Source: Gemmatimonadales bacterium (lineage in GTDB: Bacteria; Gemmatimonadota; Gemmatimonadetes; Longimicrobiales; Gaopeijiaceae). From it: 38,536 nucleotides of DNA. The position numbers and the translations under genes are program-made. The stretch is taken from NCBI GenBank assembly GCA_007695195.1, contig REEG01000117.1:1-38536 (forward strand), written 5' to 3'. Each line of letters begins with the position of its first letter. The stretch's first letter is position 1. The notes beneath the pieces are model-generated. The model made no database searches and was not told where the DNA came from. It was given only the letters and a program-made list of their open reading frames with translations. Shown piece after piece: positions 1-38,536 of this stretch.

Positions 1-313
1 GGCCCGAAGCCCCCACGGCGGGGGGATCCCCTCAACGGCGGTGGCGCGGTAGGGGCTTCCGCTCCTCCGTGGCCCGCCCCTCGCGATGCGCAGACTCATT
101 TTTTCGCCCCTCAGCGTTCGTTCTTGGGTGCTGTTGGTCGTCGAGTCCGGTTTTCGGGTGGGGCTCAGCCTCTCAGTCTCCAGTCATTCATCGATGTCCC
201 ATCGGTGTCCGCGTGCTCGTGTCCGAGGCTGCCCGATGGTCCGGTGAGGACCTACGACATGAAGACCACCCGACCTGGCGCCCCGAGTGCCGGTGCGGAG
301 GACGGGACTACTC
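1..313. other. Leading stretch without a recognisable gene
   Basis: No protein family, RNA gene or mobile-element end is recognisable here. The short open frames in this stretch (for example from 69 and from 124) give arginine-, serine- and tryptophan-rich translations without domain-like pattern, and neither has a convincing ribosome binding site. The sequence is somewhat less GC-extreme than the rest of the window, as is the ATPase gene that follows, so the first 1.6 kb may share a separate history. The window edge cuts whatever lies upstream. Confidence 0.4.
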
Positions 314-363
314 TTGACACAAGGTGGACTTAGTGTCCACTTACTAAGCGACTATTTAGTAAG
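314..363 (+). promoter_or_regulatory. Promoter/operator with overlapping inverted repeats before the AAA ATPase
   Basis: A perfect TTGACA (-35-like) lies at 314-319. It is followed by three interlocked inverted repeats: GTGGAC/GTCCAC (324-329 with 335-340), CTTAGT/ACTAAG (329-334 with 343-348, 8-nt spacer) and CTTACTAA/TTAGTAAG (340-347 with 356-363, 8-nt spacer). The half-site TTAGT or its complement recurs at 330, 343 and 356, exactly 13 bases apart. The block ends 23 bases before the ATG at 387, which has AAGGAG at 378-383. The -10 box is not obvious and may lie inside the repeats, for example near 353. A dimeric repressor binding here would block transcription. Autoregulation by the ATPase's own C-terminal winged helix is an inference. 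Confidence 0.6.
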
Positions 364-386
364 CAAACGCTAACCAGAAGGAGCCT

Positions 387-1580
387 ATGAGCAACCCCTT
401 CCGAATCCACGGGGTCGTGAAACGGCCGTTTTTCGCTGACCGGGAGGACGAAGTGGCTCGAATTGCCGCCCGATTGCAGGAACCCGCCGCGAAAATGCTT
501 GTGTACGGAGAGCGTCGCATGGGGAAAACCTCGGCGATCGCCGTGGCAGTGGAGCAAGTCCACGCGGCCGGTGGCGCGGCAATCGTCGCCGACCTTTCGA
601 CAGCATCCACAGTAGCGGACATGACGAATCGAGTCCTTGGAGCCGCAGGACAGACGCTCGGCCGGAAATGGTCCGATGTGGCTACGGAGTTGGTTCGGTC
701 CGTCGGAGTAAGGCTGAGCATGAGTACGGACCCAACCACCGGCGCAGTCTGGCCCAGCCTTGACATCGGCTACCGTCAAGCCCCGCTGGATGAGCAACAG
801 CAAACCTTCGGGCGCGTCCTCGACACGCTCAACGCTATGGCCGAGCGGCGAAAGCGGGTTCTTGGGCTCGTGCTGGACGAGTTTCAGGAGATCCATCGCT
901 TCGGGGGCGAACAGGCAGAATGGCACCTCCGCGGCACAATCCAGCATCATGAGCATGTGGCCTACGTCCTCGCCGGATCGCGGCCGCGTCTTATTCGGAG
1001 AATGCTTGCCAAGGGGCGCGCCTTCTACGGGATTCTCGATAAGATGGAGTTCGGGCCTATCGAGCCCGGCTATCTCGCCGCGTGGCTGGAGGAGCGGATG
1101 GAGGCGTGCGGCGTGCGCTGCAAAAAGGTCGGTCAGGAATGTATTCAGATCTCGGGACCCAGGACGCGCGACGTGGTCCAACTGGCGCGGAAGACCTTCG
1201 ATCTCGCTGCCGGGGCGGGACGAGCTGACGCCGAATCCGTACGACTAGCCTTTGAGGAACTCGTCGAGGAGGAGGACGGGCCTATTCGATCCTGGTGGGA
1301 TGATCTCACGCCCGCCCAGCAGAACATCATCAGAGCAGTCGCAGTGACGACGGCGGGGATTACGACCGCAGAGACGACGAAGCGCTTCTCGTTGCTCACC
1401 AGTAGCGCAGTGACGCAGGCAATCCGGAAATTCCGGGAGGACGGAGATCTAACGCGCGGCGGACCAAGCGGCTACGTGCTCGACAGCCCGGTTGTGCGGG
1501 GATGGGTGATCTCGAAGGCCCTGCCGGACCTCGGCATGCGACTGCCGTCTACATACCGTCCAGATGATCCCTATTCGTGA
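387..1580 (+). CDS. AAA/STAND-type ATPase (archaeal ATPase-like) with C-terminal winged-helix domain
   Basis: This 397-residue predicted soluble ATPase has a clear P-loop, GERRMGKTS, at residues 41-49, and a Walker B strand LVLDEF at 161-166 (D164, E165). A sensor-like segment AGSRPRL follows near residue 200. The N-terminal FADREDEV segment before the P-loop is typical of the archaeal-ATPase/AAA_16 group (PF01637-like), whose members combine an NTPase with a helix-turn-helix. The last ~90 residues (about 300-385) read like a winged helix. The ATG is supported by AAGGAG 4 bases upstream. The gene stands alone, convergent with the M14 gene, and its codon use is less GC-rich than its neighbours, which suggests transfer. 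The client is unknown; regulatory, defence and toxin-antitoxin-like roles are all possible. The family call is fairly sure, the function is not. Confidence 0.75.
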   Translation: MSNPFRIHGVVKRPFFADREDEVARIAARLQEPAAKMLVYGERRMGKTSAIAVAVEQVHAAGGAAIVADLSTASTVADMTNRVLGAAGQTLGRKWSDVATELVRSVGVRLSMSTDPTTGAVWPSLDIGYRQAPLDEQQQTFGRVLDTLNAMAERRKRVLGLVLDEFQEIHRFGGEQAEWHLRGTIQHHEHVAYVLAGSRPRLIRRMLAKGRAFYGILDKMEFGPIEPGYLAAWLEERMEACGVRCKKVGQECIQISGPRTRDVVQLARKTFDLAAGAGRADAESVRLAFEELVEEEDGPIRSWWDDLTPAQQNIIRAVAVTTAGITTAETTKRFSLLTSSAVTQAIRKFREDGDLTRGGPSGYVLDSPVVRGWVISKALPDLGMRLPSTYRPDDPYS

Positions 1581-1978
1581 CCACACGATCTGCTCGGAGG
1601 TGGTCTTCCATTGCCGATCGAAGCGGGTGAGCACGAGAGCTTTCTGTCCTGCGAACACCCGGATGCGCGAGGTCACTCTGAGACCAACCGGCGCGGGCAC
1701 CTCCGTCGCGGAACAGACCTGCGAGGTCGTGGGGTCGTCTGAGTAGCATAGCTTTCCCCTGTGGTTGCCACTGCAACGTAGTCATGGCCACACCTGCCAA
1801 CGAACGTTGTCGAGCCTCTGCCTACGTTCGTGGTCGGGAGGGGATCGGCCAGGAGCGCGGAGCGGAAACCTCTGGGAGCCGCAGGGGGCATCGTGGCCGA
1901 GAAGAGGACCGTCTGGTGAAAGGACTGCCCCCATAGATCGGGAGTACGGTCACCCCGGGAGTGCGCCCCGCCCCGGAC
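1581..1978. other. 398-base gap between convergent genes
   Basis: No gene is recognisable. The gap separates the plus-strand ATPase from the minus-strand M14 gene, so a terminator is expected. The best candidate is a stem formed by ACGAACGT (1800-1807) and ACGTTCGT (1824-1831) with a 16-nt loop. It can be extended by a few pairs with one bulge and has no clear T-tract. Short minus-strand frames across the gap have no domain-like features. Confidence 0.35.
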
Positions 1979-4900
1979 TCACGACCCCGGTCCGTCCTCA
2001 TCCTCCTCCGGCGGCAGCACCGGCCGCTCCCGGAAGACCCGCCGCACCGCCCCGTCTCCCGCCGCTTCGGCCTCCCTCCGGACCCGGTGCTCTCCGCCCG
2101 CCAGGTACCGCGCCATGGCCAGGTTGTGCTCCAGCCCCACCTGGGCCATGAGGTCGAGCCACGCCCCCCGCGCCGTCTCGTCCGGGGCCTCGGTGGTGGC
2201 CGAGAAGGTCATGATGCGCGGGTCCGTGGGCCCGGACCCGGTGGCCCGCCGGCCCCTCAGCGCCGTGTAGATGAGCATCCCCTCGTGGAAGTGCTCCCGG
2301 AACCCGTCCACCTGCTGGCGCCCGTACCGGGCGTAGCGGGCGTACTGGCGCTCGCTCATGGCCGCCACCTCCGGAATCCGCGTCACCGCCGCCGCCATGG
2401 TGTCCAGGATGGCCATCTGGGCCCGGCCGATCTCCGGATGGTCCGGGTCGTCCACCGGGGTGAAGCCGGGGATGAACCACCCCCGGGGCGCCCACCAGGT
2501 GCGCTGGGTCACCGTCCGCCCCCGCACCCACGCCGCGTATCCGGAGAAGTGCTGCACCCACTCGTGGGACGGGTAGCCGTGGAGGTTCAGGAAGATGTCC
2601 GGGAGCCACGCCGCCATGATCCGGGGGCGGACCTGGGACTCGGGGTAGATGGGGTCGTCGCTCCCGGCCCCGGCGGTGATGTCCATCCCCAGCGCCCCCA
2701 GGTAGCCGGGGTGATGGGTGAAGTCGGGGTTCACGAGCTGCATCTCCCAGGCGAGCTGCGCTCCGTCCGGGTTGGCCAGGGCATCCATGACGATGTTGAC
2801 CCCGCGAAGAAGCTCCTGGACCTCCGGGTCCGTCCCCGCCAGCTCGGCCAAGCGGAGGAGGTGGCTCGTACTCGACACCTCGTTGGCGTGCTGGCGCCCC
2901 GACAGGTACAGGGTGGGACGAAGCGCCGCCAGCTTCGCCTGCCCCACCCGCTCCGCCTCCATGGGGGGGAGGAGGTCGGCGGCGAAGATGGGGTGGCCCA
3001 GATACGAGCGGGCCACGTAGTAGGGGGTCACCTGGGGGAAGGTCCCGAGCTGCGCCAGCAAGGTGTCGTGCTCCGCCGGGGAGATGGGCTCGTCCCACTG
3101 GACCATGGGCGCCGGCCCCGGCGTCCAGCCCTCGGCCCGGAGCGTGGGGTGACGGGTGCCTTGGGGCCGGGGGGTGACGGGGATCCGGACGATCCGGGCG
3201 CCGGGGGCAACTTCCCCGCCGCCATCCGGCGCCGGATCGGCCTCCGCCCCCGCGGCCTCGCCCGTCGGCCCGCCCTCATGGGCAGGCCCCCCCCACTCCT
3301 CCAGGGTGAACCGCACCATGAGGTTCTCCACCCCCTCGAAGGCCAGGGCATCCTCCAGGATCTCCTCCCCATGAAGCCAACGCACCGCCTCCACCATCCC
3401 CTCCAGAAGCGGAATGGGAAGAAGGGTGCGGTCGATGGCCCCTTCGTCGGCCCGACCCCGGTGCTCGTGGAAGCGGTCCTCCGCCTCCCGGGCCTCCACC
3501 TCCACCAGGACCGTCTCCAGCGCTTCCGACCCATCCCCGGCCACCACCTGGATCCCCCGCACCCGGGGCTCTCCGGTGGGCAGGGGGGTCAGGGCGTAAC
3601 GCCAGCGCGCCGCCGGTCCGGGCGGGCCCGACGTCCCGGCCTGTCCCGCCTCATGGGTTCCGGTCCGGTCCCCCGCCGTACCCACCCGCACCACCAGCTC
3701 CGGCGCCGCCCGGGAGCGACCGGTGAGGCTCACCCGGGCCTGTCCCGGGAGCCCGTCGCCGGTGGGATCCATGTGGGGGAGGATCCGCCCGGCGAAGTTC
3801 AGCGCCCCCACCCCGTAGTGCTGCCCCACATGCCCCAGGAAGGCCAGGGTGTGGAAGTAGAGGTCGTTGTGCAGCGATTCCAGCGACGAGATCACCTCCT
3901 CATCCACCCCGATCCGGTGGTTGGGCTCGCTGAGCCGCGCCTCGACCCTCAGCTCATCGAAGAAGGGCGCGTTCCCCGGCGACAGCCGCCCCTCGTGGAG
4001 GTCCATGAGGTAGTCCCGGAGGCGGGGGAGCACCTCTCCCTGCCACTCATCCCAGAACCGCTCCAGGTCCGTCCGCACCCGCCGATCCAGCACCGACTCG
4101 CCGTCCACCTCCGCCCGGATCCAGCCGGTGGGGATCCGCACCTGCTCGTAGTCGGGGTAGAGGTGGAAGTACGGCTCCACCACCCAGGTGGGATCGAAGG
4201 ACTCATCCAGCAGCACTCCGCCCCCGGCCTCCACCACCTGCAGCCGGTAGATCCGCTCGGCCCCCGGCGACGGGCGGAATACCACCGCCGTGTCGTCGAT
4301 CCCCAGCTCCCGGGCCAGGATCTCCTCCACCGGGAAGAGCTCCTGGAGCCAGCGGGTCTCGGATCCCACCACCTGCCAGGGGATCTCGTCCGAATCCACC
4401 AGATGCCGGTAGGTGATCTCGATGCGGTCCCCGGTCCGGCCGCCCCACCCGCCCTCCCGAAGCTCCCGGATCCGGGGAAGAAGGGCGTCCTCGATCCAAC
4501 TGAACCCCTGCTTGTAGGCGTTCAGGACCTGCACCTCCACGGCGTCGGCCCCCGCCCCCTCAATCGCCTCCTGGAGCTCCCGACCCAGCGCCTCCCGGAT
4601 CTCCGGCGGCTCGCTCACCCGGGCCTCCAGCCGAACCCGGCTCCCCGGCGCCACCTGGGGAAGGAGCTCCGCCTCCACCCACCGCCGGAGCTCGTCCACC
4701 TCCCACTCCAGCTCCATCTCCCGGGCGAAGACCTCCTCTCCGGCGCCGAAGCCGGTGGGATGGAGGGTCACCGAGACCGCCGCCTCCGGGAAACGCTCCC
4801 GGATCCGGGCCTCCAGCACCGGCGCCAGCCCGTCGGGCACCGAATCCACCGCCAGCTCCACCGCGATCTCGCCCACCGGCGCGGCCTCCGGGTCCGCCTC

Positions 4901-6574
4901 CGGCGGCCAGTGGGCGTCGGATGGGGCCGGCCCCGGCCGCTCCCCCGCCTCGAGCCGGTCCAGCCACTGCTCCAGCTTCGCCAGCGCCAGCGCCGTCTGG
5001 CCCCGGGCATTCCGGGCCTGGAAGAAGCGCCGGAGGTCCGTCTCCAGCTCATCCAGGGCGTACCCTCCCTTGGGCGACTCTCCGGGCAAGGTGGCGTGGA
5101 GGTTGGGGAGGCGCCGGGCCAGGAGGGAGGTGGCGGCCCGCACGCCGGCCGCTTCCTCCCCTGAGATCACCAGCGCCGGGCGGTCCTCGTCTTCCCCCAG
5201 CCTCACCAGCTCGATGAAGCCCGTCCCGCCCCCGGCCAGCGCCAGCGTCCCGGCGTCCCGAAGCTCCTCCGTCACCGGGTGGCGGGCGCCCAGCAGCACC
5301 GGGAAGCCCAGCTCCGCATCCGGCAGGTCCCGCCCCGCAACCCGCACCAGGGGAAGGCGGATCCCGGTGGTCTCCAGGGCGATGCGCTGCGCCAGCTCCA
5401 TCACCGCCTCCGCCGCCTCGGTCCCGTCCACCGAGAGGAAGAGGTTGGCCAGATCCGGGAGGAGGTCGCCCCGGGTGTCGTGGTAGAAGCCGCCCACCTG
5501 GTAGAGTCCGGCCAGGGAGGCGGGATCCGGGGTCCGGGAGGGGGGAGAGGCGGCGGAGGGGGTGGACCAGGGCTCGGCGGGCCGGATCCGGCGCTCGGCG
5601 CGGCCACCCTCTTCGTCGGTCACCACCACGTCCAGACGGTGGAGCCCGGCGGGGAGAATCTCCGAGGCCTCCGCCTGGGCGAGACGGCCCGCCAGCGCCT
5701 CCCGCGCCTCGGCGGTGCCGGCCTCCACCTCCACCGTCAGGCGGAGGATCCCCTGGCCGGCCTCCCGGACCACGGAGCGGGTGATGCGGAGGGGAAGGTC
5801 GGGGTGAGCCTCTTCGGCCCCGGCTCCCCCCTCGTCACCGGCTTCCTCCCCTGCCAGAAACTCCGCCAGGGCGTCGCGCACTTCCTCCAGACCGGCGCCG
5901 GAGGGGTCCCGGATCCCCGGGTGGATGGCCGAGAGGTGGGCGGCGGCGGCGGCGAGGCCCACCCCGTCGGCGCCGGCGAGCCAGACACCCCCCGACGGGA
6001 GACCCGTCGAGGGAGGCAGGTGGCGGATGAGCCCCTCGCCGGGGGAGAGGGAGGCGAGCTCTTCCTCCGCGTCCACGCTGACGGCGGCCAGGACTTCGGG
6101 CATCCGTCCCACCACCACCACCGGGCGGGGGTCCTCCGGATCGGGGCCCCCACCCACCTCCAGGAGCCCCAGGTCGGTGGCGTAACTCTCGAAGGTGAGG
6201 CGGGCGCCCACATTGGCGGCGGCGGCCACCTCCGACGCCGAGGGCGCCGGGGGGACCAGGATCCGAACGTGGACGAAGTCCACATGGCCGTCCCCATTCC
6301 GGTCCTGGAGGATGGGTCCTGAGGGACGGAGGAGGGCGGTGAGGTCGTCCACCGATTCGGTGACGGCCGTTACCCCTCCGGCCATGGCGAGCGAAGGGCG
6401 TTCGGCGGATCCGGCCCACAGGGGCGCCACCATCAGGACGAGCCCCACCGGGAGCGCCCACAGTCGACCCGACCGGAATCCCCGACGGGTGTTGGGCGGG
6501 CCCCCCGGGCCATTGGCCGACCCCGCGTCCACCCCGCCCCCGGGCCCCAACTCAGTACCGGGGGAGGGGCGCAT
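1979..6574 (-). CDS. Giant secreted M14-family zinc carboxypeptidase-like protein
   Basis: This ~1,531-residue protein has an M14 metallopeptidase domain at its C-terminal end. The zinc-binding HxxE is the HANE in GRQHANEVSS (His ~1229, Glu ~1232), and the third zinc ligand is probably the His in LNLHGYPSHEW (~1332). M14 enzymes cleave C-terminal residues or cell-wall/cyclic peptides. A signal peptide follows the N-terminus (RSGRLWALPVGLVLMVAPLW, then AGSA), so secretion is likely. About 1,200 residues before the peptidase are unassigned. They begin with a Ca-site-like DRNGDGHVDFVHV segment, and a second segment, FYHDTRGDLLPDLANLFL, starts another apparent repeat or domain. Ordinary M14 domains are ~300 residues, so this is a very large form. 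I chose the ATG at 6574, which overlaps the amidohydrolase by 23 bases. A GTG at 6532, just after that gene's stop, is the alternative. It probably shares an operon with the upstream amidohydrolase. Confidence 0.8.
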   Translation of the reverse strand: MRPSPGTELGPGGGVDAGSANGPGGPPNTRRGFRSGRLWALPVGLVLMVAPLWAGSAERPSLAMAGGVTAVTESVDDLTALLRPSGPILQDRNGDGHVDFVHVRILVPPAPSASEVAAAANVGARLTFESYATDLGLLEVGGGPDPEDPRPVVVVGRMPEVLAAVSVDAEEELASLSPGEGLIRHLPPSTGLPSGGVWLAGADGVGLAAAAAHLSAIHPGIRDPSGAGLEEVRDALAEFLAGEEAGDEGGAGAEEAHPDLPLRITRSVVREAGQGILRLTVEVEAGTAEAREALAGRLAQAEASEILPAGLHRLDVVVTDEEGGRAERRIRPAEPWSTPSAASPPSRTPDPASLAGLYQVGGFYHDTRGDLLPDLANLFLSVDGTEAAEAVMELAQRIALETTGIRLPLVRVAGRDLPDAELGFPVLLGARHPVTEELRDAGTLALAGGGTGFIELVRLGEDEDRPALVISGEEAAGVRAATSLLARRLPNLHATLPGESPKGGYALDELETDLRRFFQARNARGQTALALAKLEQWLDRLEAGERPGPAPSDAHWPPEADPEAAPVGEIAVELAVDSVPDGLAPVLEARIRERFPEAAVSVTLHPTGFGAGEEVFAREMELEWEVDELRRWVEAELLPQVAPGSRVRLEARVSEPPEIREALGRELQEAIEGAGADAVEVQVLNAYKQGFSWIEDALLPRIRELREGGWGGRTGDRIEITYRHLVDSDEIPWQVVGSETRWLQELFPVEEILARELGIDDTAVVFRPSPGAERIYRLQVVEAGGGVLLDESFDPTWVVEPYFHLYPDYEQVRIPTGWIRAEVDGESVLDRRVRTDLERFWDEWQGEVLPRLRDYLMDLHEGRLSPGNAPFFDELRVEARLSEPNHRIGVDEEVISSLESLHNDLYFHTLAFLGHVGQHYGVGALNFAGRILPHMDPTGDGLPGQARVSLTGRSRAAPELVVRVGTAGDRTGTHEAGQAGTSGPPGPAARWRYALTPLPTGEPRVRGIQVVAGDGSEALETVLVEVEAREAEDRFHEHRGRADEGAIDRTLLPIPLLEGMVEAVRWLHGEEILEDALAFEGVENLMVRFTLEEWGGPAHEGGPTGEAAGAEADPAPDGGGEVAPGARIVRIPVTPRPQGTRHPTLRAEGWTPGPAPMVQWDEPISPAEHDTLLAQLGTFPQVTPYYVARSYLGHPIFAADLLPPMEAERVGQAKLAALRPTLYLSGRQHANEVSSTSHLLRLAELAGTDPEVQELLRGVNIVMDALANPDGAQLAWEMQLVNPDFTHHPGYLGALGMDITAGAGSDDPIYPESQVRPRIMAAWLPDIFLNLHGYPSHEWVQHFSGYAAWVRGRTVTQRTWWAPRGWFIPGFTPVDDPDHPEIGRAQMAILDTMAAAVTRIPEVAAMSERQYARYARYGRQQVDGFREHFHEGMLIYTALRGRRATGSGPTDPRIMTFSATTEAPDETARGAWLDLMAQVGLEHNLAMARYLAGGEHRVRREAEAAGDGAVRRVFRERPVLPPEEDEDGPGS

Positions 6575-8186
6575 CGGGCGCCATCCCCCGTTCCACCTTC
6601 TGCCGGCGCACCATCTCGGCCACATCTTCCAGGAGCTGCCTGGCGTCGTAGACGATGCCGTCCTTGATGGTGTAGCGGATCCCGCCCACCCGACCGGGCA
6701 GCCCGGTGTCGTCGTCCAGCTTCACCGCCCCGGTCCCGTAGAGGACCTTGAGGTTCGCCAGGGGATTCTCATCCAGGAGGATGAGGTCGGCCAGCTTCCC
6801 GATCTCCACCGTCCCCACCGGCGGCTCCTCGCCCTTGGGCTCCCAGAGCTCCTGGGCTCCGTACAGGGTGGCAGACTGGATCACCTCCAGGGGGTGGAGC
6901 CCCACCTCCCGCAGCAGCTCCAGCTCCTCGATGAACGCGAACCCGTACGTCTTGTAGATGAACCCGGCGTCGGAGCCGGCGGTGAGGCGCCCCCCGGCCC
7001 GGTGGAAGTCCCGGAGGAAGTCCATCCAGCGGCGGTAGAAGGCGCGCCACTCGGCCTCTTCCTCGGTGCCCCAGTAGAACCAGTACGAGCCGTGGGCCCG
7101 ACGGTCGGGGGCAAAGAAGTCCCAGAGCGACGGGAGGGTGTAGGTGTCGTGCCACTCGGCCTGCCGGGCCGCCATGAAGTTCCGGTTGGCCTCGTAGATG
7201 GTCATGGTGGGGTTGATGAAGAAGTCCAGCTCCACGAACTCCCGCACCAGGGCGTTCCACTCGTCGCTGCCCGGCTCATGGACCTGATTCCAGATCCGGG
7301 CCACCTCGGCGAAGCGGTGCTGCTCATTCTGGTAGTTGTAGTCCAGCCGGATGGGCTGGATCTGGTGATCCTTCAGGAGCGACTCCATGAGCCCGTAGAA
7401 GTGGGTGAGGCTGGTGAGCCCCGCCCGCGCCGCGTCCCGGGCATTCATGTGGGCCACCCGGGGCTGGGCCAGGTGCGCCGTGCTCCCCATCCCCACCTGG
7501 TTCGCCTCGTCCACGATGGCGGTGAAGAGGGGGGGCTCCATGGCGCCGGTGTGGAACTTCACCCCGTCCACCCCCTGCTCGTGGGCCCAACGCACCCACT
7601 CCCGCCCCTTCTCCGGCGAGTCGATACGACCCCGATCCCACCCGGAGCCGGGGCGCTGATAGTTGATGATCCGGGGCGCCACGATCTCGTTGGCGGCGCT
7701 CCGGGCCTGCTCCTGAAGGGTCAGGTCGAAGCCGGTGAGGGCCACCCCCCGCACCGTGGTGATGCCGTGGGCCAGCCAGAGCTTGTAGGCGTACTCGAAC
7801 TCGGGGTTCTTGGGTGCGCCGCCGGCGTGGACGTGGGTGTCGATGAAGCCCGGGAGCACGTACATCCCGTGGGCGTCGATCTCCCGGGTGGCGCCGCCGG
7901 GGCGGCCGTCCTCGTTGATCTCAACCCCCGGGTACCCCACCGTCCGGATCTCCACGATCCGGTTCCCCTCGATGACGATGTCGGTGGGCCCCGCCGGGGG
8001 GGCGCCGGTGCCATCGATGAGGACGGCGCCCCGGATGATGAGGCGCTCGAAGGGCCCCTCTCCCTCATCGGCTCCGCGATCCGGAGCGGGAATGGTCTGG
8101 GCTCCGGCCAGCGCCGGGAGCAGAGCCAGCGGGAGCAGAGCCAGAAGAAGGAGGGCGGGGAGTCGATGGAGCGTGGCGGCCTTCAT
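6552..8186 (-). CDS. Secreted amidohydrolase (imidazolonepropionase-like metal-dependent hydrolase)
   Basis: The 544-residue product has a leucine-rich signal peptide (residues 1-29, ending ALAGA) and the amidohydrolase-superfamily hallmarks. These are the metal-binding HxH in FIDTHVH (H118, H120), a GVKFHTG segment where the bridging Lys would sit, the later histidines in STAHLAQP and SLTHFYG, and the metal-ligand Asp in TAGSDAGF. The C-terminal part (IGKLADLILLDENPL) is the usual sandwich domain shared with imidazolonepropionase and prolidase-like exported enzymes. Substrate cannot be read from sequence; dipeptides or cyclic amides are typical. The ATG is preceded by GAGGA about 7 bases upstream. 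It sits between the ETF-QO gene and the giant M14 peptidase on the same strand, so joint use in extracytoplasmic peptide breakdown is plausible. Confidence 0.88.
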   Translation of the reverse strand: MKAATLHRLPALLLLALLPLALLPALAGAQTIPAPDRGADEGEGPFERLIIRGAVLIDGTGAPPAGPTDIVIEGNRIVEIRTVGYPGVEINEDGRPGGATREIDAHGMYVLPGFIDTHVHAGGAPKNPEFEYAYKLWLAHGITTVRGVALTGFDLTLQEQARSAANEIVAPRIINYQRPGSGWDRGRIDSPEKGREWVRWAHEQGVDGVKFHTGAMEPPLFTAIVDEANQVGMGSTAHLAQPRVAHMNARDAARAGLTSLTHFYGLMESLLKDHQIQPIRLDYNYQNEQHRFAEVARIWNQVHEPGSDEWNALVREFVELDFFINPTMTIYEANRNFMAARQAEWHDTYTLPSLWDFFAPDRRAHGSYWFYWGTEEEAEWRAFYRRWMDFLRDFHRAGGRLTAGSDAGFIYKTYGFAFIEELELLREVGLHPLEVIQSATLYGAQELWEPKGEEPPVGTVEIGKLADLILLDENPLANLKVLYGTGAVKLDDDTGLPGRVGGIRYTIKDGIVYDARQLLEDVAEMVRRQKVERGMAPDAPLPRY

Positions 8187-8255
8187 GGACGATCCTCGTT
8201 TGGAGGGCGGGTTCGCTCAGGATGGGAAGAGAGGAGCCGGGCGCCGGCCCGTCCC

Positions 8256-8275
8256 ATTATGGCCCCCCCGGGGGG
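8256..8275 (-). promoter_or_regulatory. Possible promoter of the amidohydrolase/M14 pair
   Basis: In the 115-base gap after ETF-QO the minus strand carries CATAAT (8261-8256), a near-consensus -10 box about 70 bases before the amidohydrolase ATG. No good -35 is seen. The spacer is filled by the palindrome CCCCCCGGGGGG (8264-8275), which could instead belong to a terminator of the ETF-QO gene. Confidence 0.3.
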
Positions 8276-8301
8276 ATGGCGACAGAGCGGCGCCCGAGCC
8301 G

Positions 8302-9969
8302 TCACATGCGGCGGTAGGCCGGTCCGCTTCCACCCTCCCTGGGGGTCCAGCGGGGCCCAACCACGTCGGTGGCCCGGCAGTCGATGCAGTTGGGGGCGTT
8401 CACGATGAGCTTGTCGCCGTCCCGCTCGTAGACGCCGGCGGGGCAGACGTGCTCGTAGAACTCGGCCATCTCCGGGGAGATGTCCTCTCCCACGATGAGG
8501 TGGGACGGGATGTCGTCGCGGGTCTTGTTCCCGGACTTGAAGACGGCGTCCACCTTGGAGAAGGTGAGCTCTCCGTCGGGCTGGAAGGCTGGAGCCGGAG
8601 CCTCCAGGGTGCGGGCTTCGGCGGCGTCCTCCTCCACGGCGATGCGGCCTCCGGGGAAGCGGCCGCCGGTGAGGGTCATGAGACCCGCCTTCACCCCGCC
8701 GCTGTAGAAGCCGGACTTGAAGGCCAGGCGCATATTCCGGGTCCGGTAGAGGTCCTTCATGATGTAGGACTCATTCACCGACTCGGTGTACGATGCGAGA
8801 CCGGCCCGGGAGGTGTCGCCGGCCTTCAGCGCCTGGAAGATGGCCCGGCCCGCCAGGATCCCCGACTTCACGGCGTAGTGGATCCCCTTGAGGCTGGGCA
8901 CGTCCACGTACCCGGCGGCGTCGCCCACCACCAGGGCTCCGTCGCCGTGGCGCCGCTCGGGCACCGAGTAGTAGCCCCCCTCGGGGATGGTCTTGGCTCC
9001 CCACTCCACCATCTCACCGCCGGCCAGGATCTCCCGGACCATGGGGTGCTGCTTGAACTGCTGCAGGAGGCCGTGGACATCCAGGCGGGCGTCCCGGTAG
9101 TCCAGCCCCACCACCAGCCCCAGCGAGACCAGGTTGTCGCCCATGGGGTAGATCCAGCTCCCTCCGAAGGCGTCGTTGGGGAGGGGCCAGCCCAGGGTGT
9201 GGATGACCCGATCCAGCGGCTTCTTCACCTCCCACAGCTCCTTCACCCCCAGGGCGTAGATCTGGGGATTGGGCGAGGTGACGCCCTGCCACTGGAGCCA
9301 GCTCTGGGTGAGGGGGCCACGGCCTCCCTCCGCCAGGACGGTGACCTGGGCGGTGAGGTCCATGGCCGGGGTGTAGCCCGAACCCGGGTTCCCCTCCCGG
9401 TCGAGCCCCGCCGGCACGGTGCGCACGCCGCGAACGGCCTCCCCTTCCACCAGGAGCGACGCCACCGGGAAGCCGGGGAAGACGTTGACCCCCATCTCCT
9501 CGGCGCGGGCGCCCATCCACCGCACCACCTCGCAGAGGGAGGCGACGCGGTTGCCGTGGTTCTTCATGGAGGGCGGGGTGGGGAGTCGGACCGCCGAGCC
9601 CTCGCGCATGAGGTAGACCGCCTCGCCCTCCACCGGACCCTTGAAGGGCATCTCCGATTCGGGGACGTCGGGGAAGAGCTCCCGGAAGGGCTCCGGGTTC
9701 AGGACGGCGCCGGAGAGGCAGTGCTCCCCCAGCTCGGCGGACTTCTCCAGCACACCGATCTCCAGATCGCCCATCTCTCCGTCTTCCTGGACCAGGCGCG
9801 CCAGCTCGATGGCACCCGCCAGGCCGGCGGGGCCGCCGCCTACGAAGAGAACGTCCATGGGAACGGCCTCTTCGTCGGGCTCCTCGGACAGGATGACCTG
9901 GTCGCGGGGAAGGGGGGGCTGGGCCCGGAGGGGGTGGATGGTACCGTTCAGACGTCGGGGCTCGGCCAT
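8302..9969 (-). CDS. Electron-transfer flavoprotein:ubiquinone oxidoreductase (ETF-QO/FixC-like)
   Basis: This 555-residue flavoprotein passes electrons from ETF (acyl-CoA and amino-acid oxidation) to the quinone pool at the membrane. Residues 38-49 hold the FAD-binding VLFVGGGPAG motif, followed by the family segment GEHCLSGAVLNP. The middle (GDAAGYVDVPSLKGIHYAVK) is the second FAD-contact region. The C-terminal ferredoxin-like part has VCPAGVY (C509) and NCIDCRATD (C528, C531), but the position of the fourth expected 4Fe-4S cysteine is Thr534. The rest of the C-terminal signature (GPRWTPREGGSGPAY) is intact. I start at the ATG at 9969, which has GGAG 9 bases upstream, rather than the in-frame ATG at 9984. 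The etfA/B genes are not in the window. It is the first gene of the minus-strand run ETF-QO, amidohydrolase, M14. Confidence 0.9.
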   Translation of the reverse strand: MAEPRRLNGTIHPLRAQPPLPRDQVILSEEPDEEAVPMDVLFVGGGPAGLAGAIELARLVQEDGEMGDLEIGVLEKSAELGEHCLSGAVLNPEPFRELFPDVPESEMPFKGPVEGEAVYLMREGSAVRLPTPPSMKNHGNRVASLCEVVRWMGARAEEMGVNVFPGFPVASLLVEGEAVRGVRTVPAGLDREGNPGSGYTPAMDLTAQVTVLAEGGRGPLTQSWLQWQGVTSPNPQIYALGVKELWEVKKPLDRVIHTLGWPLPNDAFGGSWIYPMGDNLVSLGLVVGLDYRDARLDVHGLLQQFKQHPMVREILAGGEMVEWGAKTIPEGGYYSVPERRHGDGALVVGDAAGYVDVPSLKGIHYAVKSGILAGRAIFQALKAGDTSRAGLASYTESVNESYIMKDLYRTRNMRLAFKSGFYSGGVKAGLMTLTGGRFPGGRIAVEEDAAEARTLEAPAPAFQPDGELTFSKVDAVFKSGNKTRDDIPSHLIVGEDISPEMAEFYEHVCPAGVYERDGDKLIVNAPNCIDCRATDVVGPRWTPREGGSGPAYRRM

Positions 9970-10306
9970 GCCATGCTTCTCCATCGGGTGGGATCGGATC
10001 GGCGGCTAGGCGCCGCCGGATCGGTGGGTCGGGTCGGGAGTTCCCCCGGAGCCCCCGCCAGGTTCCGGGACACTGTGGTGGGGCTAGCGGCCCCCCCTGA
10101 GGTGAACGGCGGGGAACCCGCACGCGCCGTGGCGGTATCGCCCGACACCTACGTTCCCCGACAGCACCTACGCTCCCCGACAGTACCGCGGTTCGACCAG
10201 GTCCACGGAGAGGGGATCGCAGCAGGGCTCAATGGGAGCCATTCAACGTTAGCGAAAGAAGTTTTTCCCGTCACCCCGCGCCTCAGGGCGCAAGGAGCCC
10301 CAGCAC
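9970..10306. other. Divergent intergenic region, ETF-QO and MoxR-like ATPase
   Basis: No gene is recognisable in these 337 bases, which must hold the promoters for the minus-strand ETF-QO and the plus-strand ATPase. The notable content is the 19-base tandem repeat at 10146-10183. The 60 bases nearest the ATPase (around 10240-10270) are more AT-rich (TTAGCGAAAGAAGTTTTTC), the likeliest place for a plus-strand -10 or a leader. I cannot name a convincing promoter. Confidence 0.4.
10146..10183. repeat. 19-bp tandem direct repeat upstream of the ATPase
   Basis: Two adjacent copies of CACCTACGYTCCCCGACAG occur, 10146-10164 and 10165-10183, differing at one base (T or C at position 9). A partial third copy (CCCGACA, 10141-10147) overlaps the left end. 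The exact head-to-tail arrangement about 125 bases before the ATG suggests binding sites for an activator or repressor, but simple slippage duplication is also possible. Confidence 0.55.
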
Positions 10307-11767
10307 ATGGCCCACCAACGTCCGCGCACCCTCGGTGCCCTCCGGGCTTCCGGATATCGCTCCCGCACCGTGCGGGAGGAGGTACGGAGCAACGTGATTC
10401 GCCTGCTCCGCTCCGGCGAGCCCCTCTTCACGGGAATCCAGGGGTACGAGGACACGGTGATCCCCCAGCTGGTGAACGCCCTTCTGGCCAGGCAGGACTT
10501 CATCCTCCTGGGGCTCCGGGGGCAGGCCAAGAGCCGGATCCTGAGGCAGCTGAACCGGTTCCTGGATGACGAGATCCCGGCGCTGGAGGGGACGGAGGTG
10601 AACGACAATCCCCTGAAGCCCATCTCCCGGGAGGGGCGTCTCCTGGTGGAGGCGGCGGGAGATGACGCCCCGGTGGTCTGGCTCCCCCGGGAGGCCCGGT
10701 ATGTGGAGAAGCTGGCCACCCCCGATGTGACGGTGGCCGACATCATCGGCGATGTGGACCCCATCAAGGCGGCCCGGGGCGGACACCTCCTCTCCGACGA
10801 GCTCACCATCCACTACGGGCTGCTCCCCCGGGCGAACCGTGGCATCTTCGCCCTGAACGAACTGCCCGACCTGTCGGGGAAGATCCAGGTGAGTCTGTTC
10901 AACATCCTCCAGGAGGGGGATATCCAGATCAAGGGATACCCCATCCGCTTCGCCCTGGATGTGCTCCTGGTCTTCACCGCCAACCCCGAGGACTACACGG
11001 CCCGAGGGAAGATCATCACCCCTCTCAAGGACCGCATCGGCGCCGAGATCCGCACCCACTACCCGGAAGATGTGGAGACGGGAATGGACATCACCGCCCA
11101 GGAAGCCTGGGTGGAGCGGGGTGAGCTTCCGGTGGAAGTGCCCGACTTCGTCTCGGAGGTGGTGGAGCGGGTGGCCTTCCTGGCCCGGAAGGACAAGCGC
11201 ATCGATCAGCGCTCGGGGGTGAGCCAGCGCCTCCCCATCACCCTCCTGGACAGCGCCGTCTCCAACGCCGAGCGGCGGGCGCTGCGGCTGGAAGAGGCGC
11301 AGGTGGTACCCCGGGTAGGCGACGTCTTCGCCTCCCTTCCCACCATCACCGGAAAGATGGAGCTGGAGTACGAGGGTGAGATCCAGGGGGCCGAGAAGAT
11401 CGCCCGGGAGCTCATCGCCGGAGCCGCCCGGGAGGTCTTCCTCATCCGGGCCGGCGAAGCCGATGTGGAGCCCATCGTGGAGTACTTCGAGGACGGGGGT
11501 GCCCTGCAGGTATCGGCCGAGGCCGGGGCAGATGCGTGTGTCCAGGGATTCCAGCAGGTTCCCGGGCTCCTGCAGCTGGTGGAAGACGCCGAACTGGCCG
11601 CCGTGGGAGCTTCGGCAGGCGTCCGGGCCGCCGCCTGCGAACTCATCCTGGAAGCACTGGTGGCCGAGCGGCGCCTTTCCCGGAGCCAGGCGGGGCGGTA
11701 TGGAAAGGCCCGGGCCGCAGGCGGCGGCGCCGGGCCCTCCGGCTTCCAGGGCTTCGACCTGGGCTGA
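10307..11767 (+). CDS. MoxR/magnesium-chelatase (ChlI)-like AAA+ ATPase
   Basis: The 486-residue protein has a ChlI/MoxR-type AAA+ core at roughly residues 40-300: a P-loop GLRGQAKS (69-76), then DPIKAARGG, the helix-2-insert region, [10 protein letters not shown] at the Walker B position (N184, E185), FTANPEDY as sensor 1, and the arginine-rich [10 protein letters not shown] segment. The P-loop has Ala74 where Gly is usual (GxxxxAKS), and the Walker B Asp is replaced by Asn. Such ATPases remodel partner proteins together with VWA-domain proteins. A VWA gene lies at 15176, beyond an opposite-strand block. The ATG follows AAGGAG by 10 bases. The C-terminal ~150 residues, including a glycine-rich tail, are unassigned. 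The family is sure; whether ATP is hydrolysed is open. Confidence 0.85.
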
Positions 11768-11842
11768 CCTCCCCGGTCCGTTCCCCCGGGGGACGCCGGA
11801 GCGCGCCGGAGAAGGGGGTGGGGACCGGCGGGGGGCTTCCCC
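11768..11842. terminator. Convergent gap with GC-rich hairpins
   Basis: Between the convergent ATPase and universal-stress-protein genes lie a perfect palindrome TCCCCCGGGGGA (11782-11793), a longer-range pair CCGGTCC/GGACCGG (11773-11779 with 11822-11828) and GGGGG-CTT-CCCCC (11831-11843) that reaches the stop codon of the minus-strand gene. None has a T-tract. The structure could terminate both genes, but the assignment is weak. Confidence 0.3.
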
Positions 11843-12805
11843 CTAGTCCTCGCCCCTCCGGTCCCGGTGGATGAGCACCGGTACGCCACTCCCCCGGATG
11901 ACTTTGTCCGCCGTGCTCCCCAGGAGGAGGCGGGCGACGCCGCCACGCCCGGAGGTGGACATGGCGATGAGGTCACACCCCGACTCCCGGACCTTCTTCA
12001 GAATGGCGACGCCGGGGTGCATGGAACTCCCCACCACCGCCTCCACCTCATGGCCTGCCGCCACCAGGTCGCTTCCCCTGGACTTCAGGTATTCACGGGT
12101 GCCCTCCATCACCTCTTTCTGCTCCTTCTCCTCGCGGATGCTGTGGGGGAGGTACGGGTAGCCCCCGGGCGCCGCCGGCGGGACCGTCTGGAAGAGGGTA
12201 ACGGTGGAACCTTCCTCCAGAAGGGGCGGGATGAGGGGAAGGATGACTTCACTCCGCTGAGATCCGTCGAGAGTCGCCAGCACATTCCGGAAGAGGGGGC
12301 CGGCGACGGCCTCGCCCCAGTCCGAAGCCGGGACGGTGATCTCGCCGTTGTCTCCCCCCGTCGGCTCCTCGTCGAAGGGAGGCCTGACCAGAAGCACAGG
12401 GAAGGGGCTGGTGCGGATGACCCCATCGGCCACACTCCCGAGCCACGCCCGGCGCATGGGGCCGCGGCCGTGGGTGGTCATGACGATGAGGTCGGCGTCC
12501 ACCTCGCGTCCGTGACGGACCACGGAGGCGGCGATGTTTCCCGGGGGGATGACGCTCCATTCCACCTCACCCTCGAACCCCGCCGCCCGGACCCGCTCTT
12601 CCACCGCAGTCATGTAGCGCTCGGCCTGTACCACCCCGTCATCCCGGGCGCTTCCACCCTCCCGCCCGCCGTAGCCCGATCCAAGAGCAGCCACGGTGGC
12701 CAGGGAGAGGCTTCCGCCGGACCGGGAGAGGATGGAGAGGGCCAGGGGAATGGCCTCTTCGGCAAAACGGGATCCGCCCAGGGGAACGAGAATCCGTTGG
12801 TACAC
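11843..12805 (-). CDS. Universal stress protein, two Usp domains (first paralogue)
   Basis: This 320-residue cytoplasmic protein is built of two tandem Usp domains of about 150 residues. Domain 1 starts with VYQRILVPLGGS and ends with an ATP-type loop in TTHGRGPMRRAWLGSVAD (G, nine residues, GS). Domain 2 begins near NVLATLDGSQRSE and ends with STSGRGGVARLLLGSTAD. Both loops keep the nucleotide-binding spacing of ATP-binding Usp proteins. The start is the GTG at 12805, with AGGAG 7 bases upstream and sitting directly at the first Usp strand; the open frame extends to 12868 but without need. It follows a paralogue at 12941 and mutY on the same strand. Stress or energy-related regulation is the general family role; the specific role is unknown. 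Confidence 0.9.
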   Translation of the reverse strand: MYQRILVPLGGSRFAEEAIPLALSILSRSGGSLSLATVAALGSGYGGREGGSARDDGVVQAERYMTAVEERVRAAGFEGEVEWSVIPPGNIAASVVRHGREVDADLIVMTTHGRGPMRRAWLGSVADGVIRTSPFPVLLVRPPFDEEPTGGDNGEITVPASDWGEAVAGPLFRNVLATLDGSQRSEVILPLIPPLLEEGSTVTLFQTVPPAAPGGYPYLPHSIREEKEQKEVMEGTREYLKSRGSDLVAAGHEVEAVVGSSMHPGVAILKKVRESGCDLIAMSTSGRGGVARLLLGSTADKVIRGSGVPVLIHRDRRGED

Positions 12806-12940
12806 GGCTGACTCCTCACGTGAGAAGGGAATGGGGGGGACAAGGCGCGGGCCACCGGGAGGGCCCACGTGTCCTGTGCGGAAGAGGCGTCCGGTGGGGC
12901 GCGGAGGGGCCTCCTCCGGGCTGGGGCCGGACTCCTGGAA

Positions 12941-13858
12941 TCAGGGATCCTCGGGTGGGCGGACCACCAGGACCGGAAGGGTGGTTCCCCGGATGATCTT
13001 GTCGGCCACACTCCCCAGAACCATCCGGCTCAGCCCCCCGCGGCCATGGCTGGAAAGGACCAGAAGGTCGCCCTCCATCTCCCGAGCCGCCTGAATGACG
13101 CCCTCGGCCGCGGCGGAGGCTTCGGCCACGTGGGACTCGGGCACGGGATCACCGCCCCGGGCCACCACCGACGCCAGATACTCGGTGGCCTCCTCCTTTC
13201 GCCGCCGGTGTCCCTCGCCCTCCATCCGTACCCCGGCCACGCCGTAGATGGAGGTGAGTTCCAGGGGCGCCGGGACGACTCGCACAAGGCTCAGACTGGA
13301 ACCGAATCGGCGAGCCAATTGCCGAGCCGGGAAGAGGGCGGCCTCCGCTTCCGCTGACCCGTCCAGCGGGACCACCACATTGTGGAAGTCACGTTCCACC
13401 TCACCCTCCCCTTCCCCCTCGGCCCCGTTCCAGGGACGCACCAGGAGGAGGTGAGCACTCCCTTTGCGCAGGATGGCGTCGGCCACACTTCCAAGCCACC
13501 ACCGGCGAAAACCTCCGGAACCGTGGGTCGTCATGACCACCAGCGGGATCCGGGACCGCTTCACATACCCATCGAGGGCCAGGGGTACGCCCCCCTCCAG
13601 TACTGCCGTGGTAACGCGGATGCCGTCTTCTTCCAACTCCGTTGCCAGACCGTCCAGATAGGTCTCGGCCCCCTCCCGGATCTGTGCCTTCCACTCGAGA
13701 TCCTGCTGAGGCGACTTCAGGTCGGCGTCAGGGGCGGGTCGGATGACGTGAACCAGATGGAGCCGGGCCTCCAGGAGACGAGCCAGGCGTCGGGCCGCCG
13801 GGAGGGCGTCCTCGGAGAACGAGGAGCCGTCCAGCGGGACCAGAAGGGATGGAAACAT
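12941..13858 (-). CDS. Universal stress protein, two Usp domains (second paralogue)
   Basis: This 305-residue paralogue of the downstream gene has two Usp domains. The first runs from MFPSLLVPLDGSSFSEDA to TTHGSGGFRRWWLGSVAD. The second runs from FHNVVVPLDGSAEAEAAL to SSHGRGGLSRMVLGSVAD, each ending with the G-9x-GS nucleotide-binding loop. The ATG at 13858 has GGAGG 9 bases upstream, so the longer frame to 13894 is not used. The pair arose by duplication of a double-domain gene and has diverged considerably. The 74 bases before it contain an AGTGC/GCACT inverted repeat (13878-13895) with an 8-nt spacer. It lies between mutY and the first paralogue, all on the minus strand. Confidence 0.9.
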   Translation of the reverse strand: MFPSLLVPLDGSSFSEDALPAARRLARLLEARLHLVHVIRPAPDADLKSPQQDLEWKAQIREGAETYLDGLATELEEDGIRVTTAVLEGGVPLALDGYVKRSRIPLVVMTTHGSGGFRRWWLGSVADAILRKGSAHLLLVRPWNGAEGEGEGEVERDFHNVVVPLDGSAEAEAALFPARQLARRFGSSLSLVRVVPAPLELTSIYGVAGVRMEGEGHRRRKEEATEYLASVVARGGDPVPESHVAEASAAAEGVIQAAREMEGDLLVLSSHGRGGLSRMVLGSVADKIIRGTTLPVLVVRPPEDP

Positions 13859-13932
13859 GCAGAGAAACCTCCGATGAAGTGCCGATGGAAGCACTGCGGC
13901 GTTCCGTAAGATGGGTCATTCCCCACGGCAAT

Positions 13933-15141
13933 TCACCCCCTGGGGTCCGGGATGGCCCGGGCCATGGCCAGGATAAGGCGCTGAGCCACGGGGATAGGTA
14001 GGTCCGCCAGTCCGGTTTCATCGACCCACTTGAACACGTCGCCCTCCCCGGAACCGGCGGGCGGGGCGGGTGGAGGAGGAGGCAACGGAACGAGGCGGGG
14101 GTGATAGGTTACGCGGCGGTGCGAGAAGAGGTGATCCACCGGCTCCAGTGGCAGGCCCCGGTTTCCGCCGGACGCGTCATCTCCGAAGAAGGCGGCGTCC
14201 CCGCGGGAGCTACCGCTCTCGGTGGGCGTGTTCTCCCCGGTTGGGGCGTCGGGGAGGCCCGTTGGGGCGTCGCGGAGGATGCAAGAGAGGAGGCCTTCTT
14301 CCGGGAACTCCCACATCCTGGCCAGGAGGCCCCGAGGGGGGCGACGGCGAAGGAGGTAGCGGTCCACTCCGTCGCCGGCGGAGACGCGGAGGACCAGGAC
14401 CCGGGCGTGGGAATGGGGGACCGGGCCCCTGGGTCGCCGTGCAGGGAGTTGCTCGACCCGTCCCGCCTCCCGACCGGCGCAGTGCCGTCCCAGGGGGCAA
14501 CGGTGGCAATCCGGCGATCGGGGCGAACAGATGGAGGCGCCGAGCTCCATGAGGGCCTGGTTGAAGTCCCCTGGGCGGTGGGGATCCACCAGGGCTCCGG
14601 CCCAGGAACGGAGGGTCGGGGGCGAGGGATCCGGTTCATTCCGCAGGCGTGCCAGGACCCGCCGGACATTACCGTCCACCGCCGGGACGGGCCGGCCGAA
14701 GGCGATGGAGGCCACCGCACCCGCGGTGTAGGGACCGATCCCGGGAAGGGTCCGCAGTTCGTCTTCCCGGTCGGGGAGACGGCCACCGTAGCGCCGGGCC
14801 ACCTCCCGAGCCGCAGCGCGCAGGTTACGGGCTCGGGAGTAGTAGCCGAGACCCTGCCAGAGGGCCAGGACCTCCTCCTCCTCGGCATTGGCCAGATCGG
14901 CCAACTCCGGGAACCGCTCCATCCAGCGCCGGTAGTAGGGGACCACGGTCTCGAGGCGGGTCTGTTGTGACATGACCTCCGAGACCAGTATGCGGTAGGG
15001 ATCGGGATCGCCCCTCCAGGGCAGGTCCCGGGCCTCGGCGTCGAAGTGGGCCAGGAGTCCGTCTCGGATCTCCTGGAGTTCCTCCCGGGACCAGGGGGCA
15101 GTCCCTGGTGTTCGCTGGGTCCGTCGGTCTCGCTCAGCCAT
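13933..15141 (-). CDS. A/G-specific adenine DNA glycosylase MutY
   Basis: MutY removes adenine mispaired with 8-oxoguanine. The 402-residue protein carries the whole signature: catalytic Glu55 in SEVMSQQT, a helix-hairpin-helix LPGIGPYTAGAVASIAFG (132-149), catalytic Asp156 in AVDGNV, and a 4Fe-4S cluster loop with C205, C212, C215 and C221 (spacing 6-2-5). The C-terminal MutT-like domain that recognises oxoG runs from about residue 240, with FSHRRVTYH near residue 340. A proline/glycine/threonine-rich insertion (about 290-325) lies inside that domain. It is transcribed away from the VWA gene, with only 34 bases between the two ATGs. The two stress proteins follow it, a sensible grouping for oxidative stress. 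Confidence 0.95.
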   Translation of the reverse strand: MAERDRRTQRTPGTAPWSREELQEIRDGLLAHFDAEARDLPWRGDPDPYRILVSEVMSQQTRLETVVPYYRRWMERFPELADLANAEEEEVLALWQGLGYYSRARNLRAAAREVARRYGGRLPDREDELRTLPGIGPYTAGAVASIAFGRPVPAVDGNVRRVLARLRNEPDPSPPTLRSWAGALVDPHRPGDFNQALMELGASICSPRSPDCHRCPLGRHCAGREAGRVEQLPARRPRGPVPHSHARVLVLRVSAGDGVDRYLLRRRPPRGLLARMWEFPEEGLLSCILRDAPTGLPDAPTGENTPTESGSSRGDAAFFGDDASGGNRGLPLEPVDHLFSHRRVTYHPRLVPLPPPPPAPPAGSGEGDVFKWVDETGLADLPIPVAQRLILAMARAIPDPRG

Positions 15142-15175
15142 GTCGCCAACCTAGCCCTTCCACCCCGAGAGCTCC

Positions 15176-16462
15176 ATGCGCTTCACCACCTACACCCGCT
15201 ATAAGGGCGGATGGCTCGACGCCCTCAATCTGGAGGGCCTCCTGGACCACCTCTCCGACTTCCTCATGGACGGCGGATTCGCCGGAGGGCCCCACTTCCA
15301 CCCGTGGTGGGGGTGGTCGGGAGATGAAGAGACCCGTTCCATGGACGCGCTGAAGCGGGCTCTTCTGCAGGCCCTGGTGGACAGCGGTGAGCTCACCGCC
15401 GAAATGCTGGAGGAGCTGCGAGGCGAGGGAGAGGGCGACGCCGAGCTTCAGCAGCGCATCGCCGATTTGCTGGACCGACTGGTGGAGCGGATGGTGGATG
15501 AGGGCTACATCACCCTCGGCGAAGGCGGGACTGCCGGCTCCACCGGGATGGCGGAGGAGGATGGACAGGTGGATGAGGCGCGGGAAGCCGCCCGGACCGT
15601 GGACTTCTCCCTCACCCGGAAAGGGACCGACTTCCTGGGCTACCGGGCGCTCCAATCGCTTCTGGGCGCCATGGGGAATGCCTCGCCGGGGAGTCACGAG
15701 ACCCAGCGGCTCGCCACCGGGGTTGAGGCGGGGGCCGAGAGCCGGCCCTACCAGTTCGGAGACACCCTGAACCTGGATATCCCTGCCACCCTGGCGAGGG
15801 CCATCGCCCGGGAGGGGCTCAAGGTCCCGCTGGATCTGGACTATTCGGACCTCATGGTGCACCAGACCGAGTACCGGTCGTCGTGCGCCACCGTCCTCAT
15901 GCTGGACGTGTCCCACTCCATGATCCTCTACGGGGAAGACCGCTTCTCTCCGGCCAAGAAGGTGGCGCTGGCCCTCTCCCACCTCATCCGGACCCGCTTC
16001 CCCGGTGACAGCCTCCGGGTCGTGACCTTCGGGGACCGTGCCGAGGAGATTCCACTCTCCCGTCTGGCCGATGCCCAGGTGGGGCCGTTCCACACCAACA
16101 CGGCGGAGGGGTTCGAGGTGGCGCGGCGACTGCTTTTGGCGCAGAAGAAGGAGATGCGTCAGATCATCATGATCACCGATGGGAAGCCCTCCGCCATGAC
16201 CCTTCCCGACGGACGGGTCTATACCAATTCCGGTGGACTCGACCCGCAGATCCTGCGGCGCACCTTCCGGGAGGTGACGGCGTGCCGGAAGGCGGGGATC
16301 GCCATCAACACCTTCATGCTGGCCCAGGACCCCTACCTGGTGAAGTTCGTGGAGAAGGTGTCGGAAATCGCCCGGGGGAAGGCCTACTTCACCACCACCA
16401 TGACGCTGGGGCAGTACGTCATGAAGGACTTTCTGCGGCGCAAGCGTCGGCGGGTGGGGTAG
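15176..16462 (+). CDS. VWA-domain protein, likely partner of the MoxR/ChlI-like ATPase
   Basis: The 428-residue protein ends in a von Willebrand A domain with a complete metal-ion-dependent adhesion site: DVSHS (D244, S246, S248), Thr in HTNTAEG (T309) and Asp in ITDGKPS (D335). The N-terminal ~235 residues are mostly helical and charged, without a signal peptide or membrane segment, so the protein is cytoplasmic. A basic C-terminus (RRKRRRVG) follows. VWA proteins of this build act with MoxR or magnesium-chelatase-type AAA+ ATPases; such an ATPase lies 3.4 kb upstream on the same strand (10307-11767), separated by three opposite-strand genes. The partnership is inferred. The promoter must overlap mutY coding sequence. 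Confidence 0.85.
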   Translation: MRFTTYTRYKGGWLDALNLEGLLDHLSDFLMDGGFAGGPHFHPWWGWSGDEETRSMDALKRALLQALVDSGELTAEMLEELRGEGEGDAELQQRIADLLDRLVERMVDEGYITLGEGGTAGSTGMAEEDGQVDEAREAARTVDFSLTRKGTDFLGYRALQSLLGAMGNASPGSHETQRLATGVEAGAESRPYQFGDTLNLDIPATLARAIAREGLKVPLDLDYSDLMVHQTEYRSSCATVLMLDVSHSMILYGEDRFSPAKKVALALSHLIRTRFPGDSLRVVTFGDRAEEIPLSRLADAQVGPFHTNTAEGFEVARRLLLAQKKEMRQIIMITDGKPSAMTLPDGRVYTNSGGLDPQILRRTFREVTACRKAGIAINTFMLAQDPYLVKFVEKVSEIARGKAYFTTTMTLGQYVMKDFLRRKRRRVG

Positions 16463-16500
16463 CCGCCGTGGCCGAGCGAGCAACCTCCCCGGCCGGCGGG

Positions 16501-17367
16501 ATGGTGGAGTACCGGGTGGTAGACGCCTTCACCCGGCGTCCCTTCGCCGGGAATCCGGCTGCGGTGGTGCTCCCGGGGGCGGAGGCGGTCGCCCTCACCG
16601 ATGGGGAGCGTCAGGCGGTGGCCGCGGAGATGAACCTCTCGGAGACGGCATTCCCCGGAGAGGCGGGGGCGGATGGCGTCCGGGAGCTGCGCTGGTTCAC
16701 CCCCACCACCGAGGTGAGCCTCTGTGGCCACGCCACCCTGGCCGCCGCCCACGCTCTCCTGGAAGAAGGAGCCGAGGCCCCCCTTCGCTTCACATCGCTC
16801 TCCGGACCCCTGGTGGTGGACCGGGAGGGATCGCGGCTCCGCCTCGACTTCCCGGCCGATCCCTTCCAGGAGACAACGCCGCCGGTGGGGCTCCTGGATG
16901 CACTGGGCATCGATGCAGCCGCTCGCTTCGTCACCGGCACCCGTTGCGCCCTGGTTCTCCTGGACGACCCCAGAAGGGTGGCTGAACTCCGTCCCCGGAT
17001 GGCTGAACTCGGCCAGGTTTCCCTGGCTCCCGGCGTCATGGGGGTGAGCGTCACCGCGCCCGGCTCCTGGCCCGACCTTCCCGCCGACGCCGAGCCCACG
17101 GATTTCGTCTCCCGGTTCTTCGGACCGTGGGTTGGGGTGGACGAGGACCCGGTGACGGGGATGGCCCACACCCTTCTGGGTCCGTGGTGGGCCCATCGCC
17201 TGGGGCGGGACGAGCTGCGTGCCTCCCAGGGAGGCACGAGGCGAGGTGAGCTTACGGTGCGAACCCGGGGCGACCGGGTGGACCTGCTGGGCCAGGCGGT
17301 GACAGTGGCCCGGGGGCGCCTCAGGCTCCCGGCCCCACTCTCAGAAAAATTAGAATCGGGATTCTAA
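16501..17367 (+). CDS. PhzF-family isomerase/epimerase-like protein
   Basis: The 288-residue protein matches the PhzF family, related to diaminopimelate-epimerase-fold enzymes. It starts with YRVVDAFTRRPFAGNPAAVV, has the presumed catalytic Glu48 in MNLSETAF, then FTPTTEVSLCGHATLAAAHA, and in the second half GPWVGVDEDPVTGMAHTLLG. Family members include PhzF of phenazine synthesis, but no phenazine genes are near, so a generic isomerase role is all that can be said. The start could also be the in-frame GTG at 16468, 6 bases after the VWA stop; the ATG gives the expected N-terminus. The stop codon lies inside the palindrome at 17346-17371, which supplies the last residues KLESGF. Confidence 0.85.
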   Translation: MVEYRVVDAFTRRPFAGNPAAVVLPGAEAVALTDGERQAVAAEMNLSETAFPGEAGADGVRELRWFTPTTEVSLCGHATLAAAHALLEEGAEAPLRFTSLSGPLVVDREGSRLRLDFPADPFQETTPPVGLLDALGIDAAARFVTGTRCALVLLDDPRRVAELRPRMAELGQVSLAPGVMGVSVTAPGSWPDLPADAEPTDFVSRFFGPWVGVDEDPVTGMAHTLLGPWWAHRLGRDELRASQGGTRRGELTVRTRGDRVDLLGQAVTVARGRLRLPAPLSEKLESGF

Positions 17368-17371
17368 TTTT
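17346..17371. repeat. 26-base palindrome, left copy
   Basis: This is a perfect inverted repeat: AAAATTAGAATC, GG, then GATTCTAATTTT. It overlaps the end of the PhzF-like gene and supplies its stop codon. A second copy lies at 17971-17996, with 22 of 26 positions identical. The AT-rich stem stands out in this GC-rich window. It could be a regulator site, a REP-like element or the edge of an inserted element. Confidence 0.7.
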
Positions 17372-17531
17372 GGCTTCCCGGGTATCCATCGATACCGTGG
17401 CACCAACGGTTTGATCTCCGCTAGAGACAGCGGCCCCTCTCCCCACCCGTCCCAGCCCGATCCTCGTCCCGACCCGTGGCCAGGCCCTCGGTCTCGCGTT
17501 CCTCAAGACCTCATCCTCGTATACGTTTTGT

Positions 17532-17595
17532 GCCCCCGCAGGAGAGTGCCCCCGAGGGGGTAGCACACCCCCAGGAGTGCACCCCTGGGGGTGTG
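17532..17595. repeat. Two tandem diverged hairpins
   Basis: Two related blocks follow each other: 17532-17561 (CCCCC, GC, AGGAG, then CCCCCGAGGGGG) and 17564-17595. The second forms a 12-bp perfect stem CACACCCCCAGG/CCTGGGGGTGTG with an 8-nt loop (17576-17583). Both share the order CCCCC-AGGAG-TGC-CCCC-GGGGG, so they look like a duplication. The second hairpin is strong enough to act as a terminator for PhzF, but only a short T-rich tract (TGTTCTT) follows. Confidence 0.55.
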
Positions 17596-17835
17596 TTCTT
17601 GGAGCGTGTTGGTGGCGGGTCCCTATGCGGCGTCACCTAATGAGGTTGTGCCCGTGGAAATGGGGATATGACCGTGGGAATGGGGGTGTTCGCGGGAGGC
17701 CGTGCGTGCCCCGCCAACAGCAACCCAGAACGAACGCCGAGGGGTACCAGACATCTGATACCCACCAATCTAAAGGGCCTGCGACAGGGCCTTCAGCCCG
17801 GAGGGGGTGGGGCTATACCCGGGTTCGAGATCCGT

Positions 17836-17851
17836 CGCCCCCTTGGGGGCG
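17836..17851. terminator. Short perfect GC palindrome
   Basis: CGCCCCC, TT, GGGGGCG forms a perfect 7-bp inverted repeat with a two-base centre in the gene-free stretch. It may be part of a terminator or of a larger folded RNA; no T-tract follows on either strand. Confidence 0.3.
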
Positions 17852-17970
17852 AGGTTGGGGTGCTGGCGCTTCCCTGCCATGCTATTGGTCGGCGCGGATG
17901 TGGATTCGGAGGCTCAGGTATCTCAGTCCATCGGCTCGGTCTTTTCTTGCACCAAACTTGGTGAAGCACC

Positions 17971-17996
17971 GAAACTAGAATCTGGATTCTAATTTC
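17971..17996. repeat. 26-base palindrome, right copy
   Basis: GAAACTAGAATC, TG, GATTCTAATTTC: the arms match at 11 of 12 positions. It matches the left copy (17346-17371) at 22 of 26 bases. The inner ends facing each other (GATTCTAATTTTGG from 17360 and, on the minus strand from 17982, GATTCTAGTTTCGG) match at 12 of 14, so the pair can also be read as terminal inverted repeats of a 623-base element. Confidence 0.65.
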
Positions 17997-18131
17997 AGAT
18001 TGACCCGTGAAACCGTCCGAATCTCGTCCCTGATCTCGTCCTTCATGACCGTCTCCCGGACCCCGTCCGTCATATGGCGGCTCAAGGGACTGACAAGTGT
18101 GATGGACGGAGGGGCGTCCAGCGGGCGCAGG

Positions 18132-18191
18132 GACCACTGGGGGGCAGAGAGCACTGGAGGGAAAGAGACCACTGGGGGCAGAGAGCACTGG
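18132..18191. repeat. Duplicated ~25-bp block with periodic CACTGG
   Basis: The block GACCACTGGGGG(G)CAGAG AGCACTGG occurs at 18132-18157 and again at 18167-18191, differing by one G. Within both, CACTGG recurs four times (18135, 18152, 18170, 18186) at 16-18-base spacing. It lies just beyond the ctaG stop, which is on the opposite strand. Confidence 0.55.
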
Positions 18192-18224
18192 CGGTCAAGC
18201 ACCGGCCGGCCCCAACCCTGGAAC

Positions 18225-19052
18225 TCAGGGCCCGATCTCTCCGGTGGGGAGCGCCTCCGGATCCTCCTTCCAGCTCCGGTATTCGTAGCTGGTCCAGCGG
18301 AAGAAGACGGCGGTGATGGCCACCCAGAAGACCAGCATCCCGGGGATCCACATGATGAGCCCGCCCAGGCGCTGATCCTCCAGCGCTGAGAGGGAGGTGA
18401 TGCGGGGCGCCGCGGCGTACCACGAGTAGAGGACGTCGTCGGAGAGGGTGATCATGGCCGAGACCACGGTCCCGGGGATTCCGAAGAGGAAGATCCACGC
18501 CATGAGGATGGGGCCGGCCGGAATACGCTGCAGCTCTTCCACGGGGCTCATGATGGGCCACCACATCATGACCGCCACCGCCATGAAGCTCACGTGCTGG
18601 ATGATGTGGACCGTGTGGTCCATCATGGCCCAGTTGTAGTAGCCCGGGAGGTGCCAGAAGATGAAGACCGCGTTGTAGGACAGGAAGGCCACCACCGGAT
18701 GGGTCAGGGCTCGACCCACATGATAGACGGGACGGAACTTGAGCGCCTTCCGGACCAGGCCGGGCGGCAGCCCCCAGAGGAGGAAGGGGGGCATGATGAG
18801 CATCAGGAGGAGATGCTGCACCATGTGGGCGCTGAAGAGGTAGTTGTCGGACCACTCGTGGAGGGGTCCGTTCAGCGAGAAGAAGATGATGAGGACGGCA
18901 GTGATCCACGACGCTGCCCGCAGGCCGGCCTTCGGGTCCTCCGACCACCCGAATCGACGCGTCGCCGGACCCACCGCCAACCAGTAGGCCCCGAGGAGAT
19001 AGAGACATCCCACCAGGATACTGGGGAAAACCTCGAAACCCAGGATGTCCAT
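18225..19052 (-). CDS. Cytochrome c oxidase assembly factor CtaG (caa3 type)
   Basis: This 275-residue membrane protein of the caa3_CtaG family (PF09678) has about seven hydrophobic segments and the family histidines in LFSAHMVQHLLLMLIMPP and DHTVHIIQHVSFMAV. It is needed for assembly, probably of the copper centre, of caa3 oxidases in Bacillus-type systems. The start is the ATG at 19052, with GGAG 5 bases upstream; the ATG at 19088 would add 12 residues without a ribosome binding site. It is the last gene of the ctaCDEFG run and is followed by the gene-free stretch. Confidence 0.88.
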   Translation of the reverse strand: MDILGFEVFPSILVGCLYLLGAYWLAVGPATRRFGWSEDPKAGLRAASWITAVLIIFFSLNGPLHEWSDNYLFSAHMVQHLLLMLIMPPFLLWGLPPGLVRKALKFRPVYHVGRALTHPVVAFLSYNAVFIFWHLPGYYNWAMMDHTVHIIQHVSFMAVAVMMWWPIMSPVEELQRIPAGPILMAWIFLFGIPGTVVSAMITLSDDVLYSWYAAAPRITSLSALEDQRLGGLIMWIPGMLVFWVAITAVFFRWTSYEYRSWKEDPEALPTGEIGP

Positions 19053-19121
19053 GGAACTCCGGTACGTCGGTGGGAGCCCCGTTCCCACACCGGGAGACGG
19101 GGCGGTCTCCCCAACTCGACG

Positions 19122-19454
19122 CTATCCGCCGAACCGGGGCAGAACGTGGTAGATGACCATGAGGGCCCCTACCATGAAGGTGGCCAGCACCACCCCCGCC
19201 ATGAATACCCAGGTGAGGAAGCGGGGCTCCATCTTCAGGTGCATGAAGAACATGATCACCAGCACCACCTTGGCCGCCGAGAGCAGGACCAGGAGGGGGG
19301 CCTCGTAGGCGTCCATGGCTTCGATGTAGAAGATGGCCACCTCCACTCCGGTGACCACCGCCAGGATGATGCCGATCCAGACGTAGAAGGAGGCGGAGGG
19401 GTGGCTGTGGTGCTCTGCGCCCTCGTGGGCGTGTGTAGTAGCGTCGGTGCTCAT
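19122..19454 (-). CDS. Cytochrome c oxidase subunit IV (CtaF)
   Basis: The small 110-residue protein has three membrane segments (about residues 22-46, 53-74 and 80-104) after a histidine-rich N-terminus (THAHEGAEHHSH). The second segment ends with MFFMHLKME, characteristic of prokaryotic subunit IV (COX4_pro/CyoD-like). It stabilises the oxidase rather than binding cofactors. GAGGAG lies about 8 bases before the ATG. It follows ctaE by 10 bases, so the two are almost certainly cotranscribed. Confidence 0.88.
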   Translation of the reverse strand: MSTDATTHAHEGAEHHSHPSASFYVWIGIILAVVTGVEVAIFYIEAMDAYEAPLLVLLSAAKVVLVIMFFMHLKMEPRFLTWVFMAGVVLATFMVGALMVIYHVLPRFGG

Positions 19455-19464
19455 GCGGGTCTCC

Positions 19465-20064
19465 TCACTGGATCAGGTAAACCAGGGTGAAGATGACGAT
19501 CCAGATGATATCCACGAAGTGCCAGTAGAGCCCGGCGATCTCCACCTGCTCGGACTTGGCCGGCGGGATCCGGTCCCGGAACAGGAGCCAGATCAGCGCA
19601 CCGATCCAGACGATCCCCAGGATGACGTGGAGCTTATGGGTCCCGGTAAGGACATAGTACGCCGACCCGAAGGTACTGGACCCCAGGGTCAGGCCGTAGT
19701 CGATGTACTTGAGGTAGCTGGTCCCCTCCATGTACAGGAAGACGGCCCCCATGGCGATGACGAAGAATAGCCACAGGATTCCGGCCTTCTTCCGGGCGTT
19801 CTGCACAGCGTGGAGCGCCAGCACGAAGGCCAGCGATGAGAAGAGAAGGACCGTGGTGCTGATGGTGGTGTGCAGGACGTCGAAGATCTCGTCGGGGTAG
19901 GGGCCCACCACGGCCCGACCCTTGTAGACCATGTAGGTGGAGATCAGCGTCCCGAAGAAGAGGCACTCCGACGCGATGAAGGTCCAGAAGCCAACCTTCC
20001 AGTTGGAAACCCCCGTGGAGGTGTGGCCGTGTTCATCCACCGCGGCTGTCGCTGCCTGAGCCAT
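19465..20064 (-). CDS. Cytochrome c oxidase subunit III (CtaE)
   Basis: The 199-residue protein matches the short, five-helix form of subunit III found in bacterial aa3/caa3 oxidases. It opens with NWKVGFWTFIASECLFFGTL and closes with AGLYWHFVDIIWIVIFTLVY, both signature ends of the family. It is an integral inner-membrane subunit without redox centres that supports proton uptake by subunit I. It lies 39 bases after ctaD and 10 bases before ctaF. Confidence 0.93.
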   Translation of the reverse strand: MAQAATAAVDEHGHTSTGVSNWKVGFWTFIASECLFFGTLISTYMVYKGRAVVGPYPDEIFDVLHTTISTTVLLFSSLAFVLALHAVQNARKKAGILWLFFVIAMGAVFLYMEGTSYLKYIDYGLTLGSSTFGSAYYVLTGTHKLHVILGIVWIGALIWLLFRDRIPPAKSEQVEIAGLYWHFVDIIWIVIFTLVYLIQ

Positions 20065-20103
20065 ATCGTTCCGATTCCGGGTTGAGCGGGAGGACGCAGG
20101 GGC

Positions 20104-21954
20104 CTAGTGCCCGTGTCCTTCGGGGAAGGCGGGCTCGAAGGCCCACATGAACATGGCCAGGATCACCGGGAGCATACCCAGGGCGATGATCCACCAGACT
20201 CCGGTCATGACCAATGCCCAGGACAGGGTGATGGCTCCAGCCAGCACGATGGGCCAGTAGGAGGGATTCGGCATCACCGGTTCCTCCTCGGGCTCGGGCA
20301 TGGTCACCGCCAACACTTCCTCCCGCTCCTGCTTGTGCCAGAGAGGCTCCCGGCTCCGAACCGTGGGGATCCGGGGGAAGTTGTAGTGGTGCGGCGGCGA
20401 CGGCGTGGCCCACTCCAGAGTAGCGGCGCCCCACGGGTTGGCGGACGCCGGCTCACCACTCCGCCAGCTCTTCACGATGTTCCAGACCATGATCACCGAG
20501 GAGATGCCGAAGATGAAGGCGCCCACGGTGGAGAGCTGGTTGTAGATGTCCACATTCAGCTCGGCCGAGTAGGTGTAGATCCGTCGGGGCATCCCGAAAA
20601 GCCCGGCGAAGTGCATGGGGAAGAAGGTGAGGTTGAACCCCACCATGGTGGTCCAGAAGTGCCACTTCCCCAGCGTCTCATCGAGGAATCGGCCCCGCAC
20701 CTTGGGGAACCAGTAGTAGAGGCCGGCCCAGAGCCCCATCATGGCGGCACCCACGATGACGTAGTGGAAGTGGGCAACCACGAAGTAGGAGTCGTGCTGC
20801 TGCAGGTTCACCGGCGCCGAGGCGTGCATGATCCCCGAAAGACCACCCACCGTGAACACGGCCAGGAGTCCGATGCAGAAGAGCATGGCGGTGGTGAACT
20901 TGAGGGAGCCTCCCCACATGGTGGCCAGCCAGTTGAAGATCTTCACCCCCGTGGGGATGGCGATGATCATGGTGGCGGCCACGAAGAAGGAGTCGGCGAT
21001 GGGACCGAGCCCCACCGTGAACATGTGGTGACTCCAGACGCCCCACCCGATGAAGCCGATGAGGATCCCGGCGTAGACCACGATGGGATACCCGAAGAGG
21101 GGCTTCTTGGAGAAGGTGGGGATCACGTCGGAGATGACCCCGAAGGCCGGCAGAACCAGGATGTAGACTTCCGGGTGACCGAAGATCCAGAAGAGGTGCT
21201 GCCAGAGGACCGGATCCCCTCCTCCCCCAGGCTGGAAGAAGACGGTGCCGAAGAGGCGGTCGAAGCCCAGGAAGATGAGGGCCACTCCGATCACCGGGAC
21301 CGCCGTGATGAGCAGGAAGCTCGTCACCAGCGTCATCCAGGTGAACAGGGGCATTCGCATGAGCTTCATCCCCGGCGCCCGCATGTTGATGATGGTGGTG
21401 ATGAAGTTCACCCCACCCATGATGGACGCGATCCCCAGGATCGAGAGCCCGATGAGCCAGAAGTTGGTGTTCTGCCCCGGCGAGAACTCAGGGGATGTCA
21501 GGGTGGCGTATCCCACCCACGACGCGTGGGGGGCCGCTCCGAAGAGGAACGACGAATTGATGTAGATGCCACCGAAGAGGAAGATCCAGAACGCCAGGGC
21601 ATTCAGGCGTGGGAAGGCCACGTCCCTGGCCCCGATCTGCAGCGGGATCAGGTAATTGAAGAAGGCCACCGCCATGGGCATGGCCACCAGGAAGATCATG
21701 GTGGTGCCATGCATGGTGAAGAACTGGTTGTACAGTTCCGGCGTGATGAGCGACTGCCCCGGGAACATGAGCTGGGCCCGGATGACCAGCGCCTTGGCCC
21801 CTGCAATGAAGAAGAAGAACGTGGCGGCCACGAAGTACATGATCGCGATCCGCTTGTGGTCCACGGTGGTGATCCAGCTCCAGACCCCCGTGTCCTCTTC
21901 GTGGTGGGCGGGGGCTTCCCGCCCGACCGGTGTTTCAAGTCCGATGGTCGACAT
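20104..21954 (-). CDS. Cytochrome c oxidase subunit I (CtaD), A-type with C-terminal extension
   Basis: This 616-residue catalytic subunit reduces O2 at a haem a3-CuB centre. Visible ligands are H82 (haem a, TMHGTTM), H260 with E262 and Tyr264 in GHPEVYIL, H309 and H310 (CuB), H395 (haem a3) and H397 (haem a) in VVAHFHYV. The E262 in XGHPEV marks the A1 group and the D-channel; K338 in PTGVKIF fits the K-channel. After the usual 12 helices the C-terminal ~65 residues add two more membrane segments (from YWPIVLAGAITLSW on), as in other long caa3 subunits I. It lies between ctaC and ctaE on the same strand with short gaps. Confidence 0.96.
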   Translation of the reverse strand: MSTIGLETPVGREAPAHHEEDTGVWSWITTVDHKRIAIMYFVAATFFFFIAGAKALVIRAQLMFPGQSLITPELYNQFFTMHGTTMIFLVAMPMAVAFFNYLIPLQIGARDVAFPRLNALAFWIFLFGGIYINSSFLFGAAPHASWVGYATLTSPEFSPGQNTNFWLIGLSILGIASIMGGVNFITTIINMRAPGMKLMRMPLFTWMTLVTSFLLITAVPVIGVALIFLGFDRLFGTVFFQPGGGGDPVLWQHLFWIFGHPEVYILVLPAFGVISDVIPTFSKKPLFGYPIVVYAGILIGFIGWGVWSHHMFTVGLGPIADSFFVAATMIIAIPTGVKIFNWLATMWGGSLKFTTAMLFCIGLLAVFTVGGLSGIMHASAPVNLQQHDSYFVVAHFHYVIVGAAMMGLWAGLYYWFPKVRGRFLDETLGKWHFWTTMVGFNLTFFPMHFAGLFGMPRRIYTYSAELNVDIYNQLSTVGAFIFGISSVIMVWNIVKSWRSGEPASANPWGAATLEWATPSPPHHYNFPRIPTVRSREPLWHKQEREEVLAVTMPEPEEEPVMPNPSYWPIVLAGAITLSWALVMTGVWWIIALGMLPVILAMFMWAFEPAFPEGHGH

Positions 21955-21995
21955 CGTGTTTGTCTAGCCTCTCTGCCCGGGGGATCCGGTGGTGG

Positions 21996-23291
21996 TCACT
22001 TCAGGCTGAGGAGGTAGACCGCAATGGCCTCCACCTCATCGTCGGAGAGGCCCGTGGCGGGCCAGTTTCCTCCCGGGTAGTCCACCCCGGGCATGGCCAC
22101 GGCGGCCTTCATGCCCATGGGGTCCTTGATCCATCGGATCAGGTTCTCCCGGTTGTTCTCCATGATGCCGGCTCCCAGGGTGTGGCGGGCCCCGAAGAGG
22201 GTGAGATTCGGCCCGATGACACCCTGGGCGGACGTTCCCTGCACCGCGTGGCAGGCGATGCAGGTGGAGCCCAGGAAGACCTCCCGTCCCCGGGCCACCA
22301 GTGGATCGTCGTCGTGGGTGGAAGCGGCCTGAACCGGCAGAACTTCGTTGCCGGTGGCGACAACCGGGACCCCGGAGCCATCCAGATCCCCCGCCCCGTT
22401 TCCGTATTCGGCTGCGTATTCGGCCACCTCAGCCAACGCTTGGCTGGGGGAATCGGCGCCCTCGCTGGGGAAATCGGCTGCCTCGGTGGGGAAATCGGCG
22501 CCCTCCGAGCGGAACCACCGGTCGACCCAGTCCTGGAAACCCTCTTCCGTATCCACCACCACCCGCATGGCCATGAGGGCGTGGGACTGGCCGCAGAATT
22601 CGGCGCACTGGCCCATGAACACCCCGGTCTGCAGGGGGGTGAAGTAGAGCCAGTTGTACTTGGGATCCTGCCCCTCCCGCACCGCCGGGACAGGGTTCGC
22701 ATCCCGCTTCCCCCCCAGCTTGGGCACCCAGAACGAGTGGATCACGTCGTTGGAGTGCAGTCGCAGATTCACCGGTTGATCCACAGGTAGCCAGAGTTCA
22801 TTGGCCGTGGTGATCCCCTGCTCCGGGTAGTGGAACTCCCACCAGAACTGATGGCCCGTGACGTGGACCTCCATGGCGTCCTCGGACACGGGACGCTGGG
22901 TGGCGAACACGGCCTGGATGGAGGGGATGGCAATGGCGATGACGATGAGGGCCGGCCCCACCGTCCAGCCGATCTCCAGCCCGAGATGGCCCCGGATCTG
23001 GCGCGGCTGCTCATCTTCCGATTTCCGCCGGTACTTCACCACCACATAGGTGAGGAGCACCCAGACCACCGCCAGGATGAGCATCGTCCACCAGAAGATG
23101 CTCACGTAGAGCGAGTGGATGATCTCGGCGAAGTCCGAGTGGGGATTGATGGTGGATTGGGGATACTCCGCTCCGCAACCGGCCAGGACCAGGAGCAGGG
23201 CAAGGAGAATGGCCGTACAGATGGATCCCCGGAGGGACCGATTTCCGCCGGCCAGGGGCGGGGGTGCTGCGGTGGATCGCGTCAGGCGCAT
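21996..23291 (-). CDS. Cytochrome c oxidase subunit II fused to cytochrome c (CtaC, caa3 type)
   Basis: This 431-residue lipoprotein is the electron entry subunit. The signal peptide ends in a lipobox (VLAGC, C39). Two membrane helices (about 62-86 and 106-128) precede the cupredoxin domain with CuA ligands H185, C229, C233, H237 and M240 (CAEFCGQSHALM). A linker with a short repeat (about 261-285) joins it to a cytochrome c domain with haem motif CIACH (344-348) and a probable axial Met400 in VAMPGVDYPGG. The fused cytochrome defines a caa3 oxidase. It is the first gene of the ctaCDEFG operon. The ATG at 23291 has a GGAG about 13 bases upstream, a rather long spacing. No ctaA/ctaB (haem A synthesis) gene is in the window. 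Confidence 0.96.
   Translation of the reverse strand: MRLTRSTAAPPPLAGGNRSLRGSICTAILLALLLVLAGCGAEYPQSTINPHSDFAEIIHSLYVSIFWWTMLILAVVWVLLTYVVVKYRRKSEDEQPRQIRGHLGLEIGWTVGPALIVIAIAIPSIQAVFATQRPVSEDAMEVHVTGHQFWWEFHYPEQGITTANELWLPVDQPVNLRLHSNDVIHSFWVPKLGGKRDANPVPAVREGQDPKYNWLYFTPLQTGVFMGQCAEFCGQSHALMAMRVVVDTEEGFQDWVDRWFRSEGADFPTEAADFPSEGADSPSQALAEVAEYAAEYGNGAGDLDGSGVPVVATGNEVLPVQAASTHDDDPLVARGREVFLGSTCIACHAVQGTSAQGVIGPNLTLFGARHTLGAGIMENNRENLIRWIKDPMGMKAAVAMPGVDYPGGNWPATGLSDDEVEAIAVYLLSLK
22446..22508 (-). repeat. Three 21-bp tandem repeats in the ctaC linker
   Basis: Units 22446-22466, 22467-22487 and 22488-22508 share GGGGAAATCGGCGCCCTCGG-like sequence (plus-strand view) with a few substitutions. 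They encode the linker EGADFPT-EAADFPS-EGADSPS between the CuA and cytochrome c domains. The period is a multiple of three, so copy number can change without breaking the frame. Confidence 0.75.
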
Positions 23292-23421
23292 GGGACTACC
23301 CGAGCTCCGCTTGAAGCCTGCACTCTCCCCGGGATCCCGATCGACCCTTGGGTGTTGGATCAGGGATGTGGGGGAGAGGGAGGCGGTGGGGATCTTCCGG
23401 CTGTGATCCGGAAAACCTCAA

Positions 23422-23679
23422 TCAGTGTGAGGGGACCACTGGAATGGCTTCGTCCATGAGCATCACGGGAATTCCATCCCGGATCGGGAACAGGAGGGAG
23501 CCATCCTCTCGAATCAGGGCCTCTTGGAGGGGCTGAACGATAGTCTCGCCGGCCCGGTTCCGCACCTCACCTTCGGCAATGGAAGCGTTCACCGCCTTGA
23601 GAGTCTGCTCGTCGGCCAGGCGCACCGCTTCCTTGGTCTCTGGACACACTAGGATGTTCAAAAGATCAGGATCCACCAT
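23422..23679 (-). CDS. Trm112-family small protein
   Basis: The 85-residue protein has the Trm112/YcaR layout: a start of DPDLLNILVCPETKEAV and an end of PIRDGIPVMLMDEAI. Bacterial members are small, often zinc-linked proteins near cell-envelope or methyltransferase genes. The usual CPxC zinc pair is broken here (Cys12 kept, the second Cys replaced by Thr15), and no other cysteine exists, so metal binding is unlikely. GAAGGGGG about 10 bases before the ATG is a good ribosome binding site. It lies upstream of ctaC on the same strand with a 130-base gap. Confidence 0.85.
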   Translation of the reverse strand: MVDPDLLNILVCPETKEAVRLADEQTLKAVNASIAEGEVRNRAGETIVQPLQEALIREDGSLLFPIRDGIPVMLMDEAIPVVPSH

Positions 23680-23782
23680 CTAAAAAACCCCCTTCGGTGT
23701 CAACCGGAATCGTTATCGTTCCAAGTACCTGAGCCAACCCGACCCGACGCCGTGCGTCGCTTGCACGCCGGCCGTGAAGGTC

Positions 23783-23791
23783 TGTTAAGTT
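23783..23791 (+). promoter_or_regulatory. Possible extended -10 promoter for the DUF192 gene
   Basis: TGTTAAGTT (23783-23791) fits an extended -10 (TGn-TAnnnT). TTGCAC at 23761-23766 could serve as -35 with a 19-base spacer, slightly long. The start would give a leader of about 65-70 bases before the ATG at 23866. The same 186-base divergent gap must also drive the Trm112 gene; no clear minus-strand promoter is seen. Confidence 0.35.
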
Positions 23792-23865
23792 AGCACCGGT
23801 CAGATGACGGAGCGACCACCCCGTAACCTTCCTTCCCCTTCCAGCCTCGAACCCGCCGGATCCAT

Positions 23866-24357
23866 ATGCCCAACCATCGACTCTTCCTCGTCCCACTCCT
23901 CCTTCTCCTCGTGCCCCTCTTCGCCTGTCAGGGCGACGGCGACCCTGGATTCGGGGATCCGGAAGCCGGGGAAGCACCCACCCTTCCCCCTCGCGGAATG
24001 GCATGGGTGATCTTTGACGGCGATACCGTGCTTGCCGAGGTAGCGGCGACTCCGGAGGCCCGGGAACAGGGGCTCATGTTCCGGACGGAGATACCCGACG
24101 GGACGGGAATGATCTTCGTCTTCGACGAGATGGGACCGCGACAGTTCTGGATGCGGAATACCTTTGTGGCGCTGGACATCGCCTTTCTGGATACGGACCA
24201 CCGGATCGTGGACATCCAGCAGATGGAGCCGGAGACCGACGAACTCACCGAATCGGCCGCGCCGGCCATGTTCGCTCTGGAGGTGCGGGCCGGCTGGTTC
24301 GAGGAGATGGGGATCGGCGAGGGCGACCGGGCGCGGATCGTATTCGGCAGGCGGTGA
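23866..24357 (+). CDS. DUF192-family lipoprotein
   Basis: The 163-residue protein has a hydrophobic signal segment (LFLVPLLLLLVPLFAC, Cys21 as likely lipidated residue) followed by a short linker. A DUF192 domain then runs over residues ~45-160, with the family segments EVAATPEAREQGLMFRTEIP, GMIFVFDE and FWMRNTFVALDIAFLD. The function of DUF192 is not established; the fold is a small beta barrel. The ATG lacks a strong Shine-Dalgarno sequence. The neighbour downstream is convergent. Confidence 0.85.
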   Translation: MPNHRLFLVPLLLLLVPLFACQGDGDPGFGDPEAGEAPTLPPRGMAWVIFDGDTVLAEVAATPEAREQGLMFRTEIPDGTGMIFVFDEMGPRQFWMRNTFVALDIAFLDTDHRIVDIQQMEPETDELTESAAPAMFALEVRAGWFEEMGIGEGDRARIVFGRR

Positions 24358-24420
24358 CGGTGGGCTGGGAGAGCGCCTCCGGGACCGGACCGGGAGGGGC
24401 TTGAACGGGGTTGGCCGCCG

Positions 24421-24470
24421 CCCGTGGTGATGACGCCGTCAGGAGGCCGGGACGGCGTCATCACCATGGG
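24421..24470. terminator. Long hairpin overlapping the stop of the kinase-like gene
   Basis: The left arm (24421-24440, ending GGTGATGACGCCGTC) pairs with the right arm (24451-24470, starting GACGGCGTCATCACC). All 20 positions pair, one as G-T, around a 10-base loop. It lies between the convergent DUF192 and kinase-like genes and contains the latter's last codons and stop (24439). No T-tract follows. It is the strongest stem in the window and probably ends transcription from both sides. Confidence 0.6.
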
Positions 24471-25605
24471 CCAGAGCCGGCCAGTGCACCCACACCATGA
24501 ACCACCCTTCTCCCCACCACGCACCCAGATAGCCGGCCTGGAGCGCCTGGTCCACGCCCTCCAGGCCGAAGGCGGCACAGACGAAGTCGGCGCAGGTGGC
24601 CAGCCCCAATCCCTCGCCTCCGGCCCGGCCCCCGGCCACCCGGCTCCGGAAGAGGTGGCCCGCCTCACCCCGGCAGCGTTCGTGGAGCCATGCGGCGTCA
24701 TCGGGGGCGATGCGGTTGGCCACGAGCCACCTCACGGCGTCCGGTTCCACCGGATCCACCTCTACCCGGATGGGGGAGGCGATGGCGAAGCGAACGGCAT
24801 TGGCCAGAAGATTCGACAGGACCCTCTCCAGCGCCGAAACCTCCAGACAGCATGACGCCAGGAGGCCGTCGTAGCGTTGCGCCACCTTCACGGACACGCT
24901 CGCCCCACGCGGTGAGGGAAGCCGGTCCATGGACCGCCACTTCCCAAGCAGGGCCTCCACCCGGTGGGGTTGCTCTTCCAGATCCCGCCTCCGCCCCTCG
25001 GGATCGATCCACGGCAGGGCGTTGCGCATCATCTTGGCGTGATCGCGGGCCAGGAAGACCGCAGACAGGCGAAGATCGTCCTGGGGGAGGCCGGCGGGAA
25101 GCCCCTCCTCCAGCGCTCTGCTGTAGACCACGAGAGAGGTGAATCCCCCTCCACGGATGTCGTGCAGGACCTTTCCGGCTTGCAGGAGTCGGGTTGCATC
25201 CGGTCCGGCTCCACCGTCGGGACGGGAAGCCGGAAGCTCGTGCACCAGACTCTCCACCCGGGCCACGAAGGATTCTTCGGTGAGCCGGGCGATCCGGGCC
25301 TCCAGAGACTCCCAATCCGGGTTGGACCGTTGCCCCCTCCATTGCTGATACACCTCTTCGAGGCCGTGATAGAGGCGGATCAGGACGCGTCGCCCCTGAG
25401 GCATCAACTCCTGACCATCCCATTCGAAGCCCTCTCCCCGATAGCGCCGGGACCGGTGATTGGCCAGTCGACGGGGCAGAACGGCCTCCGGTAGGGGGAG
25501 TCCGGTCGACTCTGGAAGGGAGGCGGAGGGTGACACGGATCGAAGGGGCGTCGGGGATGAACCGCAATGGTGCGCAATGGGGATGGACGGCGGCAGGGGT
25601 AGCAA
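24439..25605 (-). CDS. Degenerate soluble histidine-kinase-like protein
   Basis: The 388-residue frame starts at TTG without a good ribosome binding site. The ATG at 25404 (AGGAG close upstream) is an alternative start giving a protein 67 residues shorter. No membrane segment is seen. The middle resembles a dimerisation/phosphoacceptor helix with His148 in KVLHDIRGGGFTSLVVYSRAL. An ATPase-like part follows with N265 and N269 in RVLSNLLANAVRFA and a G-rich loop GGEGLGLATCADF (329-341). The usual DxGxG box is missing: ANRIAPDDAAW stands in its place, so ATP binding may be impaired or altered. No response regulator is adjacent. It could be an adaptor or a kinase with an unusual input. Confidence 0.65.
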   Translation of the reverse strand: MLPLPPSIPIAHHCGSSPTPLRSVSPSASLPESTGLPLPEAVLPRRLANHRSRRYRGEGFEWDGQELMPQGRRVLIRLYHGLEEVYQQWRGQRSNPDWESLEARIARLTEESFVARVESLVHELPASRPDGGAGPDATRLLQAGKVLHDIRGGGFTSLVVYSRALEEGLPAGLPQDDLRLSAVFLARDHAKMMRNALPWIDPEGRRRDLEEQPHRVEALLGKWRSMDRLPSPRGASVSVKVAQRYDGLLASCCLEVSALERVLSNLLANAVRFAIASPIRVEVDPVEPDAVRWLVANRIAPDDAAWLHERCRGEAGHLFRSRVAGGRAGGEGLGLATCADFVCAAFGLEGVDQALQAGYLGAWWGEGWFMVWVHWPALAHGDDAVPAS

Positions 25606-25744
25606 CGCCGAAGGGAGGCAACGTGGCTTGGTGATGCCACGAAACGCAATCCCCGGATGGAATCGCGCTACGGGAGAATTGGCCGGTCTTCGGGGTTCTG
25701 ATTATCGTGAGATCCAGTCTTCACCCCAACGTGCGAGCGTAGTC

Positions 25745-26305
25745 ATGAGCTTCCGAACCAATCCCGACCGAATCCTGGATTCCATCGACCGTGCGCGGAC
25801 CCGGGACGAGGAGAACCGGGCCGCCGCCTTTCACCGGGACGCCTCGGCCCGGGAGCTGGGCACGGAACTCCCCGACATGGACGCCACCACCTCCGAGCGC
25901 CTCCGGCGGATCTTCGGGTTGGTGGAAAAGGCGTATACCGCCACCGCTTCGGGCCCGGACATCCGCCGACTGGCGGAGCGCTTCCAGACGGTGGGGGACA
26001 TCGCCGGCCACCACGCCCGGGGAGATGTGACGGTGCAGGTTCATTACCTGGACCACGAGCGAGCGGACGACGTGGGTCAGACCCCCTTCGAGATCCTGCC
26101 GGCACACATGGACGAAGCCCGGAAGGCGGCGCGTTCGACCCGTCCTGACGCCCTGGCCATCAAGATTCTGCGCAAGGAGCTCCGGGACGGAGTTCTGGCC
26201 GCATTCCGGAAGATGGACCCACGCCTGAGGGATGCCATCCGGGAGCGGGCCGACATGGGCCATGTGGCGGTTCGCGTGACGTTGGACCTGCGCCCGGCAG
26301 GCTGA
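25745..26305 (+). CDS. Hypothetical charged protein, 186 aa
   Basis: I do not recognise a family. From the ATG at 25745 the protein is hydrophilic, without signal peptide, membrane helix or cysteine. It is rich in Arg, Asp, Glu and Ala, and probably mostly helical apart from a beta-like stretch GDVTVQVHYLDHE and a final strand HVAVRVTLDLRPAG. The open frame reaches back to 25460, but that part runs antisense to the kinase-like gene. The Shine-Dalgarno is weak. Its stop TGA is directly followed by the TTG start of the next amidohydrolase, indicating translational coupling. Upstream, CGTGGC/GCCACG (25622-25641, 8-base spacer) may be an operator in the divergent gap. Confidence 0.6.
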   Translation: MSFRTNPDRILDSIDRARTRDEENRAAAFHRDASARELGTELPDMDATTSERLRRIFGLVEKAYTATASGPDIRRLAERFQTVGDIAGHHARGDVTVQVHYLDHERADDVGQTPFEILPAHMDEARKAARSTRPDALAIKILRKELRDGVLAAFRKMDPRLRDAIRERADMGHVAVRVTLDLRPAG

Positions 26306-27787
26306 TTGGGAGCGGCCCTGAAAATCCCCTCGGCTCTCCCCGCCGGCCGGACATTTCTGGTCCTCCTTCTGGCGTCGGCGGGCATTTCCGGCTTGGTCGG
26401 ACCTGGCTTTTCGGCGTTTGCCACCACCCCGGATCACCGGGACGATCCCGTTCCCGTGGCGCTGTTCGGGGCCACCGTCGTAGACGGTACAGGGGCGCCG
26501 CCGCTTCAGGACGCGGTGGTGGTTCTGGCCCAGGGCCGCATCGAGTGTGTGGGGCCACGCGGCCACTGTCCGGTACCGGACGGTATCCCGACCCTCGATG
26601 TCACCGGGCACTGGATCACCCCGGGCCTGGTGGACGCCCACGCCCACTTCTCACTCAGCGGGTGGGTGGACTCGCGCCCCGACCTCCTGGACCTGAGGGC
26701 CGAGTACCCCTACGCGAGCACCATCGCCAGGCTCCGGCGGTCCCCGGAGCTCTTCTTCCAGTCCTACCTATGCTCCGGCGTCACGGCAGTGTTCGACCTG
26801 GGAGGGTTTCCCTGGACGTGGGAGCTGCGGGATCGAGCCCGGGTTTCCGGAGCCGCGCCCACCATTGCGGCGGCCGGACCCTTCCTCTCCACCCGCGACG
26901 CCTGGCTGAACCTTCCGGCGGAACGGCAGTTTCTCCACATGTCCGATCGAGACGCCGTCCGCTCCGGCGCCGATTACCTCATCAGCTCCGGCGCCGATGC
27001 CGTGAAGGTCCTCCACCTGGGGGGTGAGGGTCCGTCGGGACGGGCGGGCCGGGAGCGGGAGTATCTGGAGCTCGCCGGGCGGTGGGCCCGTTCCGGGGGG
27101 ATCCCGCTCATCGTCCATGCCACCGAGCTGGAACTGGCCAGAGAGGCGCTGGAGGCCGGGGCGTCCATCCTGGCCCATTCGGTGGAAGATCAGGTGGTGG
27201 ATGACGCCTTCGTGGACCTTCTCCGCCGCCGCGGCGGCTTCTACACCCCCACCCTCTGGGTACACGAGGCCGCCGCCCAACTCCGGGAGCGCCACTGGGT
27301 CGAGGACGAGCTGGACGAAATCTGTGTGGATCCGGGCACGCTGGAGAGGCTTCGGAGCACCTCCGTCCGGCCGGGCAGGGACAGTGACGACCAACTCGCG
27401 GATGCCCGGATGGACGATGAGGGGCGCCGCCGGGTCATGGAGGAGAATCTGCTCCGGATCCACGCCGCCGGCGTCCCCCTCCTGGTGGGCTCCGACGCCG
27501 GGAATCCACTGGTGCCCCACGGCCCGGGGATCCACCGGGAGCTGGGCGCCCTCCAGGCGGCCGGAATTCCACCGGAGGATCTGCTCAGGGCTGCCACACT
27601 GAACGGAGCCCGAGCCATGGGAATGGCCGAGATCATGGGGTCGGTGGAGGCCGGCAAGGTGGCGGACCTCCTGGTCCTCCGAGGCGACCCCCTCGAGGAC
27701 GTGGCCAACCTGAACCGGTCCCTCCGTATGGTGGTCCGGGGAGGGTACGTGCTGGGCCGGGACGACCTGGCCTTCACGGCGCCGTAG
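26306..27787 (+). CDS. Secreted amidohydrolase, second copy
   Basis: The 493-residue protein has a signal peptide (about residues 14-40, LVLLLASAGISGLVG) and the amidohydrolase superfamily pattern. This comprises metal-binding HxH in GLVDAHAHF (H112, H114), a candidate carbamylated Lys in GADAVKVLHLGG, later histidines in PLIVHATE and SILAHSVED, and the metal Asp in LVGSDAGNPL. The C-terminal AGKVADLLVLRGDPLEDV closes the beta-sandwich. It resembles imidazolonepropionase/prolidase-like exported hydrolases, and is only distantly like the one at 6552-8186. Its start is a TTG immediately after the stop of the 186-aa gene, so it is probably translated by coupling. Substrate unknown. Confidence 0.87.
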   Translation: MGAALKIPSALPAGRTFLVLLLASAGISGLVGPGFSAFATTPDHRDDPVPVALFGATVVDGTGAPPLQDAVVVLAQGRIECVGPRGHCPVPDGIPTLDVTGHWITPGLVDAHAHFSLSGWVDSRPDLLDLRAEYPYASTIARLRRSPELFFQSYLCSGVTAVFDLGGFPWTWELRDRARVSGAAPTIAAAGPFLSTRDAWLNLPAERQFLHMSDRDAVRSGADYLISSGADAVKVLHLGGEGPSGRAGREREYLELAGRWARSGGIPLIVHATELELAREALEAGASILAHSVEDQVVDDAFVDLLRRRGGFYTPTLWVHEAAAQLRERHWVEDELDEICVDPGTLERLRSTSVRPGRDSDDQLADARMDDEGRRRVMEENLLRIHAAGVPLLVGSDAGNPLVPHGPGIHRELGALQAAGIPPEDLLRAATLNGARAMGMAEIMGSVEAGKVADLLVLRGDPLEDVANLNRSLRMVVRGGYVLGRDDLAFTAP

Positions 27788-27801
27788 GCAGGGGCCCACG
27801 G

Positions 27802-28854
27802 GTGCGCCGCCAGGCCGACGTCCGCTTCCTCCTCCTCTTCCTGGACGGAGTCGGGATCGGGGCGGACGATCCCAGCGTGAACCCCTTCCTCCAGGCTCGA
27901 CTCCCGGTGCTCCGGGAGATGCTCGGAGGCGGACTCCCGATCCTGGGCCGAGCCCTGCCCCATGGACATCAAGCTCGGCTCATGGCCCTCGATGCCTGCC
28001 TTGGTGTGCCGGGACTGCCCCAGAGTGGGACCGGTCAGATCTCCCTTCTGACCGGGGTAAACGCTCCCCGACGCTTTGGTGCCCACTTCGGACCCTGGCC
28101 CCCGGTTCGTCTCCGGGGCCTCCTGGAGCGGGAGAACCTCCTTAGCCGGGCCGTAGGCGCCGGAGTGGCATCCATCTTCGCCAACGCCTACCCCATGGGG
28201 TATCCCGATGGGCGACACCCCCGCCGGGTGGCGGCGCCCCCCCTGGCAGCTCGGGCCGCGGGGCTGCTGAGTCGCCACCAGGATGAGTTGATCCGGGGCG
28301 AAGCGGTGGCGTCGGAGATCATCAATGCGGGATGGCGGGAGCACCTGGGCTTCCGCACGGTTCCGGAGGTGACGCCGCGCCGGGCAGGTAGGACGCTGGC
28401 CCGCCTGGCCAACGGAGCCCGCCTCACCTTCTTCGCCCACTACCTCACCGACCTGGCCGGTCACCGGGGCGGGATGCTGGGCTCCGTGGCGGCGCTGGAG
28501 CGGGTTGACGCCTTCCTGGGCGGGATCCTGGATGACCTGGGCCGGGACGTCACGCTGGTCATGGTCAGCGACCACGGGAATGTGGAGGACGTTCGGGGAG
28601 GGCACACCCGGAATCCCGCTCTGGGGCTGACGTGGGGTCCGGAAGGGGAGGGCCTCGCGGCGACGTGCCAGCGCCTTACCGACGTGGCTCCCCGGCTCCT
28701 CCACCTTCTGGATGTCCCACCGAGCCATCCCCCCGCCCATGAACCCGGCTCACCTTTCGTGCATGACGCGAGTTCCATGCACGACGCGAGGTCCACGCAC
28801 GACGCCGGGTCCGCGGCTGGGAAGGAAGCTCCGGGATCTGGGGATCCTGGATGA
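27802..28854 (+). CDS. Alkaline-phosphatase-superfamily metalloenzyme (phosphoglycerate-mutase/phosphopentomutase-like)
   Basis: The 350-residue protein shows the metal and nucleophile pattern of the superfamily: LLFLDGVGIGA (D15), SGTGQISLLTG (Ser75/Thr77 as nucleophile candidate), HYLTDLAGHRG and MVSDHGNVED followed by GGHTRNP. It is shorter than independent phosphoglycerate mutase (about 510) and lacks its inserted transferase domain, so it may be a phosphatase, phosphopentomutase-like enzyme or an uncharacterised metalloenzyme. It starts at a GTG 14 bases after the previous gene, with AGGGG upstream. The last ~35 residues form a low-complexity tail with three HDA-type repeats encoded by the 18-bp repeat. 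Its 3' end overlaps the start of the PilB-like gene. Confidence 0.78.
   Translation: MRRQADVRFLLLFLDGVGIGADDPSVNPFLQARLPVLREMLGGGLPILGRALPHGHQARLMALDACLGVPGLPQSGTGQISLLTGVNAPRRFGAHFGPWPPVRLRGLLERENLLSRAVGAGVASIFANAYPMGYPDGRHPRRVAAPPLAARAAGLLSRHQDELIRGEAVASEIINAGWREHLGFRTVPEVTPRRAGRTLARLANGARLTFFAHYLTDLAGHRGGMLGSVAALERVDAFLGGILDDLGRDVTLVMVSDHGNVEDVRGGHTRNPALGLTWGPEGEGLAATCQRLTDVAPRLLHLLDVPPSHPPAHEPGSPFVHDASSMHDARSTHDAGSAAGKEAPGSGDPG
28759..28812 (+). repeat. 18-bp tandem repeat, three copies, in a two-gene overlap
   Basis: Units at 28759-28776, 28777-28794 and 28795-28812 share RYGCAYGACGCGAGKTCC with few changes. In the phosphatase-like frame they give VHDASS, MHDARS, THDAGS. In the PilB-like frame, six residues per unit, they give MTRVPC, TTRGPR, TTPGPR. 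Both frames stay open because 18 is a multiple of three. The ATG proposed for the PilB-like gene lies in the first unit. Confidence 0.8.
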
Positions 28855-30505
28855 GAATCAGCTCCAAGAGGGTCTGGAGCGACAGGCCGCCACCGGCGAA
28901 CGACTGGGGCAAGCGCTGGTGGCGCTCCGCCTGGTGGAGGACGTCCGCCTCCTCCCCGTCCTGGCTCATCACCTGGGAGTAGAGGCGGCACCCCTTCCCC
29001 TGACGGTGGATGAGGAGATGCTGGCGCGTCTTCCCGACGGACTGCCGGGAAAGCGCGGCTTGGTCCCGGTGGGTCGACAGGGACGGGCCGTCCTCGTGGC
29101 CATGGTGGATCCTCTGGATCTGGCCCTCCTGGAAGAGGTGGAGTTCCGGCTCGGCGCCCCGGTTCGCCCCCGGCTCACCACAGCGGCGGCGGTGGACTCG
29201 GCTTTGGCGGGACCCAGAGGTCCGGGAGCTCCGAGAGGGGTGGTGGACGCCGTGGACGGGATCCTGCACGGGGCGGTGACGTCCGGCGCCAGCGACGTCC
29301 ATCTGGAGCCTCGGGGAGAAGGAATCCGGGTCCGCTGGCGTATCGACGGGATCCTACGGGAGATGTCGGCCCCTCCGGAGGTTCCCGGTGTCTCGGTACT
29401 TTCCCGGATCAAGGTCATGGCGGGAATGGATATCGCCGTTCGGCGACGCCCGCAGGACGGGGGTTTCAGCTTCTCTCCACCGTCGGGAGGAAGCTGGGCC
29501 GTGCGGGTTTCAACCCTTCCCCTGGAGATGGGTGAGAAGGCTGTGCTGCGGATCCTGGCCCCGGACCGGGCTCCGGCGGATCTGGAGGCCACTGGGCTCA
29601 TGGGGGAGGATCTGCCCCGGGTCCGGGCCCTCCTTGGCCGACAGGGCGGGGTCATCCTGGTGGCGGGTCCCACAGGAAGTGGAAAGAGTTCGACGCTGGC
29701 GGCGGCAGTGGCGGAGCTGGACCGGAAGGGGCAGAACGTGGTGAGCCTGGAAGACCCGGTGGAGTACCGGCTGGCCGGGGTCAGCCAGGTGGAGGTGAGG
29801 CCCCGGGCCGGCCTCACCTTCGCATCGGCGCTGCGGGCGGTGTTGAGACAGGACCCGGATGTGATCCTGGTGGGGGAGATCCGCGACCGGGAGACGGCGG
29901 AGATCGCCATGGCCGCCGCCGTCACCGGTCACCTGGTCCTCTCCACCATCCACACCCTGGATGCGCCGTCGGGGATCGGGCGACTTCTCCACATGGGTGT
30001 GCCCCCATATCTGGTAGCGGCGGGGCTGTCGGGAATCGTGGCTCAACGTCTGGTGCGAAAGCTCTGTCCTGGATGCGGCGGTCGCCCGGAAGGGTGTCCA
30101 CGCTGTCCCGATGGATACCGGGGCCGCACCGGCATCTTCCAGGTCCTCCGGGTAAGCGAAGGGCTGCGGGAAGAGATCCTGCGAGGGGCGGGCACGCCGG
30201 CCCTCCGCCGCCGCGCACGGGCCGAGGGCATGGGAACCATGGGTGCCGATGCTCGGCGGAAGGTGGCGGAGGGACTCACGTCGCCCCATGAGGTGGGGAG
30301 GGTCCTTCGCGGGGAGGCCGAGGAGGCCCTGCCCTGTGGCCGCTGCCGGGGCGGCGTTCCCCTGGGCGCTCGCGCCTGTCCCCACTGCGGCCTGCCACGG
30401 GGACGGACCTGCCGGTGCGGGGAGGAACTGGAGTCCGGGTGGAGGTTCTGTCCGGCGTGTCGGCGACCAGCCCCCCCGCCACCGGATGCGGGACCGGTGG
30501 AGTGA
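28763..30505 (+). CDS. PilB/GspE-family secretion ATPase with C-terminal zinc ribbons
   Basis: The 580-residue protein is a type IV pilus/type II secretion assembly ATPase. An N-terminal MshEN-like domain (from RLGRKLRDLGILDENQL, about residues 18-110) is followed by the ATPase: DVHLEPRG, Walker A GPTGSGKS (302-309), DPVEYR, Walker B VILVGEIRDRE and the His box GHLVLSTIHT. The usual CxxC-CxxC zinc knuckle is present (CPGCGGRPEGCPRC, ~435-448). Beyond the family's normal end are two further cysteine clusters (CGRCRGG...CPHCG, then CRCGEE...CPACRR, from ~524), an unusual zinc-ribbon tail. No pilin, PilC or PilD gene is nearby. Start uncertain: ATG 28763, or 28712 with 17 more residues; both overlap the upstream gene. 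Confidence 0.88.
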   Translation: MTRVPCTTRGPRTTPGPRLGRKLRDLGILDENQLQEGLERQAATGERLGQALVALRLVEDVRLLPVLAHHLGVEAAPLPLTVDEEMLARLPDGLPGKRGLVPVGRQGRAVLVAMVDPLDLALLEEVEFRLGAPVRPRLTTAAAVDSALAGPRGPGAPRGVVDAVDGILHGAVTSGASDVHLEPRGEGIRVRWRIDGILREMSAPPEVPGVSVLSRIKVMAGMDIAVRRRPQDGGFSFSPPSGGSWAVRVSTLPLEMGEKAVLRILAPDRAPADLEATGLMGEDLPRVRALLGRQGGVILVAGPTGSGKSSTLAAAVAELDRKGQNVVSLEDPVEYRLAGVSQVEVRPRAGLTFASALRAVLRQDPDVILVGEIRDRETAEIAMAAAVTGHLVLSTIHTLDAPSGIGRLLHMGVPPYLVAAGLSGIVAQRLVRKLCPGCGGRPEGCPRCPDGYRGRTGIFQVLRVSEGLREEILRGAGTPALRRRARAEGMGTMGADARRKVAEGLTSPHEVGRVLRGEAEEALPCGRCRGGVPLGARACPHCGLPRGRTCRCGEELESGWRFCPACRRPAPPPPDAGPVE

Positions 30506-30666
30506 TGCGCAGGGGAGACCCGGAGGCGCAGTGGAGCCCCAGAGACGAGGGGGAGACCGAGAGGCGGGGTGGAGACCCACAAGGCCGATGGCGTACCTTT
30601 CAGGAGGGGGTCCGCTCACGAAGGCCCGACCCGGCAGGGCGCCAGGTCCCGAAGAGGAGGGGGGAG

Positions 30667-32052
30667 ATGGGGACGACAAGGAAGGATCGGGACCCACCCG
30701 CGGGCCTCCGGCGGCGACTCTTCTGGAGCCTCTTCCTCTCCGCGCTGATTCCGGCAGTACTGACCCTCGTTGGGGGATCCCTCGTTCTCCGGGAGTTGGT
30801 GGCCCAGACCGGGAGCGTCGGACCCTGGGCCGCGGTGGCTGACTCCGGACGGGAACTCCTGGACCTCATCCGAGGCTCCGAGGCTTCGGCCGATGTCACA
30901 GCGGCGGCGGAGCGACACCGCCAGGTCCTGTCGGAATCGCTGCGCCTGTCCCAGATCTACGCCGTGGTGGGCGAGCGAATCATCTTCCTGACACCGCTGG
31001 CGGGACTCGCCCTCCTGGCTCTGGTGGGCGGCGTGGCGGCCCTCGCAACCCGCAGGCTCGCGTCGGGCCTTGCGGCTCCGGCCGAGGAGCTGGCGGAGTG
31101 GATCCGGAAACTTGGGGCCGGAGAACCCCTTCCCTCCTCCGACGGGGCCGGTCCTCGCGGGGAAGTGGCCGAGTTCCGGACCCTCCGGAGCGGTCTCCGC
31201 GATGCGGCCGAGCGCCTCGAAGAAGCGCACCTGAGGGAATTGGAGCAGGCCCGCGCACGAAGTTGGGCCGATATGGCGCGTCGCGTCGCCCACGAGATCA
31301 AGAATCCCCTCATGCCCATGCGAATGGCGGCGGAGCGGGTCGCCGGTGCCCAGGATCCCGCCCTGGCCGAGGCTGGTACCATCCTCCTGGAAGAGGTTCA
31401 CCGGCTGGACGAACTCGCCCGGGCCTTCTCCCAGTTCGGGCGGCCGGTGGAGGGGCCGGCGGCGGCCGTGGACCTGCGGGAGCTTCTCCAGGGGCTCGGC
31501 CGTCGTCTGGGCCTGGATGACGCCCTGGTCCTGGAATTGCCGCCGGAGCCCGTGTGGGTCCTGGGCCATGTGGAGGCGCTGGAGCGGGTCTTCCGGAACC
31601 TGGTGAGCAACGCACTGGAGGCCCAGGCCGTTCCGGGAACCCCCCGGCCCGCCGGCCGCTCGGCGCACAGGCCCGCGCCGGGACCTCCGTCCACCCCGGA
31701 AGGGGCCGATGCTCCGACGACCTCCTGGGAGGACGACGGCGACCCCTGGAACGGAGACGGCCAGGAGCCCGAGCCGGTCCGGGTCCGCCTGGTCCAGGCC
31801 GGCAATCGGGCTCGGGTCGTCATCACGGATCGGGGTCCGGGGATCGATCCGGCCTTCCTGGACCGGATTTGGGAACCGGACTTCACCACCCGACGCAAGG
31901 GGACCGGGCTCGGGCTACCACTGGTGCGGCAGGTGGTGGAACATCACGGCGGCCGGGTCTCGGCGGGAAACCGGAGGGATGGGGGCGCACTGTTCCAGGT
32001 GGACCTGCCGCGCACGGGACCACCCATGGGATTCGATGAGGGGACACCATGA
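30667..32052 (+). CDS. NtrY-like membrane sensor histidine kinase
   Basis: From ATG 30667 (GGAGG just upstream) the 461-residue protein has one membrane helix (about 18-42), an extracytoplasmic part of ~60 residues, a second helix (about 104-127) and a HAMP-like linker. The H-box is ADMARRVAHEIKNPLMPMRM (H209), closest to NtrY. The N-box NLVSNALEAQ (N311, N315) is followed by a ~50-residue low-complexity insertion (321-370) before DRGPGID (D388) and GTGLGLPLVRQ. No PAS domain is apparent, unlike classic NtrY. An in-frame ATG at 30505 overlaps the PilB-like stop (TGATG) and would add 54 residues. The last four bases overlap the response regulator's ATG, so the two are coupled. Confidence 0.87.
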   Translation: MGTTRKDRDPPAGLRRRLFWSLFLSALIPAVLTLVGGSLVLRELVAQTGSVGPWAAVADSGRELLDLIRGSEASADVTAAAERHRQVLSESLRLSQIYAVVGERIIFLTPLAGLALLALVGGVAALATRRLASGLAAPAEELAEWIRKLGAGEPLPSSDGAGPRGEVAEFRTLRSGLRDAAERLEEAHLRELEQARARSWADMARRVAHEIKNPLMPMRMAAERVAGAQDPALAEAGTILLEEVHRLDELARAFSQFGRPVEGPAAAVDLRELLQGLGRRLGLDDALVLELPPEPVWVLGHVEALERVFRNLVSNALEAQAVPGTPRPAGRSAHRPAPGPPSTPEGADAPTTSWEDDGDPWNGDGQEPEPVRVRLVQAGNRARVVITDRGPGIDPAFLDRIWEPDFTTRRKGTGLGLPLVRQVVEHHGGRVSAGNRRDGGALFQVDLPRTGPPMGFDEGTP

Positions 32053-33416
32053 GAGTTCTGGTGGTGGACGACGAGGCCAATCTGAGGCGGATGCTCCGGA
32101 GTCTGCTCACTGCCGAGGGTTGGCTTGTGGAAGAGGCGGGGAGCGCGGAGGAGGCCCTGATCCGGGTGGGACAGACCCAGCCCGACGTAGTCCTCCTGGA
32201 CCTGGTCCTCCCCGGGGCCTCCGGCCTTGATCTACTGCCGCGCCTCCGAACTGCCTCTCCCGACACCCCCGTGATCATGATGAGCGGGGAAGCCAACCTC
32301 TCCGACGCGGTGCGCGCCACCCGGGAGGGCGCCTTCCACTTCCTGGAGAAGCCGCTGGGGTCGGAGGCGGTGCTGGCCACATTACGGGGAGCTCTGGAGG
32401 TGAGCAGGGCCCGCGACCTCTCCCGAGCGCTTCGGGAGGAGATGGGACCGGGTGCACGCCTGGTGGGAGACAGTTCACTGATGCAGGAGGTGCGGGCCGT
32501 CATCGAGAAGGTGGCCCCTACCGACGCGCGAGTCCTCATCACCGGAGAGAGCGGGACGGGCAAGGAGATGGCGGCTATCGCCATCCACGCCCTGTCCGCG
32601 CGGGAAGGGGGTCCCTTCGTGCGCGTGAACAGCGCGGCCATCCCCTCCGAACTGGTGGAGTCCGAGATGTTCGGGCATGAGCGGGGAGCCTTCACGGGCG
32701 CCACGCAGCGCCGCCGGGGACGATTCGAACTGGCACACCGGGGCACCCTCTTCCTGGATGAGGTGGGGGATCTGGGTGGCGGAGCCCAAGCCAAGCTCCT
32801 GCGGACCCTGGAGACGGGCGTGGTTCAGCGGGTGGGAGGTCAGGAAAACCTGGACGTTGACGTGCGCGTTCTCGCCGCCACCAACCGGGACCTGGCCGAC
32901 GCGGTACGGACCGGGAACTTCAGGGAGGATCTCCTCTTCCGGCTTGAGGTGGTGGTGGTTCGTATGCCTGCCCTCCGCCACCGCCCCGAGGATCTACCCC
33001 TCCTGGTGTCACACCTCCGGGGCCGCCTCCGGGTCAAGCAGGGTCTGAGTGTTCCCGAGTTCTCCGACTCGGCCATGGCGCGACTGGCCGAACATGGGTG
33101 GCCTGGGAACGTCCGGGAGTTGCTGAACCTCCTGGAGCGTATCGCCATCCTGCACCCCGATGAGGTTGTGGATCCGGAGCTGGTGGAGAGTCTTCTGCAT
33201 TCTGGTACGGCCCGACGGCTCGCCCCTGCGCCCGCCGACGCTCCGGGCCTGGATCATGACGGTCGCAGCCTCCGGGAGAAGTTGGACGACTACGAGCGTC
33301 ATCTCATCAAGGGCGCCCTGGACGAGTCCGAGGGCAATGTGGCCGAGGCCGCCCGGCACCTCCGAACCGACCGCGCCAATCTCTATCGTCGTATGGATCG
33401 CCTCGGCCTTCGCTGA
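32049..33416 (+). CDS. NtrC/NtrX-family sigma-54-dependent response regulator
   Basis: The 455-residue protein has a receiver domain with acidic pocket D7/D8, phosphoacceptor D51 and K101. It is followed by a sigma-54 AAA+ domain with Walker A GESGTGKE (166-173), the sigma-54 contact loop GAFTGA (213-218), Walker B GTLFLDEVG (D237, E238) and the R-finger segment FREDLLFRLEVVVVRMP. A Fis-type helix-turn-helix ends the protein (EGNVAEAARHLRTDRANLYRRM). The complete GAFTGA means it can activate sigma-54 promoters. It overlaps the upstream kinase by 4 bases (ATGA) and is itself followed by a TGATG overlap with the outer-membrane gene, so the products are likely made together. Confidence 0.95.
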   Translation: MRVLVVDDEANLRRMLRSLLTAEGWLVEEAGSAEEALIRVGQTQPDVVLLDLVLPGASGLDLLPRLRTASPDTPVIMMSGEANLSDAVRATREGAFHFLEKPLGSEAVLATLRGALEVSRARDLSRALREEMGPGARLVGDSSLMQEVRAVIEKVAPTDARVLITGESGTGKEMAAIAIHALSAREGGPFVRVNSAAIPSELVESEMFGHERGAFTGATQRRRGRFELAHRGTLFLDEVGDLGGGAQAKLLRTLETGVVQRVGGQENLDVDVRVLAATNRDLADAVRTGNFREDLLFRLEVVVVRMPALRHRPEDLPLLVSHLRGRLRVKQGLSVPEFSDSAMARLAEHGWPGNVRELLNLLERIAILHPDEVVDPELVESLLHSGTARRLAPAPADAPGLDHDGRSLREKLDDYERHLIKGALDESEGNVAEAARHLRTDRANLYRRMDRLGLR

Positions 33417-35257
33417 TGCAGCGCCTGCCCGGGCACCCTTCCCCCCTTCCCCTCTCCACCAGAGCCATGACGCTGCCACCGCCCCCATTCCGCCCCGAAG
33501 TGCGAAGGAACCGGTGCCTCTGGGTCGGCGCTCTCCTCATTCTGGCCACACTGCTCATCCCGACGCCGGCCGTATCCCAGACCCAGCCGACGCCCGGTCC
33601 ACTCCCGGTGGAGTTGGAACAACGGATCGTTACTCTGGCCAATGCACCCGGTACGGCCCGAACGTCGGGACGGACCCGTATTCCTGCCGGGAGCGTGGTG
33701 GAAGGGGACCTGGTGGTGCTGGGGGGGGATCTACGCCTGGGCGGAACGATCCGGGGGACGCTGGTTGTGGCCAACGGAACCCTCACCCTCGAGCCGGGAG
33801 CACGGGTACTCGGGGCCGCCATCGTCGTGGGCGGCGCCGTGTCGGGCGAGGAAGCGGGTGTCTTCCAGGATACGCTGGAGGTCTGGAGCGCCCCGCTCCT
33901 CTACCGGATCCGCGGTGATCGTCTGGAGGGGGTCTCCCGGGAGGGGAGGGTATCGTCTCAGTTCCTCGCTACGGACCTGGGTGTGGCCCGAACCAGGGTG
34001 ACACTCCGCGCCGCCGGAGCCTACAACCGGGTAGAGGGACTCCCGGTGGAGTTCGGACCCATCTTCTCCACGGGAGGGCGGAACCCACTGGAGCTCCGGG
34101 CTTTCGGGATCTGGCGGTCGGAGGGCGGGTTGACCGTGGATACGGACCGGATGGGGTATGACTTCGCCCTGGATCAGGCGGTGGGAGGTCGGGGCACCCT
34201 GGTGGCCGGGGCCAACGTCTACTCCCGATTCCATCCCATGGAAGACCGGGGCATGAGCGATCTGGAAAACGCACTCTCCACCTTCCTCATGCGTCGGGAC
34301 TACCGGGACTACCACGAAGCCCAGGGCTGGTCCACCCATCTGGAGTTCCGCCCCATCCGGCAGCCCATCGTCACCCGCCTCACCTTCCGGGAGGAGGAGC
34401 ACCAAACCGCACCCGTTCGTGGGCCGTGGACCCTGGGGGACGAGGATCGGCCGTGGCGTCTCCAACCCCGAGCGGCCGAGGGAACGGCCCAGTTCGTGGA
34501 AGGTGCGCTCACGCTGGACACCCGGGATGATCCGGATCAACCCGCCGACGGTTGGCTTCTGGAGCTTCGCGGGGTGCAGCAGGTGAGCGGGCGGCTTCGC
34601 GGCCCATCGGCCTCGGTGGACCAGGGCGGACCGAATGGGGGCACCGAAACCGGTGACCCGGCCCTGGGATTGGCGTACGACCGGGTTGGATGGGGTCGTG
34701 TGGACGTTCGCCGGTACGCCCGGCTCGGTCCGGACTCGCGATTGGCCGTCCGCCTGTTCAGCGCCGGGTCGCACGGTTCGAGCCCCCTCCCGCCCCAGTT
34801 CCAATCGACTCTGGGAGGGGAGGGATCCCTGCCGGGGCACCCCCGCTTCGCCGTGGACTGTGGGGTTCGAGGCCACTCCAACCTCACCACCCGTCAGGGC
34901 GGGGAAATGGACGGGGAGTGGGAGTTCTTCCCGGCCTACGGATGCGACCGGGTGGAGATGGCCCAGGTTGAGTTCCAGTACTCCCTTCCGTTCTCGTGGA
35001 ATCCGTTCCCCGACGATTGGGGTGACCCGGAGTGGTCCACCGCCCTCCGTTTCCAGCCCACCCTGTCGGTGTTCGTGAACACCGGTCAGGGGCGGGCGGC
35101 GAACCGGGACGGGTTCCCGGATCGGATGGATTCGGGACGACGAGCCGATGTGGGCTTCGGCCTTCTCACCGGCTCGCTGGGATTCTACTGGGCCCACCCC
35201 ATCAACCGCCGCGACCGGGGTCTCAATTTCTTTGTGCGGCTGGACCGGCGGTTCTGA
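33416..35257 (+). CDS. Outer-membrane beta-barrel protein with bactofilin-like N-terminal segment
   Basis: The 613-residue protein has a signal peptide (about residues 31-53, LWVGALLILATLLIPTPAVSQ). An ATG at 33467 would give a shorter n-region, but the ATG at 33416 overlaps the regulator stop (TGATG). Residues ~85-145 form a short hexapeptide-like beta-solenoid (GSVVEGDLVVLGGDLRLGG, TIRGTLVVANG, GARVLGAAIVVGGAVSG), as in polymer-forming bactofilin-like proteins. The rest reads as amphipathic beta strands with aromatic ends and a terminal Phe (FVRLDRRF), the signature of outer-membrane insertion. The barrel half resembles Omp85/surface-antigen barrels but lacks visible POTRA domains. Function unknown, possibly an envelope protein controlled by the adjacent two-component pair. 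Confidence 0.75.
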   Translation: MQRLPGHPSPLPLSTRAMTLPPPPFRPEVRRNRCLWVGALLILATLLIPTPAVSQTQPTPGPLPVELEQRIVTLANAPGTARTSGRTRIPAGSVVEGDLVVLGGDLRLGGTIRGTLVVANGTLTLEPGARVLGAAIVVGGAVSGEEAGVFQDTLEVWSAPLLYRIRGDRLEGVSREGRVSSQFLATDLGVARTRVTLRAAGAYNRVEGLPVEFGPIFSTGGRNPLELRAFGIWRSEGGLTVDTDRMGYDFALDQAVGGRGTLVAGANVYSRFHPMEDRGMSDLENALSTFLMRRDYRDYHEAQGWSTHLEFRPIRQPIVTRLTFREEEHQTAPVRGPWTLGDEDRPWRLQPRAAEGTAQFVEGALTLDTRDDPDQPADGWLLELRGVQQVSGRLRGPSASVDQGGPNGGTETGDPALGLAYDRVGWGRVDVRRYARLGPDSRLAVRLFSAGSHGSSPLPPQFQSTLGGEGSLPGHPRFAVDCGVRGHSNLTTRQGGEMDGEWEFFPAYGCDRVEMAQVEFQYSLPFSWNPFPDDWGDPEWSTALRFQPTLSVFVNTGQGRAANRDGFPDRMDSGRRADVGFGLLTGSLGFYWAHPINRRDRGLNFFVRLDRRF

Positions 35258-35261
35258 CGCC

Positions 35262-36515
35262 GTGGAGGCCGTCCCCCTCACTCCGGTCACCCCACCGGTC
35301 CGGTCTCACTCCGGACCCGCTGGACTCCTGCGGGTGCTACCGCTGCTGGCGGCGGTGCTGCTCCTGGTTTCGGCTGCCGGTGACCTCCTGGGACAGGCCC
35401 GGCCCGCACCGCTGACCATGACGGCAAACCCCCGTACCGGAACGGTTCAGGTCGCGCTGGGGCCCATTCTCGAGTCCCGGGGAATCGAGGACCAGATCCG
35501 GCGGGGACTTCCGGTGCGGATCCGGGTGACGACGGAGTTGTGGCGCGATCGGATCGTGGATGCCCAGGAGGACCGCCATGAGTGGCGAGCCTCGGTGCGC
35601 CTCGACCCTCTGGAACGGGCCTTCGTCGTGGAGACGGAGGAGGGGGTGACCCTGTCCGCGGCCACCCTCTCCGAAGCCGGCCGACTCCTGGCGGCCCGGT
35701 TGAGCGTCCCGCTGCGCCCTCCCGGGCCCGGACGGTACTACTATCTGGGTCGGGTGGAGGTGGAGACGCTCTCGCGCTCGGATCTGGAGGAGCTCCAGCG
35801 CTGGCTCCAGGGAGATGTGGCGGCCGCCGTGGAGGGTCGAGACGAGAGCGGAGGGATCAGCGGCGCTCTGGGCCGAGGCCTTCAGCGGGTGGTCATCCGG
35901 CTCCTGGGACTGCCCACGGAACGCTTTCGGGCCCGTACGGAGACATTCCGGTTTGACGACGACTCGGACCGTGGCGGAGAGTCGGCGTCACCGTCACCGT
36001 CCGAAGACCCTCACCCGGTGGGTCAACGCTTCAATTCGGGCCAGGTCGGGCTCCACTCCGATTCCAGGCGCATCGGGGGGGACCATGGCGCCGTCCCGAA
36101 GCACGAACTCCGGCGTGACCACATCCTGCTCCCAGTAACGGCGGGAAGCGGAAATGTCACCGGGAAGGGTGAAGCCGGGGAGGGTGGCCAGCGCCAGGTT
36201 GTGCGCCCGCCCCACACCGGATTCCAGCATTCCCCCGCACCACACCGGGATCTCCCGGTCTCGACACAGGTTGTGGATGGCCCGGGACGAGGCGAGCCCA
36301 CCGACGCGGCCCGGCTTGATGTTGATGACCCGGGCCGCATCCATCTCCAGGGCCAGACGCGCGTCTTCAGCCGAGCGGATGGACTCGTCCAGGCAGATGG
36401 GCGTGCGGATCTCCTGCTGCAGGAGGGCATGCTCCCGGAGGTCTTCGTGTCCCAGCGGCTGTTCGATCATGGTGAGCGCCAGATCGTCCATCTCCCGGAA
36501 GAGGGCGGCGTCTGA
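35262..36515 (+). CDS. DUF4390-family protein with long unexpected C-terminal extension
   Basis: The probable start is a GTG 4 bases after the barrel gene stop. Residues ~25-47 (LLRVLPLLAAVLLLVSAAG) form a signal peptide, followed by an extracytoplasmic DUF4390-like domain (LESRGIEDQIRRGLPVRIRV, TELWRDRIVD and RYYYLGRVEVETLSRSDL) ending near residue 235. DUF4390 genes often sit beside ntrYX in Proteobacteria, and here too the NtrY/NtrX-like pair lies two genes upstream. The expected stop near 35990 is missing: the frame continues 522 bases through the antisense of the OSBS gene to 36515, giving a proline- and histidine-rich tail without domain character. The tail may be translated, or it may reflect a lost stop or an error in the sequence. 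Confidence 0.65.
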   Translation: MEAVPLTPVTPPVRSHSGPAGLLRVLPLLAAVLLLVSAAGDLLGQARPAPLTMTANPRTGTVQVALGPILESRGIEDQIRRGLPVRIRVTTELWRDRIVDAQEDRHEWRASVRLDPLERAFVVETEEGVTLSAATLSEAGRLLAARLSVPLRPPGPGRYYYLGRVEVETLSRSDLEELQRWLQGDVAAAVEGRDESGGISGALGRGLQRVVIRLLGLPTERFRARTETFRFDDDSDRGGESASPSPSEDPHPVGQRFNSGQVGLHSDSRRIGGDHGAVPKHELRRDHILLPVTAGSGNVTGKGEAGEGGQRQVVRPPHTGFQHSPAPHRDLPVSTQVVDGPGRGEPTDAARLDVDDPGRIHLQGQTRVFSRADGLVQADGRADLLLQEGMLPEVFVSQRLFDHGERQIVHLPEEGGV

Positions 36516-37100
36516 GAGGGAGTAGGCGGAGTTGGCATCAGCCATGAGAAGCACATCCGGAAAGCGGTCCCGGACCTTCCGGAGCATCTCCAGGTCCCGG
36601 CCCGGCTTGATCTTTACCTTGATCCGTGCATATCCCTCGTCCAGGTACGCCTCCACCTTCTCCAGGAGGGCGTCATCGTTGGGCTGCAGCCCCACACTCA
36701 CCCCCACCGGCACCGGGTCCCCCTTCCCGCCCAGGAGTTCCCAGAGGGGCGCACCCAGGAGCTTGGCGTGGAGGTCCCAGACGGCCATCTCGATCCCCGC
36801 CTTGGCCATGGGGTGTCCACGGATCCACGACACCGGCGCCAGGATCTCTTCCGGACCCTCCATGGTGTGCCCAACCAGCGGGGGCAGGAGGAACTCCGTC
36901 AGGACATGCCACGCCGTGTCGGTGGTTTCATAGGAGTAGCCCGGATCCTCGGCAGCGACACATTCACCCCAGCCCACGGCCCCTTCACCCTCCACGCGCA
37001 GGAGGAGGATCCGTCGGTTCTGGCGGGCTCCGGAGCTGATCTCGAAGACCTCCCGGAGGGGCAGGCGAATCTCGCGGAGTTCGATACGGGTCGGTTTCAT
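35994..37100 (-). CDS. o-Succinylbenzoate synthase / N-succinylamino-acid racemase-family enzyme
   Basis: The 368-residue protein is an enolase-superfamily member of the MenC/NSAR group. All catalytic residues fit: the KxK pair (K161, K163) in RIKVKIKPG, metal ligands D188 (MADANSAY), E213 (MIEQPL) and D238 (CLDESI), and K262 (INIKPGRVGG). Enzymes of this type make o-succinylbenzoate for menaquinone or racemise N-succinyl amino acids. The absence of other men genes favours neither. The start at ATG 37100 matches the family N-terminus (MKPTRIELREIRLPLREVFE) though without a Shine-Dalgarno; the frame extends to a GTG at 37163. It is convergent with the DUF4390 gene and shares 522 bases with its open frame. 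Confidence 0.88.
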   Translation of the reverse strand: MKPTRIELREIRLPLREVFEISSGARQNRRILLLRVEGEGAVGWGECVAAEDPGYSYETTDTAWHVLTEFLLPPLVGHTMEGPEEILAPVSWIRGHPMAKAGIEMAVWDLHAKLLGAPLWELLGGKGDPVPVGVSVGLQPNDDALLEKVEAYLDEGYARIKVKIKPGRDLEMLRKVRDRFPDVLLMADANSAYSLSDAALFREMDDLALTMIEQPLGHEDLREHALLQQEIRTPICLDESIRSAEDARLALEMDAARVINIKPGRVGGLASSRAIHNLCRDREIPVWCGGMLESGVGRAHNLALATLPGFTLPGDISASRRYWEQDVVTPEFVLRDGAMVPPDAPGIGVEPDLARIEALTHRVRVFGR

Positions 37101-37197
37101 GATGGTGGGGTGCAGGGAGGAGAGCGAAATGCACGGAATGTAGAAGCCGGTGGACCGGCGCACGCGGGAAGCCGGCGGCGACGGGGCATGGGGACCG

Positions 37198-38433
37198 TCA
37201 GAAGAGGGAGAAGACCTCGTCCACCTGAGCCCAGCCGATCTGGAGCAGGAAGGTGCTGTTTCGACCGTAGGACTTGTCGCCCAGAATGTAGAAGCCCGGT
37301 TCGGGATTCACGAGGGTCTCGGCGCCATGGGTGCCCTGGGCCAGACAGTCTCCACCGCTATCGGCTCCCAGGAGTGCAGCGGAGAGCTTGATGGGTCCGC
37401 ACGTCGCATAACACTCATGGACCTGCAGTTGGCGGTAGATCCCATGATCGCCCACGCCACCCGTCAACGCCAGAATCCCGTCGACCCGGAGCGTTTCCCG
37501 AGGTGCGGACGCATCCCGCAGAGTCACCTCCACGCCGCCGCCCTCCACCTCGACGAGACGCTCCACCACACGACCGGGGACGGGGATCACCGCCGGGTGC
37601 TCACCCCGAGCCAGCTTCTCCGCGGTGAGGGCCAGCTCCCGTCGCAGAGGGAGGGGATCATCCTCGATGAGGAACGAGGGGTCGGTGTCGCGGAAGAGCC
37701 AGAAGACCCGAGGCGAACGACCATTCCCGTCCGCTACTTCAGCCAGGGCACACGCTGCGGTCTGTGCCGAGTGGCCGGCGCCCGCCACCAGAACGGTCCG
37801 GCCGGCCCAGGCCTCCATCTCTGCGGGTAGGTCCGGGATCCGGCGATGGATCCGGTGCTGGAGTCCACGTTCGCCCGGAGCCGGGATTCCGCCGTCGCCC
37901 AGCGTATTGGGGGTGGCCCACCGGCCCGTACAGTCCAGGACGATGTCGGCGTACTCCACCAATTCGTCGCCGTCGGGCCCCTGGAGGAGGATCCGGAAGG
38001 GTCGAGCAGCCCGGGCCGGCGTGCCGATCTCTTCGTCCTTCAGCGTCCCTGACCGGCCCACCGCCACCACCCGGGTGTCCAGACGCAGAGCTTCGCGCAA
38101 CTCCGGAAGGGCCCAGAGGGGATCCAGGACGCGGTCCGCCAACTCGTGGCCGGTGGGCGATGCCTCGGGATCCACTTCCAGGGGTCGGCCCACTTCATCC
38201 AGACCTTCCTGCATCCGACCCGAGACATTCATGGTCCATGGGCTGAACAGACGCACATGCCCCCAACTCCGGACATTTCCGGCAGGGGTGGGCGCCTGTT
38301 CGTAGACCCGGAAACGAAATCCCCGGGCCCGGGCCATGAGGGCGGCGTCGAGGCCGATGGGACCGGCGCCCAGGATGGCCACGGTGTGTCCCTGGTTCGG
38401 TCCGTTCCCACCGTCGGCAACCCGCTCCGTCAT
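37198..38433 (-). CDS. FAD-dependent pyridine-nucleotide oxidoreductase-like flavoprotein
   Basis: The 411-residue protein has two Rossmann motifs. The first is N-terminal, VAILGAGPIGLDAALMARARG (G22, G24, G27), and should bind FAD; a second, VLVAGAGHSAQTAACAL (G217, G219), should bind NAD(P)H. The arrangement matches flavin monooxygenase/thioredoxin-reductase-like proteins, but no redox-active CxxC is seen. The segment PGFYILGDKSYGRNSTFLLQ near the C-terminus is the usual FAD-closing region. The substrate is unknown. The ATG at 38433 has an excellent GGAGGTGGAG immediately upstream; an ATG at 38448 would use no such site. It probably follows the partial gene at the window edge in one transcript, with a gap of 44 bases. 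Confidence 0.82.
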   Translation of the reverse strand: MTERVADGGNGPNQGHTVAILGAGPIGLDAALMARARGFRFRVYEQAPTPAGNVRSWGHVRLFSPWTMNVSGRMQEGLDEVGRPLEVDPEASPTGHELADRVLDPLWALPELREALRLDTRVVAVGRSGTLKDEEIGTPARAARPFRILLQGPDGDELVEYADIVLDCTGRWATPNTLGDGGIPAPGERGLQHRIHRRIPDLPAEMEAWAGRTVLVAGAGHSAQTAACALAEVADGNGRSPRVFWLFRDTDPSFLIEDDPLPLRRELALTAEKLARGEHPAVIPVPGRVVERLVEVEGGGVEVTLRDASAPRETLRVDGILALTGGVGDHGIYRQLQVHECYATCGPIKLSAALLGADSGGDCLAQGTHGAETLVNPEPGFYILGDKSYGRNSTFLLQIGWAQVDEVFSLF

Positions 38434-38477
38434 TTCTCCACCTCCCATCTGATTCTCCCGAGAAAGGTCGTCCGGGT

Positions 38478-38536
38478 TCAGGGATCCCTCGCCAGGACGT
38501 AGCGGGAGAGGTCCCCTTCCCGGTGCAGACCGACGG
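38478..38536 (-). CDS. Partial gene, C-terminal 19 codons
   Basis: The minus strand at the right edge reads VGLHREGDLSRYVLARDP followed by TGA at 38480-38478, a credible protein end rather than noise. Its position 44 bases upstream of the flavoprotein start, on the same strand, suggests the preceding gene of an operon. Too little is present to name it. Confidence 0.45.
   Translation of the reverse strand, partial: VGLHREGDLSRYVLARDP

Follow-up and report, generated by a model that had tools for sequence, protein, structure and literature searches.

The operator-like array that stands directly before an ATPase_2-like AAA+/winged-helix ATPase gene is probably that gene's own operator: we propose that the ATPase regulates itself, its own winged helix binding short units whose letters are recoded from clade to clade. 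The array lies at positions 314–386 of the window, by which we mean the whole stretch of DNA that was analysed (38,536 nucleotides). We infer the binder, the effect (repression) and the gate (ATP). We take the ATPase to be the binder because, firstly, the arrays are private to the ATPase gene in the three genomes tested; secondly, no neighbouring gene of at least 90 aa recurs; thirdly, paralogs carry differing repeats; and fourthly, the protein has a C-terminal winged helix. The earlier note had already read the array as an operator of this ATPase, possibly bound by the ATPase itself, and the arrays before homologs, the uniqueness of the array in the genome and the winged helix of the structural model now support that reading.

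The array and the gene that it precedes

The features of the array and of the gene are the following.

314–319, plus strand: TTGACA, a −35-like hexamer, read from the sequence
324–340, no strand: GTGGAC-TTAGT-GTCCAC, a 6-bp perfect inverted repeat from a repeat search, overlapping half-site 1
330–334, plus strand: half-site 1, TTAGT
340–348, no strand: unit A, CTTACTAAG, a perfect odd-centred 9-bp palindrome
340–363, no strand: CTTACTAA-N8-TTAGTAAG, the core 24-bp palindrome with 8-bp perfect arms, unique in the genome
343–347, minus strand: half-site 2, ACTAA (TTAGT on the minus strand)
355–363, no strand: unit B, TTTAGTAAG, an odd-centred palindrome in which one position mismatches, placed 15 bp downstream of unit A
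356–360, plus strand: half-site 3, TTAGT
369–373, minus strand: half-site 4, GCTAA, with one mismatch, overlooked in the earlier note
376–383, plus strand: AGAAGGAG, ribosome-binding site, by reading
387–1580, plus strand: ATPase_2-like AAA+/winged-helix ATPase, 397 aa
507–530, plus strand: Walker A, GERRMGKT, residues 41–48, from an alignment of 11 sequences
1293–1487, plus strand: C-terminal winged helix, residues 303–367, in the AlphaFold2 model
1401–1442, plus strand: predicted recognition helix, residues 339–352, in the AlphaFold2 model

Towards the gene, the order is TTGACA, the four half-sites, the ribosome-binding site and then the ATG. TTAGT or its complement had been reported at 330, 343 and 356, exactly 13 bases apart; this is confirmed, and the fourth half-site extends the series to 369, each step being of 13 bases and the orientation alternating. 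The array had also been placed directly after a TTGACA. That hexamer is indeed present, but 10 bases separate it from the first TTAGT, and we found no good candidate for a matching −10 element downstream of it in the window. The half-sites form TTAGT-N8-ACTAA twice, at 330–347 and, with one mismatch, at 356–373, and these arms show 78% mutual complementarity. An equally spaced triple made of a 5-mer, its complement and the 5-mer arose in 5 of 3,000 dinucleotide shuffles of 120 bp, so that the triple exceeds chance, while for a single sequence alone it is not overwhelming. The strongest single element is the core palindrome at 340–363 (p 0.02 when the 110 bp upstream were shuffled 100 times). 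The 13-base step is a property of these particular letters: the direct-repeat period is 15 in the window (340 to 355) as in the family, and with CTTACTAAG and TTTAGTAAG at 15 bp the window array obeys the family grammar. The mirror element of the GTGGAC inverted repeat does not recur downstream, and the inverted repeat was seen in no relative.

A search of the whole 3.92 Mb genome for TTAGTN8ACTAA with up to one mismatch returned only the two places in the window, and a search for TTASTAAG-N7-TTASTAAG with up to two mismatches returned the window array only. Arrays were private to the ATPase gene in all three genomes tested. The sites of the window array are periodic, lie at the promoter of the gene itself and are absent elsewhere in the genome; a wide occurrence before unrelated genes, which the earlier note had named as evidence against its reading, was not found there.

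The ATPase gene starts at 387, the contig end being only 386 bp upstream. Among the 11 aligned sequences, G41, R43, G46 and K47 of Walker A are invariant, as is D164, and E165 is nearly so; Walker A and an acidic Walker B are both present in the window protein. Its Pfam match to ATPase_2 scores 28.6 bits, below the curated cut-off of 33.2, and its matches to AAA_16 and AAA_22 are also sub-threshold. ATPase_2 is matched by 31 of 32 homologs at E 0.001, and a MarR_2 match in three of the 32 supports the winged helix. The AlphaFold2 model (32 sequences; pLDDT 93, pTM 0.89) consists of an AAA+ domain followed by the winged helix. Its best fold matches in the PDB are PABY2304 (2qen, Z 23.4 over 330 residues) and SSO1545 (2fna, Z 23.1 over 336 residues), followed by DNA-bound Orc1 (2v1u, Z 18.9, rmsd 6.3 over 324 residues). 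The model thus has the fold expected of Cdc6/Orc1 replication initiators; as modelled, the window protein is SSO1545/Orc1-like, AAA+ plus winged helix.

Homologs are patchily distributed. At E 1e-25 they occur in 45 of the 395 genomes of the phylum and at 1e-60 in 19 of the 154 genomes of the order; four further genomes make up the rest of the genus, and these gave no homolog at 1e-60 and one weak partial match at 1.9e-16. Besides Gemmatimonadota, homolog loci come from records titled Bacteroidetes, Ignavibacteria, Opitutales, Akkermansiaceae, Deltaproteobacteria, Chloroflexi, Clostridia and Acidimicrobiia.

Periodic repeats upstream of homologs

For every lag between 6 and 40, direct repeats in the last 120 bp before the homologs were scored against dinucleotide shuffles. 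From the homolog set, 9 hmmsearch matches were removed because they lacked the N-terminus or exceeded the cut-off; 118 matches gave 71 distinct proteins with a usable start and these gave 67 upstreams, after the loss of one with less than 120 bp upstream and of three near-identical ones. In these 67 non-redundant upstreams, which span several phyla, lag 15 stands out with z 19.3, and 22 of the 67 reach a score of at least 7 at this lag against 0.77 expected; among the upstreams of neighbouring genes, taken as a control, 5 of 171 reach that score. The result does not depend on a handful of close relatives, since lag 15 persists in 13 of 34 (z 16.5) when each 50%-identity protein group is represented by a single member. 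Other lags are enriched as well (14, z 8.8; 22, z 6.4; 39, z 5.5; 30, z 4.3; 24, z 4.2). The remaining 45 homologs stay below the lag-15 score, some having repeats at lags 14, 22 or 39 and several nothing convincing. The arrays are short, with 2–4 units, and lie at promoter distance: where they occur at lag 14 or 15 (40 of 82 upstreams), they extend in the median from −63.5 to −30, counted from the start codon. The upstreams of homologs contain TTGAC more often than shuffles do (18 of 67 against 5.9), and before L024, L049, L107 and L148 a TTGAC-type promoter runs directly into the array.

The units before individual genes, the last five lines coming from a second set described below, are as follows.

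Window and L018: unit CTTA(G/C)TAAG
L037–L039: unit TTGACTCAA, up to four copies
L043: unit AATCACTGATT
L113 and L119: unit TCGGTCCGA
L114: unit CCGGTCCGG
L125: unit GCTAGTAGC
L041: CGTGACG, three copies
L116: TGCGATTCGCA, 14-bp step
L107: ATGGACCAT, 14-bp step
L149: ACTACCAAATCTGGT, three copies
L148: GTTCCACCGGTGGAA
L144: GTAAGTTACAATCGT
L150: ATACTATTACTTGTG
L153: a clear array case

There are 94 perfect 9-mer palindromes with an odd centre where 37.0 are expected (z 9.8); even-centred 8-mer palindromes show no excess (42 against 41.9). Nearer relatives of the window protein share its letters, as does L018 (57% identity), whose units of the CTTA(G/C)TAAG type follow at steps of 11 and 15 bp; others keep the spacing only. 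We set the literal search for TTAGT-8-ACTAA before homologs, proposed in the earlier note, aside as a test of conservation: TTAGTAA is kept by only some relatives while the spacing grammar recurs, and the absence of the motif would be misread as a refutation because distant relatives keep the grammar with other letters. The repeat letters tend to track clades on the protein tree, and operator similarity correlates with protein similarity (Mantel test, p 0.001). This signal does not single out the binder, because the part of the correlation specific to the winged helix (r 0.129) hardly exceeds the part specific to the AAA domain (r 0.086); co-evolution was accordingly rejected as proof of the binder, the signal being weak despite its significance and shared with the AAA domain. 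At L025, two homologs stand in tandem (5986–7185 and 7393–8487, profile scores 498 and 158) with different repeats before each, as if mutually insulated.

The host genome holds two more ATPase_2-type genes, G000:C116 and G000:C84, whose products resemble the window protein only remotely. Before the first (gene at 1769–3256 of its contig; loci L129/L135) are repeats TTTAGTGAACTGTACT and TTTACTAAACTGTACT, 68 bp apart, and before the second (3932–5350; L151) are ATGCTCAAT...ATTGAGCAT. The upstream repeats of these same-genome paralogs (window, L135, L151) differ. Relatives of these two genes, together with ATPase_2 matches in 22 genomes to which other loci had led, made up a second set, in which 35 loci gave 33 usable ones and these gave 26 upstreams, all non-redundant and absent from the first set. 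L139 and L140 were left out for want of a usable start. In this remote set lag 15 reaches z 27.7, with 11 of 26 upstreams at a score of at least 7 against 0.25 expected; lags 30 (z 6.8) and 16 (z 5.4) are also raised, and there is nothing at lag 14.

The 15-bp rule is limited to part of the superfamily, because it was found before only one of 25 DUF4143 ATPases and a clear array before only one of eight plasmid or phage relatives. For DUF4143, 30 loci gave 26 usable ones and 25 upstreams, in which lag 15 is at z 0.0 and lags 22 (z 3.5) and 23 (z 3.0) are weakly raised. The Acidimicrobiia genomes of L053 and L055 (G452 and G453) hold 25 and 35 DUF4143-family matches, and some of the upstreams concerned, for example L188, L184 and L195, contain 22–23-bp repeats or long perfect inverted repeats in place of the 15-bp array. 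The TTTACATTTGGTCGGCC-type unit before the DUF4143 ATPase at L188 recurs every 22 bp (score 20.5); this family may have a second spacing grammar. Plasmid records contributed few homologs, and these are remote (8 records, 19–25% identity). Six of the eight remote plasmid or phage loci are without lag-15 repeats, and L206, whose DNA is AT-rich, has a lag-15 score of 7. On the Vibrio parahaemolyticus plasmid NZ_CP062152.1 (L209), CTAAATCCTAGTGTCTAACTTCTAGTGTCTAACTTTTAG forms a clear lag-14 array (score 17.5) within the 120 bp before 1483, ahead of an annotated 'ATP-binding protein'.

The reader of the array

Under the proposed autoregulation, ATPase protomers would bind successive odd-centred palindromic units through the C-terminal winged helix in 15-bp steps, either as dimers or within a larger AAA+ assembly. 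The bound ATPase would cover the DNA from the −35 element to the ribosome-binding site and so repress its own transcription, and the nucleotide state or a bound ligand would probably open or close the assembly. The position of the array before the start codon suits repression, a direction of regulation that we infer.

Short palindromes ahead of a gene are the usual mark of dimeric repressors. A separate dimeric regulator of the TetR, MarR/HxlR, ArsR or ribbon-helix-helix type, encoded elsewhere, might thus control the ATPase; the palindromes of the array fit it, and some arrays, such as TTAAACCAATTGGTTTAA before L112, look like single-dimer operators. We nevertheless regard such a regulator as unlikely. 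It would lack a site at its own promoter, because the genome contains no further copy of the array. No conserved gene accompanies the ATPase: an all-against-all comparison of the neighbours of the 67 loci gave no recurring neighbour of at least 90 aa, and the largest cluster (14 loci) lies at scattered positions relative to the gene. A separate regulator also leaves unexplained why one 15-bp grammar with changing letters stands before two remote sets of ATPase_2 genes.

Iterons stand directly before rep genes, as the repeats do here before the ATPase gene, and the fold is near that of archaeal Orc1; an Orc1/Cdc6-like ATPase of a former or present replicon, with the repeats as its origin boxes, could be imagined. 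We consider this very improbable, the genes standing alone among unremarkable neighbours in which no element genes recur, the arrays lying at promoter distance with only 2–4 units, and plasmid homologs being so few and remote.

The earlier note had proposed toxin-antitoxin or defence control, and an autorepressed module of either kind would agree with the patchy distribution and with weak PADLOC matches of the proteins to the candidate models PDC-S01, PDC-S27 and mad8. In the window protein, however, these matches span only about 50 residues around the P-loop, and no partner of at least 90 aa is conserved. From 225 neighbour proteins listed, 148 were within the size limit and 133 were scanned after 15 had been dropped (repeats, homologs, fragments, length). 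Among these 133 of 225, PADLOC gave no family in more than two members, its top matches being generic kinase-type models, and Pfam gave no family in more than three; defence and toxin-antitoxin families are not enriched. A toxin-antitoxin pair and a defence island are unsupported because the neighbours covered (at least 90 aa in the comparison, 133 of 225 in the scans) are ordinary and nothing recurs among them, and we hold such a module to be highly unlikely, while the neighbour data do not speak against a defence function of the single gene. That the palindromes act as RNA structure in an mRNA leader, as the folding of 324–386 (z −2.5) might suggest, is barely credible, since the energy comes mostly from the GTGGAC hairpin, which would lie upstream of a start site placed by TTGACA, and many relatives (L037, L043, L149) have direct repeats of short units with no stable stem.

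Self-reading by the ATPase may extend beyond this gene. As a tentative generalization, which we put forward as a conjecture, ATPase_2-type AAA+/winged-helix ATPases could make up an extensive class of self-addressed switches, each reading almost exclusively its own promoter through a fixed 15-bp grammar. Their letters would be recoded together with the protein, insulating paralogs in the same cell from each other, and the fixed step would reflect an ATP-controlled assembly along the DNA, the array being the readout of an AAA+ machine and not a conventional dimer operator. These ATPases are widespread, and the literature searched gave no clear function for them (COG1672, COG1373, DUF4143, DUF234, SSO1545). 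A spacing rule that outlives the turnover of letters names the DNA that each ATPase should bind and predicts a common oligomer geometry; the many natural protein-operator pairs offer material for learning how winged helices choose their letters, and orthogonal pairs of protein and array could serve as insulated repressors.

Comparison with known systems

Autoregulation through an operator array is already known. The 15-bp arrays before ATPase_2 genes are apparently unreported, as no description of them was found in the openly licensed full-text literature. The archaeal proteins SSO1545 and PABY2304 (PDB 2FNA and 2QEN; Pfam ATPase_2, PF01637) have the same overall fold as the window protein at an identity of only about 15%; our searches turned up no regulatory DNA for them. 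Plasmid Rep proteins, also winged-helix and self-repressing, read iterons before their own gene, and the iteron letters diverge between groups. The ATPase arrays resemble them in the repeats before the gene and in the diverging letters, but iterons belong to replicons together with Rep, whereas the ATPase genes are solitary and their product is AAA+. MalT is a STAND-type P-loop signalling ATPase and transcription regulator. IniR, likewise a P-loop signalling ATPase that acts as a transcription regulator, is described as having an SSO1545-like ATPase domain (PMC5760070). Regulators of this STAND type act on other genes and have a large domain for sensing, whereas the window protein ends after its winged helix, its 397-aa model being devoid of a C-terminal repeat or sensor domain of that kind. 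Orc1-2 of Sulfolobus/Saccharolobus, a non-initiator Orc1 with AAA+ and winged-helix domains, is described as a transcription regulator that recognizes an element within the promoter of its own gene, its ATP form being, by inference, the active one (PMC9738581). As presented there, Orc1-2 is a global regulator that recognizes a short common motif, ANTTTC, on many promoters (PMC9738581); the window array, in contrast, is private to its gene, periodic and recoded between relatives.
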